Positions 1 through 64,000 of a DNA stretch of 64,000 bases are shown piece by piece. Source of the stretch: Actinopolymorpha alba DSM 45243. GTDB taxonomy: Bacteria; Actinomycetota; Actinomycetes; Propionibacteriales; Actinopolymorphaceae. Both the position numbers and the translations under genes were made by a program. Positions within the stretch are counted from its first letter, which is position 1; the number at the start of each line of letters is the position of its first letter. Where the stretch lies: positions 186,001 to 250,000 of the forward strand of contig NZ_KB892707.1 in NCBI RefSeq assembly GCF_000373925.1, read 5' to 3'. Below the pieces are notes generated by a model. That model was not told the DNA's origin. It saw only the letters and a program-made list of their open reading frames with translations, and did no database searches.

Positions 1-1798
1 GCCCTTCGCCAGGAGGTGCCGTCCGGTCAGGTGGCGTGACATTCGGGTGCCCGAGGGGCATCGTCTCGCGCCAGCGGTTGGTGATCGGGAGCCTGCGGTC
101 ACGGCCGAATGCCTTGAAGGAGATCTTCGGCCCCGGTGGGTACTGCCGGCGCTTGAACTCCGCGGCGTCGACCATCCGGATCACGCGTTCGACCAACTCG
201 GCTTCGAAGCCCGCCGCCACCAGGTCGGCGGCGCCGGCGTCCTGCTCGACGTAGTCGTCGAGCATGTCGTCGAGGAGTTCGTACGGCGGGAGGGAGTCGG
301 TGTCGAGCTGGCCCGGACGCAGCTCCGCGGACGGCTCCTTGTTGATGGAGCTCGTCGGGATCGGCGGCGACTCGTCGAGGTCGCGGGCGGCCTGGTTGCG
401 CCAGCGGGCGAGCCGCCACACCCAGGTCTTGGGCACGTCCTTCAACGGCGCGAACGCGCCGACAGCGTCGCCGTACATCGTGGAGTAGCCGACGGCGAGC
501 TCGCTCTTGTTGCCGGTCGCCAGCACCAGGTGGCCTTCCTGGTTGGCGATTCCCATCCAGATCATGCCTCTGATCCGGGCTTGGAGGTTCTCTTCGGCGA
601 TCCCGGTGAGCTCGACGTTGTCGAGGAACGTGGAGACGATCGGCTCGATGGGGAGCACGCGGTAGTTGAGGCCCGTGCGTTCGGCGAGGTCGGCCGCGTC
701 GTCCTTGGAATGCTCGGAGGAGTACCTACTCGGGTTGGAGATTCCGTAGACGTTCTCGGGTCCGAGGGCGTCGCAGGCGATGGTGGCGGCGAGCGCGGAA
801 TCGATCCCGCCGGAGAGCCCGAGCGCCACGCTGGAGTAGCCGTTCTTGTGGATGTAGTCGCGCAGGCCGGTGACGATCGCGGTGTAGATCTCGGCCTCTT
901 CGTCCAGCCGGGGTGCGATGCCGGAGCGGCTGGGTTGGTAAGCCGAAAGTGGGGCGTCGGTGAGGACCGTGCGTTCGATCCGGATCCCGGCGTACTCGTC
1001 GGCGCCGTGGGTCGTGGTGGCGAGGTCGAGATCGACGGTGAGCAGCCCTTCGGTGAACTGCGGCGCCCGGGTCAGCACGTTGCCCGTCTCGTCGACCACG
1101 ATGGAGTCGCCGTCGAAGACGAGCTCGTCCTGGCCGCCGACCATGTTGACGTACGCCAGCGGGCACATCGCCTCCCGCGCGCGCCGGGTCACCAGGTCGA
1201 GGCGTACGTCGTCCTTGGCCCGCTCGTACGGCGAGGCGTTCACGGTGAGGAGCAGCCCGGCCCCCGCGGCGCGCGCCGCCCGCACGGGACCGCCGTCCTG
1301 CCAGAGGTCTTCGCAGATGGCGACCGCGATGTCGATGCCGTGGACCGTGATGATCTGGAGCGTGTCGCCTGGGACGAAGTAGCGGAACTCGTCGAAGACG
1401 CCGTAGTTGGGCAGGTGGTGCTTGACGGCGCGGGCGACCACCTTGCCGCCGTGGAGGATGGCGGCGGCGTCCTGCGGGGAGCCCTTCGGGCGTCCGACCT
1501 GGTCGAGGCTGCCGTCGGCGCGGTCGAGGTAGCCGCACACGACGACGAGCTGGGAGAGCCCGGCGGCGGCGAGTTTGGCGGCGAGGTCATCGATCGCGTC
1601 CCGTGAGGCCTGGACGAACGACGACCGTAACGCGAGGTCCTCCACCGGGTATCCGGTCAGCGCCATCTCCGGAAAGGCGACGATGTGGGCGCCCCGGTCG
1701 GCTGCGTGCTGGGCCCACCGGAGGATCGCGTCCGCGTTTCCGGGGATGTCGCCGACCGTGACATTGAGCTGGGCGAGGGCGAGGCGGATTTGTGCCAC
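1..1798 (-). CDS. nadE: Glutamine-dependent NAD+ synthetase (3' end cut by window edge)
   Basis: Makes NAD+ from deamido-NAD+, ATP and glutamine in the cytosol. The first half is a nitrilase-fold glutaminase domain with the Glu in FPEMALTGYP, the Lys region VKHHLPNYGVFDE and the Cys in VAICEDLW. The second half is the ATP-pyrophosphatase synthetase domain with the P-loop LGLSGGIDSA. About 599 codons are open and no stop is reached, which is close to full length for actinobacterial NadE, so only a few residues should be missing. The start is GTG at 1798. There is no convincing Shine-Dalgarno, but TACTCT lies six bases upstream, so the mRNA may be leaderless. Divergent from glnA2. Identity is secure; the C-terminus is unseen. 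Confidence 0.95.
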   Translation of the reverse strand, partial: MAQIRLALAQLNVTVGDIPGNADAILRWAQHAADRGAHIVAFPEMALTGYPVEDLALRSSFVQASRDAIDDLAAKLAAAGLSQLVVVCGYLDRADGSLDQVGRPKGSPQDAAAILHGGKVVARAVKHHLPNYGVFDEFRYFVPGDTLQIITVHGIDIAVAICEDLWQDGGPVRAARAAGAGLLLTVNASPYERAKDDVRLDLVTRRAREAMCPLAYVNMVGGQDELVFDGDSIVVDETGNVLTRAPQFTEGLLTVDLDLATTTHGADEYAGIRIERTVLTDAPLSAYQPSRSGIAPRLDEEAEIYTAIVTGLRDYIHKNGYSSVALGLSGGIDSALAATIACDALGPENVYGISNPSRYSSEHSKDDAADLAERTGLNYRVLPIEPIVSTFLDNVELTGIAEENLQARIRGMIWMGIANQEGHLVLATGNKSELAVGYSTMYGDAVGAFAPLKDVPKTWVWRLARWRNQAARDLDESPPIPTSSINKEPSAELRPGQLDTDSLPPYELLDDMLDDYVEQDAGAADLVAAGFEAELVERVIRMVDAAEFKRRQYPPGPKISFKAFGRDRRLPITNRWRETMPLGHPNVTPPDRTAPPGEG

Positions 1799-1804
1799 GC
1801 CCCG

Positions 1805-1810
1805 AGAGTA
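1805..1810 (-). promoter_or_regulatory. Putative leaderless -10 of nadE
   Basis: TACTCT on the minus strand, six bases before the GTG start. It matches the TANNNT actinobacterial -10. The same spacing occurs before about ten other genes here that lack a Shine-Dalgarno. Inference from pattern only. Confidence 0.45.
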
Positions 1811-1988
1811 GTCGGTGACAGCTGGGTGTTGGGAGGGAGTCGGAGCCAGCCGGGTGCGGCTGGTTGGACCCGCATGGATCCGGGTTGCTCAGGGTCACGC
1901 ACAGGATCCGGTCGTGAACTCTCCGAGGGCCGGTAAGGAGACTCGTGATCGTCGTGCCGGGTGCGGAGGTCGTGCCAGCTGGGGCGCG

Positions 1989-2004
1989 GTAACGTGCTCG
2001 AAAC
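1989..2004 (+). promoter_or_regulatory. Candidate GlnR half-box upstream of glnA2
   Basis: GTAAC, six bases, then GAAAC: the a–b half of the actinobacterial GlnR operator (gTnAC-N6-GaAAc). It sits about 58 bases before the glnA2 start. The downstream second pair is poorly conserved (GCGTG at the expected position), so binding may be weak. It could also be chance; the complete site at glnA1 makes it more believable. Confidence 0.45.
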
Positions 2005-2061
2005 GCGACCGCGTGAGGATGGCGGTCACAGGGGTGCTCGACTCGAGCGGAGATGGGACCA

Positions 2062-3399
2062 GTGGACAAACAGCAGGAGTTCGTTCTCCGCACGCTCGAA
2101 GAGCGGGACGTGCGGTTCGTCCGACTGTGGTTCACCGACGTGCTCGGCTTCCTGAAGTCGGTGGCGGTCGCACCGGCCGAGCTTGAAGGTGCCTTCTCGG
2201 AGGGAATCGGCTTCGACGGCTCGGCGATCGAGGGCTTCGCCCGGGTCTACGAGGCGGACATGCTGGCCAAACCCGACCCGTCGACGTTCCAGATCCTTCC
2301 GTGGCGCGGCAATTCGCCCAGCACGGCACGGATGTTCTGCGACATCCTGATGCCGGACGGGTCGCCGTCGTACGCCGATCCGAGGTACGTCCTCAAGCGC
2401 ACCCTCAGCAGGGCCGCCGACCTGGGGTTCACCTTCTACACCCACCCGGAGATCGAGTTCTTCCTCTTCAAGGACTCGCCGGAAAAGGGCCGGCCGCCGG
2501 TGCCCGTCGACCGCAGCGGCTACTTCGACCACACCGCGCACGGCATGAGCCAAGACTTCCGCCGCGAGGCGATCACCATGCTCGAGGCGATGGGAATCTC
2601 CGTGGAGTTCAGCCACCACGAGGGTGCTCCCGGGCAGCAGGAGATCGACCTGCGCTACGCCGACGCGCTGACCACCGCCGACAACATCATGACGTTCCGG
2701 GTCGTGGTCAAGGAGGTCGCGCTCAGCCAGGGCATCTACGCGTCGTTCATGCCCAAGCCGTTCACGCAGTGGCCGGGCTCTGGCATGCACACCCACATGT
2801 CGTTGTTCGAGGGCGACCGTAACGCGTTCTTCGAGTCCGGCTCGGAGTACCAACAGTCCAAGGTCGCCCGGTCGTTCATCGCGGGACTGCTCCAGCACGC
2901 GAGCGAGATCACCGCGGTCACCAACCAGTGGGTCAACTCCTACAAGCGGCTCTGGGGCGGCGGCGAGGCCCCGGCCTACGTCTGCTGGGGACACAACAAC
3001 CGCTCCGCGCTGGTCCGGGTGCCTATGTACAAACCGGAGAAGGGGCAGTCGACCCGGATCGAGTTCCGGTCGCTGGACTCCGCCGCCAACCCCTACCTCG
3101 CGTTCGCCGTGATCCTCGCGGCCGGGCTCAAGGGCATCGAGAAGGGGTACGAACTCCCGGCCGGGGCCGAGGACGACGTGTGGTCCCTCACCGAGGGCGA
3201 ACGCCGGGCGCTCGGCATCGACCCGCTGCCGCAGAGCCTGGACGAGGCGATCCGGGTGATGGAGCGCAGCGAGCTGGTCGCGGAAACGCTGGGCGAGCAC
3301 GTCTTCGACTTCTTTCTCCGCAACAAGAAGACGGAGTGGGAGGAGTACCGCCAGCAGGTCACATCGTTCGAGCGCGACCGCATGCTGCCGGTCCTCTGA
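2062..3399 (+). CDS. glnA2: Glutamine synthetase-like enzyme GlnA2
   Basis: Type I glutamine synthetase fold ligase: ATP plus glutamate joined to ammonia or an amine. Visible signatures are the N-terminal beta-grasp (FDGSAIEGFARVYE), the metal-binding HPEIEFFLF region, GSGMHTHMSL and NNRSALVRVP. The C-terminus lacks the Tyr loop (KDLYELPP) that GlnE adenylylates in GlnA1, so this paralogue is probably not under GlnE control. The closest relatives known to me are Streptomyces/Mycobacterium GlnA2; the Streptomyces one has been reported to act on polyamines, so true glutamine synthesis is uncertain. The start chosen is GTG 2062 (DKQQEF follows, as in homologues), because GGAG at 2049–2052 is correctly spaced for it and touches the ATG at 2053. 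Confidence 0.93.
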   Translation: MDKQQEFVLRTLEERDVRFVRLWFTDVLGFLKSVAVAPAELEGAFSEGIGFDGSAIEGFARVYEADMLAKPDPSTFQILPWRGNSPSTARMFCDILMPDGSPSYADPRYVLKRTLSRAADLGFTFYTHPEIEFFLFKDSPEKGRPPVPVDRSGYFDHTAHGMSQDFRREAITMLEAMGISVEFSHHEGAPGQQEIDLRYADALTTADNIMTFRVVVKEVALSQGIYASFMPKPFTQWPGSGMHTHMSLFEGDRNAFFESGSEYQQSKVARSFIAGLLQHASEITAVTNQWVNSYKRLWGGGEAPAYVCWGHNNRSALVRVPMYKPEKGQSTRIEFRSLDSAANPYLAFAVILAAGLKGIEKGYELPAGAEDDVWSLTEGERRALGIDPLPQSLDEAIRVMERSELVAETLGEHVFDFFLRNKKTEWEEYRQQVTSFERDRMLPVL

Positions 3400-3445
3400 G
3401 CGCGGCCCGCCTCGTTGTATGGGTGTGCCGCCGAGCCCCCCTCCC

Positions 3446-3510
3446 GGTGATCATGAAGCCGTATGGGGCCTAACAGCCCGCCAGCCTTCATGATCACGAT
3501 CATGATCACC
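3446..3510 (-). repeat. Element B copy 1 (TGATCATGAAG inverted repeat)
   Basis: Inverted repeat with outer arms GTGATCATGAAG and CTTCATGATCAC, plus an extra ATGATCGTGATC on one side and a G/C-rich centre. It lies between convergent glnA2 and the oxidoreductase gene, so it could fold in transcripts from both sides. Copies are at 22354, 22472 (degenerate) and 40322. No ORF and no T-tract. Confidence 0.8.
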
Positions 3511-3530
3511 GGAAGGGCCTTGTGGGGCGG

Positions 3531-5780
3531 TCAGGCGGCAGGGTCGGGGGTCTCCTCGCGGTGGCGGCGGACCCGCACCACCGCGTTGTAGTCGGGGATC
3601 TTGGCCTGCGGTGAACGCCGGGACCGGTCGAGGAGCACCTCACCCTCCGGCCAGTGCACCTGCAGGTTGCCCGGCGCGATCGGTGCCCGCACCACCTCAC
3701 CGGCCAGCGAGCCGGTCGCGCTTGTCAAGACCACCTTGTCGCCGTCGGCGAGCCCGAGCCGTTCGGCGTCGTACGTACTCATGAGGACCGACTCCCGGAC
3801 GGCGCCGGTGAGGGCATCCCGGCGTTCCTGGACCATCGAGTTGAACTGCTTCCCGCGCCGGGTGGCGACGACGAAGGCCCCGTCCGGGCGGGTCAGCGTG
3901 GGCAGGCCGACCACCGAGAAGTGCGCCCGGCCGTCGTCGGTCGGGAAGTTCCAGTCCGCGCACAGGTGCGGCCCGCCGTACTGCACCGAGTCGCCGAACG
4001 CCGACAGGTGCTGGATCCCGTCATACATCGGCACCGCCCGCGCGATCTCCGCGCGGATCTCCGGGGTGCCGCTGAACCGGACCGCCTCGGCCCGGTCGAG
4101 ACGGGTGCGGGCGGCGAGTTCGCCGAAGATTTGGTACTCCGGCCAGGCCTCCGCGATGCGCGGCCCAGCGATCTCGGGGCTGAAGATGATCCGGCGTTCG
4201 GTCGAGGTCTCCGTGACCCCTCCGACCATTTCGTACCTCGTCTGAGCCGGCAACACCAACACAGTCTCGGCCGGATCGACCAGCATCTGGCTCGACAGGC
4301 AGATGTCGATATGGATCCGCAGCGGGATACGGGCGAGCGCGTCGTGGCAGTACGCCGGGTCGGGCAGCACCTCCAGGAAGTTGCCGCCGGAGCTGATCAG
4401 GATGTCGAGCGCGCCGTCGTGCGCGGCGTCGAGCATTTCCGTGGCGGTGAGCCCGGTGGTGGTCGGAACGTCGAATCCCCACAGGTCGCCGAACTTGCGC
4501 GCATTCTCCGTCGTGATCGGAACACCACCAGGAAGGACCGTCGAATAGGCGCCCATCTCCGCCCCGCCCTGGACTCCCGAATGCCCACGGATCGGCATCA
4601 GTCCGCATTTCTCGCGGCCCACGAAGCCCTTCGTCAGGCCGAGGTTGATGATCGCGCGGATGTTGTCTTCGCCGAATTCGTGCTGCGTCACGCCCATGCT
4701 CCACACGAGAACGGCGGTCTTGGCCTCCCGCAGCATTTCCGCGAACTCCCGCATCTGGCCGCGGTCGACGCCAGCCAGCGCCTCGAGTTCCTCCCAGGAC
4801 TGGGTGGAAAGGGATTCGACCAGATCGGCGTAGCCGGTGGTGTGCTGCTCGACGAAATCCCGATCGACCCAGTCGTTCTCCACCAGATGCTTCAGGGTGC
4901 CGTTGAGGAATCCGATGTCACCGCCCACGTTGATCTGGAAGAACCGGTCGGTGATCTTGGTGCCGAAGACCGCGCTTTCGAGATTTGACGGCACCCAGTA
5001 GCGGTCCATTCCCGGCTCGCGGTACGGATTGATGGAGACGATCCGGGTGCCGGCCTTCTTCGCGTGATAGAGGTATTTCATCGCGACGGGTTGGTTGTTG
5101 GCGACATTCGACCCGACGAACACAACAAGGTCGCTGCCGATCCAGTCGCGGTAGGAGCACGTGGTCGCCGCCACGCCGAGCGCGTCCTTCAGGCCGAAGG
5201 TGCTGGGTGAGTGGCAGATCCGGGCGGCGTTGTCGACGGAGTTGGAGCCGAGCGCCCGGATCGCCTTCTGGGCGGCGAAGTAGTTTTCGTTCGGCGTTCC
5301 GCGGCTGGTGAGGTAGGCGCCCAGCCGGTCAGCCGGAGTGTCCCTGAGCCGGGTGGCGGCGATCTCGAGCGCGTCGTCCCACGAGATTCGGGTGAACCCC
5401 GCATCGCCCGCGCGCCGGATCAACGGGAACGGCAGCCGGCCGAGGTCGCGCAACTGCGCGCTCGTACGCCGGCCCAACGCTGCCACGTCGCCCAGCACCT
5501 CCGGATCGACGGCGGGCATGGTGTTGAGGCGGAGCAGGCGGAGCCGGACGTTGCAGAGATGCACCTCGGGCATCGTCCAGTCGCGGATGCCCTTGGTGCC
5601 GAGCGCGCAGCCGTCACAGGTGCCCTGGGTGAGGATCCGCCAGGCGTACCCCAGGCGGTCGCGGTTGTCCCCGATCGCGCGGGTGATCTCGCGGTAGTTG
5701 TTGGGCCGGCCCTCGCCGATCCCGAACGGTTTCCAGCTGGCCCAGTTGGCGGGGTCGATCCACTTCTCGCGCCTGCTCAT
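3531..5780 (-). CDS. FdhF/YdeP-family molybdopterin oxidoreductase
   Basis: A 749-residue bis-MGD molybdoenzyme of the formate-dehydrogenase-H/YdeP type; the real substrate in this subfamily is usually unproven. An N-terminal cysteine cluster (Cys55, Cys58, Cys76) could hold an Fe-S centre. The middle has ARICHSPSTFG at the usual Cys/SeC ligand position, followed by the molybdopterin-binding domains. The C-terminal MopB dinucleotide-binding domain (residues about 630–740) carries the VLMSTYDAERLGLADGD type motif. There is no Tat signal, so it should be cytoplasmic. The start is ATG 5780 with AAGGAG seven bases upstream. An upstream in-frame extension runs into repeat A1 and is disfavoured. 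It sits between glnA2 and glnE, but no electron-transfer partner is adjacent. Confidence 0.88.
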   Translation of the reverse strand: MSRREKWIDPANWASWKPFGIGEGRPNNYREITRAIGDNRDRLGYAWRILTQGTCDGCALGTKGIRDWTMPEVHLCNVRLRLLRLNTMPAVDPEVLGDVAALGRRTSAQLRDLGRLPFPLIRRAGDAGFTRISWDDALEIAATRLRDTPADRLGAYLTSRGTPNENYFAAQKAIRALGSNSVDNAARICHSPSTFGLKDALGVAATTCSYRDWIGSDLVVFVGSNVANNQPVAMKYLYHAKKAGTRIVSINPYREPGMDRYWVPSNLESAVFGTKITDRFFQINVGGDIGFLNGTLKHLVENDWVDRDFVEQHTTGYADLVESLSTQSWEELEALAGVDRGQMREFAEMLREAKTAVLVWSMGVTQHEFGEDNIRAIINLGLTKGFVGREKCGLMPIRGHSGVQGGAEMGAYSTVLPGGVPITTENARKFGDLWGFDVPTTTGLTATEMLDAAHDGALDILISSGGNFLEVLPDPAYCHDALARIPLRIHIDICLSSQMLVDPAETVLVLPAQTRYEMVGGVTETSTERRIIFSPEIAGPRIAEAWPEYQIFGELAARTRLDRAEAVRFSGTPEIRAEIARAVPMYDGIQHLSAFGDSVQYGGPHLCADWNFPTDDGRAHFSVVGLPTLTRPDGAFVVATRRGKQFNSMVQERRDALTGAVRESVLMSTYDAERLGLADGDKVVLTSATGSLAGEVVRAPIAPGNLQVHWPEGEVLLDRSRRSPQAKIPDYNAVVRVRRHREETPDPAA

Positions 5781-5808
5781 CGCTTGCTCCTTGGTCGACG
5801 TCCGCAGC

Positions 5809-5894
5809 AATGATCACGTTTACGTGGTCATTACATGCTTCACATGGCAACGGCACCATGCGAGGCGGGTAATGACCACGTAAACGTGATCATT
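5809..5894. repeat. Element A copy 1
   Basis: About 86 bases bounded by imperfect palindromes, AATGATCACG… on the left and …CGTGATCATT on the right, with a diverged centre that keeps CACCATGC. It lies between divergent molybdoenzyme and glnE genes, 29 bases from the former's start, so it may overlap their promoters. This copy is the most diverged (GTTTACG for GTTTGCG). Confidence 0.8.
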
Positions 5895-6094
5895 TAGGCC
5901 GCGCAAGGCCGCGAGCCATTCTGGCAGGGGCCAGGTGGTCGGAAGCCTCGCGTAATGTGGGCAGGCGGCGCGGTCGTGGGTGTCCTCGGCGAGGAGGGAG
6001 CCGGGTTGTTCGGGGCATACCGGAGGGTTCTCGGCGTACACCATCACGTCCTGGTGCGCGGGCCGCGCGGCGATCACCGGAGGAGGGCGAGTCG

Positions 6095-9000
6095 GTGACG
6101 GAGCAGGGGACCGTCACGAGTGCGGGCCACCTGGCGCGCCTGGGTTTCGTCGAGCCAGACGCGGTGCTGAGCCGCCTGCCGGCGTTCGGGGCCGCGCCTG
6201 ACAGGTTGGTCGACGCCGCCTCCCGGGCCGCGGACCCCGACCAGGCGTTCGCCTTCCTCACCTCGATGCTCGAGGTGGTCGACGACCGGGCCGAGTTCGA
6301 GACCGCGCTGGCGGAGAACCCTCAGCTCCGCGACCGGCTCCTGCGGGTGTTGGGCGCCAGCGCCGGGCTGGCCGAGCACCTCCTCCGGCACCCTGAGCAT
6401 TGGCACGAGCTCACCGACCCCGACCTCGGGGCGTGGCGGCCGGCCACGTGGGCCCTTCGTGCCGCCCTGCTGGACGCCGTGGGAGCCGACCCGCGGGCGC
6501 CGGAACCCCTCGCTTCTGACGGCGGTCCGGCGGCGGTCGACACCCTCCGGGTCGCCTACCGCCGGCACCTCCTGCGGCTTGCCGCCCGCGACCTGAGCCA
6601 CGAGGTCGTCGTCGACGATGCGGCCGCCGAGTTGGCTGACCTGGCCGCGGCGGCGTTGGACGCGGCGCTCGCGATCGCCCGTGCCCGGCTGCCGGCGGGA
6701 GCCGTGCCGTGCCGGATCGCCGTCATCGGCATGGGCAAGTGCGGGGGGCATGAGCTCAACTACATGAGCGATGTCGACGTCCTCTTCGTCGCCGAGCCGG
6801 CGGATCTCGCGGTCGAGCCACCAGCGGCCGCGGCCGCCGGAGGCGGGGACGAGCGGCCGCCGACCGCGGTGGGGGAGGAGGGGGCTCTGCGTACCGCCAC
6901 CCAGCTGGCGTCCCAGGTCATCCGGATCTGTTCGGAGCACACCGCCGAAGGCGCCCTCTGGCCGGTCGACGCGGCGCTGCGGCCCGAAGGCAAGTCGGGG
7001 CCGCTGGTACGCACCGTCGCCAGCCACCTCGTCTACTACCAGCGCTGGGCCAAGACCTGGGAGTTCCAGGCTCTCCTGAAGGCGCGCACAGTGGCTGGCG
7101 ACCGGGAGCTGGGCACGGCGTACCTCGACGCGGTGATGCCGCTGGTGTGGCAGGCCGGGAGCCGCGAGGGTTTCGTCGAGGACGTGCAGGCCATGCGTCG
7201 CCGGGTCGTCGACCACATCCCGGCCGCCGAACTCAACCGTCAGCTGAAGCTGGGTCCGGGCGGCTTGCGGGACGTGGAGTTCGCGGTGCAGTTGCTGCAG
7301 CTGGTCCATGGCCGGTCCGATCCGAAGCTTCGTAGCTCCTCCACCCTGCGGGCGTTGGAAGCGCTCACCGCTGGTGGGTACGTCGGCCGCGAGGACGGTG
7401 CGGCGCTCGCCGAGGCGTACCGCTTCCTGCGGACCCTGGAGCATCGGATCCAGCTGTCCCGGCTCCGGCGTACCCACCTCCTCCCCGCTGACGAACATGA
7501 CCTGCGCGCGCTCGGACGGTCTCTCGGCTTCTGGTCCGAGCCGGACGCGGCGCTCTTACAGAACTGGAAACGCCATGTGCGCGAGGTACGCCGGCTGCAC
7601 GAGAAGCTCTTCTATCGCCCGCTTCTCGCCGCGGTCGCCCGCATCCCGACAGAGGAGGCACGGCTCACGCCCGAGGCGGCCCGGGCCCGGTTGACCGCTC
7701 TGGGGTACGCCGATCCGTCCGCCGCGCTCCGGCACATCGGGGCCCTCACGGCCGGGGTGTCACGGCGGGCCGCGATCCAGCGGACCCTGCTGCCCGTGCT
7801 GCTCGAATGGTTCGCCGACGCACCCGATCCCGATGCCGGGCTCCTGGCGTTCCGGCAGGTCTCCGACACCCTCGGCTCGACCCCTTGGTATCTCCGGCTG
7901 CTTCGCGATGAGGGCATCACCGCCGAACGCATGGCGCGGCTGCTCGCGTCCAGCCGGTTCGTCGTCGATCTGGTCCGGCAGGCACCCGAGGCGGTCGCCA
8001 TGCTGGGACACGACCAGGACCTCCAACCCCGCGCTCGTGAGCAGCTCGAGGCCGAGACCATGGCCACGGTCGGGAGGTACGACGATCCGGTGGAGGCGAT
8101 CACCGCCGTCCGGGCGATCCGGCGACGCGAACTCTTCCGGATCGCGGCCGCGGATCTGCTCGGCCTGGTCGAGGCCGATGTGGTGGGGGAGGCACTCACC
8201 GATCTGGCCGCGGCGACGGTGGCCGGTGGCCTGGCGGCTGCCGTCCGGGCCGTCGAGGTCGTCCGCGGCGAGGCGCTGCCGACCCGGCTCGCGGTGGTGG
8301 CGATGGGCAGGTTCGGTGGGCACGAGATGGGCTACGCCAGCGACGCCGACGTGATCTTCGTGCACGAGCCGTACGCCGGTGTCGAGGAGAAGGCCGCCGC
8401 CGACGCGGCGATGGCCGTCATCACCGAGCTGCGCCGCCTGCTTGCCCTTCCGACCCCGGATCCCCCGCTGGTCGTGGACGCGTCGCTGCGGCCGGAGGGG
8501 CGCCAGGGGCCGCTGGTACGCACGCTCGCGTCGTACGCCGCCTACTACCGGCGCTGGTCACACGTCTGGGAGGCGCAGGCGTTGCTGCGGGCCGAACCCC
8601 TGTGTGGTGATCCGGACCTGAGGCAGCGGTTCGTCGACCTGATCGACCCGTTGCGTTGGCCCTCGGCCGGGCTGTCGGCTGCCGACATTCGGGAAATCCG
8701 CCGGATCAAGTCCCGCGTCGATGCCGAACGCCTACCACGGGGCGCGGATCCGACCACCCACACCAAGCTCGGTCGCGGCGGCCTTGCCGACGTCGAGTGG
8801 ACGGTGCAGTTGTTGCAGCTTCGCCATGCGGCGGAGATACCCGCGCTCCGGACGACCCGGACGGTGCCGGCCCTCCGCGCGGCCGTGGAGGCGAGCCTTC
8901 TCGAACCCGCCGACGCCGAGGCGCTGGAGTCCGCCTGGCGGCTGGCCACCCGAGCCCGCAACGCGATCATGCTGGTTCGTGACCGGCCCTCGGACTCGCT

Positions 9001-9139
9001 GCCGCGCGAGGCCCGGGACCTGGCCGCAGTCTCGCGACTTCTTGGCTACGGACCACAGGAATCCGGGCGCTTCCTGGAGGACTACCGCCGCATCACCCGC
9101 CGCGCCCGCGGCGTCGTGGACCGGCTCTTCTGGAGCTGA
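6095..9139 (+). CDS. glnE: Bifunctional glutamine synthetase adenylyltransferase/adenylyl-removing enzyme
   Basis: Attaches AMP to, and removes it from, the regulatory Tyr of GlnA1 according to nitrogen status. It has two nucleotidyltransferase domains in tandem. The N-terminal one (about residue 210) has GMGKCGGHELNYMSDVDVLF, the deadenylylation domain. The C-terminal one (about residue 735) has AMGRFGGHEMGYASDADVIF, the adenylylation domain. Each is followed by a helical GlnD-PII-type linker containing GPGGLRDVEF or GRGGLADVEW. Length 1014 residues is normal. GTG 6095 is chosen because GGAGGAG lies at 6079–6085; the longer frame would start in repeat-rich upstream DNA. Its target glnA1 is at 22.7–24.2 kb and carries the modification site. 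Confidence 0.97.
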   Translation: MTEQGTVTSAGHLARLGFVEPDAVLSRLPAFGAAPDRLVDAASRAADPDQAFAFLTSMLEVVDDRAEFETALAENPQLRDRLLRVLGASAGLAEHLLRHPEHWHELTDPDLGAWRPATWALRAALLDAVGADPRAPEPLASDGGPAAVDTLRVAYRRHLLRLAARDLSHEVVVDDAAAELADLAAAALDAALAIARARLPAGAVPCRIAVIGMGKCGGHELNYMSDVDVLFVAEPADLAVEPPAAAAAGGGDERPPTAVGEEGALRTATQLASQVIRICSEHTAEGALWPVDAALRPEGKSGPLVRTVASHLVYYQRWAKTWEFQALLKARTVAGDRELGTAYLDAVMPLVWQAGSREGFVEDVQAMRRRVVDHIPAAELNRQLKLGPGGLRDVEFAVQLLQLVHGRSDPKLRSSSTLRALEALTAGGYVGREDGAALAEAYRFLRTLEHRIQLSRLRRTHLLPADEHDLRALGRSLGFWSEPDAALLQNWKRHVREVRRLHEKLFYRPLLAAVARIPTEEARLTPEAARARLTALGYADPSAALRHIGALTAGVSRRAAIQRTLLPVLLEWFADAPDPDAGLLAFRQVSDTLGSTPWYLRLLRDEGITAERMARLLASSRFVVDLVRQAPEAVAMLGHDQDLQPRAREQLEAETMATVGRYDDPVEAITAVRAIRRRELFRIAAADLLGLVEADVVGEALTDLAAATVAGGLAAAVRAVEVVRGEALPTRLAVVAMGRFGGHEMGYASDADVIFVHEPYAGVEEKAAADAAMAVITELRRLLALPTPDPPLVVDASLRPEGRQGPLVRTLASYAAYYRRWSHVWEAQALLRAEPLCGDPDLRQRFVDLIDPLRWPSAGLSAADIREIRRIKSRVDAERLPRGADPTTHTKLGRGGLADVEWTVQLLQLRHAAEIPALRTTRTVPALRAAVEASLLEPADAEALESAWRLATRARNAIMLVRDRPSDSLPREARDLAAVSRLLGYGPQESGRFLEDYRRITRRARGVVDRLFWS

Positions 9140-9315
9140 CTCGCCGTCGGTTCACCAGGGCAGACCGAACGAGTCCAAACTCTGCCACTGCCGCCGGCGA
9201 AACCAACACCGTGCCCGCACGGCATGATCGTGCCATTGGGGAGGGGTCCCGCCAGCCGCGCCTTACCGTCTCGTGAGAGCACCGGGATAGGCACGAACGA
9301 TGAAAGGGGCTTGGC

Positions 9316-11010
9316 ATGGACCCAATGCATTCGGCGCCCGATGACTTTTCGTGTCCACCGTCGGCGGCCGGACCCACCTCAGTGCGCGCCCGCGACCCTG
9401 TAGCGGCGTCGCTCGGAAACGCCTCGCTGCTCGGTGTTGGCTATCTGCTGTTGGGGCGGTGGGGATTAGCAGTCGCCAACGTGTTGGTGACGATCGTGCT
9501 CGTCAGTTTGCTCGCCTCTCTCGAGCAACCCGGATGGGTCCAGGTCGTCATCGTCTTGTGGTGGGTGGCTGTGACGGCCCACGGTTGGTATCTGGCGGGT
9601 GGGCGGTTCCGGCGTACGTCATCGGAATCAATTGTTTCGGTAGAGGGTCCGCCGCTGCCCTCGAATCCCCCGCGACGGACGCAGCGGCTGATCGCCCTCG
9701 GCGCGACGATTCCTATCCTGTTGGCGATTGGTGGGTTGCGCGTTGACGCGTGGTGGATCGAGCAGGCGGCTGCGAAAGCTCACCGGGCGGACAACTGCCA
9801 GCAGACGCTATCGATTCTGGACGGGCTGTGGCTTGGTCACCGAATCGCAGACGCGCCGCTGGTCGCTCGTTCGGGAGTGAGCATCGAGGCCTGCCAACTG
9901 CTCCTCGGTGCGGAGCGGAGCGCCAAGGAAGATCGACTGTTGGCGGCCCGGACGCTGCAGGATTACAGCGCGCATCCGGGGGCGTTATGGAAGGGCGTGA
10001 ACGATCGGCGGGCTCAACTGTTTCTCGCACAGGCAGCCTCCGAATTCGACACCGCCGTGGCCAGCGACGGCGAGCTGATGCGGTCGGACGACTCCGACGA
10101 ACTATCAGACACCCTCGAGGATCCCGATCGGGCGCGCGAGAAGGAATTGGAGGCTGGGTTCGGCCAGCTGTCGACCCTTCTGGAAGAGTATCCCGGCCGG
10201 GGAGGCGAGGCGGAGAAGGTCGTGGATGGGTTTGTGGACGATCTGCCTACCGAAAACGCCTGCGAGACAAAGGTAATCACCGACTGGCTCCGGCGTGCGA
10301 GGCTTGGTCACGGACTGGATCCGTCTGCCGAGGTGCTGCCGGAGGTCGCGCCAGCGGCGAGCGTCGGATGTGGCGACGAGCTCCTGGACGGCGGGAATCC
10401 CGAGCAGGCACGTGAAAGCTACCAGCAGTTGCTCGAGCAGTACCCCGACCACGAACTCGCATCCAGGGCCGAACGTGGGATCAGGCAGGCCACGCTGGCG
10501 ATTCAGCTCGAGCAGGTAAGTAATCTGCTCGGCTCACCACTGGACGAGAACTCCAACCCTGCGTACTGCAGGAACCCCGCACCCTATGGCGGTGCCAAGC
10601 CCTATCGGGGCCGGGATCACGGGCCGTACCCCGCCCTGCTGTTCGGCAAGGCCGAGCACAAGGCGCAGCTTCCGTCGTCCTGGTTGGCAAGCGGGCCCGC
10701 CAAAGCGGTGCTGGTGATCTGCACCAGTCCGATGAAGTTCGGCTCCGTCGCCGACAGCTGTTTGTACGGGCCAAAAGCGGGGCGGGTCTACTCCGTTGAC
10801 TTCCGTAACAGAAAGGTTCCCGTCCGGGTCTACGAGCTGCGTACTGGAAAGCCCGTGGCGAATACCAGCATCGAGATCAAGGGCGACAGCTGTCCCTCGT
10901 TCCTGCGCTACACGACCGTCGTCGTCGACACCGGACCACCATCGGACGTGTACGTCACGTCGTCAAAGTCCGATGTACGCACGGCGTACGGGAAATTGAT
11001 TGATCCCTGA
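9316..11010 (+). CDS. Membrane-anchored helical-repeat (TPR-like) protein, function unknown
   Basis: 564 residues. The N-terminal quarter has hydrophobic segments at about 35–65, 72–95 and 122–142 and looks membrane-embedded. The rest is hydrophilic and should be extracytoplasmic. It contains helical-repeat stretches resembling TPR units (for example LEEYPGRGGEAEKVVDGFVDDLP and ARESYQQLLEQYPDHELASRAERGIRQA) and a C-terminal beta-rich part with several Cys (CRNPAPYGG, CTSPMKFG, CLYGPK, CPSFL) that could pair as disulfides. AAAGGGG precedes the ATG. First gene of the 9.3–16.2 kb island; the next gene is a lipoprotein 46 bases on, probably co-transcribed. A scaffold or sensor role is inference only. 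Confidence 0.75.
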   Translation: MDPMHSAPDDFSCPPSAAGPTSVRARDPVAASLGNASLLGVGYLLLGRWGLAVANVLVTIVLVSLLASLEQPGWVQVVIVLWWVAVTAHGWYLAGGRFRRTSSESIVSVEGPPLPSNPPRRTQRLIALGATIPILLAIGGLRVDAWWIEQAAAKAHRADNCQQTLSILDGLWLGHRIADAPLVARSGVSIEACQLLLGAERSAKEDRLLAARTLQDYSAHPGALWKGVNDRRAQLFLAQAASEFDTAVASDGELMRSDDSDELSDTLEDPDRAREKELEAGFGQLSTLLEEYPGRGGEAEKVVDGFVDDLPTENACETKVITDWLRRARLGHGLDPSAEVLPEVAPAASVGCGDELLDGGNPEQARESYQQLLEQYPDHELASRAERGIRQATLAIQLEQVSNLLGSPLDENSNPAYCRNPAPYGGAKPYRGRDHGPYPALLFGKAEHKAQLPSSWLASGPAKAVLVICTSPMKFGSVADSCLYGPKAGRVYSVDFRNRKVPVRVYELRTGKPVANTSIEIKGDSCPSFLRYTTVVVDTGPPSDVYVTSSKSDVRTAYGKLIDP

Positions 11011-11055
11011 TGAGGATCATGACGCAGCAGACATGGCGTCCCATTGGAGGAAACA

Positions 11056-11598
11056 GTGACCAGACCAAAAGCCAGTGTCGTTGTCGCCCCGGTCCTCGCG
11101 ACGTTGCTCATCGGTGGTGTCATGGCCGGGTGTGCACGAGACGATGACAACGAGCCGACGGGCGACATCGCGCCGAAAGCAACCGCGGAGCGCGAGCTGC
11201 AGACCAACACCGAATCAACTCGAAAGGCCACGGCGACGCCCACAGACGAAAGTAGCGACGAACCCACCGAGGACCCGTCGAGCACGTCCGCCACCGGGCC
11301 TACGGGAAAGCCGTCGAGCAAATCCCCCGACGGATCCGGCGTTGGCGCATGCTATGACGGCAACTGCACCGTCACCATCACGAAGTCTCCCACCGAGATC
11401 CCGCTCGACCCCGGCCTCGGTCTGGGTATTGACTCGGTAGCCGTCCACGTCAGCAGCGGTGGTGTGACAATTGAGAGTGAGTACCTTGCCGTCGGGGGCA
11501 GTGAAGGCACTCGTGGCAGGATCAACGGCCTCGGCTACACAATCATTTCGGTTGGGGACGGTACCTGTGTCCTTCAGTTCAGTACCGGGCCTTCGTAG
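11056..11598 (+). CDS. Secreted lipoprotein, function unknown
   Basis: 180 residues with a signal peptide ending in a lipobox-like VMAGC at about residues 20–24, so lipid anchoring at the outer face is likely. A long Thr/Ser/Asp/Glu-rich linker (about 25–95) leads to a small C-terminal domain with two Cys pairs (CYDGNC, and CVLQ near the end). GTG 11056 is chosen because GGAGG at 11046–11050 is well placed; a TTG start at 11044 would lie upstream of this ribosome site. Low-complexity linkers like this usually hold a small binding domain away from the membrane. No family recognised. Confidence 0.75.
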   Translation: MTRPKASVVVAPVLATLLIGGVMAGCARDDDNEPTGDIAPKATAERELQTNTESTRKATATPTDESSDEPTEDPSSTSATGPTGKPSSKSPDGSGVGACYDGNCTVTITKSPTEIPLDPGLGLGIDSVAVHVSSGGVTIESEYLAVGGSEGTRGRINGLGYTIISVGDGTCVLQFSTGPS

Positions 11599-11706
11599 TC
11601 GGGGCACCAAGAGCCAACTGGAGCCGCCGCCCCTTAATCAAGCGTTGACGGTCCAGTTGGCTGGTGCCTCTCGAAGTCGGCCGGTCGAAAAGGGCTACCG
11701 CACTGG

Positions 11707-13098
11707 TTATCCCCGTGTCCAGGTGAGCTTGTTCGATACGATTCGCTTCCCGTCGGGTCCTTCCGCGACGATCCACACCTGCTGGCCGACCGCGTTGCAC
11801 GGGAACTGCTCGTCTTCGTGCTCCATGCCGTTCTCGTCGGTGTTGCGATCCACGCTGTTGAACTCACCCCACCCACTTGTGTATGCGACGAAGCGGTATT
11901 TGGTGCCCGGCTCGAGTCCCGTCGCCTGGAACTCGACGTAGGCGCAGCCCTCCTTGCAGCTGTTGCCGTACGTCGTCGCTGGCCCCCTGGACACCGCGAC
12001 TCTCGGACCGGTCGTTGCCTTGCTGGACTCGCTGCTGGAGCTGGACGGGTCGGCCGACGTGTGCGAAGAGGAAGCGGCGGGTGTGGAGTCACGATCGGAT
12101 TGCCAGACCAGCAAGGCGATCAGGGCGACCGTGGCAACCGCCAGGGCGCCCGCTCCCGCACCCACAGCGCGCCGCCGTCCAGTAGTGGTGGTGCGCCAGC
12201 GGCTCGCGGCAGCGTCGTAAATCCTCCGCCACGGCGTGGGCGGGTCGGTAATGTCGCGTAGCAGCCTGTGGGCCTCGGCGGCGGCCGGCCGCTTGTCCGG
12301 CTCGGTCCGGAGCATCGCTGTCAGCACGGGGCGCAGCGGCCCGACATCCGCGGTCATCTCGACGACGCCATGGTGAGCTTGCCCATTCATGGTGCGTTGG
12401 TCGTCCGGGTCGCTGTGGTCTCCCTCACCGACCTCTCTGCCTCCGTGCGCCCATCGGCGTGGCGAGACCCCCGCGACCAGGGCATAGACGGTGGCACCGA
12501 GAGAGAACACATCGGATGCCGTTTGCGGATTTCCGCCGACGAGCTCGGGTGCCGCGTAGTCGGGGGTGTAAGAGATCGGGCGGTCGGGCGAGAGGGTCTC
12601 GATACCGCCAAGCCTCCGAGCGGCGTCGAAGTCGGTCAGCTTCGCCGTCTCGTCATCGGTGAGGACGATGTTGGCGGGTTTGACGTCGCAGTGGACCAGC
12701 CCCGTGCGGTGCAGCGCCGCCAGCGCGTCGGCGATCTGGACGCCGATTCGCGCGGCTTCCCGGACGGTGAACGTCCTGCCCGACAGACTGCCGTTCGGCA
12801 CGTGCTCCATGACCAGCCAGGTGCCGGCCCGTGGTCCATGATGGACGGTCAGGACATCGTGGACGGTGACGATGTGCGGGTGGGCGAGTTTCGCGTAGGC
12901 GCGGGCCTCGCCTGGATCGGTCCGCTTGAGCACGACGCGACGGCCGAGTTCCTCGTCGTACGCGAAAGTCACCTCGTTTCTGCCCTCGGGGATGACCTCG
13001 GATGCCTCCACCCGGAACCGCCCGCCGAGTCTTTGCTCGTTGCCCCCGCCACCCTGGGGATCACGGTCGTCGACTTCCCCATCCGGACGCACCCTCAT
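11707..13098 (-). CDS. Transmembrane Ser/Thr protein kinase with extracytoplasmic sensor domain
   Basis: 463 residues. An N-terminal kinase domain (about 25–290) has a shortened N-lobe (VVLKR keeps the ATP-binding Lys), the catalytic loop HCDVKPANI (Asp, Lys and Asn all present) and DFD in place of DFG, then YTPDYAAPEL and a DVFSLGATVYAL helix. One transmembrane segment (about 312–332) leads to a Ser-rich linker and a C-terminal domain of about 100 residues (345–463) with a Cys pair NSCKEGC. The key residues suggest an active kinase despite the unusual glycine loop and DFD. It is convergent with the lipoprotein gene at 11598. The FHA protein at 15.4–16.2 kb is an obvious candidate reader of its phosphorylation. 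Confidence 0.9.
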   Translation of the reverse strand: MRVRPDGEVDDRDPQGGGGNEQRLGGRFRVEASEVIPEGRNEVTFAYDEELGRRVVLKRTDPGEARAYAKLAHPHIVTVHDVLTVHHGPRAGTWLVMEHVPNGSLSGRTFTVREAARIGVQIADALAALHRTGLVHCDVKPANIVLTDDETAKLTDFDAARRLGGIETLSPDRPISYTPDYAAPELVGGNPQTASDVFSLGATVYALVAGVSPRRWAHGGREVGEGDHSDPDDQRTMNGQAHHGVVEMTADVGPLRPVLTAMLRTEPDKRPAAAEAHRLLRDITDPPTPWRRIYDAAASRWRTTTTGRRRAVGAGAGALAVATVALIALLVWQSDRDSTPAASSSHTSADPSSSSSESSKATTGPRVAVSRGPATTYGNSCKEGCAYVEFQATGLEPGTKYRFVAYTSGWGEFNSVDRNTDENGMEHEDEQFPCNAVGQQVWIVAEGPDGKRIVSNKLTWTRG

Positions 13099-13492
13099 CC
13101 GCCTCCCTCACCAACCGTGTGCCGCCGCTCGCTGACCGTGCATAGAGATGAGCACGCAGCGCGTCGGACCAAGATCTTTCCTGATCCCAAACTCCGACGA
13201 GGATGGACGATACCGGCGAAAACTTGCTGATCGGCACATGTTCGATGAATGAAGCGAAATCAGGCAGACGAGGACGCGGAACCGACGAGGCCTCGGGACC
13301 AGCGAGGACTCCACGGTGGGTGACGGTCGGGCCGGCTTCGCAAGTGCGTGGCTGGCTTCTCACGGGAAGTCGAAGCCGACGCAGAGCAGGTACGTGCGGT
13401 TTCAGCCGATCGCGCGCGGAAACGTGGACGCCCGTACAGGCGCATCGGATGAGGCGCCGCCAGCTGAGGTGTCCAGTTCACCTCCAGGTCGG
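13099..13492. other. Gap without a convincing gene
   Basis: About 390 bases between the kinase start and the small membrane protein. Several frames are open but give Arg/Pro-rich translations typical of shadow frames in high-GC DNA. I see no RNA gene or clear promoter. Confidence 0.4.
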
Positions 13493-13746
13493 ATGTCCGC
13501 GCAACCGCCCGGCCAACCGCCGTTATCGTTCTTCCAGCCTCCTGCCTGGCCGCCACCGCTCGGATGAGGACGGGCTCCATCCTTCTGGAGGTCATGACTG
13601 TCTATGGGATCGTGGTCGTTGTCCTCGGAGTCCTGTTTCAGCGGGGATCTAATGGGGCTCGAATAGCGTTGACCGCGCGTGGAAGCCTGCTGTGTTTCGG
13701 AGTGTGGCCTCTCCTGCTCGTTGTTCCTGCACTGGTGCTGCAGTAG
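13493..13746 (+). pseudogene. Small Pro-rich two-helix membrane protein, apparently split by a frameshift
   Basis: From ATG 13493 a Pro/Gln-rich N-terminus (MSAQPPGQPPLSFFQPPAWP) runs to a TGA at 13565–13567. In an overlapping frame, ATG 13564 (ATGA overlap) opens a 60-residue peptide with two hydrophobic helices (VYGIVVVVLGVLF and LLCFGVWPLLLVVPALVLQ). A Pro-rich cytosolic tail followed by two membrane helices is a common actinobacterial small-protein layout, so the halves look like one gene split by a one-base shift near 13560. Alternatively they are two translationally coupled peptides, or only the second is real. Low confidence. Confidence 0.4.
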
Positions 13747-13912
13747 CGGCGCGAGAGTAGCGCCTGGTTCGCCGCGCTCCGGGGGCGTGGTGCGTACCCA
13801 GGGGTGCCTCCCACGCCGGGCCAGCCCGGATGACCTGAAAAAAAGGGGACGGCGTGATCTGAAGCCGACCAGTCCACTGCATGGCGTACGACTGGTCGTC
13901 GCGTCCAGCCTT

Positions 13913-14746
13913 TCATGTCGCGAACTCGGAGGTCGCGGGATTGTCCGGGTCGACGTGCTTGGGGCGGTTCTCGAAGATCTTGACGATCACCCACAGCTGG
14001 CCATGCCGCCCGGCCTGTTGGCCAGGGTAGACGCGCATGTCGTAGGCATCGGTGGTGTAGGCGTCAGACAGGTCGGCCGCGAGGAACCACGCCATTTCGC
14101 TGCCGTCGCCCCGGAACCTCTTCTCGTGGTATCCCTTGATCCGCGGATCGTCGTCGAACACGTCGGGAATGACATGCGTACACAATCCGGTCATGAATTC
14201 CGGCGACGGTGGCCGCTTTCCCTCCACCAGCACAACGACGTCCACCAGGCGTTTGTTGAGGCGTGGGGTCTGGTTGGTCTTCTGCCGCCCGTTCGGGGGA
14301 GGCGCTGGATTCAGTTCCCGGCCACACTGTGGGCAACCGTGGACCATGCCGTAACGGTCTGCCGCCGGCAGATGCCTGCGGCAGAGGGTGACGCCGCAGG
14401 CGCGGCACTGGGCGCCAAGCGGATTGCTGACTGCCGCAGTGGCATCGCCCATCAAATGGTGGCCGCTCACCCACGACACCGCACATCCCGGTGCCTCGCA
14501 GGCACAGAAGATCGGGTCGAGTCGGCTGTCGAACAGGTGCCGGGGTTCGAGAGTCTCGTCAGCGCTGGCGTCGGTGGTGCGCGTCGAGCCACTGCGGATC
14601 AGAGCGCTGGCCAAGATCTGGGCCTGCGGCAGGTCAGGATAGACGTCGAAGATGATCAGCAGCTTCTGAAGCGCCGACCGATACTTCTTCTCCAGAAGCA
14701 GCATGTTCACCTCGTCGAGCAGTCCTTGCGTCCACCGCGTCACCAT
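13913..14746 (-). CDS. Cys/His-rich protein of unknown function
   Basis: 277 residues, soluble. The N-terminal 55 residues are helical (TRWTQGLLDEVNMLLLEKKYRSALQ onwards), resembling a TPR-like or adaptor helix pair. The middle (about 75–155) has a Cys/His series, CACEAPGC … HH … CRACGVTLCRRH … CPQC, that should bind one or two zinc ions. The C-terminal part (about 165–277) is mixed alpha/beta and ends in DNPATSEFAT. Same strand as the lipoprotein and FHA genes upstream, so possibly one transcript from about 16.2 kb. I cannot assign a family. Confidence 0.65.
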   Translation of the reverse strand: MVTRWTQGLLDEVNMLLLEKKYRSALQKLLIIFDVYPDLPQAQILASALIRSGSTRTTDASADETLEPRHLFDSRLDPIFCACEAPGCAVSWVSGHHLMGDATAAVSNPLGAQCRACGVTLCRRHLPAADRYGMVHGCPQCGRELNPAPPPNGRQKTNQTPRLNKRLVDVVVLVEGKRPPSPEFMTGLCTHVIPDVFDDDPRIKGYHEKRFRGDGSEMAWFLAADLSDAYTTDAYDMRVYPGQQAGRHGQLWVIVKIFENRPKHVDPDNPATSEFAT

Positions 14747-14963
14747 GGCCGTCCCTTCACCGGGTCCTCATCAGCATTGAGTCGTCCTGCCATTGAATCC
14801 TCGGGTGGCTGGGTGGGGTCACGGCGCCGGCTGTCAGCTTGCTGCCAGACCCACCACGGTCAGCCGCGGCGGGTCTGCAGCATGAGATCGGGGTCAGCCA
14901 GACGAATTCCGCACCGATTGCGCCTGGACAGCGCCGATGCCAAATGGGGAACGGACGGATTGG

Positions 14964-15266
14964 TCACGACTCAGCGGCCGTCTTGCCGGCGCAGAAATCG
15001 TCCCACTCGGGGACCCGAATAAGTGGAGTGGCCCCTGCCGACTGACCCCGGCCGGACGAGGTCGTGGCGAACGCCAGCCCTTGGACGCACGTCCGCGCCA
15101 CATTCGGAAAGTGGTCGGCGTTGCGGTAAACCTCGATGTAGTCGACGTCGCCGATGACGTCCGGCGGCGCCCCCTCCTGCCCGCCTCTGTCGCGGAGCTG
15201 ATCGGCGCAGCCAGTCAGCACGAGCACCAGCATTGCGGCTAGGGGAGCGATTGTCTTCCTGACCAT
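14964..15266 (-). CDS. Small lipoprotein, function unknown
   Basis: 100 residues beginning MVRKTIAPLAAMLVLVLTGCADQ: a clean type II signal peptide with lipobox LTGC (lipidated Cys20). The mature part of about 80 residues has two more Cys (RTCVQG, DDFCAGK), possibly a disulfide. ATG 15266 is preceded by GAGG at a workable distance; the longer open frame upstream is Pro/Arg-rich and unlikely. It lies between the Cys-rich protein and the FHA protein on the same strand. Confidence 0.7.
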   Translation of the reverse strand: MVRKTIAPLAAMLVLVLTGCADQLRDRGGQEGAPPDVIGDVDYIEVYRNADHFPNVARTCVQGLAFATTSSGRGQSAGATPLIRVPEWDDFCAGKTAAES

Positions 15267-15417
15267 GATCCTCGCATTCGTGTCGGTGGGTTTGCGGCCC
15301 GGTCGACCACTGCCGCTGATGGCGCCGCGAGCCGGCGCATGGCTTCCTCCCAGTTGCGTCAGTTGCAGGGGTACTGCATCGGCGAATGCGCAACAGCAGA
15401 ACCCTGGTCCACGCCGC

Positions 15418-16242
15418 TCAGGCCTCACTCCTTCTGGTCCCGTCTGCATCCGTCTTCTGGTCGAGTAGTCGCAGGTCGGCCGTGGAGATCGCGCTGCTGC
15501 CCAGGAGTTCCGTGATCAGGTTGTGGTTGAGTGCATTACCCACGGGAGGCGGGATCTCTTCCTCCTTGAGCCCGGACACTCCACTGCGGCTGAGTCGCTC
15601 GCGTACGTTCGCGACCTTGTGGGCGGCCTTCTTCCTTGTCCATTGCTTTTGTGGCTGCAAGGACGCGAGGTCGTTCTCGACGCGTGCCCAGGTTTCCGGC
15701 TGCGCGTGTGGTTCGTGGCGAAGGTACCGCTGAGCAAGGCAGACCAGCACCAAGCGCTCTTCTTCGTTCAACTCCCATGGGTCTCGGCGCACGGTTTCGG
15801 CGTGATGGGCAACAGCCGCTGGGGGCGATGCCGGTCTCGCGGCGATCCCCACCTCCAGCAGGTGTTCTCGTTGTGGGCCGACGATGAAGAGCGGCGTGAA
15901 CCCGGGCGGTAGCACCGCATGCTCGCCGCTGGACACCAACCGATCGGGAAACCGGATCGGCAACCGGCCGAGGTTGGTCAGCACCCACCGGGAATACTCG
16001 CGGGTGATGTATCCGTGTTGCCGGCTGACGTACCTGTCGTTAGTTCCGACGCACACATGCACGTCGGGCTCGTTGCGCCCGAACACCACGTCGAATTTCG
16101 CCTGCGGCGAGACGCTGATCCCGCCGCTTTCACCCAGCACGAACAAGGTGTCTGGTTCGGCGGGCGGAAGTCCCCGGGCGAGCGTTCCGATGTCCCTCGG
16201 CAACAGGTTGACCTTGCTCGAATGCCGGGATACCGAAAGCAT
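15418..16242 (-). CDS. FHA-domain protein with C-terminal helical domain
   Basis: About 274 residues. An FHA phosphothreonine-binding domain occupies roughly residues 40–130, with the expected GRN…SRQHG series (VVFGRNEPDVHVCVG, RYVSRQHGYI and a later LTNLGRLPI). The C-terminal half (about 155–240) is helical and resembles a winged-helix segment (LNEEERLVLVCLAQRYL … WTRKKAAHKVANVRERLSRSGVSGL), so it may bind DNA or a protein partner. FHA domains read Ser/Thr kinase phosphorylation, and a membrane kinase is encoded 2.3 kb away, so the two probably act together. ATG 16242 is chosen; an in-frame extension to 16299 lacks support. Confidence 0.85.
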   Translation of the reverse strand: MLSVSRHSSKVNLLPRDIGTLARGLPPAEPDTLFVLGESGGISVSPQAKFDVVFGRNEPDVHVCVGTNDRYVSRQHGYITREYSRWVLTNLGRLPIRFPDRLVSSGEHAVLPPGFTPLFIVGPQREHLLEVGIAARPASPPAAVAHHAETVRRDPWELNEEERLVLVCLAQRYLRHEPHAQPETWARVENDLASLQPQKQWTRKKAAHKVANVRERLSRSGVSGLKEEEIPPPVGNALNHNLITELLGSSAISTADLRLLDQKTDADGTRRSEA

Positions 16243-16506
16243 CGTTATCTGGCCTCTCTCCTTGGCGGCCGCGAAGTGCCTGTCCGTGCGTCGCAACACC
16301 GGCTACGGTAGTCGCCGATTCCGGGGAGGGGTCCCAGAACCAGATCACCCCCTGGTCCGAGTGGCGGGCGATATCCGAGTCGCTCAGAAATGCGTCCGGG
16401 TTCGTGGCCCCGGACGGTGTCGGCCTAGTCCTGCTGGGCTGAGCGCGTGCGGCGACCCGGTAGCTGGTGCCTGCTCCCCATCTGCTCCACGCGGCAGAGT
16501 GGGATA

Positions 16507-16556
16507 GGGCCGATAACTGTAGACAGTGAAGTGGTGAGGTCTACAGTTATCGGCCC
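16507..16556. repeat. Long perfect hairpin downstream of the DUF2786 gene
   Basis: Two perfect 18-base arms, GGGCCGATAACTGTAGAC and its complement, around a 14-base loop, in a 360-base gap that otherwise holds nothing I recognise. It lies 49 bases past the stop of the DUF2786 gene. There is no T-tract, so if it terminates transcription it does so as a stem alone. Confidence 0.6.
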
Positions 16557-16604
16557 CTGTTTGGCGCAGTTGGCGGTTTCGGCTACCCGACGAGTTTGTG
16601 GCGC

Positions 16605-17990
16605 TCAGCCAGTCAGGGCCTCGCGGGCGTCGAGGGTGGCGAGATCCGCTGCCGCCCGTCCGGCCGCCCAGCCGGCGGAGTTGGATACCGAGACCGACCG
16701 CGACACGGTGCGGGGGAAGAGCTCGGTGAAGAGGTTGTCGACCTGCTGCTCGCGCGCTGCCAACACCGGAAGGAGCCGGGCCGAGGTTTCTTCACCGACC
16801 GAGGCCTGGGTGGACTCGCTCGCTTCGGCGAGGCGTTCGCCGATCCGGTTGGCATAGGACACGAGGAACGACTGACGCCACGACCGGGTGCTGGAGTGGC
16901 CGAACCTGCTGATCTGACTGCCGTGGGCGAGCATGGCCCGGCTCGCCTGCAGGAGCAGCGAGGTCGTGAGGATCTCGACGAGTTCGAGGTCGACCTCGTT
17001 GCCGATCACCGCGACGTAGCCCGTCTTGTCGTCCGCGACGCTCCGGCAGCGGTTGGCCCGCGCGACCGCGTGTACGAGCAGAGACTTGGGAGTGACGTAC
17101 GGCGCCTCCAGCCAGATGCGGCGACCGGTGGCACCAGACGCGAGCTTCGCGGAGTTGCCGTCTTCGGCATCGAGCAGGGCGCGGTCGAGCGAGAACTTCG
17201 TCATGAGTTCCTGTGCCTTGCTCGACAAGGCCTCGGCCTCTTCGGGGAACTCCGTCGACTCCGCCTTGGCCAGCAGGGCGCGGATGCGCGCGAGGACCTT
17301 CTCATCGACCTCGCGGTGTTCCCGGGTCTCTGGCCGAACCGAGGCGCTGCCAGGCAGCGGAAGGAACCGGCTGAGCGCCGGCGCCGTGCCGCAGAAGGCG
17401 AGCACAGTGAGCACCTCGTAGAGGGCGGCCGGCCGGTCGACGCGATGACGGGCCGTCCACTGGGTGAGGTGCGGCTGGTTGGGTTGCCACCATATGGACG
17501 CGTTGAGCTCGTCGAGCTGTGCACGCCAGCGCGGGTCGACCGTGTGAGCGGCGTACTTGTCGGCCTCGGCCACCACTACGTCGAGCAGAAAGGAGCGGGC
17601 CAGTGGTTCGAGTTTTCGTTTGGCGACTTCGGCCAGGTCACGGGGTTGCCAGCCGCGCTCCCATAGCGCGCGAATGGCTCCGTCGAGGCAGCTGGCGACC
17701 GCCGAATCGACCAGCCTGGCGTCCAGGCTCGGGTGGGCGAGCCCGTCACACAGCTCGCGGGCCTCGCTCCACGCACCCGAGGCGCGGGCGCGTACCGCCT
17801 CGACAAGTGCCGTCATCACGAGCTCCAGGGTCGGAGCGCCGGATGCCTCGGACCGATCCGACGTACGGCAGCGTGGACAGTCGCAATGCTCTTCGTCGAA
17901 CCCGAACCTCCCTCCCTCATCTGGCATCCGGGCGCGCTGTTGGCGCTTGCGTTGTTTGGCCGCACGGCGTTGGCGGTTGTTTTTTCCCAC
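16605..17990 (-). CDS. DUF2786-domain protein
   Basis: About 461 residues, soluble. The N-terminus is strongly basic (NNRQRRAAKQRKRQQRAR), followed by a small Cys motif (CDCPRC). The middle has a canonical DUF2786 helix pair (about residues 245–290: KVLARIRALLAKAESTEFPEEAEALSSKAQELMTKFSLD). The C-terminal region is alpha-helical with a stretch near 350–430 that may be a second conserved module. The function of DUF2786 proteins is not established; phage and actinomycete genomes both carry them. GTG 17990 is chosen because GAAGGA lies eight bases before it, whereas the ATG at 17999 directly abuts that site. DAHP synthase ends 105 bases upstream on the same strand. Confidence 0.85.
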   Translation of the reverse strand: MGKNNRQRRAAKQRKRQQRARMPDEGGRFGFDEEHCDCPRCRTSDRSEASGAPTLELVMTALVEAVRARASGAWSEARELCDGLAHPSLDARLVDSAVASCLDGAIRALWERGWQPRDLAEVAKRKLEPLARSFLLDVVVAEADKYAAHTVDPRWRAQLDELNASIWWQPNQPHLTQWTARHRVDRPAALYEVLTVLAFCGTAPALSRFLPLPGSASVRPETREHREVDEKVLARIRALLAKAESTEFPEEAEALSSKAQELMTKFSLDRALLDAEDGNSAKLASGATGRRIWLEAPYVTPKSLLVHAVARANRCRSVADDKTGYVAVIGNEVDLELVEILTTSLLLQASRAMLAHGSQISRFGHSSTRSWRQSFLVSYANRIGERLAEASESTQASVGEETSARLLPVLAAREQQVDNLFTELFPRTVSRSVSVSNSAGWAAGRAAADLATLDAREALTG

Positions 17991-18094
17991 GTGACGCATC
18001 CTTCCCCGAGTGACGTCGCGATGGGCGCACAGCATGCCGCGTGCCACCGACAAAGGCCGGTGGCACGCCACAGAACGCCAGAAGGAGTACGCCG

Positions 18095-19177
18095 CTAGGC
18101 CGAACGCCGGACCCGCACCGCCTGGGCCAGCTCGCGTAGGACACCGGCCGTCACGTCCCAGCCCATGCACGCGTCGGTGATGCTCTGCCCGTACACGAGG
18201 CTGTCGGCCTCGCCTTCGACCAGGTTCTGGCGACCGGGCTCGAGGAAGCTCTCCAGCATCACACCGACAATCCCGCGTTGACCGGCGGCGACCTGCGCCG
18301 CCACCTCCTGCGCGACGACCGGCTGGCGGAGGTGGTCCTTGCCGCTGTTGCCGTGGCTCGCGTCGATGACGAGGCGCTCGCGCAGTCCTGCCTTCTCCAG
18401 GCGCAGCAGGGCATCGGCCACGCTGGTCGCGTCGTAGTTGGGACCGGTCTGTCCACCACGGAGGATCACGTGGCAGTCGGGGTTGCCCCGGGTGGCGAGG
18501 ATCGCCGCCACGCCGTCCTCGGTGATGCCCGTGAAGACATGGCTCACGCTGGCGGCGCCGATCGCGTCCACCGCTCCCTGGACGTCACCGCTGGTGGAGT
18601 TCTTGAAACCGACCGGCATCGACAGCCCGCTGGCGAGGTGGCGGTGTACCTGACTCTCGGACGTACGCGCGCCGATGGCGCCCCAGCTCACCGTGTCGGC
18701 GATGTACTGCGGAATGATCGGGTCGAGGAACTCACAGCCGGCCGGCAGGCCAGCGGCGAGCACGTCGAGCAACACCTGCCGCGCGACCCGCAACCCCTTG
18801 TTGACGTTGTAGCTGCCGTCCAGGTCGGGGTCGTTGATGAGCCCCTTCCAGCCGAGCGTCGTACGCGGCTTCTCGAAGTAGACCCGCATCACGAGGCAGA
18901 GGTCGTCGGTGAGTTCGGGAGCCAGCGCCGCGAGGCGGCCGGCGTACTCCAATGCGGCCCCGCGGTCATGCACCGAACATGGGCCGACCACGACGAGCAG
19001 GCGGTCGTCGTCCCCGGCCAGGATCCCGGTCACCTCCTCGCGACCACGGATCACGACCGCGGCGGCGTCCTCTCCCAGCGGCAGCTCATCCTGCAGCAGG
19101 GCGGGGGAGAGGAGCGGCCGGGTATGGCTGATGCGGAGGTCGCGGGTCTGGGCGGCGGGCTCGGGCGTAGATGACAC
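18095..19177 (-). CDS. aroG: 3-deoxy-7-phosphoheptulonate (DAHP) synthase, class I
   Basis: Condenses phosphoenolpyruvate with erythrose 4-phosphate, the first step of the shikimate pathway. 360 residues, with the class I signatures VVVGPCSVHD, MRVYFEKPRTTLGWKGLINDP, GARTSESQVHR, VGFKNSTSGD and DASHGNSGKDH. Class I (AroF/G/H type) is notable because many actinomycetes use a class II enzyme. GTG 19177 follows AAAGGA at about ten bases. A 21-codon leader rich in Trp/Tyr/Phe and an intrinsic terminator lie just upstream, so expression is probably attenuated by aromatic amino-acid supply. Symbol given for family; the feedback type cannot be told from sequence. Confidence 0.95.
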   Translation of the reverse strand: MSSTPEPAAQTRDLRISHTRPLLSPALLQDELPLGEDAAAVVIRGREEVTGILAGDDDRLLVVVGPCSVHDRGAALEYAGRLAALAPELTDDLCLVMRVYFEKPRTTLGWKGLINDPDLDGSYNVNKGLRVARQVLLDVLAAGLPAGCEFLDPIIPQYIADTVSWGAIGARTSESQVHRHLASGLSMPVGFKNSTSGDVQGAVDAIGAASVSHVFTGITEDGVAAILATRGNPDCHVILRGGQTGPNYDATSVADALLRLEKAGLRERLVIDASHGNSGKDHLRQPVVAQEVAAQVAAGQRGIVGVMLESFLEPGRQNLVEGEADSLVYGQSITDACMGWDVTAGVLRELAQAVRVRRSA

Positions 19178-19250
19178 GGTCCGGTGTCCTTTCGGTCGGG
19201 AGCCGTCCCACATCGCCTGGTCGGGGCCGGCTCGCCTCGTTTTGGGGCAT

Positions 19251-19283
19251 AAGAAAAGGCAGGGTCACGGAGACCTCTGCCTT
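19251..19283 (-). terminator. Intrinsic terminator/attenuator in the DAHP synthase leader
   Basis: On the minus strand an AAGGCAG-A-GGTC arm pairs with GACC-CTGCCTT around TCCGT and runs into TTCTTA. It lies 22 bases after the leader-peptide stop and 74 bases before the structural start, the right place for a Trp/aromatic attenuator. GCCGGC sequences in the leader and just before the hairpin could form an alternative pairing. Confidence 0.75.
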
Positions 19284-19304
19284 CGCCGGCTCTGGATGGT
19301 GGGA

Positions 19305-19370
19305 TCAGCGCATACGGTCGCTGCCGGACCCACCCAGGGCCGGCCTGCTAAACCAATAGCGCCACTGCAT
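19305..19370 (-). CDS. Aromatic leader peptide of DAHP synthase
   Basis: 21 codons beginning MQWRYWFSRP: two Trp, one Tyr and one Phe within the first seven residues, ending in TGA shortly before the terminator hairpin. Ribosome stalling at these codons when charged tRNA is scarce would favour the antiterminated form. An in-frame GTG six bases upstream (19376) could be the start, with AAGG before it. No other role is likely for so short a peptide. Confidence 0.75.
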   Translation of the reverse strand: MQWRYWFSRPALGGSGSDRMR

Positions 19371-19381
19371 GACCACGGACC

Positions 19382-20266
19382 TTACCCGTTGGCCGTTGCC
19401 GCCGGCAACGCGGCCTCTCGCCTGTTGGTCAGCTTGCCGTAGGGCCGGGTGGACACCGGAGCGCGTAGAGCCACGACGGCGGCGGCGACCAGGAGAATGG
19501 CGTACCCCGCGAGGAGCGGAGCGATCAGGATCGCCGGGACCGCGACGACGATCGCGGTGACTGCCAGCACCAGGCAGGTGCCGATGAATCCGCGCTGGCC
19601 AACCCGGCGGGCCTGGGCTGGGCCGATCCCCGCCACGAACAGAAGGACGGCCGCAGCCAGGAGCGGCAGGACCCCCTCGGCGACGAAGATCGCGAGGGCT
19701 GCGCAGCCGGTGGGCAGCATGGGTACGCCGGCGAGGCGGGTGACGTCGACCGCCAGCGCCGCTCGCTCGGTCACTTCCAGAGGTCGAGCGACCAGAATGA
19801 TCACCACGGCCAGCGCCAGTCCGCCGGCGACGGCCCCGACCAGAAGGAACGGCAGCGCGTACTCGCTTCCGTCGGGGCAGACCCCGTCCTGACCTTCCCC
19901 GTCGCAGCGCCAGCGCAGCCAGCGGAGCGCGTCGACCGCGCCCCGACCGGCGACGAATCCAACAAATCCAGCGATCAGGACGCCCGCGGCGAGTGAGCGG
20001 CGGTATGCCGCGCCGGCCAGGACGCCGAACAGAAGCCGTGGCCGGCCGCACACCGCGGCGCACAGGAGGGCGACCAGCCCGGCGACCCCGGCGGCGAGTG
20101 CGAGGTGCCTCGGTCCGTAACCCTCCCGCACACAGGTGGTCAACTTGCCGCTGGCGGTGCAGAGCCAGATGCCCCAGTCGAAGACCTCGGCGGCGACCAG
20201 CGTCGTGAGGCCGCCGAAGAGCACTGACGCGACGGCGGTGACGACGGCTGGCTTCGCGCGGCCCAT
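19382..20266 (-). CDS. Polytopic membrane protein, function unknown
   Basis: About 294 residues with some seven or eight hydrophobic segments (for example VVTAVASVLFGGLTTLVA, ALAAGVAGLVALLCAAVC, ALPFLLVGAVAGGLALAVVIILV, LLAAAVLLFVAGIGPA, CLVLAVTAIVVAVPAILIA, LLAGYAILLVAAAVVAL). Between them is a loop with several Cys (RCDGEGQDGVCPDGSEY). No catalytic motif is visible. ATG 20266 precedes the first helix directly; the longer open frame overlaps the acetyltransferase gene and reads as Arg-rich shadow. Just downstream of the GNAT gene on the same strand. Confidence 0.7.
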   Translation of the reverse strand: MGRAKPAVVTAVASVLFGGLTTLVAAEVFDWGIWLCTASGKLTTCVREGYGPRHLALAAGVAGLVALLCAAVCGRPRLLFGVLAGAAYRRSLAAGVLIAGFVGFVAGRGAVDALRWLRWRCDGEGQDGVCPDGSEYALPFLLVGAVAGGLALAVVIILVARPLEVTERAALAVDVTRLAGVPMLPTGCAALAIFVAEGVLPLLAAAVLLFVAGIGPAQARRVGQRGFIGTCLVLAVTAIVVAVPAILIAPLLAGYAILLVAAAVVALRAPVSTRPYGKLTNRREAALPAATANG

Positions 20267-20358
20267 GATCGCGAGTTTGGCAGATCGGGAACGCGTTCGC
20301 AGGCGGCCGACCAAGCGGGTCAGGCCGGCGCCGAAGTCAGGCTGGCGGAGGCGGGTGG

Positions 20359-20802
20359 TCAGACTTGTGGAGTGCTGGGGCGCCGGCTCGGGCGTTCGAG
20401 GTAGGTGGCGTCGGGCGCGCCGAACCCGAACCGCTGGTACAGCCCGTGTGCGTCGGCGGTGTGCAGGGTCCACCGGAAGTCCGCGCCCGGCCCGCACTCG
20501 ATCATGGTGCGTACGAGCTCCTTGCCGACTCCCTGCCCCCGAACATCGGTGAGCACGTACACGTCGGCGAGGTAGGCGAACGCGACTCCGTCTGAGATGG
20601 CCCTGGCGAAGCCGACCATCCGGCCGGTCGACCGCTCATAGGCGCCGACGACCCGCCACGCGGACGCGAACTGGCGTTCGAGGACATCGCGGGTACGCCA
20701 GCGCCCCCAGTACGCCTCGGTTGACAGGAACACCCACAGAGCGTCGACGTCCACCCGGTCCGGATCATCGTCAAGGTCAAAGCTGCCGTGCTGGAATGCC
20801 AT
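20359..20802 (-). CDS. GNAT-family N-acetyltransferase
   Basis: 147 residues covering a single GNAT domain. The acetyl-CoA pyrophosphate loop is VRGQGVGKELV (about 88–98), preceded by the beta4 strand AYLADVYVLTD and followed by HTADAHGLYQRFGF. The N-terminal FDLDDDPDRVDVDALWVFLSTEAYWG is typical of small actinobacterial acetyltransferases, some of which modify small molecules or aminoglycosides; the substrate cannot be told. Full length for the family. Confidence 0.9.
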   Translation of the reverse strand: MAFQHGSFDLDDDPDRVDVDALWVFLSTEAYWGRWRTRDVLERQFASAWRVVGAYERSTGRMVGFARAISDGVAFAYLADVYVLTDVRGQGVGKELVRTMIECGPGADFRWTLHTADAHGLYQRFGFGAPDATYLERPSRRPSTPQV

Positions 20803-20865
20803 GGCATCCGAACCTACCGGCCGGGCGCTCGCCCCGAATTCCTCACCCCTCGTGCCCGAGCTTTA

Positions 20866-20892
20866 ACTGAAAGGGGAATCCTTCCGTTCAGT
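20866..20892. promoter_or_regulatory. Inverted repeat between divergent genes
   Basis: ACTGAAAGG … CCTTCCGTTCAGT, arms of about nine bases around a five-base centre, 15 bases before the small gene at 20907 and 64 bases before the GNAT start. Its place suggests an operator or a promoter-proximal stem. Confidence 0.35.
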
Positions 20893-20906
20893 GCCCGCCA
20901 ATTCAG

Positions 20907-21260
20907 GTGAATGCGTCAAGGAAAAGGAAGAGGCGGGGTTACCCTCGTCGGGTGGATGCTATTCGCCGGAGGATCAAGGGTGATCGCCAAACGCCCGAGC
21001 GGGACTCTGCGCCGCCCTCGGATGTGGAGCGATATCTCGAGCATGCGATGGCGGCCGCGCGTGAGGACGGGCGCAAGGAACAAGCCGAGCAAACTGTCGC
21101 CTGGCTCCGGCATCCAAGCACCGTTGAACGTATCGCCGAGATCCTCTATGAGGCGCGCACCGGTCGGCGGTGGCTGTCGGCCGAAGAAATAGACCGGATC
21201 GCCTACATCGCGAATGCGCGTGCGGTCGTCGGATTTCTCATGTTCGAACGACCGCAATAA
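20907..21260 (+). CDS. Small basic protein, hypothetical
   Basis: 117 residues with a very basic N-terminus (NASRKRKRRGYPRRVDAIRRRIKGDRQ) and a helical rest (DVERYLEHAMAAAREDGRKEQAEQTVAWLRHP, then STVERIAEILYEARTGRRWLSAEEIDRIAYIANARAVVGFLMF). Composition is less GC-biased than its neighbours. It could be a nucleic-acid-associated protein, but no family is recognised. The GTG start has no strong ribosome site. Supported mainly by a protein-like translation and a free-standing position. Confidence 0.5.
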   Translation: MNASRKRKRRGYPRRVDAIRRRIKGDRQTPERDSAPPSDVERYLEHAMAAAREDGRKEQAEQTVAWLRHPSTVERIAEILYEARTGRRWLSAEEIDRIAYIANARAVVGFLMFERPQ

Positions 21261-21330
21261 GCGCGTTCATTTGTGGTTACCTGAGATTTCCCTGCTGTTT
21301 GTTTTCGGGGGGTCTGAATTCCGCGTCTCG

Positions 21331-22323
21331 TCAGACGCCGCGCAGGTGAGTGAGGATGGCGCCGATCTCGTCGTAGGTCACAGCGATCTGGTCTCGCCGC
21401 CCAAGACGAATCCGGTCCAGCCGCAGAGCGACCGCGTGCCGTGCCTGGTAGATCCGCTGGCGTACACCGTCGGCGACTGATCTCGGCCGGCCGTAGCCGT
21501 CCCAGAAGGCGTCGCGTTCGGTGCCGGCAGGACGCAGGAGCGCCCGCTGGATCGCCCAGTCCGCCAGCGGGTCACCCCACTCCGCGCGGTCCCAGTCGCA
21601 GACCCCCGTCAGCGTCAGCGCAGCGGTCTCCGGGTTGACCAGGAAGTTCGCCGTCCACCCGTCTCCGTGCAGCAGGCGCGGCTCGGTGATCTCGTCCAGG
21701 ATTCCCGCGAGCCGCTCAGCCTCGGTGGCCAGCTCCCACAGGTCCCGCTCGTCGTGGCCGGCGTCCCGCACGTCCTGCGCGGTGGTACGGAAGAACGCGA
21801 CGGTCGCCTCGCTCCACGTGGCGAACAACGGGCCCGCTACCGGTCCGAACGCCCGCCCTCGCACGTCGTGGATGCGGCGGGTCACGGCGCCGATCTGGTG
21901 GAAGAGACTGGACCACTGCGAACGCGGGTATCGTCCCACGCCCTCCGGCGCTGGTACGCCTGGCAGCAGCGTCTCGACCAGATAGTCGCGGTTGATCACC
22001 TCGTGGGTGAAGTCGGCGAAGACGATGCGCGGCAGGAGGTCGCGGATCGGGGCGAGGTAGGGCGCGGCGGCGTACTCGTTGCGCATCAACGCGGCCTCGA
22101 CTCGGAACTGGCGTTCCGGCGCTGGTGCGACCCTGAGCACGACCGGCGGTCCCGACCGCGGCTCGACCCGGTACACGTTGTTGTACGAACCCCAGGGCAG
22201 CTCGACGACCGACTCGATCGGAACCTCGTCGCCGAACGCGCGGCAGCACATCCGGGCGATCACGTCCGCGCATACGGGTTCCTGGAACGCGCCAACCGGG
22301 CGCTCGACGCACTCATAGCGCAC
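21331..22323 (-). CDS. APH-fold phosphotransferase (aminoglycoside/choline kinase-like)
   Basis: 330 residues. Kinase-like fold with SYNNVYRV in the nucleotide loop, the Brenner-type catalytic stretch RLLHGDGWTANFLV (catalytic Asp and Asn both present) and the metal-binding VCDWDRAEWGDPLAD. The substrate is unknown; such genes range from antibiotic kinases to choline/ethanolamine and homoserine kinases. Start GTG 22323 has an AGGGGGG run nine bases upstream; the longer frame begins inside repeat B2 and is rejected. Monocistronic in appearance. Confidence 0.88.
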   Translation of the reverse strand: MRYECVERPVGAFQEPVCADVIARMCCRAFGDEVPIESVVELPWGSYNNVYRVEPRSGPPVVLRVAPAPERQFRVEAALMRNEYAAAPYLAPIRDLLPRIVFADFTHEVINRDYLVETLLPGVPAPEGVGRYPRSQWSSLFHQIGAVTRRIHDVRGRAFGPVAGPLFATWSEATVAFFRTTAQDVRDAGHDERDLWELATEAERLAGILDEITEPRLLHGDGWTANFLVNPETAALTLTGVCDWDRAEWGDPLADWAIQRALLRPAGTERDAFWDGYGRPRSVADGVRQRIYQARHAVALRLDRIRLGRRDQIAVTYDEIGAILTHLRGV

Positions 22324-22353
22324 GCTGTGAAACCCCCCTGCCCCGCTGATCTC

Positions 22354-22418
22354 GGTGATCATGATCGTGATCATGAAGGCTGGTGGTACATATGGCCCCT
22401 TTTCGCTTCATGATCACG
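22354..22418 (+). repeat. Element B copy 2
   Basis: GTGATCATGATCGTGATCATGAAGG on the left and CGCTTCATGATCACG on the right, with GGCCCC in the centre, 30 bases from the phosphotransferase start. Close match in arms and centre to copy 1 (inverted orientation) and copy 4. Confidence 0.8.
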
Positions 22419-22471
22419 CGATGGTGGGTGCGTTCAAGCTCGGGTGCTGGGCCAAAGATGATCTTTCCATC

Positions 22472-22533
22472 TTTCATGAAGCCGAAAGGGCAGATAGCCC
22501 CTTCTGGCTTCACGCTCGCGAACATGATCACGG
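22472..22533 (+). repeat. Element B copy 3 (degenerate)
   Basis: TTCATGAAGCCGAAAGGG … AGCCCCTTCTGGCTTCA followed by a separate ATGATCACG 22 bases on. The inner arms and GGG/CCCC centre match the other copies, but the outer TGATCA arms are partly lost. Confidence 0.5.
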
Positions 22534-22545
22534 AACGCCGGCGAG

Positions 22546-22595
22546 CCTTGAGTAGGTGACCAGTTTCGCCGCGAAAGGTGGTCACCAACTCAAGG
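22546..22595. repeat. Long hairpin downstream of glnA1
   Basis: CCTTGAGT…GGTGACCA and TGGTCACC…ACTCAAGG arms separated by a short loop containing TTCG and CGAA. An extended stem of about 20 pairs with one bulge. It lies between the glnA1 terminator and the repeats. Confidence 0.55.
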
Positions 22596-22635
22596 TTCGG
22601 CTCGGCGGGGAAGTCCCGCGTACGCCGAGCAAAAG

Positions 22636-22681
22636 GGACCGCCGCCGATGCTCCCGAAGGGCAAAGCATCGACGGCGGTCC
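22636..22681 (-). terminator. Intrinsic terminator of glnA1
   Basis: On the minus strand GGACCGCCGTCGATGCT pairs with AGCATCGGCGGCGGTCC around a loop of about 12 bases and is followed by CTTTTGC. Begins 45 bases past the glnA1 stop. Confidence 0.75.
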
Positions 22682-22725
22682 TCGGACAGCCGGGTGGCCC
22701 GCCAGCCAGGCTGGCTTGTGGCGAC

Positions 22726-24150
22726 CTAGATGTCGAAGTACAGCTCGAACTCGTGCGGGTGCGGCCGCAGACGGACCGGGTCGATTTCGTTCGTCCGCTT
22801 CCAGTCGACCCACGTCTCGATCAGGTCAGGCGTGAACACGCCGCCCTGGAGGAGGTAGTCGTGGTCGGCCTCGAGCGAGTCGAGCACCTCCGGCAGGGAA
22901 GCCGGCACCTGCTGGACGGCAGCGTGCTCGTCCGGCGGGAGCTCGTAGAGGTCCTTGTCGATGGGCTCCGGCGGCTCGACCTTGTTGCGGATGCCGTCGA
23001 CGCCGGCCATCAGCATGGCCGCGAACGCGAGGTAGGGGTTGCACGACGGGTCGGGCACCCGGAACTCGATCCGCTTGGCCTTCGGGCTCGTCCCGGTCAC
23101 CGGGATGCGCACCGCGGCGGAGCGGTTCCGCTGGCTGTAGACCAGGTTGACCGGAGCCTCGAAGCCAGGGACCAGACGGTGGTAGGAGTTGACCGTCGGG
23201 TTCGTGAACGCCAGCAGGCTCGGCGCGTGCTTGAGCAGACCGCCGATGTACCACCGGCCGATGTCTGAAAGGCCGCCGTAGCCGAGCTCGTCGTAGAACA
23301 GCGGCTGGCCGTCCTTCCACAGGCTCTGGTGGCAGTGCATGCCGGACCCGTTGTCACCGAAGAGCGGCTTCGGCATGAAGGTCGCGGTCCGGCCGGCGTC
23401 CCAGGCGACGTTCTTGATGATGTACTTGAACAACATCAGCTTGTCGCCGGCGTGGAGCAGCGAGTCGAACTTGTAGTTGATCTCGGCCTGGCCCGCGGTG
23501 CCGACCTCGTGGTGCGAGCGCTCGACCTGGATGCCGACCTCGAGCAGCTGAGCCACCATGTGGTCGCGCAGGTCCGCGAAGTGGTCGTTCGGCGGCACGG
23601 GGAAGTAGCCACCCTTGTAGCGCGGCTTGTAGGCCTTGTTGCCGCCCTCCTGCTCGGCGCCGGTGTTCCAGGCGCCTTCAACGGAGTCGATGTAGTAATA
23701 GCCGGCGTTCTGCTTGGTCTCGAAGCGCACGTCGTCGAAGACGTAGAACTCCGCTTCCGGACCGAAGAACGCGGTGTCGGCGATGTTGCTGCTCTTGAGG
23801 TAGGCCTCGGCCTTGGCGGCGATGTTGCGCGGGTCGCGGCTGTAGGCCTCGTCGGTGAACGGGTCGACGATCGAGAAGTTCAGGGCGAGCGTCTTACGCT
23901 CGCGGAACGGGTCGACGAACGCGGTCGCGGGGTCCGGGATCAGCTTCATGTCGGATTCGTGAATCGCCTGGAATCCGCGAATCGACGAACCGTCGAACAT
24001 GAGGCCCTCAGCAAATGCTTCCTCGTCGAACGACGAGGCTGGCACGTTGAAGTGCTGCATGACGCCAGGCAGATCGCAGAAACGGACGTCGATGAACTCG
24101 ACGCCCTGATCGCGTACGAATGCCAACAGCTCGTCGGCGCTTCGGAACAT
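22726..24150 (-). CDS. glnA1: Glutamine synthetase type I (GSI-beta)
   Basis: Main ammonia-assimilating enzyme: glutamate plus ammonia and ATP gives glutamine. 474 residues, canonical length. Visible features are the beta-grasp domain ([17 protein letters not shown]), the metal ligands [11 protein letters not shown] and [17 protein letters not shown], the ATP/glutamate sites [11 protein letters not shown] and NRSAAVRIP, and the adenylylation loop KDLYELPP whose Tyr is the substrate of GlnE (6.1–9.1 kb). ATG 24150 follows GGAGGAGGG. A four-part GlnR-type operator lies 43–81 bases upstream and a strong hairpin terminator 45 bases downstream, so it is a single-gene unit controlled by nitrogen at transcription and activity level. 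Confidence 0.98.
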
Positions 24151-24193
24151 TCGCCCTCCTCCTAGTCTTGCCACGCGACGCTAGGAGCAGGCC

Positions 24194-24231
24194 GTTTCCC
24201 TGCCGTGTCACATATGTTGCGCCCGTGTTAC
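24194..24231 (-). promoter_or_regulatory. GlnR-type operator of glnA1
   Basis: Reading towards glnA1: GTAAC, GCAAC, GACAC and GAAAC, each separated by exactly six bases. This is the a–b–a–b layout described for actinobacterial GlnR boxes; only the third block deviates (GACAC for gTnAC). It ends 43 bases from the start codon, where it could overlap the promoter. No glnR gene is in this window. Confidence 0.75.
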
Positions 24232-24299
24232 GGACCAGTCTGACGCACGGCCACCAACAGCCCGGGCCGCGGGGCCCCGCGTGTCGAGGAGGTAGGGGT

Positions 24300-24401
24300 G
24301 GGGGTGGGCCCTGGCGGGCGAAGCCCGCGTGGGGCGGGGTCCACACAGGTTGGGGGTGGGCCCGGACGGGCGAAGCCCGTGAGGGGCCGGATCCACACGG
24401 C
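24300..24401. repeat. 52-base tandem duplication between glnA1 and the RDD gene
   Basis: Two adjacent units (24300–24351 and 24352–24401), each starting GGGGGTGGGCCC, carrying a CGGGCGAAGCCCG hairpin and ending in TCCACAC. A more diverged GC-rich remnant precedes them. They fill the space between divergent promoters. Confidence 0.7.
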
Positions 24402-24404
24402 AGC

Positions 24405-24410
24405 TAGCCT
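24405..24410 (+). promoter_or_regulatory. Putative leaderless -10 of the RDD gene
   Basis: TAGCCT seven bases before ATG 24418, with no Shine-Dalgarno between them. Confidence 0.45.
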
Positions 24411-24417
24411 CGACGGC

Positions 24418-24897
24418 ATGTCCGCGCAGCCCCACTTGGGGGATACCCCGAAAAGCCCCGTGGGTGGCGAATCCGGTGACGCACTGGGGTACGCCGGTCA
24501 GCGGCTCGGCCTGCCAGCGACCGGGCGTGGTGCCCTGGCCGGTTGGGGCGCCCGGATCGCGGCCCTTCTCATCGACTGGCTGGTCGCCAACCTCGCGGCG
24601 TTCGCTCTGGTGCGGGATGCGGCGATCTGGCAGGCGCCGGTCACCGCCGTCGACTTCCTCCCGCTTGCGGTGTTCGGGCTCGAAACCTGGCTGATGACGG
24701 CGTTCGTCGGCGCCAGCATCGGACAGCGGGTACGCCACCTGGTCGTCGCCCGCCTGGACGGTCAGCCGGTGGGGTTGGTTCGGGGGTTCGTCCGAGCGGC
24801 GTTGGTGCTGCTGGTCGTACCCGTCCTCATCGTCGACGCCGACGGCCGCGGGTTGCACGACCGGCTGGCCGGGACCGTACTCGTCCGCGGCCGCTGA
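24418..24897 (+). CDS. RDD-family membrane protein
   Basis: 159 residues. The signature RDD-type first helix is GWGARIAALLIDWLVANLAAF (about 42–62), then two further hydrophobic segments (VDFLPLAVFGLETWLMTAFVG and ALVLLVVPVLIVD), with the conserved ASIGQRVRHLVVARLDG between and GLHDRLAGTVLV at the end. RDD proteins are small integral membrane proteins of mostly unknown transport or stress function. In other actinomycetes a homologue sits next to glnA, as here. The start at 24418 is favoured over in-frame upstream codons, which would read through the tandem repeat. Confidence 0.9.
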   Translation: MSAQPHLGDTPKSPVGGESGDALGYAGQRLGLPATGRGALAGWGARIAALLIDWLVANLAAFALVRDAAIWQAPVTAVDFLPLAVFGLETWLMTAFVGASIGQRVRHLVVARLDGQPVGLVRGFVRAALVLLVVPVLIVDADGRGLHDRLAGTVLVRGR

Positions 24898-24913
24898 CCA
24901 CCACGCCCGCGGC

Positions 24914-25003
24914 GAATGATCACGTTTGCGTGATCATTCGCCACCACACGCGGTAAATTCACCATGCTTGGTCGGGAATGACCACGCAAACGTGATCATT
25001 CCC
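24914..25003. repeat. Element A copy 2 (complete)
   Basis: Left palindrome with arms AATGATCACG and CGTGATCATT around TTTG, centre with CACGCGG, AAATTCACCATGC and GGTCGGG, right palindrome with ATGACCACG and CGTGATCATT arms. Between convergent genes; the last codon of the methyltransferase gene and its TGA stop lie inside it. Confidence 0.85.
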
Positions 25004-26120
25004 GCAGGGCGGCCAGCCGCCAGAGGGTGATCACCTCCGCTGCGCGGGCCGCGCCCAGCGGGTCGTTGACGGGCCGGATTCGGCGGTGCGCAGGCCGGGT
25101 GTCGAGCGTTCCCACCACTGTCAGCCCGGCATGCTGCACAGTGGCGAGGAATTTGGCGCGACTTCGTAGACGAAGGTGTTCGGCCAGATCGGAGAGCACC
25201 AGCCACCCCTCCCCGCCGGGCTCGAGATGCTCGGCCAGCCCATGGAGGAACCCTCGCAGCATCCGGCCCTCCGGGTCGTACACCGCCTGGTCGAGCGGTG
25301 TACTTGGCGTTGCCGGGATCCAAGGCGGGTTACACACCACCAGGGATGCTCGACCGGAAGGGAACAAATCCGCCCTGACTACCTCCGCCCGATCGGCGTA
25401 CCCCAACCGGGCGAGATTGTCCGTGGCACAGGAAAGCGCCGCCGGGTTCATGTCCGTGGCGATGATGCGGGCGACTCCGCGCCTCGCGAGTACGCCAGCG
25501 AGCACGCCGGTGCCGGTCCCGATGTCAAAAGCCAGCGCGCGTCCCGGCAAGGGCGCCCGGGCGACCAGGTCGACGTACTCGCCTCGGACAGGAGAGAAGA
25601 CGCCATGGTGCGGGTGGATGCGCCCACCAAGCGCGGGGACGCGGATACCTGTGCGTCGCCATTCGTACGCGCCAATCACGCCCAGCAGTTCGCGCAACGG
25701 GAGCACCGCGGGCCCCTTCGGCGGGCCGTACACCTCCGCACACGCCTGCCGGACCTCGGGTGCTCTGCGCAACGGGACGCTGTGATCGCCGTCGAGCGGG
25801 ACGAGGAGCAGATTCAGCAGTCGGGCGCGGCGCCGGCGTTCCCGCCGATATGCGTGGAAGAGTTCGGCTGCCGAGACGTCGCTCGGCGGCGTCCGGTTGG
25901 TGCGGTCGATCCGGCGGGCGAGGGCGTTCTGGAGTTGGCGGGCGTTGTGAAAGTCACCTCGCCACAGCAGGGCTTTGCCCCGTCGCACGAGAGCGTACGC
26001 GGTGGTGGCGCGCAACTGGTCATCAACGACGGTGACCCGCGATGGTGGCCGAGTCTGGTGTACGGAGATCCAACGGGCGGACCGGTTCGTGCCGGCCTCG
26101 ACCCACGACATGTCGGGCAC
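24996..26120 (-). CDS. Class I SAM-dependent methyltransferase (HemK/RsmC-like)
   Basis: 374 residues. The C-terminal two thirds is a Rossmann methyltransferase: motif I AFDIGTGTGVLAGVLARRG (about 194–212), acidic ATDMNPAAL, and the substrate motif CNPPWIP typical of N-methyltransferases acting on Gln/Asn side chains or nucleobase amines. The N-terminal 120 residues are basic and helical, probably substrate recruitment. GTG 26120 is preceded by GGGAG and directly abuts the stop of a short upstream frame (TGAGTG). The C-terminal codons enter repeat A2, which provides the stop. The substrate cannot be told. Confidence 0.85.
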   Translation of the reverse strand: MPDMSWVEAGTNRSARWISVHQTRPPSRVTVVDDQLRATTAYALVRRGKALLWRGDFHNARQLQNALARRIDRTNRTPPSDVSAAELFHAYRRERRRRARLLNLLLVPLDGDHSVPLRRAPEVRQACAEVYGPPKGPAVLPLRELLGVIGAYEWRRTGIRVPALGGRIHPHHGVFSPVRGEYVDLVARAPLPGRALAFDIGTGTGVLAGVLARRGVARIIATDMNPAALSCATDNLARLGYADRAEVVRADLFPSGRASLVVCNPPWIPATPSTPLDQAVYDPEGRMLRGFLHGLAEHLEPGGEGWLVLSDLAEHLRLRSRAKFLATVQHAGLTVVGTLDTRPAHRRIRPVNDPLGAARAAEVITLWRLAALRE

Positions 26121-26297
26121 TCAAGCTCCCATGATCGAACGCCAAAGTGGACGCGTGATCACTTCGAAGCGAGGCGTTGGTGCCGCCTTGACGAGCGCGA
26201 GCCATTCGACCAACGCGCGGTCGCCGAAGTACGGCGCCAGGCGCGAACGGGTGAGAGGCTGCGCGACCTCTTAGGCCGCAGTGCGTCGAGCACGCAT
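26121..26297 (-). pseudogene. Possible remnant of a small gene upstream of the methyltransferase
   Basis: From ATG 26297 the frame reads eight residues, a TAA, then about 49 residues of protein-like sequence (ending APTPRFEVITRPLWRSIMGA) whose TGA touches the methyltransferase GTG. The second part has no start codon, so this looks like a small gene broken by a nonsense codon or a truncated gene end. No family recognised. Confidence 0.3.
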
Positions 26298-26399
26298 GGT
26301 CAGGGCGTGGACAGCCCTCGCGTCGAAGCGAGAGCCGAGAGATCTCCAAGGACCATACCGAGCGTCATGCCATGCCTTTCTGAGCTCGTGTAGCCGCTC

Positions 26400-26490
26400 G
26401 GAATGATCACGTTTGCGTGGTCATTCCCCACCTCACGCGGCAAATTCACCATGCATCGTGGGGAATGACCACGCAAACGTGATCATTCCC
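26400..26490. repeat. Element A copy 3 (complete)
   Basis: Both terminal palindromes present; centre CACGCGGCAAATTCACCATG then CATCGTGGGG. Between tandem minus-strand genes (methyltransferase side and DUF4191), so not restricted to convergent gaps. Confidence 0.85.
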
Positions 26491-26529
26491 CGAGCCCGGC
26501 GCGGGTCTGGCGCGGCCGCTCCGCCTGGG

Positions 26530-27228
26530 TCAACGGGGGCGGGGCGCACCTGGCGGGAGTTTGACGTTCTTGGGCAGAGGGCCCTTCGGGATCGGTAGCT
26601 GCTGCCGGTTGGCGGATAGCGCCTTCAGGCGGTGCAGCACCTCGGTCACCTCGGCGGGCCGGAGGTTGCGCGGAAGCTTCATCACGTGCGCGGACAGCCG
26701 GCGCAACGGCACCTGGCCTTCACCGTCGCCGACGACGATGTCGTAGATCGGGGTGTCGGGGGCGACCCGCGCGTGCTTGCGCTTCTCGTTGGCGAGGAGG
26801 TTGCCCACCCGGTTGGGGGCGCCCTCACCCACCAGCACGATGCCCGGCCGCCCGACCACGCGATGCACCACGTCCTGGTTACGGGTCACGGCCACCGCCG
26901 GGTCGACGGTCCAGCCGCGGCGCAGGGTCGAGAGCGCGTTGGCGCCGGCGCCGAGTTGACCCTCGAGCCGGGCGTAGGCCGCCTTCTCCACCCGCCGACC
27001 GAAGATGATCACGGTCGCGAGGACGGCGAACGGCAGGCCGGTGACCGCCCAGAGGATGGGGTTCTTGAGGACGAACCCGACGGCGACGAAGACCGCGAGC
27101 ACTCCGAGGAAGATCCCGAGCAGGATCAACCCGATCCGCGGCTGTGCTTCCTTGGTGATGCGGTACGCGGCACGGACCTGCTCGACCCGGCCGGGTTTGT
27201 TCTCGGGGGTGTCGTCGCGCTTGGCCAT
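26530..27228 (-). CDS. DUF4191 membrane protein
   Basis: 232 residues. Two adjacent transmembrane helices (about 30–52 LGLILLGIFLGVLAVFVAVGF-like and 57–77 LWAVTGLPFAVLATVIIFG), then a cytosolic domain (about 90–232) with the conserved GWTVDPAVAVTRNQDVVHRVVGRPGIVLVGEG. DUF4191 proteins accompany lipA in many actinomycetes, and lipA lies 79 bases upstream on the same strand. Function unknown; an envelope or lipoylation-linked role is only suggested by the position. Confidence 0.93.
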   Translation of the reverse strand: MAKRDDTPENKPGRVEQVRAAYRITKEAQPRIGLILLGIFLGVLAVFVAVGFVLKNPILWAVTGLPFAVLATVIIFGRRVEKAAYARLEGQLGAGANALSTLRRGWTVDPAVAVTRNQDVVHRVVGRPGIVLVGEGAPNRVGNLLANEKRKHARVAPDTPIYDIVVGDGEGQVPLRRLSAHVMKLPRNLRPAEVTEVLHRLKALSANRQQLPIPKGPLPKNVKLPPGAPRPR

Positions 27229-27307
27229 GGGTGTTGGTGTGCGTTCCTTCTCGAGGGCGGTGTGGAGTTCTCGGGCGACGGACGTGGGTACGTCGTCGTC
27301 CCAGGCG

Positions 27308-28255
27308 TCAGTGTGTGGATGCGGCGGGCAGTCGGCGGGACTCGAGGGCCTGGCGGTAGAGGCGGCCGGCGCGGTAGGAGGAGCGGACCAGCGGCCCCGA
27401 CATCACACCGGCGAAGCCCAGCTCGAGCGCCTCCTCGCGGTGCTCGACGAACTCCTCCGGCTTCACCCAGCGCTCGACCGGGTGATGGCGTACGGACGGG
27501 CGGAGGTACTGCGTGATCGTCAGGAGCTCGCAGCCGGCGTCGAGGAGATCGCGCATGGCCTGCGTGATCTCGGCGCGGTCCTCACCCATCCCGAGGATCA
27601 GGTTGGACTTCGTGACCAGGCCGTACGCCCGTGCCTGGCGCAGCACGTCGAGGGACCGCTCGTAGCGGAAGCCCGGCCGGATGCTCCGGAAGATCCGCGG
27701 CACGGTCTCGACGTTGTGGGCGAACACCTCCGGCTCGGACTCGAACACCTCCGCCAGCAGCTCGGGACGTCCGGAGAAGTCGGGGGCGAGCAACTCGACG
27801 CCGCAGCCGGGGTTCTGGGCGTGGACCTGGCGGACGGTCTCGGCGTAGATCCAGACGCCTTCGTCCTCCAGGTCGTCGCGGCAGACGCCGGTGACGGTGG
27901 CGTACCGCAGGCCCATCGTGCGAACGCTCTCACCGACCCGGCGCGGCTCGTCGAGGTCGAGAGCGACGGGCTTGCCGGTGTCGATCTGGCAGAAGTCGCA
28001 GCGGCGGGTGCACTGGTCACCACCGATGAGGAACGTCGCCTCACGGTCCTCCCAGCACTCGTAGATGTTGGGACAGCCGGCTTCCTGGCACACAGTGTGC
28101 AGCTGCTCGCGCTGGACGAGCGAGCGCAGCTCGGTGTACTCGGGCCCCATCTTGGCCCGGGTCTTGATCCACTCGGGCTTCTTCTCGATGGGGGTCTGGC
28201 TGTTCCGCGCCTCCAGGCGCAGCAACTTGCGTCCTTCCGGGGCCACAGCACTCAC
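27308..28255 (-). CDS. lipA: Lipoyl synthase
   Basis: Radical-SAM enzyme inserting two sulfurs into octanoyl-lipoyl domains. The auxiliary cluster [12 protein letters not shown] and the radical-SAM motif CTRRCDFC are intact, as are the C-terminal [15 protein letters not shown] (whose Ser ligates the auxiliary cluster). About 315 residues. Start GTG 28255 ([10 protein letters not shown]) matches homologue N-termini; TAGGCT lies six bases before it and no ribosome site is visible, so leaderless. With lipB (29.1 kb) it feeds lipoyl groups to the E2 at 36.5 kb, and GcvH elsewhere. Confidence 0.98.
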
Positions 28256-28261
28256 GCCCAC

Positions 28262-28267
28262 AGCCTA
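28262..28267 (-). promoter_or_regulatory. Putative leaderless -10 of lipA
   Basis: TAGGCT six bases before GTG 28255. Confidence 0.5.
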
Positions 28268-28417
28268 CGGTGCCGCCGCGGTACGCGTATCGGAGGCGTA
28301 CCAGTCCCGGTCAGGCCCGGTCGGGCCCGGGCCCGGTCAGACCGAGCCAGGCTGAGTCAGGCCCGGGCGATCAGGATCGGTCGACCGGTCGGGTGGGCCA
28401 GCGCGCGCCCGCCGGGT

Positions 28418-28423
28418 TAGGTT
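28418..28423 (+). promoter_or_regulatory. Putative leaderless -10 of the DUF84 gene
   Basis: TAGGTT seven bases before GTG 28431. The same gap holds short GGTCAGGCCCGG-type direct repeats at 28310–28355. Confidence 0.45.
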
Positions 28424-28430
28424 GTCGGTC

Positions 28431-29015
28431 GTGTCCTTACGTGTAGCTATCGCTTCCGGCAATCCCGTCAAACGCCGCGCAACTCTCGAGGCGGTCCGTG
28501 TCACCCTCGGCTACGACGAGGTGGACGCGGTTGCCGTCGAGGTCGATTCGGGCGTACCCCACCAGCCGGTCGGGGACGAGGAGACGTTGCGGGGTGCGCG
28601 CAACCGCGCCGACGCCGCACTGACGCTGCTGCCGGACGCCGACCTCTGGGTCGGTCTCGAGGGGGGTGTCGTCGAGCGGGACGGCGCGCTCGAGTGCATG
28701 GCGTGGGTCGTCGTGATCGGGCGGTCCGGTGAGGACGGCCAGCTGTGCAAGGGCGAGAGCCGCACGGCGACGTTCGTCCTTCCCGCGGAGATCGCCGAGC
28801 TGGTGCGTGCCGGCGCCGAACTCGGCGACGCCACCGACCAGATCTTCGGCGACAAGGACACCAAACGGAGTACGGGCACGGTTGGTCCGCTCACCGGCGG
28901 AGTCATCGACCGGGTGGCGTACTACGCGCACGCGATGGTCCTGGCGCTGGTGCCGTTCCGGAACGCCGAGCTCACCTTCCCGGCGGCCGACAAGGACGCG
29001 GCCCCCGTCGCCTGA
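28431..29015 (+). CDS. Inosine/xanthosine triphosphatase family (DUF84, YjjX-like)
   Basis: About 194 residues. Predicted to hydrolyse non-canonical purine nucleoside triphosphates (ITP/XTP), a nucleotide-pool sanitiser in the cytosol. Signatures: IASGNPVKRRATLEAV at the N-terminus, VDSGVPHQPVGDEETLRGARNRA, LWVGLEGGV, and the C-terminal DKDTKRSTGTVGPLTGGVIDRVAYY. Length is normal. GTG 28431 is chosen over TTG 28422 on the leaderless pattern. Divergent from lipA. Confidence 0.9.
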   Translation: MSLRVAIASGNPVKRRATLEAVRVTLGYDEVDAVAVEVDSGVPHQPVGDEETLRGARNRADAALTLLPDADLWVGLEGGVVERDGALECMAWVVVIGRSGEDGQLCKGESRTATFVLPAEIAELVRAGAELGDATDQIFGDKDTKRSTGTVGPLTGGVIDRVAYYAHAMVLALVPFRNAELTFPAADKDAAPVA

Positions 29016-29126
29016 GCTACCCGTGTCTCGCCTGTGCTACCCGCGTCGGACTTGTCCGAAGGAGGCCTCACCCTCAACCGGGGAAGCTTCGGACAACTCA
29101 CCGCGGATCGCCCCCGGGCTGTGAGG

Positions 29127-29786
29127 TCAGACGAGGTGCACAGACTTCGGGGCGAGAGCCTCGATCAGGCGGCGTTCGGTCGACTCGAGGACGTCCTGGA
29201 CGCCGACCTCGCGGCCGAGTTCGGCGGTCAGCGAGGTGACGCCGGCGTCGGCGAGGCCACACGGCACGATCCGGCCGTACGCCTCGAGGTCGCAGTCGCA
29301 GTTGAGCGAGAAGCCGTGCATGGTGACGCCCTGCGAGACGCGAAGGCCGATCGCTCCGAGCTTCCGGTCGGGTCCGCGATCATCGGCGGGCACCCACACG
29401 CCGCTGCGCCCCTCGATGCGGCTCGTCGCGAGCCCGGCGTCGGCGCACACGTCGATGAGGGCCTGCTCGAGAAGCCGGACGAACGCCACGACGTCGATCG
29501 GCTCCGTCAGCCGAACGATCGGGTATCCGACCAGCTGGCCGGGCCCGTGCCAGGTGATCTTGCCGCCGCGGTCGACGTCGATGACGGGGGTACCGTCCAG
29601 CGGGCGCTCGTAGGCCTCGGTGCGCTTGCCGGCCGTGTAGACCGCCTGGTGTTCGAGCAACAGGATGGTGTCGGGGATAAGATCAGCCACTCGCTCGGCG
29701 TGGAGGCTGCGCTGCTGCGACCAGGCATCCTCGTAGTCGACGGCCTGCGAGCCGAACCCCGCACGAATGAACTGCGGTGAACTCAT
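29127..29786 (-). CDS. lipB: Octanoyltransferase
   Basis: Transfers octanoyl from acyl carrier protein to lipoyl-domain lysines, the step before LipA. 219 residues. Conserved [29 protein letters not shown] (catalytic Lys) and the acyl-accepting Cys in [13 protein letters not shown] are present. ATG 29786 is chosen: TAAGCT lies seven bases upstream; the longer open frame upstream is implausible. It is separated from lipA by the DUF84 gene on the opposite strand. Confidence 0.98.
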
Positions 29787-29793
29787 ATCCTGC

Positions 29794-29799
29794 AGCTTA
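29794..29799 (-). promoter_or_regulatory. Putative leaderless -10 of lipB
   Basis: TAAGCT seven bases before ATG 29786; a weak AGGA also lies in the spacer. Confidence 0.4.
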
Positions 29800-29984
29800 G
29801 AGTGTGCGGCGGCGAAGCCACGCCAGCGCTGCCCAGTGTGGGGTCTGGAGACAGGTCGCGAGGCGGGGTCATGCCACGTTCGCGTGCGTCCTTCCGGCAT
29901 TTCTGCGTCTCATGCCGTGAGAGATCACGACGGATCGTGCCACCGGTCATCGTGCCGTAACCGTAAGTCTGGAAGGCTTGGAGC

Positions 29985-31658
29985 GTGCGGAGCGACTTCG
30001 GGGTGGATGGGTATGAGATCGAGGGGCTGCTGGGTGCTGGGGCCACCGGCGAGACGTGGCTTGCCCGGGAGGGGGCCTCCGGTAACCACGTCGCCCTCCA
30101 GCGGATCCGGCCGCGCGACGCCCAGGCCGCCGAGCAGATCCGCCGCCTCGTCGAACGCCTCGACGCGCTCGCGCGGCCACACCTGCGGCGGATCAGGGAG
30201 TTGCTGCCGTACGGCGAGGAGTTCGTCCTGGTCCTCGACCATGTCGAGGGCGGCACGCTCGAACAACTCCTGCTGGTCAGGGGCATCCTCGACCCCGGCG
30301 AAGTCGTCACGATGGCCTCCACAGTCGCCGGCGCACTCGCGGCCGCGCACGAGCGGGGCCTGGTGCACGGTGCGGTCACGCCAGAGACCATCCTCTTCAC
30401 GGCTGAGGGCACGCCGCTGATCGCGGACGTCGGCCTCGGCCAGCTCGTCCGGTCCCCAGACGGCACTCCGCCCAACCCCTACGCCGATCCGGCCGAGCCC
30501 AGCGAGTCCACGCCGTCCCCGGCCGGCGACGTCTACGGCCTGGCGGGGGTCTGCTACACCGCCCTCACCGGGTTGACGCCGCGGGCGGGTGAGCCGCACC
30601 GTCCCATCCACCAGGTCTCACCGGGTGTCCCGCCCGGTCTCGCGCACGCGATCGAGGCGGGTCTGCAGCGGGCGTGGGACATGCGCCCGCACATCGGTCA
30701 GTTCGCCGCCTTGCTGGACGCGGCCTGCCCGCGGGTGCCGGTCCGGCTTCCCGACGGTAAGCCCGCTCCCGAACCCTCGCCTCCTGAGTACGGCCCCGCG
30801 CCGTCCACCACGACGGCGCCCGCACCGGCATACTCCCCGGCACCTCCCTTTGGCCCGCCGCCGGCACGGGAGTCCGGGCAGTCGGGTCAGTCCGGTCAGG
30901 AACGCCCGCCACAGAACGCGGGGCCTCGGCGTCCTGAGCAGTCCCCGCCCCCGCCGCCCCGCCAGGGATCGGGTCAGACGCCACCGACCCCGCCGCCGGC
31001 GCGGCAGGGCGGCGAGGAGGAGTCGCACGAGCGGGAACCCTCCCGCACCCCCCAACTCGCGATGGTGGGCGGTGCCCTGCTGCTCGTCGTCATCATCATC
31101 GTGGGTGTGGTGGTGTGGCGGATCAACGCCAGTTCGACTCCCGATACCACGAAGACCACGCAGCCGACACGGACGGCGACTCCTACGCCGCGCCCATCGG
31201 TGTCCCTCGACCCGGTCGCCGCGCAGTGGATGAAGACGTTCAAGACGTTCGACGATCGGCGTACCAAGGCGTTCGCGGAACGCCAGCCCAACCTGCTCAC
31301 GACGTTGTACGCGCCGGAATCCCAGGCGTACAACGAGAACCGCCAGTACATGCGGCTGCTCGCCCAGCGCGACGCGCGCCGGGTGTTGGGACTCAAACGG
31401 CCGATCAGCACACTGCGGACCGTCACCAAGGCCCCGAACCGGATCGTCTTCGAGGCCGAACGCCAGGAGCAGTCGTACACCGTCGTCATGGACAGCGGCC
31501 AGCAGTTCCGTTGCCCGGGTGGACCCGTCAAGAAGGTCCGGATCGAGGTCGTGCCGCTGAAGGGCACCACGGCCTGGCGCATCTCCCGCGAATGGCAGGT
31601 CGGCGGCCCGACGACGGCGGAGGTGCAGGTCTGCCAGCGGGTCACGCCGACCGGCTGA
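29985..31658 (+). CDS. Membrane pseudokinase receptor, copy 1 of 3
   Basis: 557 residues. Kinase-like domain (1–245): glycine loop LLGAGATGETWLA, but the ATP-anchoring Lys is Gln (VALQR) and the catalytic loop reads HGAVTPETI, so the catalytic Asp, the Lys and the metal-binding Asn are all gone; DVG replaces DFG. Catalysis is therefore unlikely. A Pro/Gln-rich linker (255–345), one transmembrane helix (about 353–373) and an extracytoplasmic domain of about 150 residues follow. The latter resembles an NTF2-like fold, shared with copies 2 and 3. GTG 29985 has GGAG upstream. It begins a three-gene tandem array and may dimerise with copy 2. Confidence 0.88.
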   Translation: MRSDFGVDGYEIEGLLGAGATGETWLAREGASGNHVALQRIRPRDAQAAEQIRRLVERLDALARPHLRRIRELLPYGEEFVLVLDHVEGGTLEQLLLVRGILDPGEVVTMASTVAGALAAAHERGLVHGAVTPETILFTAEGTPLIADVGLGQLVRSPDGTPPNPYADPAEPSESTPSPAGDVYGLAGVCYTALTGLTPRAGEPHRPIHQVSPGVPPGLAHAIEAGLQRAWDMRPHIGQFAALLDAACPRVPVRLPDGKPAPEPSPPEYGPAPSTTTAPAPAYSPAPPFGPPPARESGQSGQSGQERPPQNAGPRRPEQSPPPPPRQGSGQTPPTPPPARQGGEEESHEREPSRTPQLAMVGGALLLVVIIIVGVVVWRINASSTPDTTKTTQPTRTATPTPRPSVSLDPVAAQWMKTFKTFDDRRTKAFAERQPNLLTTLYAPESQAYNENRQYMRLLAQRDARRVLGLKRPISTLRTVTKAPNRIVFEAERQEQSYTVVMDSGQQFRCPGGPVKKVRIEVVPLKGTTAWRISREWQVGGPTTAEVQVCQRVTPTG

Positions 31659-31700
31659 TCGCGGCGGCGCCGTGCTCTGCTCGCGGCTCGATGGGGGTGG

Positions 31701-31733
31701 CCCCAACGCAGGTGGGGGCCGGAACCAGCACAG
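31701..31733 (+). repeat. Element C copy 1
   Basis: CCCCAACGCAGGTGGGGG hairpin followed by GGAACCAGCACAG, 42 bases after kinase-like gene 1. A near-identical string occurs at 49582. May act as a terminator-like stem. Confidence 0.6.
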
Positions 31734-31853
31734 ACCGGTCCATGACTCCACGCCGGGGGCGTTGGGTAAGGTCGCGAGCCGCCACCACCCGTGAGGTTTC
31801 GCGGAGGTGGGGGCGACACCTGGGTCAGCTCACTGGAAGGCTTGGGCATCAGC

Positions 31854-33557
31854 ATGCAGGGCGACTTCCGCGTCGAGGGGTACGACATCGAGGGCCTGCT
31901 GGGCGCTGGCCCCGCGGGCGAAGTGTGGCTTGCCCGCGAACTCTCCTCAGGTACCCAGGTCGCGTTGAAGCGCCTGCGTCCGCGCGACACCGACGCCCAG
32001 GACGAAGCGCGCCGGATCGTGTCGGTGCTCGGCCAGCTCGCTCATCCGCAGGTTCTCCCGATCCGGGAGATGGTGTTGTACGGCACCGAGGTGGTGTTCG
32101 TGCTGGAGTACGCCGACGGCGGGAGCCTCGGCCAGCTGCTCCTCGCACGGGGCACGCTCGACCCCGGAGAAGTCGTCGGCGTGGCGAGCGCGGTCGCGAC
32201 TGCGCTGGCGGCGATCCACCAACGCGGCCTGGTCCACGCCGACGTGACGCCTGAGAACATCCTGCTGCGGTCTGACGCGCGGCCGCTGCTCGCGGACGTG
32301 GGTTTCCTTCGCCTGGTCGAGGGTGGCGAGGGCGGGACGCTCGGCTACACCGACCCGGCGGCGCAGAGCGACTCCGATCCCACGCCGGCGGGGGATGTCT
32401 ACGGCCTCGCGGCCGTCTGCTACGCCGCCCTCGCGGGAAACCCGCCGGAGCCAGGACCCCAGCACCGTCCGCTCCACCAGGTCGCGCCGGGTGTGCCGCC
32501 GGGCCTGGCGCACGCCATCGAGGCCGGTTTGCAGAGCACACCGGCGCAGCGTCCGGGCGCGGCGGAGTTCGGCGCCCAGCTCGCGGCGGCGTGCCCGAGT
32601 GCGCCGATCCGTTTCCCTGACGGGTCGATGGGGGACGCGGACTTCCTCGCCGCACTCGGCCAGCACCCCTCTGACCAGGGGTCTGGTGCGGGGCAGAGTC
32701 CGTTCAGCCTCGGCGAGCTGGCGGGGCCGCAGCGGGGCGAGACCGAGCCGGGTGTCGCCGCTCAGGACCCACCACCTGCCGGGAGCAACCAGCCGCCGGT
32801 CTTTCAGCAGGGTGCGCCAGGTGCTGCGCCGCCGGTGAGTCCGTTCCCGGGCACCACCGCCCGGCCCGTTCCCGAGCACACGCCGGACGATGACGACGAT
32901 GAGCGGGATGGGCGCCGGCGGCGCGGCCTGGTGCTCGGTCTCGCGATCGGAGCCCCGCTGGCCCTCGCGGCGATCGTGGCGGTCGGAGTTGTCGGCTGGC
33001 GAACGCTCGCCGGATCCACGCCCTCAGATCCGCGGGTCACGACCGGCGCCTCCAGTGCTCCGGCAGTGCCGCCCGAGTCGACGGCCTCGGCCACCCCCTC
33101 GGCAGCGGCGTCGGCGCGGCCGACCAGCGCGCCGCGCAGTGCGGCGGAGGCGCGCTGGACGCGGGTCCTCACCACGCTCGACCAGCGCCGTGCGCAGGCC
33201 TGGCGAACCTGGAACCCCCAGCTGCTGAGCAAGGTCTACCAGCCCGGATCCAAAGCCCTGCAGGAGGAACTCGCCCTCATGCAGCTCCACGAGGACAAGA
33301 ACGTCACCAGCGTGGTGGGCCTCAACACCCCGATCCTGTCGTTGGACGTGGTGTCCGAAAGCTCCAGCAAGGTCGTCGTCGACGCGGTGAGCCAGCTCCA
33401 GCCGTACCAACTCGAGCTCGACGGTCAGCTGTACCCGCACCAGGGCGGGACCCCCAAACGGTTCCGGATGACCCTGGTCCCTGACGGATCGAACGGCTGG
33501 CTCATCGCGTCGAGCCGGGAGATCGGCGGCGTACCCACCACCGGGCCAGCGCGGTGA
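31854..33557 (+). CDS. Membrane kinase-like receptor, copy 2 of 3 (possibly active)
   Basis: 567 residues with the same layout: kinase domain (1–245), Pro/Gln-rich linker, transmembrane helix (about 354–378, GLVLGLAIGAPLALAAIVAVGVVGW) and extracytoplasmic domain. This copy keeps the Lys (VALKR), the catalytic Asp and Asn (HADVTPEN) and the Asp-Gly of DFG (DVG); only the loop Lys is Thr. It is the most likely of the three to retain ATP binding and perhaps phosphotransfer. ATG 31854 is aligned with the other copies (MQGDFRVEGYDIEGLLG); an earlier start at 31791 adds an unconserved extension. 195 bases from copy 1. Confidence 0.88.
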   Translation: MQGDFRVEGYDIEGLLGAGPAGEVWLARELSSGTQVALKRLRPRDTDAQDEARRIVSVLGQLAHPQVLPIREMVLYGTEVVFVLEYADGGSLGQLLLARGTLDPGEVVGVASAVATALAAIHQRGLVHADVTPENILLRSDARPLLADVGFLRLVEGGEGGTLGYTDPAAQSDSDPTPAGDVYGLAAVCYAALAGNPPEPGPQHRPLHQVAPGVPPGLAHAIEAGLQSTPAQRPGAAEFGAQLAAACPSAPIRFPDGSMGDADFLAALGQHPSDQGSGAGQSPFSLGELAGPQRGETEPGVAAQDPPPAGSNQPPVFQQGAPGAAPPVSPFPGTTARPVPEHTPDDDDDERDGRRRRGLVLGLAIGAPLALAAIVAVGVVGWRTLAGSTPSDPRVTTGASSAPAVPPESTASATPSAAASARPTSAPRSAAEARWTRVLTTLDQRRAQAWRTWNPQLLSKVYQPGSKALQEELALMQLHEDKNVTSVVGLNTPILSLDVVSESSSKVVVDAVSQLQPYQLELDGQLYPHQGGTPKRFRMTLVPDGSNGWLIASSREIGGVPTTGPAR

Positions 33558-33648
33558 GCGCGGCGAGCGCGACCGGCCGGCGGTCCGGGCGCGGCGCTGT
33601 GGACAACGCTGATCACCGCCGGTCCCTGGTCTGAGAGGCTTGGCGACC

Positions 33649-35445
33649 ATGCGGGGCGAATTCCGGCTGCGAGGGTATGACGTCGGCACGCTGCTCAGTG
33701 GGAGCGCGACCGGCGAGGTGTGGCTGGCCCGCGTCCAGGGTTCGGGTGAGCAGGTTGCCCTCAAGCGGCTGCGGTTGCGGAGTGTCCAGGCACGCGAGGA
33801 CGCCCGCCGGCTGGCCTCGGTGCTCGGGGTTCTCGACCATCCGCACGTCTTGCGCGTGCGTGAGGCGCTTCCGTACGGCGACGAGCTCGTCCTGGTGCTC
33901 GACCACGCCGAAGGGGGCAGCCTCGACCACCTCCTCAACGCCCGCGGCGGCCTGGATCCTGGCGAGGTGGTGACGGCCGTCGCGCCGATCGCCGAGGCCC
34001 TGGCCGCCGCCCACGAGCGTGGGTTGGTGCACGGCGACGTCACGCCGGAGGCGATTCTCTTCACCGCCGATGGTCGTCCCCTCCTGACCGACCTGGGTGT
34101 CCTCCCTCTCGTCGAGGGCGGCGAGGTCCTGGCCACGGTTGGCTACACCGACCCCGCTGCTGTGGGGGAGACGGGTCCGACGCCGGCTGGCGACGTCTAC
34201 GCCCTGGCCGCGGTGTGCTACGCCGCACTCACCGGCCTGGTGCCGCGCCCAGGGCAGCCGCGACGGCCGTTGACGGACGTCGTTCCTGACGTTCCGCCGG
34301 GTTTCGCGCACGCCGTGACTGCCGGGCTGCAGCCGCTGCCGGCACGCCGTCCGACCGCCGCGCAGCTCGCCGAGATGGTGTACGCCGCGTGCCCGCCGGC
34401 GCCCGTGCGGTTTCCCGTGGGGCTGGTGCTGAGCGATTCCGACATCGCCGCCGCGATGGCGGCCGCGGCCGGTGACGGGCCGACGTCCCCGCCGGATCCG
34501 TTCGCCCGCGGGCTCCAGGGACCTGGCCAGCCGGGTGCACCTGGCTGGCCAGGCACCCCCAACCAGCCGGGGGGACCCGGCGGGGGAGTGGCGAATCCGG
34601 CCGGATCAGGGCCTGCTGGCGCCCCGACGGCCGGACCCGCACCCGCTGGTGCGCCCGCCGACCCGCTGGCGAGCCCGATGGCACACCGGGCACCGGCCGG
34701 GACCGGACCTGACAGTTGGAACGACCAGCTCGACGCCGATGACGAAGGCCGCGGCCGCAGGGTCGGACTCATCGTGGCGGCCGGTATCGGCGTCCTCCTG
34801 GTCACCGCGGCCGTCATCGGGGGCGTCATCTGGGCCACCCGGTCGCGCCCGGTGAGTCCGCCCACGCTCGCCGAGCTCACGGCCTCTCCAGCGACCAGCG
34901 CCGCGCCCAAGGCCACCACGACGCCTGACACGTCCACGGCGCCGAGCCCTCAGCCCACCCGAACGCCGGCCACTACCCGTCAACCCACGGCCGCGCCGCC
35001 ATCGACCACGCCCGCACCTCCACCGACCTCGACGGCGAAGCCCGCACCCCCACCAGACGGACCCGAGGCGCGATGGCGCGACGTCCTGACCCAGCTCGAC
35101 CGGCAGCGGGCGCAGGCGTTCGCGGAGCCTGACGCCGCCGTCCTCAAGAACGTCTACACCGCCGACTCCGAGCTGCGGACCAAGGATGCCGCCGAGATCG
35201 AGAAGTGCGTGGACGCCGGCTGCAAGGTCGAGGGCCTGAGGTTCGACATCAAGACGCTCGACGTGGTGTCGTCCGGCCAGACGCGGACGGTGCTGCGGGT
35301 GGTCGACCAGCTCCAGGCGTACTCCATCATCACCGCGTCAGGTGAACGCCTGGATCAGCCGCCGGGACAGGTCAAGACCCGCCAGATCACGCTCACCAAG
35401 GATGCCGGCGCGGGTTGGCTCATCGCTCGCATAGACGAGGGCTGA
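33649..35445 (+). CDS. Membrane kinase-like receptor, copy 3 of 3 (probably impaired)
   Basis: 598 residues. The Lys is kept (VALKR) but the catalytic loop is HGDVTPEAI: Asp present, metal-binding Asn replaced by Ala; DLG replaces DFG; the glycine loop is LLSGSATGEVWLA, missing the first Gly. It is probably a weak or dead kinase. A longer Pro/Ala/Gly linker (about 270–365), one transmembrane helix (about 373–396), a Thr/Pro-rich tail and the same NTF2-like extracytoplasmic domain follow (RWRDVLTQLDRQRAQAFAEPDAAVLKNVYT). ATG 33649 is eight bases after GAGGCT. A Cys pair in the sensor (EKCVDAGCK) is unique to this copy. Confidence 0.88.
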   Translation: MRGEFRLRGYDVGTLLSGSATGEVWLARVQGSGEQVALKRLRLRSVQAREDARRLASVLGVLDHPHVLRVREALPYGDELVLVLDHAEGGSLDHLLNARGGLDPGEVVTAVAPIAEALAAAHERGLVHGDVTPEAILFTADGRPLLTDLGVLPLVEGGEVLATVGYTDPAAVGETGPTPAGDVYALAAVCYAALTGLVPRPGQPRRPLTDVVPDVPPGFAHAVTAGLQPLPARRPTAAQLAEMVYAACPPAPVRFPVGLVLSDSDIAAAMAAAAGDGPTSPPDPFARGLQGPGQPGAPGWPGTPNQPGGPGGGVANPAGSGPAGAPTAGPAPAGAPADPLASPMAHRAPAGTGPDSWNDQLDADDEGRGRRVGLIVAAGIGVLLVTAAVIGGVIWATRSRPVSPPTLAELTASPATSAAPKATTTPDTSTAPSPQPTRTPATTRQPTAAPPSTTPAPPPTSTAKPAPPPDGPEARWRDVLTQLDRQRAQAFAEPDAAVLKNVYTADSELRTKDAAEIEKCVDAGCKVEGLRFDIKTLDVVSSGQTRTVLRVVDQLQAYSIITASGERLDQPPGQVKTRQITLTKDAGAGWLIARIDEG

Positions 35446-35486
35446 CCGCCGAGTCGCACAGCCCGTTCAGGAACTCGCTCTGCGCC

Positions 35487-36395
35487 TCACTCGCGTGTGC
35501 CGGGCTTGTGCAACGCGGTCGTCACCAGGCTGGTGACGTCTGGCGAGCCGAAGGTGAAGCCCGCCTCGAGCAGGCGGCGCGGCAGGACACGGACGCTGCC
35601 CAGGAGCTCGTCCGCCAGTCCGTTGAGCATCAGCCGCAGCGCGAACGCCGGAGCGGGTAGCAGGGTCGGGCGATGTAGGACCGCACCGATCGCGGCGGTG
35701 AGTTCGGCGTTCGTCGTGGGTTCGGGCAGGGACACGTTGTAGGGCCCGCGAGCGTCGGCCTGGCCCGCGACGAATGTCGCGGCGGCCACCCAGTCGGGTA
35801 GGGACACCATCCCCACGAACTGCCGTCCGGAGCCCAGCCGCCCGCCGAGGCCGAACCTGAACGGCAGGGCCATGAGGGGGAACGCGCCGCCGGAAACGTC
35901 CAGGACGAGGCCGGTCCGCAGACGGACGACCCGCACGCCGGCATCCTCAGCGGGCGCGGTGGAGTTCTCCCAGTCGCGGGCGAGGTCGGCCAGGAACCCT
36001 TCGCCCGGCGGGCTGTACTCGTCGATCTCCTCCGTGCCGCGTTCCTTGCCGTAATAGCCGGTGGCGCTCTGGGCGATGAAGGCGGGTGGATCGTCAAGAC
36101 CCGCGAGCGCGCGGGCGAGGGTGAGCGTCGTACCAATCCGGCTCTGACGAAGAGTCTCGCGATACGACGACGTCCAGGGGATACGCCCGATGCTGGCGCC
36201 GGCGAGGTTGACCACCACGTCGGCATGGCTCAGGACCCCGTCGTCGACCTCGCCACGAGCGGGGTTCCAGTACGACTCGTGCGGGGTTCGGGGCTCACTC
36301 CGCACGAGTCGGGTCACCTCGTGGCCGTCGCGCGCGAGCTGGGCCCGCAACGCGCGCCCCAGGAAGCCGGATGCTCCCGCGATGACGTAACGCAT
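35487..36395 (-). CDS. TIGR01777-family NAD(P)-dependent epimerase-like protein
   Basis: 302 residues. Extended SDR fold with nucleotide motif VIAGASGFLGRALR at the N-terminus, ADVVVNLAGASI, QSATGYYG (the active-site Tyr region) and a C-terminal DUF1731-type segment (LPAPAFALRLMLNGLADELLGSVRVLPRRLLEAGFTF). The biochemical role of the family is not settled; some members are described as cell-division or nucleotide-sugar related. It lies downstream of the E2 gene on the same strand, as in other actinomycetes. Confidence 0.93.
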   Translation of the reverse strand: MRYVIAGASGFLGRALRAQLARDGHEVTRLVRSEPRTPHESYWNPARGEVDDGVLSHADVVVNLAGASIGRIPWTSSYRETLRQSRIGTTLTLARALAGLDDPPAFIAQSATGYYGKERGTEEIDEYSPPGEGFLADLARDWENSTAPAEDAGVRVVRLRTGLVLDVSGGAFPLMALPFRFGLGGRLGSGRQFVGMVSLPDWVAAATFVAGQADARGPYNVSLPEPTTNAELTAAIGAVLHRPTLLPAPAFALRLMLNGLADELLGSVRVLPRRLLEAGFTFGSPDVTSLVTTALHKPGTRE

Positions 36396-36496
36396 GGCAG
36401 GAGCATCCCCGCTTCCCTGGTTTCGAACTCAGGCAGTGCTTCTCGGTCGCCGACTGTGGCCGGGTAGCACTCGTGGCCCGAGCCGGCTCGTGCTTC

Positions 36497-38251
36497 TCAG
36501 GCTCCGAACTCGGCCGCGACGCTGCCGTCCTCGAGGCGGGACTTGATCGCCACCAGGAAACGGGCCGCGTCGGCACCGTCGATCAGGCGGTGGTCGTAGC
36601 TCAGCGCGAGATAGACCATGTGCCGGATCGCGATGGTCTCCCCGAGCGGGGTGTCGACGATTACCGGACGCTTCACCACGGACCCGGTGCCGAGGATCGC
36701 CACCTGGGGCTCGAAGAAGATCGGCGTGTCGAAGAGCGCACCCCGGCTGCCGGTGTTGGTGAGGGTGAAGGTGCCACCGGAGATCTCGTCGGGCGTGATC
36801 TTGTTGATGCGGGTGCGCTCCGCGAGGTCGGTGATCCGCTTCGCCAGTCCGGTGACGTTCAGGTCGCCGGCGTTGTGAATGACCGGGACCATCAGGCCAC
36901 GCTCGGTGTCGACCGCGATGACGAGGTTCTCAGTGCTGTGGTAGGTGACCTCGCCCTTCTCGACGTCGATCGTGGCGTTGAGCTTGGGGTGTTCCTTGAG
37001 CGCCTCGAGCGCCGCCTTGGCGAAGAACGGCAGGAAGGACAGCTTGACGCCCTCCCGCTGCTCGAACGCACGCTTCGCCCGGTCGCGGACCTTGGCGATC
37101 GCGGTGACGTCGACCTCGACGACGGTGGTGAGCTGGGCGGTGTTCTGGAGCGACTCGTGCACCCGCTGGGCGATCACCCGGCGCGCGCGGCTGAGCTTCT
37201 CGGTGGTGCCGCGCAGCGGGCTCGGCTGAGCCGGCGCACTCGGGACCGACGGCGCCGCGCCGGGGAGCCCGGGGGCCGCGGCGGCCTGCTGGGCGCTGAA
37301 TCGGGCGGCCTCGTCCCTGGCCCGCGCCGCGTCGAGGACGTCCTGCTTGCGGACCCGTCCACCGACGCCGGTGCCGGAGATCGTCGACAGGTCGATGCTG
37401 TTGTCGGCCGCGAGCTTGCGGACGAGCGGCGTGACGTACTGGGTCGGCGCGCCGTTGGACACCGCAACGGGCGGCTCGGCCGGCACCGCGCTGGGCTGGG
37501 GTGCGGGTGCGGCCGGCGTAGGAGCGGGCGCCGGGGCTGGCGGCGCTGCCGGGGGCGCGACCTGCGGCGCCGCGGCCGGTGCGGGAGCGGCCTGCGGTGC
37601 GGCGGCCGGTGCTGGTGCCGCGGCTGGGGCCTGCGCCGCGTTGCCGATGACGCCGAGTTCGGCGCCCACGGCGACCGTTTCGTCCTCGCCCACGCTGATC
37701 CTCAGGAGGGTGCCGGACGTGGGTGCCGGGATCTCGGTGTCGACCTTGTCGGTGGAGACCTCCAGCAGCGGCTCGTCCGCCTCGATGGAGTCACCGACCT
37801 GCTTGAGCCACCGCGTCACGGTGCCCTCGGTGACGCTCTCACCGAGCGCGGGCAGTGTGACCGACATGCCCTCGGTGGCGACTGCCTCAGCGGGAGCCGG
37901 TGCTGCCGGGGCCGCGGGTGCGGCGGGCGGCGTGATGAGCGCGGGCTCCGGGGCGGTGGCCTGCGGCACGGCGGCTGGCGCCACCGCGGCCGGCTCGGCG
38001 GCGGGTTGTTCGTCCTCAGAACCGATCACGGCGAGTTCGGCGCCGACGGCGACCGTCTCGTCTTCACCGACGCGGATCTGCAGCAGGACACCGGACATCG
38101 GTGCCGGGATCTCCGTGTCGACCTTATCGGTGGAGACCTCCAGCAGCGGCTCGTCCGCCTGGATCGTGTCGCCTACCTGCTTGAGCCACCGCGTCACGGT
38201 TCCCTCGGTGACGCTCTCCCCGAGCGCGGGGAGTGTGACGGAGACCGGCAT
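36497..38251 (-). CDS. sucB: Dihydrolipoamide acyltransferase (E2 of 2-oxoacid dehydrogenase)
   Basis: 584 residues with two N-terminal lipoyl domains (about 1–78 and 128–205; each has the [12 protein letters not shown] lipoylation motif), Ala/Pro linkers, an E1/E3-binding domain (about 280–316, [27 protein letters not shown]) and the catalytic acyltransferase domain to the end with the active His554 in [12 protein letters not shown]. In actinomycetes such an E2 serves pyruvate and/or 2-oxoglutarate dehydrogenase; the name succinyltransferase is by convention. Its lipoyl groups depend on lipA and lipB, and E3 (lpd) is the next gene upstream, 50 bases away. Confidence 0.95.
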
Positions 38252-38301
38252 CCTTGCTCCTTGTCCTGGTTCTGAAGCGTATGGGCGATGGAGTGAGTCG
38301 C

Positions 38302-39690
38302 TCAGCCGTGCACGTGCAGGGGCTTACCCGCAAGTGCGAGGTGCGCCTCGCCGATCGCCTCACTCTGCGTGGGGTGCATGTGGATCAACTGGGCGACGTC
38401 AGCGGGGAACGCCTCCCAGTTGTAGATGAGCTGTGCCTCGCCGATGAGTTCACCGACCCGCGCACCCACCATGTGAACGCCAACAACGGGGCCGTCCTTG
38501 GCGCGTACCAGCTTGACGAATCCCTGGGTCTTGAGGATCTGGCTCTTGGGGTTGCCCGCCAGGTCGTAGGTGAACGTCTCGATGCCGTCCTCGCCGTACT
38601 TCTGCTTCGCCGCGCTTTCGGTCAGCCCCATCGAAGCTACCTCGGGATCGCAGTAGGTCACCCGCGGGATGCCCGTCTCGTCGATCACCGGCGGGTTGAG
38701 CCCGGCGAGGTCCTCGGCGATGAAGATGCCCTGCTGGAAGCCCCGGTGGGCAAGCTGCAGTCCGGGCACGATGTCGCCGGCCGCGCGGATGCCGTCGATG
38801 CTGGTGCGGAGTCGCTCATCGGTGAGAACGAAGCCGCGGTCCATCGCGACCCCGACCTCCTCGAAACCGAGGCCACTCGTGGCGGGACCACGCCCGACCG
38901 CGACCAGCAGGATCTCGGCCTCGAACGTCTCGCCGGTCTCGACAGTGAGACGGACGCCCTGGTCGGTGCGCTCGACGGAGCGGAACGGAGTGCCGGTCTT
39001 GACGTTGATCCCGCGGCGGCGGAACGTGCGCTCGACCTGCTTCGAGGCGGCCTCGTCCTCGGCGGCGACCAGCCGGGGGAGCGCCTCGATGATCGTGACC
39101 TCGGCGCCGAAGGACCGCCACAGGCTCGCGAACTCCACGCCGATCACACCGCCGCCGAGCACGATGGCCGAGCGGGGTACGTCGTTCATGAGGAGCGCGT
39201 GCTCGCTGGTGATGATCCGCTCGCCGTCGACGTCGAGGCCGGGCAGCGTCTTGGAGTAGGAGCCGGTGGCGAGGACGATCTGGGCAGCCTGGTAGTGGGT
39301 GCCGTTGACCGCGACCGTGTCACGGGCGACGAGCCGGCCGTCACCCTCGATGATCGTGATGCCGCGGCTCTTGATCAGCCCGGTGACGCCCCGGAAGGCG
39401 CGGTTGACGATGCCGTCCTTGTATTTGTTGACGCCGGCCATGTCGACACCGTCGAACGTCGACCGGATCCCATAGTCGGCGCCGTCGCGCGCGTTGTCAG
39501 CGACCTCCCCGGCATGGAGGAGAGCCTTGGTGGGAATGCATCCGCGGTGGAGGCAGGTGCCGCCCAGCTTGTCCTTTTCGACGAGGGCAACCTTCATGCC
39601 AAGCTCGGCGGCGCGCAGGGCGCATGCATACCCGCCGCTGCCCGCGCCCAGGATCACAAGGTCGAACGAGGTACCGGCGTTGTCCGCCAC
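38302..39690 (-). CDS. lpd: Dihydrolipoyl dehydrogenase (E3)
   Basis: 462 residues. FAD motif [20 protein letters not shown], redox-active disulfide [19 protein letters not shown] motif [24 protein letters not shown] and the C-terminal catalytic His in [13 protein letters not shown]. Reoxidises dihydrolipoyl groups of the 2-oxoacid dehydrogenase complexes. Adjacent and co-directional with the E2 gene, so most likely one operon (lpd–sucB–TIGR01777). Confidence 0.97.
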
Positions 39691-39952
39691 GGGGTCCTCC
39701 GTGCCGTTGATCGGGAACGTAGTGTCGACGAGCGTCGTACGGTGGACGAGCCCGCCGCGTCACCGTCATCTTTCCACCCTCGGTGCGTAGCCGGCCAAAG
39801 GGCCTCCTCGCGGGCACTTGGCGCCGGCCCACCTGCCACCTGGGTCCAGTCTGTGCGGTCGTTGTGCGAGGGTGTGGAACCTAGGCGACACTTGATGCGT
39901 TCGGTGGACAACGACCGGCATCGCCTCGTGCGGGTGGTAGGGAGGTCAGCGG

Positions 39953-40312
39953 ATGCTGCGGTGGTTCCGGCGCCGCCCCCGTGCTGGCGGATCTGAGGCT
40001 CGAAGGCAGCCTTCGAGTGAGGACCTGCGGCATCTTGAGCACTTTGTCCAGTCCCGGCGCGGCGTCGAGGGTTTCGTTGAGCCGCGTACGACCGTGACCG
40101 AGACCACGCTGCTGCTGGTCGCCTCCGATGGTGAGTGGACCCGCCGCCGGGTGCCGAGCGCGTCGTTCGCCCATGACTTCGCCAACAAGCTCGGCATCCC
40201 GAGCTACGACGCCCAGGTGGTGGGCTACCCGCAGCGCATGCGCGAGTGGAGTCGCCGCCGCGCCGCCGCAGAGAAGGACATCCTCGGCAAGCCCGGCGAA
40301 ACCAGCGCCTGA
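39953..40312 (+). CDS. Conserved actinobacterial protein of unknown function
   Basis: 119 residues, basic and soluble. Core: HLEHFVQSRRGVEGFVEPRTTVTETTLLLVASDGEWTRRRV, then PSYDAQVVGYPQRMREWSRRRAAAEKD. I recall similar small proteins next to lpd/pepA in other actinomycetes. GGAGGTCAG precedes ATG 39953. It is divergent from lpd and convergent with pepA, with an element B copy and a hairpin right after it. Function unknown. Confidence 0.82.
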   Translation: MLRWFRRRPRAGGSEARRQPSSEDLRHLEHFVQSRRGVEGFVEPRTTVTETTLLLVASDGEWTRRRVPSASFAHDFANKLGIPSYDAQVVGYPQRMREWSRRRAAAEKDILGKPGETSA

Positions 40313-40321
40313 TCCACGGCC

Positions 40322-40387
40322 CGTGATCATGATCGTGATCATGAAGGAATTCGGGACACATAACCCTTTCTGCCTTCATGATCACGC
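40322..40387 (+). repeat. Element B copy 4
   Basis: GTGATCATGATCGTGATCATGAAGG and GCCTTCATGATCACG arms around GGGACACATAACCC. Ten bases after the small gene's stop, in a convergent gap with pepA. Confidence 0.85.
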
Positions 40388-40392
40388 TGGTT

Positions 40393-40437
40393 CTGTCGGA
40401 GGTAATCTCGACCACGAGACCGAGATAGCTCCGACAG
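40393..40437. repeat. Long hairpin between convergent genes
   Basis: CTGTCGGAG…TCTCG pairs with CGAGA…CTCCGACAG around about ten bases, with one bulge. A further GC-rich stem (GCCGAGCCCGC / GCGGGCCCGGC) at about 40466–40493 is closer to the pepA stop. Confidence 0.55.
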
Positions 40438-40507
40438 ACTCGGGAAACCTCGGTGGCAGTCCGCCGAGCCCGCACTGGGCGGGCCCGGCGCTGGTGACTC
40501 AGAGTCC

Positions 40508-42013
40508 TTACAGGTCCCCGGCGACGGCCGCCTCGGCGAGCCCGACGAGGGTGCGGACGCTGCTGCCCGTTCCCCCGGCCGGGGTGTAGCCCCACGGCGC
40601 CGACTCGTTGAACGACGGCCCGGCGATGTCGAGGTGCGCCCACCGGATCCCGTCGCCGACGAACTCCTGGAGGAAGCTCGCCGCCACCAGGGCGCCTCCC
40701 CACCGGCCGCTCGCGACATTCGCCAGGTCGGCGACCTTGGACTCGAGGCGCTCGCGGGTGCCTTCGGGAATCGGAAGCGGCCAGCCGTCCTCGCCGACCT
40801 GCTTCGCGATCTGCTGGACCTGCTGGGGGAACTCGTCCTCGCTGCCCATGATCCCGAAGACCCGCGACCCGAGCGCGACCATGCACGCCCCGGTGAGGGT
40901 CGCGACGTCCACGATGACGTCGGGCTTGTCCTCGCTGGCCCGGACGAGCGCGTCGGCGAGGATGAGCCGGCCCTCGGCGTCGGTGTTGAGGACCTCGACG
41001 GTCTTGCCGCCGTAGATCGTCAGGACGTCAGATGGGCGTTGTGCGGATCCCGACGGCATGTTCTCCGCCATCGGCGCCCAGGCGGTGACCGCGACCGGCA
41101 GCTTGAGCTCGGCCACGGCGAGCACGGCCGCGAGGACCGCCGCCGCACCGCCCATGTCGCTCTTCATCGTGACCATGCCCTCGTTGGGCTTGAGCGAGAT
41201 ACCGCCGGTGTCGAACGTGATGCCCTTGCCCACGAACGCGAGGTGCTTCTTGGCCCGGGCCGGCTGGTAGCTCAGCTTCACCAGGCGCGGCGGGCGTTCG
41301 GAACCCTGGCCGACGCCGAGGATGCCGCCGTACCCACCGGCCTTGAGCGCCTTGTGGTCGAGCACCTCGACCTGCAGACCGGCCCGCTTGCCCTCGGCCT
41401 TGGCCTCGTCGGCGAAGACCGCCGGGTAGAAGTCGGAAGGCGCGGCGTTCACCCAGTCACGCGAGAGGTTGACGGCGCGGGCCACCGCCTCCGCCCGCGT
41501 CAAGGCAGCCTTGACGTCCTTGTCGCGGGTCTGCTCGGTCAGCAGCGTGATCGTCGCCACGGGCTTGGGCCGGTCGCCGTTGGAGCGGTACCGCTCATAG
41601 GTGTAGGCCCCGAGTAGTGCCCCCTCGGCCAGCGCGCCGACGGAGGTCGCGTCCCCGCCGATCGCGAACGCCGCCGAGCCGGCCTTGCCCGTGAGCCGGC
41701 GTACGGCGGCACCGGCCGCGCGGCGAAGCGCCTCCGGTGAAGGCTCGGCGTCACCCAATCCGACCGCGACGATGACCGGGGCGGTCACGGCTCCGCCCGA
41801 CGGGACCAGCGTGACTTCCTCGGCCTTGCCCTTGGCGCCGAGTGTGGTCAGCGTCTGCGTGAGCTTCCCGCCGAAGGTAGCGTCGACATCCTCCGCGCCC
41901 GCGAGGAGAGTCAGCCCACCGTCAGCAGGTGCGACACCGACGACCAGCGCGTCGACCTTCGCTGACGACGCCGTTGCCTTGCGAAGGGAAATGCTCGGAC
42001 TTGTGCGACTCAC
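40508..42013 (-). CDS. pepA: Cytosol (leucyl) aminopeptidase, M17 family
   Basis: 501 residues. Two-metal exopeptidase removing N-terminal residues; it may also bind DNA, as in E. coli PepA. The N-terminal macro-like domain (1–165) is followed by the catalytic domain with the metal-ligand signatures [27 protein letters not shown] and the M17 hallmark NTDAEGRL. C-terminal [14 protein letters not shown] and [12 protein letters not shown] are typical. Start GTG 42013 follows AAGGAG; the longer frame to 42193 overlaps the gcvT promoter and is rejected. Confidence 0.97.
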
Positions 42014-42178
42014 GCGCGATCGTCTCCTTTTCGTCGTACCAGCTTGGATGAAGGCGGTTGGCCATCCGGCAGAAGCTGGGGTACGTGGTGAGTTCTTTGG
42101 ACAGGTGCCGGGGCTCGTGGGGCACCCGGAGCGGATGTTACGCCGTGTGCCCGTGCTGGGGGAGTGTGCCGGCCGGGA

Positions 42179-42184
42179 TAGGTT
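42179..42184 (+). promoter_or_regulatory. Putative leaderless -10 of the aminomethyltransferase gene
   Basis: TAGGTT seven bases before ATG 42192, no ribosome-binding site between them. Confidence 0.45.
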
Positions 42185-42191
42185 CGCCGTC

Positions 42192-43286
42192 ATGAAACGC
42201 TCGCCCCTTCATGATCGGCATCTGGCCCGTGGCGCGAAGTTCGCGGAGTTCGGTGGCTGGGAGATGCCGCTCGAGTACGCGGGCGGGGGTGTGCTCCGTG
42301 AGCACGCGGCCGTCCGCGCCGCCGTGGGCGTCTTCGACGTGAGCCACCTCGGCAAGGCGCGGGTGAGCGGGCCAGGGGCGGCGGCGTACGTCGATGCGAG
42401 CCTGACCAACGCGCTGGCGAAAATCGCACCCGGGCAGGCGCAGTACACCCTCTGCTGTGACGATGCGACCGGTGGCGTCGTCGACGACCTGATCGCCTAC
42501 CTGATCGGGCCGGACGAGGTGTTCCTCGTACCCAACGCCGCCAACTGCGCCGAGGTGGTGAGGCGGCTGCGCGCGCAGGCACCGGCGGGTGTCGAGGTGG
42601 TCGACCTGCATGATGAGTACGCCGTCCTCGCGGTGCAGGGCCCGCGCAGCGACGAGGTCCTCGCTGCCGTCGGGTTGCCGGTGGGGCACGCGTACATGTC
42701 GTTCGTCGAGACGTCGTGGCAGGCTGTGCCGCTGACCGTCTGCCGGACCGGCTACACCGGCGAGCGAGGCTATGAACTCTTACTGCCCGCGGACGCCGCG
42801 GGTGGGTTGTGGGACGCGTTGTTCGAGGCCGGGGCGGCGTACGACCTGATGCCGTGCGGGCTCGGTGCGCGCGACACGCTGCGGACCGAGATGGGCTATC
42901 CGCTGCACGGACAGGACATCTCACTCGACGTGACGCCGGTGCAGGCCCGGCTCGGTTGGGCGGTGGGCTGGAAGAAGCCGGCATTCTGGGGGCGGTCGGT
43001 GCTGGTCGCCGAGCGCGCGGCCGGACCCGCACGGCGGCTGCTGGGGCTCGAGTCGGCTGGGCGGGGCATTCCGCGACCGGGGATGCCGGTGGTCGACGCG
43101 GTCGGTTCGCCGGTGGGGGTCGTGACGAGCGGGACGTTCTCGCCGACCAGGCGGGTCGGTATCGGCCTGGCCCTGCTCGCCGCGGAAGTCGCCGAAGGTG
43201 CGGAGATCGCGGTCGACGTACGCGGCCGGCAGGAGCCGTTCGTGGTGAAGCGCCCGCCCTTCGTGTCCGCCTCCCCGACGACCTGA
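42192..43286 (+). CDS. gcvT: Aminomethyltransferase (glycine-cleavage T protein)
   Basis: 364 residues. Takes the aminomethyl group from lipoyl-GcvH to tetrahydrofolate, making methylene-THF and ammonia. Signatures: [97 protein letters not shown]. Full length for GcvT (folate-binding YgfZ-type proteins are shorter and lack these). gcvH and gcvP are not in the window. Divergent from pepA. No glycine riboswitch is visible upstream. Confidence 0.95.
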
Positions 43287-43292
43287 GCCGAC

Positions 43293-43360
43293 GGGGAATG
43301 ATCACGTTTGCGTGATCATTCCCCACGACACAAGGTAAATTGGCCATGCATCGTGGGGAG
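43293..43360. repeat. Element A copy 4 (right end missing)
   Basis: Left palindrome and centre through GCATCGTGGGGA, then unrelated sequence instead of the right palindrome. Forms an inverted pair with copy 5; the two bracket the AbiEi-like gene and share GGCCATGCATCGTGGGGA. Confidence 0.85.
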
Positions 43361-43372
43361 TTAGCGCGCATC

Positions 43373-44380
43373 CTATGACGCTTTCGCGTCCTTCTCCGCT
43401 GGACGACGAAGGGCTGCTCGGGCGAAGCCTGCGCGGATCCGTGCGGCAGTACGTGCGGGCGTGGCAAGATCGGACCACACGAGGCGTACCACCTCCAGGC
43501 CGGCTTCCTCGCGGATCGCGTCTTCACGTCTCTTTTCCTTGAACAAGAGCTCGGCCGGATCCTCGTCGGCGACGCCGGACGAATCCAGTGTGGCCGCCGC
43601 GTACTTCATCTTCCCGTCGAATTCCACGAGGGTCTGTTCTTTCTCGAAGAGGAAGTCGCCACGACCGAGGTAGCGGTTGCCCTTCCCTAACAGGTCGGCC
43701 TGCAGGCGTGGTGTCGGGAGTCCCTCCTGGTAGCAGAGGACCCGCGTCCTTGATTCACCCACTGATTCGGCTCGGGCGTCGGCGAACGCGAGCGCACGGA
43801 TCGCTCCCCGCGCTCCAGGCCATTGTGCTTGGCGGTCGAAGATCTGGCGTACGACCTGGGGATTGGCGCCCGAGCGAAGAGCGGCGTCGCAGCTCACGAC
43901 GGCTGACTCGTATCCCGTCATCCGCGCGAAGTCCACCATGGTGCGCTCCGGCGATGTGACAGGTACGCCAGCGATCCATATGACATCTTCGGCAGGGAGT
44001 TCGGCTATCAAGTGGTGTACGCCGGCCTCCGCTCGCGATCGCTGGCTCAAGCTCTTGCGAGTCACCCAGACGTTATCGAGGTTTACGTTCCACGTCGGCC
44101 AGCCGTGCAAGATCACTGCTGACAGGTGGCTCACCACCAGATCGGCGCCGCATCGAAGGAGGACTCCGCGGACCTTGGCGAGATGCTGTGCTTCTGGGTC
44201 TAGGTTTTGCCATAGGTCCGTCTCCGCGTAGACCCCATGTCGGACACGGGTCCAGGCGCGGCGCCGTACAAGCCAGTCGACCTCCTTGGAGCTGTGCCCA
44301 AGGGCAAGGGCTTGGGCGCGGCTGAAGACACCGTTTTGCTCGTCAGCGAGTCTGCGGAGGCGCTCGCACAAGTGGTCCAT
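43373..44380 (-). CDS. AbiEi-type HTH plus DUF559-like nuclease-fold protein
   Basis: 335 residues. The N-terminus (1–50) is an AbiEi-antitoxin-type winged helix (CERLRRLADEQNGVFSRAQALALG … VRRRAWTRVRHGVYA). The middle resembles the AbiEi C-terminal-like domain (VVSHLSAVILHGWPTWN, DVIWIAGVPVTSPERTMVDFARM). The C-terminal 110 residues look like a DUF559/VSR-type nuclease fold (FLFEKEQTLVEFDGKMKYA … KEKRREDAIREEAGLEVVRLVWSDL) with Asp/Glu/Lys that could form the metal site. No AbiEii toxin is adjacent, so it is an orphan. ATG 44380. Bracketed by inverted copies of element A (43293 and 44518). Function unknown. Confidence 0.85.
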   Translation of the reverse strand: MDHLCERLRRLADEQNGVFSRAQALALGHSSKEVDWLVRRRAWTRVRHGVYAETDLWQNLDPEAQHLAKVRGVLLRCGADLVVSHLSAVILHGWPTWNVNLDNVWVTRKSLSQRSRAEAGVHHLIAELPAEDVIWIAGVPVTSPERTMVDFARMTGYESAVVSCDAALRSGANPQVVRQIFDRQAQWPGARGAIRALAFADARAESVGESRTRVLCYQEGLPTPRLQADLLGKGNRYLGRGDFLFEKEQTLVEFDGKMKYAAATLDSSGVADEDPAELLFKEKRREDAIREEAGLEVVRLVWSDLATPARTAARIRAGFARAALRRPAEKDAKAS

Positions 44381-44517
44381 GCGGAGCGATCTTGTCGTTG
44401 ACTCCCGGTCGCTGATCTGCGAGCGACCATTCCTGTGGACAAGATCGCCGTGTCGCGTGGTGTGGACAGAATGCGAGCATGAGTGGCCGCTGAGATTCCC
44501 GGACGAACGATCCACGG

Positions 44518-44587
44518 CAATTCCCCACGATGCATGGCCAATTTGCCGCGTGTCGTCGGGAATGATCACGCAAACGTGATCATTCCC
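44518..44587. repeat. Element A copy 5 (inverted, truncated)
   Basis: Reverse orientation to copy 4, with the outer palindrome intact and the inner one lost. Its unit on the minus strand shares ACGACAC, AAATTGGCCATGCATCG and TGGGGA with copy 4. It lies between divergent AbiEi-like and XRE genes. Confidence 0.85.
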
Positions 44588-44620
44588 GGTCTCGGGCGAG
44601 GGATTGCCGAGTGGTTGCGG

Positions 44621-44642
44621 TATCTCAGATTCGAGATAGCGT
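44621..44642 (+). promoter_or_regulatory. XRE operator overlapping its own leaderless -10
   Basis: TATCTC, six bases, GAGATA is an inverted repeat at 44621–44638; it runs into TAGCGT (44637–44642), which is seven bases before ATG 44650. A regulator binding here would occlude the -10, the usual logic of XRE autorepression. Confidence 0.5.
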
Positions 44643-44649
44643 TGGTGGT

Positions 44650-45048
44650 ATGGCGGAGGAGTCCGAGCGCGACAACCTTCCGGTGATGCCGGGCTTTCGC
44701 GAGATGGCTCTGCGGCGCCGACGGTTGGCCGCCGAGCTTGTGGAGCTGCGAAGACGGTCCGGGCTGTCCCAGACCCAGGTGGCCGCGCGGATGGGCACCT
44801 CGCAGTCGGCCGTGGCCCGGCTCGAGGCCGGCGAGGTCGATGCGCGCCTGTCGACATTTGAGAGGTACGCCGCGGCAGTCGGTCACCAGGTCGACGTACG
44901 CCTCCGCACCCACGACAGCGGCGCCAGCACAAAGAATCTCACCAGCACCAAGAACGCCACCAGCACAAGGAATCCCACCAGTACGAAGAAGGCCGCGGGC
45001 ACCGGCGGCGGCGACACCACGAACTCCCGCACCAGGAGGCGCAGATGA
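44650..45048 (+). CDS. XRE-family transcription regulator
   Basis: 132 residues. HTH_3 domain at about 25–80 with LSQTQVAARMGTSQSAVARLEAGE. The C-terminus is a low-complexity Ser/Thr/Lys/Asn tail made of four near-identical 18-base repeats (about 44929–45000, STKN-T units), then Arg-rich. Its stop overlaps the next start (ATGA at 45045), so it is translationally coupled to the ClpP-like gene and the two proteins should act together. ATG 44650 appears leaderless and carries a likely autoregulatory operator. Confidence 0.9.
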   Translation: MAEESERDNLPVMPGFREMALRRRRLAAELVELRRRSGLSQTQVAARMGTSQSAVARLEAGEVDARLSTFERYAAAVGHQVDVRLRTHDSGASTKNLTSTKNATSTRNPTSTKKAAGTGGGDTTNSRTRRRR

Positions 45049-45596
45049 GAGGCGACCGGGTGATGACGTTCGACACCTATGTCCAGGAACAACTCTTCGA
45101 GCGCCGGATCGTCCTCGCGCAAGGGTTCCTTGACGACGAGCTGGCGACGAAGATGTCCGCGCAGTTGCTGACCCTGGAAGCCCTTGCGGACAAACCGATC
45201 CGGCTTCACCTGGCGAGTCCCGGCGGCCAGCTTGGCACCGCCCTCGGCTTGGTCGACACCCTGGGTGTGCTTCAGGTCGAACTCACCGCGGTCGCGGTGG
45301 GGGAGGTGTCGGGCGCGTCGATCGGGGTGCTCGCGGCCGCACCGCGACGTCTCGCCTATCCGCATGCGAGGTTCCAGCTCACCGAGCCCAAGGCGGCCGA
45401 GATCAAGGGGACGGCGGGCGAGGTCGACACCTATGCCCGCGAACACCTACGGCTGCGGGAGGCGTTCATCGAACTCCTTGCCGACACCACCGGGCGCCAG
45501 GCCGGCGCGCTGGACGAGGACCTTCGCCGCGGCAGGTTCCTGACCGCGCAGGAAGCAGTGGGGTATGGCCTGGTCCAGGAACTCGCAACGGCCTAA
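45045..45596 (+). CDS. ClpP-like protein lacking His and Asp of the triad
   Basis: 183 residues, ClpP/crotonase fold: LHLASPGG near 55–61, VGEVSGASIGVLAAA, and the C-terminal FLTAQEAVGYGLVQEL that matches the ClpP handle. The nucleophile Ser92 is in place (GAS), but the catalytic His position reads QLTEP (Thr113) where ClpP has M/I-H-QP, and the Asp position is Gly163 (RRGRFLTA versus ERDRFLSA). It is therefore probably not a working peptidase; binding, scaffolding or regulation is more likely. Start ATG 45045 has AGGAGG at 45034–45039. Encoded with an XRE regulator. Confidence 0.9.
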   Translation: MRGDRVMTFDTYVQEQLFERRIVLAQGFLDDELATKMSAQLLTLEALADKPIRLHLASPGGQLGTALGLVDTLGVLQVELTAVAVGEVSGASIGVLAAAPRRLAYPHARFQLTEPKAAEIKGTAGEVDTYAREHLRLREAFIELLADTTGRQAGALDEDLRRGRFLTAQEAVGYGLVQELATA

Positions 45597-45664
45597 GAGG
45601 TCGCCGCATCGTTGGTGCCTCCTCGTGATGGTGGTCGCGTGTGGGCAACCGCGGAGTCCCGGCG

Positions 45665-46300
45665 TCATGACCCCACGTTGTCGAGTCCCCGCTCGAGGGT
45701 CGCGAACGCGGCGTCACTGGCCTTGCGGAGATCGCGGGCGAGTCCAACAACGTTGTCGTCGGCCAGGACCCGGCGCCGTGCGTAGTCCATCAGGGCCTGC
45801 TGAACCCCCGTCAGGGCGTTCGCGACCGCATGGGCCGACACCTCGTCGGCCGGAGTCGGGTCTGCGGCCATCAGGAGGTCGGCGAGCGCTCCGGCCGTAC
45901 GGGAAAAGATCAGGCGTTCGCGTGCCTGGAGTGCCGGGCTCCCGGCGATGACCCGGTTGAGTGTCCGGATCCGCTCGAGCGCGTCCGAATCTCCCGCGGC
46001 GACCCGTGACAGCAGACCTTCCGAAGAGTTCAGGTAACGGCGGTAGGCGACCAGCACCGATTCACCGGCGTCCCGCCCGGCCACGGCTTCGACCAGCTGG
46101 GTCGTGCGTTTCTCCAGCCGGCCGTAGAACAGCTCCTCCTTGCTGGGGAAGTAGTTGAACACCGTCGCCAGGGCGACCTCTGCCTCCCGCGCCACCTCGG
46201 CGACCGTCACCTGGTCGAAGCCGCGCTCGGCGAACAGTCGCCACGCCGTCTCGCAGATCCGCTCCCGCGTCTGCTGCTTCTTGAGTTCGCGGAGTCCCAC
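45665..46300 (-). CDS. TetR-family repressor
   Basis: 211 residues. N-terminal HTH (about 8–55): KKQQTRERICETAWRLFAERGFDQVTVAEVAREAEVALATVFNYFPSKEELF; the rest is a helical ligand/dimer domain (ARELALRARERLIFSRTAGALADLL-like). GTG 46300 is chosen (GLRELKKQQTRERI matches homologue N-termini and GGGAAGG precedes it) rather than 46345. A near-perfect inverted repeat at 46337–46373 lies between it and the rhodanese-like gene, so it probably represses itself and that gene. Confidence 0.93.
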   Translation of the reverse strand: MGLRELKKQQTRERICETAWRLFAERGFDQVTVAEVAREAEVALATVFNYFPSKEELFYGRLEKRTTQLVEAVAGRDAGESVLVAYRRYLNSSEGLLSRVAAGDSDALERIRTLNRVIAGSPALQARERLIFSRTAGALADLLMAADPTPADEVSAHAVANALTGVQQALMDYARRRVLADDNVVGLARDLRKASDAAFATLERGLDNVGS

Positions 46301-46336
46301 TGGAACCTTCCCGAATGAGCTTCCCAAAGATTGGGC

Positions 46337-46373
46337 TTGCACCAAACTTAGAGCAACACTAAATTTGGTGCAA
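46337..46373. promoter_or_regulatory. TetR operator palindrome
   Basis: Perfect 10-base arms TTGCACCAAA and TTTGGTGCAA around 17 bases containing a second weaker repeat (CTTAG…CTAAA). In the divergent promoter gap of the TetR and rhodanese-like genes. Confidence 0.7.
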
Positions 46374-46465
46374 CGTCAGCTTGGCGTCAGGGTGGCTCGA
46401 CGACATCAGAGTTCCGCGATCTCGTCCCAGCGCCACCACGGCCGAAGGGAAGAAGGGAATCTGTC

Positions 46466-46795
46466 GTGCCCAGAACGATGACCCGCAAGGAAGTCGAAGC
46501 CGAACTCGCCGCGGGCTCGGTGACCGTCGTCGACGCGCTGCCCCTGCCGGCGTACGAGCGCAGGCACCTGCCGGGCGCGCTGAACCTCACCGAAGAACAG
46601 GCCGAGCAGCATGCGGAGAGTGTCCTCCCCGATAAGGCGGCGGCGATCGTCGCCTATTCGACCGATTCGTCCTGCACCCGCGGACCCGGCCTCGCACAGG
46701 CGTTGGAGCGACTCGGCTACCGCGACGTACGCCTCTACGCGGACGGAATCGAGGACTGGGTCAGCGCCGGGCTGCCCGTGGACAAGACGGCATAA
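46466..46795 (+). CDS. Rhodanese-like protein with Ser at the usual Cys position
   Basis: 109 residues, single rhodanese domain: VTVVDALPLPAYERRHLPGALNLT, then AAIVAYSTDSSCTRGPGLAQALERLGYRDVRLYADGIEDW. The active-site Cys that normally follows a Tyr at this loop is Ser (AYSTDSSC); a Cys five residues later could replace it. Sulfur transfer is therefore uncertain; some rhodanese domains act as binding or arsenate/phosphatase-like modules. Start GTG 46466. Likely controlled by the divergent TetR; no second gene follows before the hairpin. Confidence 0.85.
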   Translation: MPRTMTRKEVEAELAAGSVTVVDALPLPAYERRHLPGALNLTEEQAEQHAESVLPDKAAAIVAYSTDSSCTRGPGLAQALERLGYRDVRLYADGIEDWVSAGLPVDKTA

Positions 46796-46824
46796 GCAGC
46801 CGTGCAACCGCTAGGCACGCGAAA

Positions 46825-46889
46825 CGCTCGAGAGGCCGCGACCTGTGGTCCGGAGCTGACTCCGTCCACAGGTCGCGGCCTCTCGAGCG
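46825..46889. terminator. Near-perfect 65-base hairpin between convergent genes
   Basis: Perfect 24-base arms (CGCTCGAGAGGCCGCGACCTGTGG and complement) around 17 bases that themselves form CGGAG/CTCCG. It lies between the stops of the rhodanese-like gene (46795) and the phosphoesterase gene (46910). No T-tract on either side, so it would act as a stem-only bidirectional terminator or an RNA end. Confidence 0.6.
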
Positions 46890-46909
46890 ATGAGGTCCCC
46901 GCGTTCGAT

Positions 46910-49404
46910 CTAGTCGTCGAGGTCCTCGGCCTCAGAGTTCGGGATCGCCCCGAACAGATCGTGCTTGGGTGCCGGCATCTCTGAGTCGGCGCCCTTCACG
47001 CTCTTCCAGATCGCCTCGTTGAACACCTGCTCGTTGATCCGGTCCTCACCCTCGAGGTCCTGCTTTCCGGACTCCGCTGCCAGCGGCGCCGTCGTGGCGT
47101 TGACCTCATCGAGCGGGATCGTTGGCTTCAACGCCTCGTACGGCCCGGTGTTCTTGCGCCCAGAGAACGCCGGTCCCATCGGGTTGGCGAGCGCGTCGAA
47201 CTGCGTGAGCGGCGGCAGCCCCACGATCTGCCCGATCGTCCGCAGCATGGACGCCGTGCTGTAGAACGTGGAGTCGACCGCGCCGGTACGCGTGTACGGG
47301 CTGATCACCAGCGCGAGCGTGCGGTGCGCGTCGATGTGGTCCGGGCCGTTCTGCGAGTCGTCCTGGGTGACGAAGATCGCGGTCGACTCCCAGTACTTCG
47401 ACTTCGACACCGCCTCGACGAGCTGACCCAACGCCCAGTCGTTGTCGGCGACGTAGGCCCTCGGCGTCGGCCAACCCACGCGGGTGCCCGAGGTGTGGTC
47501 GGTGGGCAGCCGGACGAACTGGACCGTCGGCAGCTCACCATTCTTCTCGTACTCCCGGAACTCCCTCAGCCATTCGTCGATCCGGGGCGAGCCGCACTTG
47601 GTGCTCCTCGGCGTGAAGGTTCCAGCGCTGTCAGGGCAGGTCATGTCGTACGGCTTGAAGTCCGGGTCGGTGCTGGCCATCAGCTGCTTGTCGGTCGTGG
47701 TGGCCTTGCCGTTCGCGTCCGAGCCCACGTAGAAGCCGTAGTTGCGGAACGTCTTGCCCCTAGCGGCAAGCTGCTGCCAGATGTAGGCGTTGTCGGGGTC
47801 ACGGTTGGGCGCGACCGCGTCGTCGTCCTTCTCCGACGGGTAGTCGCCCTTGCGGCCGGAGTAGTTCGCCGGCCACTGCTGCTCGGCGTAGGGGTTGGAG
47901 TTGGCGGCGACGACCCAGTTCCAGCCCTGCGCGCTGACCTCGGCGTCGGCGTAGAAGTTGTCGAACGTCACGAACTCGCGGGACAGCTGCCGGGTGTTGG
48001 GAGCGGACTCGTCACCGAAGAGGTTGATCGACGGGTCACCCGCGCCCTTGCCGAGCGAGCCCAGCACCTGGTCGTAGGTGCGGTTCTCCTTCACGACGTA
48101 GATCACGTGCTTGATCGGCGTCTTGCCACCGGCCTGCGCGGGCAACACCGCGCCAGCGGCCTGTGCCTTGCTGTCGAAGCCGTTGTTGGCGACGACCTTC
48201 TTGGTGTAGGTGGCGAGTTGGGAGTTGGACGGAACGCTGATCGTGGACAGCGTGCCCTTCATCATCGAGCCGATGTACTTGTCGGGCGAGCCAGGCTTGT
48301 TCGGGTCCGGCTGGCCCGGCCCGTCGTTGCGGCCGGCGCCGAGCCCCTTGGCGTTCGTGACGTAGAGCTTGTCGCCCAGCGCGACGACGCTCGTGGGGTA
48401 CCACCCGGTCGGGACGAGTCCGCGGACGCGCCGCGAGGCGAGGTCCACCACGGCGATGTCGTTGTTACCGGCGTTGGCGACGTAGAGCTGGCGGCCATCC
48501 TCGGAGAGCGAGAGTCCGCTCGGCGCCGAACCCACCTGGGCATCCTTGTACGGCGCCAGGTTGATCGTGCGGACAACCTTGGCGGTCGCGACGTCGACGA
48601 CGCTCACGGAATCGCTGTCACCGTTGGCGACGTAGAGCAGGCGGCCCGCCTTGTCGAGCGCCGCCTTGTTGGGGTGGGTGCCGACCTTCACCGTGCCGGT
48701 CACCTCTGGCTCGGCCCCGGTGACGTCGACGACGCTGACGGTGTCGGCGCCCTGGTTGGTGACGTACGCCTTCCGGCCGTCCTTGGTCAGCGTGACGTCG
48801 TACGGGCGGTGACCGACCGAGATGGTGGCCTGCTGCTTGGTGGCCAGGTCGATCGCGGTCATGGCGTCACCGAGCTGGTCGGCGACGTAGAGCTTTCCGC
48901 CGTCGGCGGAGATCGCAAGGCCCGCCGGGAAGAGATTGACCGCCTGGCCGGCCGGGTTGGTCTTGGGCAGCTCGATCGGGGTGCCTTCGGTGAGCTTGCC
49001 GTCCGCGACCGTGTACGTGCGGATCTTGTTGCTGCCGCCCGCACTGGCGTACGCCTTGGTGCCGTCGGGGCTCCACACCACCCCGGCGTACAACGCCTCG
49101 GGGGAGGCGTACTCGATGGTCTGCAGCACCTGGGAGTTCGCCGTGTCCACCAGCTGCAGCGACTGCTTGCCCTGGCCGTTGTTGGTGACCAGCAGCTTCG
49201 AACGATCGGGGGACAGTGCCTGGTCAAGCGGCAGGATCCCCAACTGGGTCTGCGTTCCCACCGGTGTCACCCGGGCGCCCCATGGGTCACCGACGTTCCG
49301 TCGTCCTGGGGACCCGCCCGCAGCACACCTGCGACAGCGACCGTCGTCCCGATCAGGGCTATTCCGGCTGCGATTGCTACGACGCCTGCACGTTTCACGC
49401 GCAT
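46910..49404 (-). CDS. Secreted YncE-type beta-propeller/phosphoesterase fusion (frameshifted near the signal peptide)
   Basis: About 830 residues in two reading frames. The first (ATG 49404) encodes a signal peptide, RAGVVAIAAGIALIGTTVAVAG, and GPQDDGTSVTHG, then stops at 49267. The second frame picks up as VTPVGTQTQLGILPLDQALSPDRSK and continues 786 residues. It contains a seven-bladed YVTN-type propeller (LYVAN and VYVTN-type strands) and a C-terminal phosphoesterase domain with HVIYVVKENRTYDQVLG (nucleophile Thr region) and DDSQNGPDHIDAHRT. A one-base deletion in the GGGGCGCCCGGG run at about 49268–49283 would explain the break. It could be a sequencing error, phase variation or a real inactivation of export. 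Downstream is the 65-base hairpin. Confidence 0.9.
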
Positions 49405-49726
49405 CGCGTTACACCCTCCCGCCACGCCCCGCGGCCGATCGGCCCGCGACAAGGAACGTGGCCACTCGAGCCGGAGTCAGTGGCGTTCGGGCGGGGCGCC
49501 CCCGCCTCTGGGCGGACCGGAGCTACCCGGACGTCGCTGTCCCGGTGCGTCCCGGCCACACCTGTCCCGAGGAATGCCCACCCCCAACGCAGTTGGGGGT
49601 TAGAACCAGCACGGTTCTGATCCGGCCTCTGGAACCTAGGAAGCCGGGGCGAATCCGGAGGGGCGTCGACGTGGCGGAACCAGGGAGATCGGGTAACGCG
49701 GTGATGATCGTTAGGTCATGCCAAGG
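49405..49726. other. Intergenic gap with element C
   Basis: About 320 bases between the phosphoesterase signal-peptide start and the end of the ECF S-component gene. Apart from element C copy 2 at 49582 I see no gene, RNA or clear promoter. Confidence 0.4.
49582..49613 (+). repeat. Element C copy 2
   Basis: CCCCAACGCAGTTGGGGG hairpin followed by TTAGAACCAGCACGG; same layout as the copy at 31701. Confidence 0.6.
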
Positions 49727-50560
49727 TCAAGGACGCTCGGGGGCCCGAAAGCCGGCCGGCGCCTCGAACGCCGCCCGCCGGGCAGCCCGGCGCAACGCGG
49801 CCAGGACCGGACGGCCGGCGAGGAGGACGAGCGTGGTGTTGACCACCGCCCGCACACAGTCCCAGCCGAACGATGTCGCGACATAGAACGCCGCGTAGTG
49901 CCCGAGGTTGTTCATTGCCGGATCGCCTGGTGCGTACGCCAGTCCTGGTGGCAGTGATGACGAGAACGGCCAGAACGACAGGTTGAGGAGGGCGCCGAAG
50001 GCGAAGCTCGCGCCACCGGCGTACACCGCGAGCAGCCAGCGTTCCTTCCGTCCGCCAGCACGGGGGAGGACGCCGGCGAGCAGCCCCACCCAGGCGAGTC
50101 CGACCATCTGGAACGGCATCCAGGGACCGACGCCACCGGTGACCAGGGCGCTGGCGAAGATCACGATCGCGCCGAGGGCGAAGCCGAAGCCCGCGCCGAA
50201 GACCCGGCCGGCCAGCACGAGCAGGAACAACGTGGGCTCGAAGCCGGCCGTCCCCGGACTCAACGCTCGCAGCGCGGCGCCCGTGGCCGCGAGCACGCCG
50301 AGCATCGCGACCGCCTTCGCGTCCATCCCTCCTTCGCTGAGTTCGGCGAGGACGATGCCGACGACGAGGGGAAGCAGGACAACGAACAGGTACGGCGCGT
50401 CGGAGGAGTGTCCGCCGAGCGCACTGTCCGGGTCGGTGAGGAACGGCCAGCCGAATCCCACCACGCCGACGAGCGAGGCGAGCACCAGCGCGGCGGTCGA
50501 GCGTGGGCGCAGGGCGAACGGCGACGAGGTCACGCTGTGTTGATTGATTCGTTCGCTCAT
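49727..50560 (-). CDS. ECF transporter substrate-binding (S) component
   Basis: 277 residues, about six hydrophobic segments (AALVLASLVGVVGFGWPF, YLFVVLLPLVVGIVLAEL, AVAMLGVLAATGAALRAL, TLFLLVLAGRVFGAGFGFALGAIVIFASALVTG, MVGLAWVGLLAGVL, LLAVYAGGASFAFGALLNLSFWPF). GRVFGAGFGFALG is the type of small-residue helix motif that packs on EcfT. Encoded with the T and A components, four bases overlapping the ATPase stop (ATGA). With a cobalamin riboswitch at the operon head the likely substrate is B12 or a precursor. Confidence 0.82.
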   Translation of the reverse strand: MSERINQHSVTSSPFALRPRSTAALVLASLVGVVGFGWPFLTDPDSALGGHSSDAPYLFVVLLPLVVGIVLAELSEGGMDAKAVAMLGVLAATGAALRALSPGTAGFEPTLFLLVLAGRVFGAGFGFALGAIVIFASALVTGGVGPWMPFQMVGLAWVGLLAGVLPRAGGRKERWLLAVYAGGASFAFGALLNLSFWPFSSSLPPGLAYAPGDPAMNNLGHYAAFYVATSFGWDCVRAVVNTTLVLLAGRPVLAALRRAARRAAFEAPAGFRAPERP

Positions 50561-52287
50561 CAGGCTGAGCCCAGGGCGGCCGCGACCTGGGAGACGGTGA
50601 GCCAGGGAAGCGGCCGGAGGATCTTCGCGACCTGGGGTGCGAACGTCGGTGAGCTGCCCACCACGGAGGCCACCGGCCCGTCGGCCACGAGGTCGCCGTC
50701 GGCCAGGACCACCACCCGCGTCGCCACCTCGGCCACGAGTTCGACGTCATGGGTCGCGAAGATCACGGCATGACGCCCGCCGGACACGCCGTTCCCGCGG
50801 TCGCGCCGGGCGTCCTGCGTGCCGTCGCTGGCACCGTCGCCGTTGGCGAGTGCGCGCACGATGTCGGCGAGTCTTGCCTTCGCGCCGTAGTCCAGCCCGC
50901 GGGTGGGTTCGTCGAGCAGCAGCAGCGGCGGCTGCGCGGTCAGGATGACGGCGAGCGCGAGGCAGAGCCGCTGGCCTTCGGAAAGGTCACGTGGATGCCG
51001 GTTGGCGGGTATGCCGGGAGCGAGCCTGGCCAGGATGCGCGCGCACCGGCCGGGCTCGGCCGCGAAGTCCCGGTCGGCCTGCCGGCACTCCTCACCGACG
51101 GAGGAGGCGTAAAGCAGGTCACCCGGCTCCTGGGGTACCAACCCCGCGGCCCGCGCGATGGCCGCTGGCTTCGCCGACGCCGGATCCACGGTGCCGACGC
51201 GTACGCCGCCCGCCGCTGGCCGGACCAGCCCAACGAGGGCGTTCAGTAGCGAGGATTTGCCGGCGCCGTTGCGGCCCATCAGGGCGACGACCTCGCCGGG
51301 TGCGACCTCGAGGTCGAGGTCGCGAAGCGCCGGGGGCTGGGCCGTCCGCCGCCCGCCGTACCTCACCACCAGCCCGCGCACCGCGGCGATGGGCGTGGTC
51401 GCAGCAGGCCGGTCCCGCGGTAGGCCTGACGTGGTGTCAACCTGGTCTTGCGGCCCTTCAGGTGACGGCAGGCCGGCGAGGCGGTCGCGGAGCGGTCCGG
51501 CCAGCCGGCGGGCGTCCCGGACGCTCAACGGCGGTGGGTGCCAGCCGGCAAGGCGCGCGAGTTCGACCACCGGCGGTGCCACCGCGGAGCTGGCCAGGAT
51601 CTCGGCGGGGTCGCCGACCTCCAGAGCCTGCCCGCCGCCGGGGACCAGCACCACCTGGTCGGCGTACTGCACCACGCGTTCCAGCCGGTGCTCGGCGAGG
51701 ACGACGGTGACGCCGAGGTCATGGACGAGGCGCTGCAGCGCGGCGAGCACGTCCTCGGCGGCCTGCGGATCCAGCGCCGACGTCGGCTCGTCGAGGACGA
51801 GGACCCGCGGATGCGTCGTGAGGACCGCCCCGATCGCGACCCGCTGCTGCTGACCGCCGGAGAGACTCGCGATCGGGCGGGCCCGGACGTCGGACAGTCC
51901 GAGCAGGTCGAGCGTCTCCTCGACCCGGGTCCGCATCACGTCAGGTGGAAGCCCGAGTGACTCCATGCCGTACGCCAACTCGTCCTCGACCGTGTCGGTG
52001 ACGAAGTTCGCGAGCGGGTTCTGCCCGACGACGCCGACGACGTCAGCCAGATCCCGGGGGCGATGCGTGCGGGTGTCCCGGCCGTCGACGAGGACCCGAC
52101 CGCTGAGGGTCCCGCCGGTGAAGTGGGGGACGAGTCCGTTGATCGCCCTGAGCAGGGTGGTCTTGCCGCTGCCGGTCTGGCCGACGACGAGGCAGAGTTC
52201 GCCTTCGGCGACGGTGAACGTCACGTCCTTGAGGATGGGTGCCGGGGCTTCGGAATAGCGGACCGACACCGACTCGAAGCGGATCAC
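50560..52287 (-). CDS. ECF transporter duplicated ATPase (two ABC domains)
   Basis: 575 residues, two ATP-binding cassettes in one chain. First: Walker A VVGQTGSGKTTLL, signature SLSGGQQQRVAIG, Walker B VLVLDEPTSALDP. Second: Walker A LMGRNGAGKSSLL, signature DLSEGQRLCLALA, Walker B LLLLDEPTRGLDY; each has a switch His (LAEHR, FATHD). They power substrate uptake through EcfT. GTG 52287 overlaps the EcfT stop by four bases (GTGA) and has GGGAGG upstream; the longer open frame upstream lies in the EcfT gene. Confidence 0.95.
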   Translation of the reverse strand: MIRFESVSVRYSEAPAPILKDVTFTVAEGELCLVVGQTGSGKTTLLRAINGLVPHFTGGTLSGRVLVDGRDTRTHRPRDLADVVGVVGQNPLANFVTDTVEDELAYGMESLGLPPDVMRTRVEETLDLLGLSDVRARPIASLSGGQQQRVAIGAVLTTHPRVLVLDEPTSALDPQAAEDVLAALQRLVHDLGVTVVLAEHRLERVVQYADQVVLVPGGGQALEVGDPAEILASSAVAPPVVELARLAGWHPPPLSVRDARRLAGPLRDRLAGLPSPEGPQDQVDTTSGLPRDRPAATTPIAAVRGLVVRYGGRRTAQPPALRDLDLEVAPGEVVALMGRNGAGKSSLLNALVGLVRPAAGGVRVGTVDPASAKPAAIARAAGLVPQEPGDLLYASSVGEECRQADRDFAAEPGRCARILARLAPGIPANRHPRDLSEGQRLCLALAVILTAQPPLLLLDEPTRGLDYGAKARLADIVRALANGDGASDGTQDARRDRGNGVSGGRHAVIFATHDVELVAEVATRVVVLADGDLVADGPVASVVGSSPTFAPQVAKILRPLPWLTVSQVAAALGSA

Positions 52288-53477
52288 CGCGACACCTCCC
52301 GGGGACGATCCACGTCTGCGGCCGGCGTACCGTCGCGCTCCGATCCGGCGGCGACCCGAGCAGGCGCGGCCTCGCTGTCGCCGGCACCTACCCGGGGCGG
52401 AGGTGGCGCCAACCAGGCGGGCAGGAGGGCGACCAGCGTTCCGAGCGCGGGTACGACCGGCAGATCCGGCATCGTGAGCGGCATCGCGGGCACGGTCAGG
52501 CCCTCGACACCCTGCGCCGCCGACCACACGTACGTCGCGGCCACGGCGCACCCGCTCACCGCGACCAGCCACTCGGGCAACGCCCACGGATCGGGGCGGT
52601 ACTTCGTACGCAGGGTACGCCGCCCGCCCACGACCAGCCCGAGACCGGCGAGCAGGGAGCCGGCCGCGAGCATGGGCAGCCCGAACACCGGCGGGGAGCC
52701 CGCGTCGAGCAGGCCGTAGACGCCGACACAGATGCCGAGCAGGCCGGTGAGCACGAGCGCGCCGGTGACGAATCGGGTGGCCGCCGGCAGCGTGCCCACG
52801 CGGCCGTAACCACGGGAGTCCATCGCGGCCGCCAGAGCGAGGGACCGCTCCAGGGCTCCCTCGAGGACGGGCACCGCGGTCGCCCTGACCGAACGCAGCC
52901 CACGGTCCGGCTGCCCCCGCAACCGCCGGGCGGCGCGGGCGCGCGCGGCGTCGGTGACGAGCTGGGGTGCGAACGTCATCGCGACCACGACCGCGACGCC
53001 GAGTTCGTAGAGCGCGCCCGGCATGGTCGCGAGCAGCCGTTTGGGGTTGGCCAGCGCGTTCGCGGCGCCGACACACCCGAGTACGGCCGCGAGCCGGAGT
53101 CCGTCGTAGAGCGCGGCCAGGAGTGCCTCGGCCGTGACGGAGCCGCCGATCCGGATGCCCTGCATCCATTCAGGAAGCGGTACCTCCGGCACGGTGAAGA
53201 GGACAGTGCGGCCGGTCACGGCGGCACCGAAAATGGCCTGGAACACGATGCGGATCAGGATGACTGCCAACCCGACCTTGACGAACGCCGCGTAGGACCG
53301 CGCCCAGGGTGCGGTCGTACGCCGGGCCGCGACGACGTACCCCGCGACCGCCAGCACCAGCAGGAGCAGTAGCGGGTTCGTCGTCCGGCTGGCCGCCGTC
53401 GCGAGCCCCACCGCCCACAGCCACCAGGCCCCCGGGTGCAGGTGGCGGGGGAGCGTGGGGCGGTGGGCGGCGCGCAT
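52284..53477 (-). CDS. ECF transporter transmembrane component EcfT
   Basis: About 397 residues. Membrane segments include LATAASRTTNPLLLLLVLAVAGYVVA, VKVGLAVILIRIVFQAIFG, LAAVLGCVGAANALA, YELGVAVVVAMTFAPQLV and three C-terminal helices. The coupling motifs are present as AARRLRGQ and AAMDSRGYG, which contact the ATPases. ATG 53477 is preceded by the stop of the secreted protein gene by eight bases. The C-terminal tail is Pro/Arg-rich and unlike other EcfT proteins, suggesting a species-specific extension. Confidence 0.93.
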   Translation of the reverse strand: MRAAHRPTLPRHLHPGAWWLWAVGLATAASRTTNPLLLLLVLAVAGYVVAARRTTAPWARSYAAFVKVGLAVILIRIVFQAIFGAAVTGRTVLFTVPEVPLPEWMQGIRIGGSVTAEALLAALYDGLRLAAVLGCVGAANALANPKRLLATMPGALYELGVAVVVAMTFAPQLVTDAARARAARRLRGQPDRGLRSVRATAVPVLEGALERSLALAAAMDSRGYGRVGTLPAATRFVTGALVLTGLLGICVGVYGLLDAGSPPVFGLPMLAAGSLLAGLGLVVGGRRTLRTKYRPDPWALPEWLVAVSGCAVAATYVWSAAQGVEGLTVPAMPLTMPDLPVVPALGTLVALLPAWLAPPPPRVGAGDSEAAPARVAAGSERDGTPAADVDRPREVSR

Positions 53478-53484
53478 GCGGTGG

Positions 53485-54261
53485 TCAGCCTGCCTGGTCG
53501 GCTGAACGCTGGCGGCGCAGCAGCAGGCCACCGACGACGAGCACGATCACGGCCACCGCTCCGGCGACTGGCCAGATGGGGAAGCCACTGGAGGAAGCCG
53601 GCTCGGGATTGGTGGACGCGGTGGTCGTGGTCGGGCTGGCGGAGGCGGAGGCGGTGGGTTTCGCGGGCTCCGGCAGCGCGAGGGCGACCGCCGGCTCCGG
53701 CGACGCGACCGCAGGCTCTTCCTTCACCGGGTCACCGCAGCCGGTCGTGGGGAAGGCGTCGATCCCGCAGATCAGGCTCTTCTGCTCCCGGACCTCGGCG
53801 ACCGCCGCGAGGACCTGGGCCGACGTCGCGTTGGTGTCGGTTACCGAGCAGGCGCCCCGTGGCGCGGGTGCGGTCTGCCCGTCGGGTCCCTCGGAAGCGA
53901 TGCCGTAGTCGATGACGAGGGCGACCCGCTTCTTGCCCGTCTCGGCCGGGGTCGAGCCGCAGATCTGCTCGAAGTCGCCCGCGGCCCGCGGCAACCGGGG
54001 CGGGGTCTTCTCACCCGACACCGCGAACCGCCAGCCCTCCACCGCGCCGTCCTTCGGCGTCACCGAGGCGGGGCCCTCCGTGGCCATCGCCCAGGCGTTG
54101 TCCTTCCACTGGAAGTAACCCCAGAAGCGGTACGCCGCTGCCTGTGCCGTACCCGCGCCGAGCGTGACGGTGAGAAGCCCGGCGAGCAGGGTCGTGGAAA
54201 GTGCGGCCAGGACCAGGCCGGCGATGCGACGCTGACGGGGCTTTCGGGCCGAGGGCCTCAT
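53485..54261 (-). CDS. Secreted/surface protein of the SCO2322 type, operon head
   Basis: 258 residues. Signal peptide (about 1–42, LVLAALSTTLLAGLLTVTLGAGTAQA), a compact domain (YRFWGYFQWKDNAWAMATEGPASVTPKDGAVEGWRFAVSG … RVALVIDYG … four Cys), a Pro/Thr/Ser linker and a C-terminal transmembrane helix with a basic tail (VAGAVAVIVLVVGGLLLRRQR), so it is anchored to the outside of the membrane. I recall homologues (SCO2322 family) sitting in the same place before ECF genes. It may capture the substrate for the transporter. ATG 54261 has GGAGG. A cobalamin riboswitch lies upstream. Confidence 0.88.
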   Translation of the reverse strand: MRPSARKPRQRRIAGLVLAALSTTLLAGLLTVTLGAGTAQAAAYRFWGYFQWKDNAWAMATEGPASVTPKDGAVEGWRFAVSGEKTPPRLPRAAGDFEQICGSTPAETGKKRVALVIDYGIASEGPDGQTAPAPRGACSVTDTNATSAQVLAAVAEVREQKSLICGIDAFPTTGCGDPVKEEPAVASPEPAVALALPEPAKPTASASASPTTTTASTNPEPASSSGFPIWPVAGAVAVIVLVVGGLLLRRQRSADQAG

Positions 54262-54409
54262 CGATGTCCTCCAGATGTTCGGTCACGGCCAGGGAACCGG
54301 GACCGGACACGAGAACGCCCCCGACCACGGGCGGCGTTGAACGCCTGGTGGACGAGGGCAGGGCTCGGGTGTCTGACCCGCGCTCCGCCCGCAGACCTCG
54401 ACGGGTGTT

Positions 54410-54600
54410 GTGGAGCCGCCGTCATGGCCAGGTGCTCCGGCTTGCCACGAGGTGCGCCTGGCGCGGGTGCTGCGCCGGGCACGTGGCCTACGGTTGCGGG
54501 TCAGCGCCGGATTTCGACCGGCTTCCCCTGAGCTGAGGGCATACGAGGCGTACGACCTCTCCATGACGTTCGTGCTGGACGGACATTCTCACGGCATTGG
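54410..54600 (-). promoter_or_regulatory. Cobalamin (B12) riboswitch of the ECF operon
   Basis: On the minus strand, 54530–54486 reads GGAAGCCGGT, then AAATCCGGC, GCTGACCCGCAACCGT: the conserved B12-riboswitch core, with GCCGG pairing to CCGGC. 54443–54426 reads AAGCCGGAGCACCTGGCC, a match with one inserted base to the B12 box. The region ends about 150 bases before the first gene, leaving room for an expression platform. B12 binding would repress the four-gene operon. Boundaries approximate. Confidence 0.87.
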
Positions 54601-54762
54601 CCGGAAGTCAAAGGGTCGTACGCCGAACGCCCTCGCCCGCGCGGGCTGGAACTGCCCCCGATGGGCCGCGGACCCATCGGGGAATGTCGGCTTATCGGCC
54701 GGGCTGGGTGGTTCGAGCCCATTCTGGTCGTGGCTGATGGAGCGAGGTGGCGGGGCAGGCTC

Positions 54763-54768
54763 TAAGCT
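54763..54768 (+). promoter_or_regulatory. Putative leaderless -10 of the 69-residue gene
   Basis: TAAGCT eight bases before ATG 54777. Confidence 0.4.
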
Positions 54769-54776
54769 CAACACCC

Positions 54777-54986
54777 ATGACGTGGACATGGCGGCTGGAA
54801 GATGCCGAGGGCAACCCTGTCGACGCCGGGGAGTTCGCTCGCAGTGAGTTCCCGTCCCAGAGCGACGCGGAGAGCTGGATCGGCGAGTGCTGGCGCGACC
54901 TGGTGGCGATCGGTGTCGATCAGGTGACGCTGCTGGAGGCCGGCCGAGAGGTCTACGGCCCGATGAGCCTCCACGCCGCCGAGTAG
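54777..54986 (+). CDS. Small conserved actinobacterial protein
   Basis: 69 residues: MTWTWRLEDAEG … FPSQSDAESWIGECWRDLVAIGVDQVTLLEAGREVYGPMSLHAAE. The pattern ESWIGE-W-L-GVDQVTLLE-REVYGPMSL is one I recognise from many actinomycetes as a conserved hypothetical. Probably a soluble alpha/beta protein; no function known. Leaderless in appearance. Confidence 0.8.
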   Translation: MTWTWRLEDAEGNPVDAGEFARSEFPSQSDAESWIGECWRDLVAIGVDQVTLLEAGREVYGPMSLHAAE

Positions 54987-55170
54987 CCGCAGGCTCTTCT
55001 CATCATCGAGGGTCGCTAGCCCGGTTGGTTTCCCCTGGGATCCGGCGGCGGTTGTTGTTGCGCGCTGCTCCGGCGACCTCTGTCCCTGATCCAGCCCGTT
55101 CGACAGGCGTCGTTATCCACAGCGCTGAGCGCGCAGGCTGGCACGCAGAGTCAGTGATCGCTTACGGTTT

Positions 55171-55192
55171 CCTGATCGAACTGTCGATCAGG
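55171..55192. repeat. Short hairpin before the YbaB-like gene
   Basis: CCTGATCGA, four bases, TCGATCAGG, 15 bases before GTG 55207. Could be an operator or a stem covering the ribosome site. Confidence 0.4.
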
Positions 55193-55206
55193 GACGGGGA
55201 TCAGCG

Positions 55207-55647
55207 GTGGCCATTCCTCATGACGGCGCAGATCTGCTCGAACGCCTGAGGACCATTCACGACCAGTTGGCCACGCGCCTGATCACACAGGAGGACCGCA
55301 GGCGGCTTCTGCGGGTGACTGTCAACGGTTTGGGCGGGTTCCGTTCTGTCGATCTGGACAAGGCATGGTCGAAGGGCATCCAGGCCCAGAACCTGGGCAG
55401 AGAGATCGCCACTGCCTATCGGTCTGCTCGTAAGCAGGCGTTCAGTCTCGCTGACGAGCTGTATACGGATGCCGACATCAGTGGGCTTGCCACGTGGGTT
55501 CTGTATGAGAGGGCGAACCTCCGTGCGCATCTGGATGCCGTTGTCGACGTCGTTCCGGGCGCACGGACCGTCATGAACAAGCTGGATTCGGAGACTGTAC
55601 GAGGCACGGCGGCCCGGGGCCGAGTCGCGTCGCGATCGATAAGTTAA
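55207..55647 (+). CDS. YbaB/EbfC-like small protein
   Basis: 146 residues. A segment VTVNGLGGFRSVDLDKA followed by a long helix (IATAYRSARKQAFSLADELY) recalls the YbaB/EbfC nucleoid-associated fold; the remainder is helical. The GTG start has a weak GGGGA upstream. In actinomycetes, YbaB-like genes are often found next to WXG100/ESX proteins, and a WXG-type protein follows two genes on. Identification is by pattern only. Confidence 0.6.
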   Translation: MAIPHDGADLLERLRTIHDQLATRLITQEDRRRLLRVTVNGLGGFRSVDLDKAWSKGIQAQNLGREIATAYRSARKQAFSLADELYTDADISGLATWVLYERANLRAHLDAVVDVVPGARTVMNKLDSETVRGTAARGRVASRSIS

Positions 55648-55694
55648 AGAACTCGTCCTCCGAGTTCTTCGAGATCGGCGGAGACCTTTCATCG

Positions 55695-55934
55695 ATGTCG
55701 TTTGACGTCGACACCTGGCCCATCTATCTCATCGAAGATGATTGGGGCTGGCTTGGCGACCAAGAAGGTCTCGACCGAGCCTATAACCGGATCCGCGAGC
55801 GGGTGCGGGGCCTTCTGCGCGACGGCGGCGTCGCTGTCTGCGAGGTTGGCAATGCGCTCGGAACGGTGGCGGTCAACTACGAACACGAGGAGCGGGAAGG
55901 TCGACTGAGGCTGGAGATGCTCGCCGATGACTGA
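55695..55934 (+). CDS. Small acidic protein, hypothetical
   Basis: 79 residues: MSFDVDTWPIYLIEDDWGWLGDQEGLDRAYNRIRERVRGLLRDGGVAVCEVGNALGTV. Acidic, probably soluble. GGAGACC precedes ATG 55695 and the stop overlaps the next start by eight bases, so it is translationally coupled to the WXG-type protein. Unknown; a chaperone or immunity-type partner is conceivable but unsupported. Confidence 0.7.
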   Translation: MSFDVDTWPIYLIEDDWGWLGDQEGLDRAYNRIRERVRGLLRDGGVAVCEVGNALGTVAVNYEHEEREGRLRLEMLADD

Positions 55935-56751
55935 TGCGCCCGAACTTCCAAGGAATCCTACGGATCAAGGCCGCTCAGACTCGAGACGATCTCCGACGCC
56001 GGATGAGCCTGGATTTCCGGGCTCACCCGGGCAACCGCCTCGACTTCCATACATGCCTTACGACAACGCGGATGCCGTCGCCATGCTTGACGCGCTCCTG
56101 CGCCTCATCGAGCCACTTGGTGGTCTCCTCCATGAAAAAAACATGAAAGACTTGGAAACATTGCGCAAGCTTGCCAATGCGCCCGGCAACGGTGCCAACC
56201 TCATTGCCGCCGCCGAGGCGTGGGAACAGCAAATTAGCACCGGTCCTTCTTTGACCGAGAAGTTGGGCGACTTCAAAAGGACGGTTAGCTCTGCGGCGGA
56301 AAGGGTGGGTAGTCATTGGAGTGGAGATTCCGCGAATTCGTTCGACCAATACGTTACGAAATCTCTACTGCCAGCCTTCGATGACGTCTCCGATCACTTC
56401 GCTGACGTCGCATCGATACTCAGATTGATGGGGAAATCGATAGATGCATTTTGGCAAACGATGGCGCTCGCATCTCTTGCTGCCACAGCAAGTTTGGGTG
56501 CCGAGATTATCGCCGCCAGGCGTGCGGGCCCGGTTGCGTTCGGGGCTGTGGTGGCGCTGATCGGGGTAATAGTGGTATCTCTCCTAAGTCTATTGGAGGC
56601 CGTCCTCGATGTCCTCTCGGACTGCGGCGACGCCTTGCGGCGCTTGGAGAATCTGCGTCCAGGAGGGTTCAAAGATGGACGGTGGCCGCGACCGCAGGGT
56701 GTTTTGAATAGCGAAGGTGCGATCGACCTTGATGAGTGGGCTCCGAGATAG
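55927..56751 (+). CDS. WXG100-like protein with C-terminal membrane helices
   Basis: 274 residues. Helical core (about 45–160) with VGSHWSGDSANSFDQYV, a W-x-G turn of the WXG100 type, followed by LLPAFDDVSDHFADVASILRLMGKSIDAFWQ. Two hydrophobic helices come after (LASLAATASLGAEIIAA and VAFGAVVALIGVIVVSLLSLLEAV). The N-terminal 45 residues are Pro-rich. WXG proteins are type VII secretion substrates or their toxin carriers; no EccC is nearby. The DNA here is AT-richer than the window average, with rarer codons, suggesting transfer. Confidence 0.7.
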   Translation: MTDAPELPRNPTDQGRSDSRRSPTPDEPGFPGSPGQPPRLPYMPYDNADAVAMLDALLRLIEPLGGLLHEKNMKDLETLRKLANAPGNGANLIAAAEAWEQQISTGPSLTEKLGDFKRTVSSAAERVGSHWSGDSANSFDQYVTKSLLPAFDDVSDHFADVASILRLMGKSIDAFWQTMALASLAATASLGAEIIAARRAGPVAFGAVVALIGVIVVSLLSLLEAVLDVLSDCGDALRRLENLRPGGFKDGRWPRPQGVLNSEGAIDLDEWAPR

Positions 56752-56770
56752 GTAGGCGGCGGTCGAATAA

Positions 56771-57268
56771 TTATGGTTCACCCATGGCGGACGCGAGCTT
56801 CTTCATGGTTCTTCCGTGTCCAGCAATGTTAAATATCGAGAGTACCGGAAAGATAATCATTGCGGCATGATAGGCAAAACTTCGCGTAGTATTGATCGCC
56901 GCTGGAAATGTAAGAATGGCCGTCGCCAGTGAGAGTGTGATCGTGATTATGAGGGCGGCCCCAAAGCGTATGGCGAGGGCTCTGCAAAGACGTGTATCCA
57001 GGGTTCCCGCTCGACCGGGCTGTACTGCAGGCACCATTAGTACGACGCCCATGAGCGTTATTGCGGGAAAGGTGAGCGCAAGTGCGTCCCAGCCGCTGAT
57101 GGGAGGGTTAGGTCTATAGGAGCTGACGGGGACCAGCGCACCGATCAGGACAGCCAGTCCGTAGAGCGGAATTAGGGCGAGGTCTGTCCAGACATCGCGT
57201 AGTGGCCTCCGTGTTTGAACGCCGTACGGCGTTCGGACGGTCTGATGCGGGAGTTCGGGCGCGACCAT
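56771..57268 (-). CDS. Small polytopic membrane protein, hypothetical
   Basis: About 165 residues with hydrophobic segments (LALIPLYGLAVLIGALVPV, ALALTFPAITLMGVVLMVPA, LAIRFGAALIITITLSLATAILTF, AAMIIFPVLSIFNIAG). Composition is unusually AT-rich, like the WXG gene convergent with it. ATG 57268 follows TAGGAT by seven bases. No family recognised. Confidence 0.65.
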   Translation of the reverse strand: MVAPELPHQTVRTPYGVQTRRPLRDVWTDLALIPLYGLAVLIGALVPVSSYRPNPPISGWDALALTFPAITLMGVVLMVPAVQPGRAGTLDTRLCRALAIRFGAALIITITLSLATAILTFPAAINTTRSFAYHAAMIIFPVLSIFNIAGHGRTMKKLASAMGEP

Positions 57269-57275
57269 GGGGCGT

Positions 57276-57281
57276 ATCCTA
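57276..57281 (-). promoter_or_regulatory. Putative leaderless -10 of the small membrane gene
   Basis: TAGGAT seven bases before ATG 57268. The gap from here to 57666 has no other gene I can support, only the long hairpin at 57520. Confidence 0.4.
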
Positions 57282-57519
57282 CGAGCGCGGCCCGCCGCCT
57301 CGAAATGCACCACTCCGGGCGGGAACTCGTCACTCTCAGATCGCGCGATTCAGCAGGGCCAGGACGCGTTCGTGCTTGGCCCGAGTGCTACGGCGTAGTG
57401 GCGTGCTTGGGCGATGCCGGTAGGCCGTGGCGAGGGATGTCGGGGCTTGAGGTGTCGGCATGGTGAGCCGGCCGGTTCGTCTCGAGGCCGGTGCTGCGTA
57501 CACCAGGTTTCTGGTCCAT

Positions 57520-57577
57520 CGAGAGGTCGCTAACTGTTGATTCGAAGGCGATCCGATCAACGGTTAGCGACCTCTCG
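57520..57577. repeat. Long hairpin upstream of the serine hydrolase stop
   Basis: Arms CGAGAGGTCGCTAAC…GTTGA and TCAAC…GTTAGCGACCTCTCG, about 25 pairs with one or two mismatches and an eight-base loop. It shares CGAGAGGTCGC-like sequence with the 46825 hairpin. It lies 90 bases after the serine hydrolase stop. Confidence 0.55.
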
Positions 57578-57666
57578 GCGAAGCGCCCTCGCGCTACCAC
57601 CGGCCCGTAAGGTGCCCGCGCGGCTGGAAGCTCCTGCCAATGACCAATTCCCTGCCACTCCGGGAT

Positions 57667-58815
57667 TCAGATGCTGGCCGCGTACGCCCAGAATTCTCGC
57701 ATCAGAGGCGTCGGCGTCGGTCCGGTCATTTCGAGTTGGCTGAGCAGAATGCTGACCGTTCCCGTCGACGGAATGACGTGCGCAGCGGTACCCGTACCAC
57801 CAACCCATCCGAACCGTCCGGGCGCATTCCAGGAATCGACAGCCTCCACGTCCACCGAGCCGCCAAAGCCCCAGCCCTGACCCTCGAGGAACAATCTGCT
57901 CGCCGCACGCTGTGCCGCCGTCAGGTGGTCGGTCATCATCTGCCGCACCGACGCGGCCGACAGCAACCTCCGGCCTCGGGCGTTCCCCTCGGCGAGCAGC
58001 ATCCGCGCGAACGCGTGATAGTCGTCGACAGTCGAGACAAGTCCACCAGCGCCGGAGGCGAAGGCCGGAAGGCTGCTCCACTGCCCGTCCGGTGCATCGA
58101 CGAGCTCGAGGCCACCAGCAGGCGCCATCCGGTAGTAGCTCGTGAACCGGCCGAGCTTGCCCGCTGGTACGTCGTACCCAGTGTCGACCATGTCGAGTGG
58201 CTCGAAGATCCGCTCAGCCAGGAACTCCGGCAGCGCCTGTCCTGACGCCCGCGCGATCAGCACACCCTGGATGTCGGAGGAAGTGTTGTACAACCATGCG
58301 TCGCCTGGCTGGTGCAGCAGCGGAATGCGGCCCAGCGCGGCCATCCACTCATCCGGCGGCGCCACCAGTTGCGGCTGAGGGGGCCCTTGCTTCAACTCGC
58401 TGAACAACAGCCCGACCACCGGCAGGGAGAAGTCGGACGGGAAGCCGTAGCCCGCGCGGAAGGTGAGCAGGTCGACCACGGTGATCGGTCGCGCGGCCGG
58501 GACCACGTCGTCGACCGGGCCTGCCGGCGTACGCACGACAGACGGCGACGCCAACTCCGGCAACCACTTCGCGACCGGGTCGTCGAGCGCGATCCGGCCG
58601 TCCTCGATCAGCATCATGACCGCCGCGGCGACGATCGGTTTGGTGATCGAGGCGATGCGGAAGATCGAGTCCCGAGCCATCGGCACGCTGCCCTGGGCGG
58701 AGGTGGTGCCGGCGGCCCGCACCTCCACGTGATCTCCGCGTGCGACGAGGGCCACCGCTCCTGGCGCCTGGCCGCTGTTGACGTGCGGCTGCAGGAGGTC
58801 GTTCAGGCCGGTCAT
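57667..58815 (-). CDS. Serine hydrolase, beta-lactamase class C family
   Basis: 382 residues without a signal peptide, so cytoplasmic, unlike true beta-lactamases. The SxxK nucleophile motif is SITK (about residue 55), the Tyr motif YNTS, and the C-terminal loop WVGGTGTAAHV in place of HxG/KTG. Esterase or D-aminoacylase activity is the usual finding for such proteins (for example EstB-like). ATG 58815 has GAAGGTGAG. Monocistronic. Confidence 0.92.
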   Translation of the reverse strand: MTGLNDLLQPHVNSGQAPGAVALVARGDHVEVRAAGTTSAQGSVPMARDSIFRIASITKPIVAAAVMMLIEDGRIALDDPVAKWLPELASPSVVRTPAGPVDDVVPAARPITVVDLLTFRAGYGFPSDFSLPVVGLLFSELKQGPPQPQLVAPPDEWMAALGRIPLLHQPGDAWLYNTSSDIQGVLIARASGQALPEFLAERIFEPLDMVDTGYDVPAGKLGRFTSYYRMAPAGGLELVDAPDGQWSSLPAFASGAGGLVSTVDDYHAFARMLLAEGNARGRRLLSAASVRQMMTDHLTAAQRAASRLFLEGQGWGFGGSVDVEAVDSWNAPGRFGWVGGTGTAAHVIPSTGTVSILLSQLEMTGPTPTPLMREFWAYAASI

Positions 58816-58896
58816 CCGCTCACCTTCTCAAGTCTGAGGTCGAAGGTAAGACCGCGAACGACACCGGGACTCATCGCCCCGATGGGTAACAGCCGC

Positions 58897-59481
58897 TCAG
58901 ATCGTCTGACCCGGCTTCACCTGAGGCTTCGGGAGGCGCAACCGCCGGATCTGCGTCGCCCGCATCACGCCGTACGACACCGCACCGCGGTGGCTCTCGT
59001 TGGGGAAGCGTTCCCGCAACTCCTTCTTGAGCCGGCGGGCGAGGAAGATCAGGTCGATCGGAACGATGACGATCGCGAGGATCCACATGAGGGTGCCGAC
59101 CGTGCGGATCAGCGGCACGTTGATCGTCATGGCGAAGAAGAGCACCAGGAAGTACGGCAGGAGGTACTCAGCCGGCGTACGCCTGGCGTCGATGAAGTCG
59201 CGCACGAACCGGCGGATCGGTCCTTTGTCGCGGGCCGGGAGATAGCGCTCGTCTCCGGTGGCCATCGCCTGCTGGACCTTCAGGCGTTCCGCACGGGACT
59301 TCTCCCGCTGTTGCCGGAGCGCTTCCTTGCGGTCACGCGGAGCTGACACCCTGGCCTTGCGTGCCTGCTCGGCGTCGCGGCGCTTGGGGGTCGGACGGCC
59401 CTTGCCTCCGCCCTTCGCCTCGGCGGTGGGCTCAGTGGACTCGGCCGCGGGGGGCTCGATCGTCGTACGGCGTCGGAACAC
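58897..59481 (-). CDS. DUF3043 membrane protein
   Basis: 194 residues. A long basic, charged N-terminus (1–98, AEQARKARVSAPRDRKEALRQQREKSRAERLK) is followed by two close transmembrane helices (about 104–126 and 128–150) and a positive C-terminal tail (RRLRLPKPQVKPGQTI). Length and layout are typical of DUF3043, an actinobacterial family near the pspA locus in other genomes. Function unknown. Confidence 0.9.
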   Translation of the reverse strand: MFRRRTTIEPPAAESTEPTAEAKGGGKGRPTPKRRDAEQARKARVSAPRDRKEALRQQREKSRAERLKVQQAMATGDERYLPARDKGPIRRFVRDFIDARRTPAEYLLPYFLVLFFAMTINVPLIRTVGTLMWILAIVIVPIDLIFLARRLKKELRERFPNESHRGAVSYGVMRATQIRRLRLPKPQVKPGQTI

Positions 59482-59809
59482 GCTCCAAAGAGTAACGGCT
59501 TGGCAAATGTGCGTACGACTCCCGCTGCCTGGTCCGCGTGGCTCGGGGTACTTTTCGTGGGGGATTGAGCGGACTGCCGAGGCGTGACGCAGCGGTGATG
59601 CTTGCGTTTTGCGCGGACACGGGGTCCCCTAGAAGCCGGGCGCCGGTCGCGCCCACCGCGTTCGTCTCCCTCTGGCAGGCCGGGGAGGCGGGGTCGCCCT
59701 TGCTAGCTCTCCGGAATAGGGTGATCGCATACACGCCGTCCGGTGCCGACCCCGGCACAGGAATCACTAAAGACGACCGGCCTGGAGATGAAGGGGGCGG
59801 CCGACCTCG
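59482..59809. other. Promoter gap of the pspA operon
   Basis: About 330 bases, no credible ORF. It must hold the promoters of DUF3043 (minus) and pspA (plus); I see GGAATAGGGT at about 59712 but no consensus I would name. No hairpin. Confidence 0.35.
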
Positions 59810-60631
59810 ATGGGTATTCTCAACCGCTTCGCGATGATTTTCCGCGCGAAGGCCAACAAGGCCTTGGACCGCGCCGAGGACCCGCGCGAGACCCTCGATT
59901 ACTCGTATCAGAAGCAGCTGGAGATGCTCCAGAAGGTTCGGCGCGGCGTCGCGGATGTGGCGACGAGCCGTAAGCGTCTCGAGCTGCAGATGAACCAACT
60001 GCAGCAACAGTCCGCCAAGCTCAAGGACCAAGCGCAGAAGGCGCTGTCCATGGGCCGTGAAGATCTTGCCCGCGAGGCTCTCACCCGCCGTTCTGGGGTC
60101 GAGCAGCAGGTCGCCGACCTCGGCACCCAGCACGCGACGCTCCAGGGCGAGGAGGAGAAGCTCACCCTCGCCGCTCAGCGTCTGCAGAGCAAGGTCGAGG
60201 CCTTCCGCACCAAGAAGGAGACCATCAAGGCGACCTACACCGCGGCAGAGGCCCAGACCCGCGTCGGTGAGGCGTTCTCCGGTATCTCCGAGGAGATGGG
60301 CGACGTCGGCCTTGCCATCCAGCGGGCTGAGGACAAGACCGCTGAGCTTCAGGCCCGGTCCGGTGCGATCGACGAGCTCCTGGCGTCTGGTGCGCTCGAC
60401 GACGTGACGGGCACCGGCAGGGACGACATCTCGCTGGAGCTGGAGCGGATGGCGTCGGGCAACGACGTCGAGAGTGAGCTGGCCGCGATGAAGGCCCAGC
60501 TCGCAGGTGGCAGCACGGAGGCACCCCGGCAGATCGAGGGCCAGAGTGCACCAAACCAGGCCGCTCCTCCCGCTCAGCCGTCGGCCCAGCCGACGCAGGA
60601 GCAGCCGCAGAGGCAAGGTGAGGGATCGTGA
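59810..60631 (+). CDS. pspA: Phage-shock protein A (PspA/IM30 family)
   Basis: 273 residues, almost wholly coiled coil (about 25–215), starting MGILNRFAMIFRAKANKALDRAEDPRETLDYSYQKQLEMLQ. This matches the PspA/Vipp1/ESCRT-III superfamily with its membrane-binding first helix. The C-terminal 45 residues are Pro/Gln-rich. It stabilises stressed membranes. Followed by pspAA (GTGA overlap), then htpX and pspAB, forming the actinobacterial Psp set. No convincing ribosome site at ATG 59810. Confidence 0.96.
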   Translation: MGILNRFAMIFRAKANKALDRAEDPRETLDYSYQKQLEMLQKVRRGVADVATSRKRLELQMNQLQQQSAKLKDQAQKALSMGREDLAREALTRRSGVEQQVADLGTQHATLQGEEEKLTLAAQRLQSKVEAFRTKKETIKATYTAAEAQTRVGEAFSGISEEMGDVGLAIQRAEDKTAELQARSGAIDELLASGALDDVTGTGRDDISLELERMASGNDVESELAAMKAQLAGGSTEAPRQIEGQSAPNQAAPPAQPSAQPTQEQPQRQGEGS

Positions 60632-60906
60632 TCGTCCGAATTCTCGGCGAAGGGCAGCTCAAGGTCGCCGACGAGCACCTTGACTCCCTCAACGAGCTTG
60701 ACGGGACCCTCGAGACCGCGGTCAATGCGGGCGACGAAGAGGCCTTCCGGGCGGCGCTGACGGCGCTGCTGTCGAAGGTCCGCGCGGTGGGGACGAAGCT
60801 CCCCGACGACTCGTTGGAACACTCCGACCTGTTCCTCCCTCCTGAGGACGCCACGGTCGAAGAGGTCAAGGAGTTGCTCGGCGAAGAGGGCCTTATCCCG
60901 GGATAA
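60628..60906 (+). CDS. pspAA: PspA-associated protein PspAA
   Basis: 92 residues: IVRILGEGQLKVADEHLDSLNELDGTLETAVNAGDEEAFRAALTALLSKVRAVG … EVKELLGEEGLIPG. Matches the small partner encoded after pspA in actinomycetes. Start GTG 60628 overlaps the pspA stop. Its exact role is unproven; it is thought to help PspA. Confidence 0.92.
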   Translation: MIVRILGEGQLKVADEHLDSLNELDGTLETAVNAGDEEAFRAALTALLSKVRAVGTKLPDDSLEHSDLFLPPEDATVEEVKELLGEEGLIPG

Positions 60907-61021
60907 CCACAGAAACCAGGGCACAGTGGGTGGCCAACTCATACGCCGTACGCGCGAGCGCCGGGAACATTTGGGCGCTCGCGCGTCGTCGTATGAAGTG
61001 ACTCATTAGGAGCGATGAAAG

Positions 61022-61921
61022 ATGGCTCGCACACGGTTCCTCCCCGACCGGGGTCTGACCTCCCGCATGGTCCTGGTCATGTTCCTTCTCGGCCTGCTGT
61101 ACGTCGGCGCGATGGCCGGGCTGATCGCCGCTGGCCTCAGCTGGGCCTGGGTGATCATCATTGCCGCCGGCTTCCTGGTGGTGCAGTGGTTCTTCTCCGA
61201 CAAGATCGCGTTGGCGGCGATGGGTGCCCGCGAGGTCTCGCCCGAAGAGGCACCAGAACTGCACGGCGTCATCGACCGGCTCTGCGCGATGGCCGACATG
61301 CCGAAGCCCCGGGTCGCTGTCGCTGACACCGATATGCCGAACGCGTTCGCGACCGGCCGTAACCCCAACAACGCCGTCGTCTGCGTGACCACCGGCATCC
61401 TGCGCCGGCTCGACCGGGCGGAGCTCGAAGGCGTCCTCGCGCATGAGCTGTCCCACGTGGCGCACCGCGATGTCGCGGTGATGACGATCGCGTCGTTCCT
61501 CGGCGTGCTCGCCGGGCTCATCGCGCGGTTCGGGATGTACTCCGGCATCGGCCGCAGCCGCGACAACAACGCCGCCGTGGTCTTCGCGGTGGTCTGGCTG
61601 GCCAGCATCGTGGTCTACGTGATCAGCTTCCTGCTGACCCGGGCGCTCTCGCGCTACCGCGAGTTCGCCGCAGACCGGGCCGGTGCCTACCTCACCGGTC
61701 AGCCGTCTGCGTTGGCGTCCGCCCTGACCAAGATCTCGGGTGACATCGCGCAGATCCCGACGCAGGACCTCCGGCGCGCCCAGCCCGCTCAGGCGTTCTT
61801 CTTCGCGCCGGCGGCGGCTGGCAAGTCGCTCGGCAACCTGCTTGCGACCCACCCGCCGACGGAGCAGCGGCTGGCCCGGCTGGCGCAGGTGAGCGCCGAG
61901 CTCGGTAAGCCGATGATCTGA
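61022..61921 (+). CDS. htpX: HtpX-type membrane zinc protease (M48)
   Basis: 299 residues. Two N-terminal transmembrane helices (about 15–35 and 40–60), the zinc motif HELSH (about residue 142) and the downstream Glu ligand region YREFAADRAGA; two further helices lie between. Membrane-embedded quality-control protease acting on misfolded membrane proteins. AGGAGCGATGAAAG precedes ATG. Placed between pspAA and pspAB, consistent with envelope stress. Confidence 0.95.
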   Translation: MARTRFLPDRGLTSRMVLVMFLLGLLYVGAMAGLIAAGLSWAWVIIIAAGFLVVQWFFSDKIALAAMGAREVSPEEAPELHGVIDRLCAMADMPKPRVAVADTDMPNAFATGRNPNNAVVCVTTGILRRLDRAELEGVLAHELSHVAHRDVAVMTIASFLGVLAGLIARFGMYSGIGRSRDNNAAVVFAVVWLASIVVYVISFLLTRALSRYREFAADRAGAYLTGQPSALASALTKISGDIAQIPTQDLRRAQPAQAFFFAPAAAGKSLGNLLATHPPTEQRLARLAQVSAELGKPMI

Positions 61922-62048
61922 CCGACCAGAGGCACGAGGTACGCCGGTGGCGCCCCGCACCCGCCCTGACCCCCAACGGGAGAAGGTGCGGGGCCGCGCC
62001 GTCGATGATGATCGTGTATTCCGCCCGCCACTCTGAGAGGCTGCCGGC

Positions 62049-62618
62049 ATGAAGTTCCTCGACGCACTGCTCGGGCGCAGCCAGCCGAAGAAGCCTGACC
62101 TCGACCAGCTGTTCGGACTCCCGCAGGCCGCACTCACCCTCGAGGCGGCCACTGCCTACCGGCCGACCGGGGTCGGCTCGGTGTGCTACCGCGCCGCCGA
62201 GGGTGGGGCGTTCGCGGCGACCCAGGCCGACATCCAGGAGTTGCTCGACGCCGACCAGGGACCCAAGGTCGAGCGCGTCCAGGACAGCTACGGCTTCACC
62301 TGGCTGGTGTGCCGTAAGGACCCGTCCGACATGTCAGGCCTCGTCACGGACCTGCACGCGGTCAACTCCTCGCTGGAGGCGGCTGGGTTCGGGCCTTCGC
62401 TGCTGTGCTCGCTGGTCGCGTTCCAGGACTCTGACGGGCAACGGCTGGCGCTGGTTTATCTCTACAAACGCGGCACGTTCTACCCGTTCGCGCCGCTGGC
62501 GGGTGAACGTCGCGACAACGGGGTCGAGCTGCAGACCCGCGGCCTGATCACCAACGACCTGCGGGTCGAGGATGACCTGTCCCGATGGTTCCCCGTGTGG
62601 GGTGCGCCCGGCCTCTAG
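62049..62618 (+). CDS. pspAB: PspA-associated protein PspAB
   Basis: 189 residues: MKFLDALLGRSQPKKPDLDQLFGLPQAALTLEA … VKFERVQDSYGFTWLV-like … GLVTDLHAVNSSLEAAGFGPSLLC … YLYKRGTFYPFAPL. Matches the actinobacterial PspAB family (I recognise the YGFTWLVCR and HAVNSSLEAAGFG blocks). Cytosolic. ATG 62049 is six bases after GAGGCT. Probably its own leaderless unit. Confidence 0.88.
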   Translation: MKFLDALLGRSQPKKPDLDQLFGLPQAALTLEAATAYRPTGVGSVCYRAAEGGAFAATQADIQELLDADQGPKVERVQDSYGFTWLVCRKDPSDMSGLVTDLHAVNSSLEAAGFGPSLLCSLVAFQDSDGQRLALVYLYKRGTFYPFAPLAGERRDNGVELQTRGLITNDLRVEDDLSRWFPVWGAPGL

Positions 62619-62691
62619 CGCGCTGGGTGCGCCTCGGGTGGCCGCTGCTCGCGGTGGGGAGGGAGCCAGGCGGCCCGGGTTCAGTGCGGTT

Positions 62692-63576
62692 TCAGAGGAA
62701 CGCGCCGGAGGGGATGTACGGCGCCGGTGGACGCATGTGTCGCAGGCAGAGGTAGCCCTCGGGCCGCAGCGGGAGCCCGGCGGCGAGAGCGACGTCGACC
62801 GCCCACTCCTGCGCGGCGCTGAGGAAGTCAATGTGGACCTGCGCGCCTTCCGGCGACCTGGCGAGCGCGGACCAGAGCAGGCGCTGGGCGATCTTGCGGG
62901 TGGTCGCGGCAAGGACCACCGGCGAGCCGGCGTCGTCGACGTAGCTGTAGCCGCTGCCGGTGAGAGTGTCGCAGACGAGCAGGCCGAACTCGCTCCCGAG
63001 GAACTCATGGTCGGCCCCGTGCGCCGCCCCCCGGAGTTGCCGGTCGACGGAGTCGCAGAGGTCGCGGTCGCCGGGGCTGCCTTCGCGTACGCCGTCCACG
63101 ACCGGAAGGGCACGCCGGTCGACGGTCCCGCTGGCGCGGATCGTCGGGTGCAGCGTGAACCCGGCCAGGCGGTAGCGACGGGCAGCCCGCGGGTCGCCGG
63201 TCGAGATGATGATGCCGCGCAGGCAGCCCTGGCTGTACGTGAGTGCGGCGTCGAGGAGGGCCGTGCCGATCCCGGCGCCCTGCTGGTCGGGCCGGACGAA
63301 GAACGACGAAAGCCCCCAGAGCTTGTCGCGGCGTAGGGACAGCGCCACTCCCACGACCTCACCATCGCGGTCGGCCACCCAGCAACCGTCAGGGTCATGC
63401 TGGAGGAAGTGCTTGGCTCGCCGCGTCCACAGGCCACTCCACGACGGTGAGGGCGGACCGGGCGGCGGGCCGGGAGTGCCCGGCGGTCGCGTGGTCGCAC
63501 GAACGATCTCCAGGGCGTCGTGGGTGAGGCCGCGCGCGGCGGCGATGTCGTCGTCACGCATCGGCCGGATGAGCAC
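62692..63576 (-). CDS. GNAT N-acetyltransferase, probably two-domain
   Basis: 294 residues. The N-terminal half is a complete GNAT domain (LIRPMRDDDIAAARGL, FFVRPDQQGAGIGTALLDAAL for CoA binding, GDPRAARRYRLAGFTLHPTI). The C-terminal half (about 165–294) has a second, more diverged GNAT-like stretch (ATTRKIAQRLLWSALARSPEGAQVHIDFLSAAQEWAVDVALAAGL), a tandem arrangement known for some antibiotic or polyamine acetyltransferases. Substrate unknown. Confidence 0.9.
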   Translation of the reverse strand: MLIRPMRDDDIAAARGLTHDALEIVRATTRPPGTPGPPPGPPSPSWSGLWTRRAKHFLQHDPDGCWVADRDGEVVGVALSLRRDKLWGLSSFFVRPDQQGAGIGTALLDAALTYSQGCLRGIIISTGDPRAARRYRLAGFTLHPTIRASGTVDRRALPVVDGVREGSPGDRDLCDSVDRQLRGAAHGADHEFLGSEFGLLVCDTLTGSGYSYVDDAGSPVVLAATTRKIAQRLLWSALARSPEGAQVHIDFLSAAQEWAVDVALAAGLPLRPEGYLCLRHMRPPAPYIPSGAFL

Positions 63577-63659
63577 GGTGCGACCTTAGCGGCTCACCGC
63601 GACCGCGCGCCCCACCCGGCCGCGCGGGTGATCGTCACCCTTCGGGGACGGTCGGCGCC

Positions 63660-63687
63660 GTACGCCGTACGCCGTACGCCGGACGCC
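63660..63687. repeat. Heptamer tandem GTACGCC
   Basis: Three exact GTACGCC units and one GGACGCC in the divergent gap between the GNAT and glycerate kinase genes. Short and possibly unstable. Confidence 0.6.
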
Positions 63688-63718
63688 GGGTGGCGGTTGG
63701 GCGGCCCGACCCGCGAAG

Positions 63719-64000
63719 ATGTCAGCCGTGCGCGTACTCATCGCTCCTGACAAGTTCGCCGGCACCCTGAGCGCGGTTGAGGCAGCCGAGGCGATGGCCG
63801 ACGGCTGGCGCGCGCAGGCACCGGCCGACGAGGTGATCACGGTCCCGATGTCAGACGGCGGACCCGGCTTCGTCGACGTACTCCACACCGCCCTGGGCGG
63901 TGAGCTGCTCGCCGTCACGGTGACCGGCCCGCTGGGGAACCCCACGCCGGCGACGCTGCTCCTCACCGACGGAACGGCGTACATCGAATCCGCCCAGGCC
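63719..64000 (+). CDS. Glycerate kinase (5' part only)
   Basis: 94 codons before the window ends: VRVLIAPDKFAGTLSAVEAAEAMADGWRAQAPADEVITVPMSDGGPGFVDVL … VTGPLGNPTPATLLL. This is the conserved N-terminus of the GlxK/GarK family (APDKFKGTLSA and PMSDGGEG; here Glu of the latter is Pro). It phosphorylates glycerate with ATP. The start is ATG 63719 or GTG 63728; both are in frame. The rest lies outside the window. Confidence 0.9.
   Translation, partial: MSAVRVLIAPDKFAGTLSAVEAAEAMADGWRAQAPADEVITVPMSDGGPGFVDVLHTALGGELLAVTVTGPLGNPTPATLLLTDGTAYIESAQA

Follow-up and report, generated by a model that had tools for sequence, protein, structure and literature searches.

Three tandem genes in the window (the whole stretch of 64,000 nucleotides of Actinopolymorpha alba that was analysed) code for putative membrane receptors carrying a protein-kinase fold on the cytoplasmic side and a small sensor-like domain on the outer side. 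We consider it rather likely that they belong to a type of receptor in which the kinase fold has often turned into a non-catalytic signalling or scaffold module, the array being a family-specific expansion of one such gene, which many actinobacteria keep next to lipB. Sequence comparisons show that the ectodomain and the locus, between lipB and the gene of a TIGR01777 family oxidoreductase, are the most widely shared features of these receptors, the kinase fold having decayed to differing degrees according to the lineage. Actinopolymorpha are harmless actinomycetes of soil or plants.

Organisation of the array and structure of its products

The three ORFs are intact in the window (Table 1). 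All three products exceed the gathering cut-off of PF00069 (58.1, 102.4 and 88.2 bits for copies 1, 2 and 3 against 31.7), and fold matches for copies 2 and 1 also place them in the protein kinase superfamily. Together with the models of these two copies, this bears out the initial annotation, which had described three paralogues composed of a kinase domain, a linker, a hydrophobic helix and a sensor, lying in the lipB–TIGR01777 neighbourhood; both flanks were indeed found. For copy 3, ATG 33649 is the most probable start codon, in preference to TTG 33640, because it aligns with the starts of the other array members. In three-copy genomes an element of the type CTGRNAGGCTT lies 5' of the array genes; its overall match count is at chance level; only its placement stands out.

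For copies 2 and 1, AlphaFold2 gives a confident kinase domain (pLDDT 79–98 per 10-residue block, residues 1–250), followed by a disordered linker, a helix presumed to cross the membrane, and an ectodomain, again confident, made of helices, then strands. By sequence, the resemblance of this ectodomain to NTF2 is weak: a Pfam scan of 34 ectodomains gave no family at E 0.001; DUF4440/SnoaL appeared only at E 0.0066 or weaker, DUF4440 matching 9 of the 34. The matches from a profile search of PDB sequences (repeat proteins, flagellar proteins and some others) all had E 0.0038 or worse and are regarded here as chance. An NTF2-like fold may be suggested by the helices followed by strands in the models and by Foldseek, which places the CaMKII holoenzyme first for each of the two full-length models (597 and 592 columns; TM-score on the query 0.35 and 0.33; rmsd 26.2 and 32.8), although such full-length searches barely probe the ectodomain since kinase domains fill the match lists. 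The hub of CaMKII is NTF2-like. Like the array proteins, CaMKII has a kinase, a linker, then a C-terminal domain of this appearance, but it has no membrane helix and we regard the likeness as an analogy only.

Table 1. Positions of the array genes, their encoded domains and their flanks in the window
Feature	Coordinates	Strand	Remarks
lipB, conserved upstream flank	29127..29900	-	divergent from array
5' element CTGRNAGGCTT upstream of copy 1	29969..29979	+	common to all three copies
Copy 1 (k1)	29985..31658	+	557 aa from a GTG start; dead kinase fold followed by linker, membrane helix and ectodomain
k1 codon 39	30099..30101	+	Gln where ATP Lys expected; R in G002, H in G007
k1 codon 130	30372..30374	+	Ala where catalytic Asp expected; G002 has Y, G007 retains D
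k1 putative transmembrane helix, hydrophobic	31056..31130	+	residues 358-382, AlphaFold2 model
k1 NTF2-like-looking ectodomain	31203..31655	+	two Cys conserved in 3/3 k1 proteins
5' element CTGRNAGGCTT upstream of copy 2	31833..31843	+	common to all three copies
Copy 2 (k2)	31854..33557	+	ATG start, 567 aa; present in 8/8 family genomes
k2 putative transmembrane helix, hydrophobic	32925..33008	+	residues 358-385, AlphaFold2 model
k2 NTF2-like-looking ectodomain	33132..33554	+	AlphaFold2 model
5' element CTGRNAGGCTT upstream of copy 3	33631..33641	+	common to all three copies
Copy 3 (k3)	33649..35445	+	start best placed at ATG 33649, 598 aa; 8/8 family genomes
k3 hydrophobic stretch, putative transmembrane	34762..34836	+	by alignment
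k3 NTF2-like-looking ectodomain	35050..35442	+	Cys pair kept in 8/8 k3 proteins
TIGR01777 family oxidoreductase, conserved downstream flank	35487..36395	-	

Catalytic residues and known kinases

We aligned 19 array proteins from the eight genomes of the family (3 of copy 1, 8 of copy 2, 8 of copy 3), residues being counted from the start codon. The window copies 1, 2 and 3 have respectively Q, K and K at position 39, A, D and D at 130, and T, N and A at 135; Asp148 of the DxG motif is present in all, as DVG, DVG and DLG. The motifs first read from the sequence are thus correct: copy 1 lacks the ATP-binding Lys and the catalytic Asp, copy 2 has Lys, Asp and Asn, copy 3 has Lys and Asp with Ala for Asn (its Gly loop is degraded besides), and DFG is replaced everywhere. 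Over the family, copy 2 is the only one that keeps the quartet Lys39, Asp130, Asn135 and Asp148, and does so in 8/8 genomes; copy 3 has lost Asn135 in 8/8 and Lys39 in 4/8, and copy 1 both Lys and Asn in 3/3 proteins. The DFG site reads DVG, DAG or DLG in 18 of the 19 proteins, and GLA in copy 1 of G007. As it recurs across the eight genomes, this copy-specific pattern is beyond chance. The invariance of the copy 2 quartet, on the other hand, exceeds the general conservation of this protein only modestly: 119 of 252 kinase-domain columns are invariant, hence about 0.05 for any four columns, the tree being ignored.

Copies 1 and 3 had been proposed to be pseudokinases. The losses do persist across genomes, and by the definition of PMC12599244, based on the triad Lys/HRD-Asp/DFG-Asp, copy 1 qualifies (at least one triad residue missing in 3/3 proteins; Lys and Asp in the window) whereas copy 2 does not (triad complete in 8/8). 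Copy 3 is divided: its triad is broken, with Arg for Lys, in G001, G003, G004 and G005, but complete in G000, G002, G006 and G007; the copy 3 of the window is of the complete type.

The further proposal that copy 2 is active finds no support. The alpha-C Glu, the HRD-Arg, the catalytic-loop Lys and the APE-Glu occur in none of the 19 array proteins, copy 2 included. At the alpha-C Glu site, position 55, copy 2 orthologues have I, L or V (Ile55 in the window), and the activation segment of the array kinases is shortened. Loss of the loop Lys tells little when taken by itself, since one of the 13 aligned canonical kinases (L008) also has Thr there.

These four losses, shared by 19/19 proteins, are consistent with all three folds being dead in practice and serving as docking scaffolds, substrates of the canonical kinases of the cell, in the manner of MviN and PknB. 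Of the 18 PF00069 matches in this genome, three are the array itself and several others show canonical motifs. Against this stands the quartet of copy 2, kept in every family genome, which a pure scaffold would not need, and we hold this reading to be somewhat unlikely. The pseudokinase domain of MviN, acting with PknB and FhaA, is likewise described as a kinase fold that is dead and, within a membrane protein, provides a regulated docking site (PMC12599244). MviN differs from the array in being another protein at another locus. Nor is it, to our knowledge, part of a tandem receptor set.

Among Hanks-type kinases, PknA and PknB of mycobacteria share with the array the N-terminal kinase fold, the linker, the single membrane helix and an extracytoplasmic domain. 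They head the structure search with the copy 2 model (PknA: Z 28.8, rmsd 2.5, 244 aligned; PknB: Z 28.0, rmsd 2.7, 240 aligned), many other kinases being close, with Z about 27. By contrast with them, the array has an NTF2-like-looking ectodomain and a shortened activation segment, and lacks the HRD-Arg, loop Lys, alpha-C Glu and APE-Glu. Its proteins score 63.8–82.1 bits with the PknB/PASTA kinase model NF033483, below the cut-off of 450, and are therefore not members. Defence-system kinases were also considered and rejected, the matches to NCBIfam MADS6 and PglW being far under the model cut-offs.

Bacterial pseudokinases, largely unexplored by experiment according to PMC12599244, are catalogued there in the families ActPs1/Act1, ActPs2, ActPs3 and DYD. 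As described in that text, these are like the array actinobacterial, several of them membrane-linked, with at least one of the three catalytic residues lost. An Act1 entry of its Table 1 (VVVR / Hqrlrads / EIG) resembles the dead type at the locus, and DYD pseudokinases also lack the alpha-C Glu; on the other hand the DYD motif that replaces DFG in the latter is absent from the array, and many ActPs1 are presented with a PQQ-type C-terminal domain and often without the G-helix. Compared by description only, one of these families may include the array kinase domain. Neither NTF2 nor lipB occurs in the main text of PMC12599244, the one paper directly on the subject that a search of the open-access literature gave; none of the results listed by that search dealt with this locus or with a kinase carrying such an ectodomain.

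Relatives at the lipB–TIGR01777 locus and elsewhere

Matches to the ectodomain profile were obtained in 40 of the 57 genomes of the order (8/8 in family f1, 16/18 in f3, 16/16 in f4, 0/15 in f2) and in at least 71 of 148 genomes of the class, a lower bound because at most 28 first-look candidates were scored per genome. For the class matches outside the order, 52 of 71 places were fetched, hand-picked, while the genomes themselves were a sample drawn by software. Wherever a fetched stretch shows both flanks of a sensor ORF, these are lipB and TIGR01777, and the ORF lies between them, divergent from lipB (66/66; L187, with a sensor match below 25 bits, was left out of the count).

The kinase part varies greatly at this locus. 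In f3 the catalytic Asp is replaced in the 10/10 proteins fetched (16 genomes with a match), and in f4 10/10 fetched stretches (of 16) have no kinase match. One fetched set contains 11 sensor ORFs out of 41 without a kinase-profile match, some being cut by contig ends or N runs. At the opposite, eight locus relatives outside the array (four between both flanks, four with one flank in view) keep the quartet, and all eight also have the alpha-C Glu that array copy 2 lacks; these could be active kinases, and catalytic decay is thus not universal. None of the 54 locus proteins tabulated (19 of the array, 31 between flanks, 4 with one flank) retains the HRD-Arg or the loop Lys, and the APE-Glu is found in 6/31 between-flank and 1/4 one-flank proteins, L149, L150, L172 and L174 being excluded for poor kinase alignments. 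The loop Lys is kept in L183 (HGDVKPAN), a stretch at the end of a contig where sucB is the sole neighbour in view and which we did not count as a locus member. Off the locus, G161, G110 and G125 possess a fully canonical kinase with the same type of ectodomain (L139, L177 and L180), their copy at lipB being dead; the off-locus copies of G180 and G151 (L143 and L147) are also dead.

These observations bear on the heteromeric receptor of the initial annotation, in which activity would lie with copy 2, the other two copies being allosteric pseudokinases. The stable division of residues among the copies would fit it, as would the co-occurrence of copies 2 and 3 in 8/8 family genomes, the ectodomain common to all copies and the 5' element shared in three-copy genomes. 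However, copy 2 lacks the four residues discussed above, and copy 1 has orthologues in only 3/8 family genomes and is absent from 5/8, so that a three-part receptor is not obligatory. Single homologues with the same motifs and no partner, which had been set against the heteromer, are largely what we observe: outside the array family, a single match is found in most of the genomes that have the ectodomain, and relatives at the locus are single genes, with a quartet-keeping kinase, a dead one or none, indicating that an array partner is not generally needed. We regard this heteromer as unlikely.

Origin of the array and possible roles of its copies

In the tree the 19 array proteins form a single clade (support 100/100), within which copy 3 (100/99), copy 1 (100/100) and copies 1 and 2 together (96/83) are grouped. 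Copy 2 is found across the same genera as the others but is not resolved as one clade; the copy 1 and copy 3 clades span genera, which rules out recent duplicates confined to the species of the window. The tree thus points to a family-specific tandem duplication of a gene that many Actinomycetes keep between lipB and TIGR01777.

Kinase-domain dN/dS (Nei-Gojobori) is 0.19–0.28 for copy 1 and 0.18–0.23 for copy 2 in the same three pairs, the values being rough as dS is 0.67–1.38 in the G000/G002/G007 comparisons. The kinase domain of copy 1 thus appears to be under purifying selection, much like that of copy 2. With 19/19 ORFs intact and dN/dS well below 1, a pseudogene array is ruled out. Neutral decay of redundant duplicates, leaving copies 1 and 3 functionless, might be evoked from the residues lost, which differ by copy and species, the missing copy 1 in five genomes and its dN/dS above that of copy 2 in 2/3 pairs, but it is improbable given the intact ORFs, the kinase-domain dN/dS of copies 1 and 3 (0.09–0.28, far under 1 and overlapping the 0.18–0.33 of copy 2) and the retention of copy 3 in the whole family.

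Coming back to the reading that we favour, a receptor whose kinase fold drifts away from catalysis, a duplication in the family gave copy 3 and the lineage of copies 1 and 2. The ATP/Mg quartet was retained in copy 2; from copy 3 the Mg-binding Asn disappeared, in some species together with the Lys, and copy 1 became a dead fold on which purifying selection continues. The ectodomain might bind an extracytoplasmic ligand or oligomerise the proteins, and the kinase fold would relay its state as a conformational or docking module, not mainly by phosphorylation. Nucleotide binding probably persists in copy 2, which may be a slow kinase or a switch. For copies 1 and 3 the most likely role is that of regulatory or scaffold subunits, and they may form mixed oligomers with copy 2.

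By analogy, one could tentatively imagine a bacterial set resembling HER2/HER3: a nucleotide-binding subunit controlled by one or two conserved dead paralogues, with a common NTF2-like ectodomain and stepwise catalytic loss. We doubt this extension more than we trust it; if true, this loss would have taken place at one constant locus of actinobacteria, at which other lineages have the ectodomain without any kinase. More broadly, this one conserved locus offers a natural series, from quartet-keeping kinase receptors through pseudokinases with varied losses to an ectodomain without kinase, which permits asking what a kinase fold adds to a bacterial receptor after catalysis is lost. The array itself permits asking if duplicated receptors split labour between nucleotide-binding and dead subunits.

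The array between lipB and TIGR01777

In the window the array consists of three intact ORFs in one orientation, flanked by lipB and a TIGR01777 oxidoreductase gene, which confirms the neighbourhood given in the initial annotation. Aligned with copy 1, copy 2 shows 45% identity and copy 3 shows 42%, and each of the three exceeds the Pfam kinase cut-off. The alignment also shows that the catalytic residues had been named correctly: copies 1, 2 and 3 carry Q, K and K at position 39 (numbered from the start codon), A, D and D at position 130, T, N and A at position 135, and Asp at position 148 in all three. The shared architecture proposed for them is found in the predicted models of copies 2 and 1, with a kinase fold, a disordered linker, a single long helix that we take as transmembrane, and a confidently modelled ectodomain, NTF2-like in appearance.

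Features of the array and side observations, with their coordinates
Feature	DNA	Position	Strand	Start	Length
Copy 1	window	29985-31658		GTG	557 aa
Copy 2	window	31854-33557		ATG	567 aa
Copy 3	window	33649-35445		ATG 33649 (best start)	598 aa
CTGRNAGGCTT 5' of copy 1	window	29969-29979			
CTGRNAGGCTT 5' of copy 2	window	31833-31843			
CTGRNAGGCTT 5' of copy 3	window	33631-33641			
Inosine/xanthosine triphosphatase gene	window	28422-29015	+		
Further kinase-like gene, L061	window	12271-12912	minus		
First ectodomain ORF of G180	stretch L142	7106-8294			
Second ectodomain ORF of G180	stretch L142	11114-13217			

The motif CTGRNAGGCTT has an exact match 5' of each copy and nowhere else in the window; it overlaps the likely ribosome site. 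With one mismatch allowed the window holds 7 matches vs 4.08 expected, a number reached in 10 of 100 shuffles, and genome-wide CTGRNAGGCTTNG gives 8 matches vs 7 for the reversed control; since these totals are close to those of the controls, the element is notable for its placement alone. Among the related genomes it lies upstream of all three copies in G007 and in G002 (with one mismatch at copy 2) and of copy 2 in G006; it was not found before the array copies of G001, G003, G004 and G005. Another element, GATAAC, stands about 35-45 bases 5' of the start in nine genes of f3, another family of the order (L099-L101, L103-L108), and may belong to the divergent lipB promoter.

The triphosphatase gene sits between lipA and lipB, at the same place in the stretches examined from the window's family. 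The window also holds a further kinase-like gene, in which HCD replaces HRD and DFD replaces DFG.

How the copies differ within the window's family

The array occupies the same gap in all eight genomes searched in the family, six of the window's genus and one from each of two other genera. Copies 2 and 3 are found in 8/8 genomes, and copy 1 in the window's genome, G002 and G007, being absent from the five others. All 19 array proteins form one clade (support 100/100), in which copy 3 is separate (100/99); copy 1 forms a clade (100/100) grouped with copy 2 (96/83), and copy 2 is not resolved as a single clade.

The quartet Lys39, Asp130, Asn135 and Asp148 (the Asp of DxG) is intact in copy 2 of all eight genomes. 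In copy 3 the Asn is replaced by Ala or His in every genome and the Lys by Arg in four of the eight. Copy 1 has lost the Lys (now Q, R and H) and the Asn (T, S and T) in all three of its genomes; its catalytic Asp position is occupied by A, Y and D, and the copy 1 of G007 has also lost the DxG Asp. For the three pairs among the window's genome, G002 and G007, dN/dS of the kinase domain spans 0.19-0.28 in copy 1, which exceeds copy 2 in two pairs, 0.18-0.23 in copy 2 and 0.18-0.25 in copy 3, and the ectodomain is looser (0.30-0.51); these values are rough because dS is 0.67-1.38. As to ectodomain cysteines, copy 3 has a pair in 8/8, copy 1 two other Cys in 3/3 and copy 2 none in eight, a pattern that might correspond to copy-specific disulfides in copies 1 and 3.

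Compared with 13 canonical-motif kinases from the window's and congeneric genomes, and with a wider alignment, all 19 array proteins have lost the alpha-C Glu (position 55 being L, I or V), replaced the HRD Arg by G or A and the catalytic-loop Lys by T or S, and lack the APE Glu, with a shortened activation segment. The loop Lys by itself is weakly informative, since it is also Thr in one of the 13 (L008). Copy 2 is therefore left with the quartet only. The quartet is kept outside the array by eight proteins, four between both flanks (L145, L153, L165, L166) and four with one flank in view (L151, L161, L167, L185); the class profile search lists a single ectodomain match in six of their genomes and a second one in G085 and G148. 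All eight retain the alpha-C Glu, so that copy 2 looks more impaired than they are, and its activity, as initially proposed, cannot be assumed.

The locus and its kinase states across the class

The ectodomain profile matched 40 of the 57 genomes of the order: 8/8 in the window's family, 16/18 in f3, 16/16 in a further family, f4, and 0/15 in f2. With more rows it matched at least 71 of the 148 genomes of the class; besides the window's, 61 of the 70 have one match and nine have two or three, among the matches listed. We then counted loci in 78 stretches, the window excluded (7 from the family, 20 from the order, 40 from the class and 11 further), the last 51 being hand-picked and covering 52 of the 71 places that the class search gave beyond the order. 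They contain 88 ORFs matching the profile at 25 bits or more. Both lipB and TIGR01777 are present for 66, and all 66 lie between them, pointing away from lipB; "between" refers here to gene order, and some gaps are several kilobases wide. One of the two genes is in view for 10 ORFs and neither for 12, among which L154 and L183 may be at the locus because they adjoin lipA and sucB, and sucB, respectively. Two ectodomain ORFs, one containing a run of N, lie in the same lipB-TIGR01777 gap of L142, which may represent a tandem arrangement of independent origin.

The kinase part varies along this series. In f3 a single gene encodes a kinase N-lobe and a cut-down C-lobe; its catalytic Asp is substituted in the 10 proteins fetched, with Lys and the DxG Asp retained in 10/10 and Asn in 9/10. 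The single gene of f4 combines a hydrophobic stretch with the ectodomain, and none of the 10 stretches fetched gave a kinase-domain match. Elsewhere the gene keeps the quartet, encodes a dead fold, in which Arg often replaces the Lys and Gly the DxG Asp, or has no recognised kinase. Both the HRD Arg and the loop Lys are missing from all 54 at-locus proteins tabulated (19 of the array, 31 between both flanks, 4 with one flank). L183, left out of this count because it shows sucB alone, retains the loop Lys (HGDVKPAN) and has lost the HRD Arg.

Fully canonical kinases (HRD, loop Lys, DFG, APE) carrying the same kind of ectodomain occur on three stretches devoid of lipB and TIGR01777 (L139, L177, L180), and in these three genomes the lipB-locus copies are dead (L140, L178, L179). 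Such pairs are the nearest thing found to the active-plus-dead receptor initially imagined. In G180 and G151 the extra copy is dead (L143, L147). The off-locus copy of G189 (L182, near 2676) lacks the HRD region, a stretch present in its relative L180; this reflects either a real deletion or an assembly artefact.

Known relatives and possible function

Actinobacterial receptor-like kinases and pseudokinases are an already known kind, and in the structural comparison of copy 2 the top rows belong to PknA and PknB, closely followed by many kinases. Bacterial pseudokinase families have been catalogued (PMC12599244); the dead members may belong to its Act1/ActPs1 group, and its main text mentions neither lipB nor NTF2. 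In the open-access literature searched, no description of the tandem set, its locus or the graded series was found among the matches listed.

Because the copies co-occur and share the ectodomain, a hetero-oligomer is plausible, but five of the eight genomes lack copy 1. Nucleotide binding by copy 2 is possible, and a regulatory role is most likely for copies 1 and 3. Altogether, the locus and the ectodomain are conserved, the catalytic residues are lost by degrees and the division by copy is stable in the window's family; the ectodomain would receive a signal or oligomerise the proteins, and the kinase fold would signal through conformation or docking.
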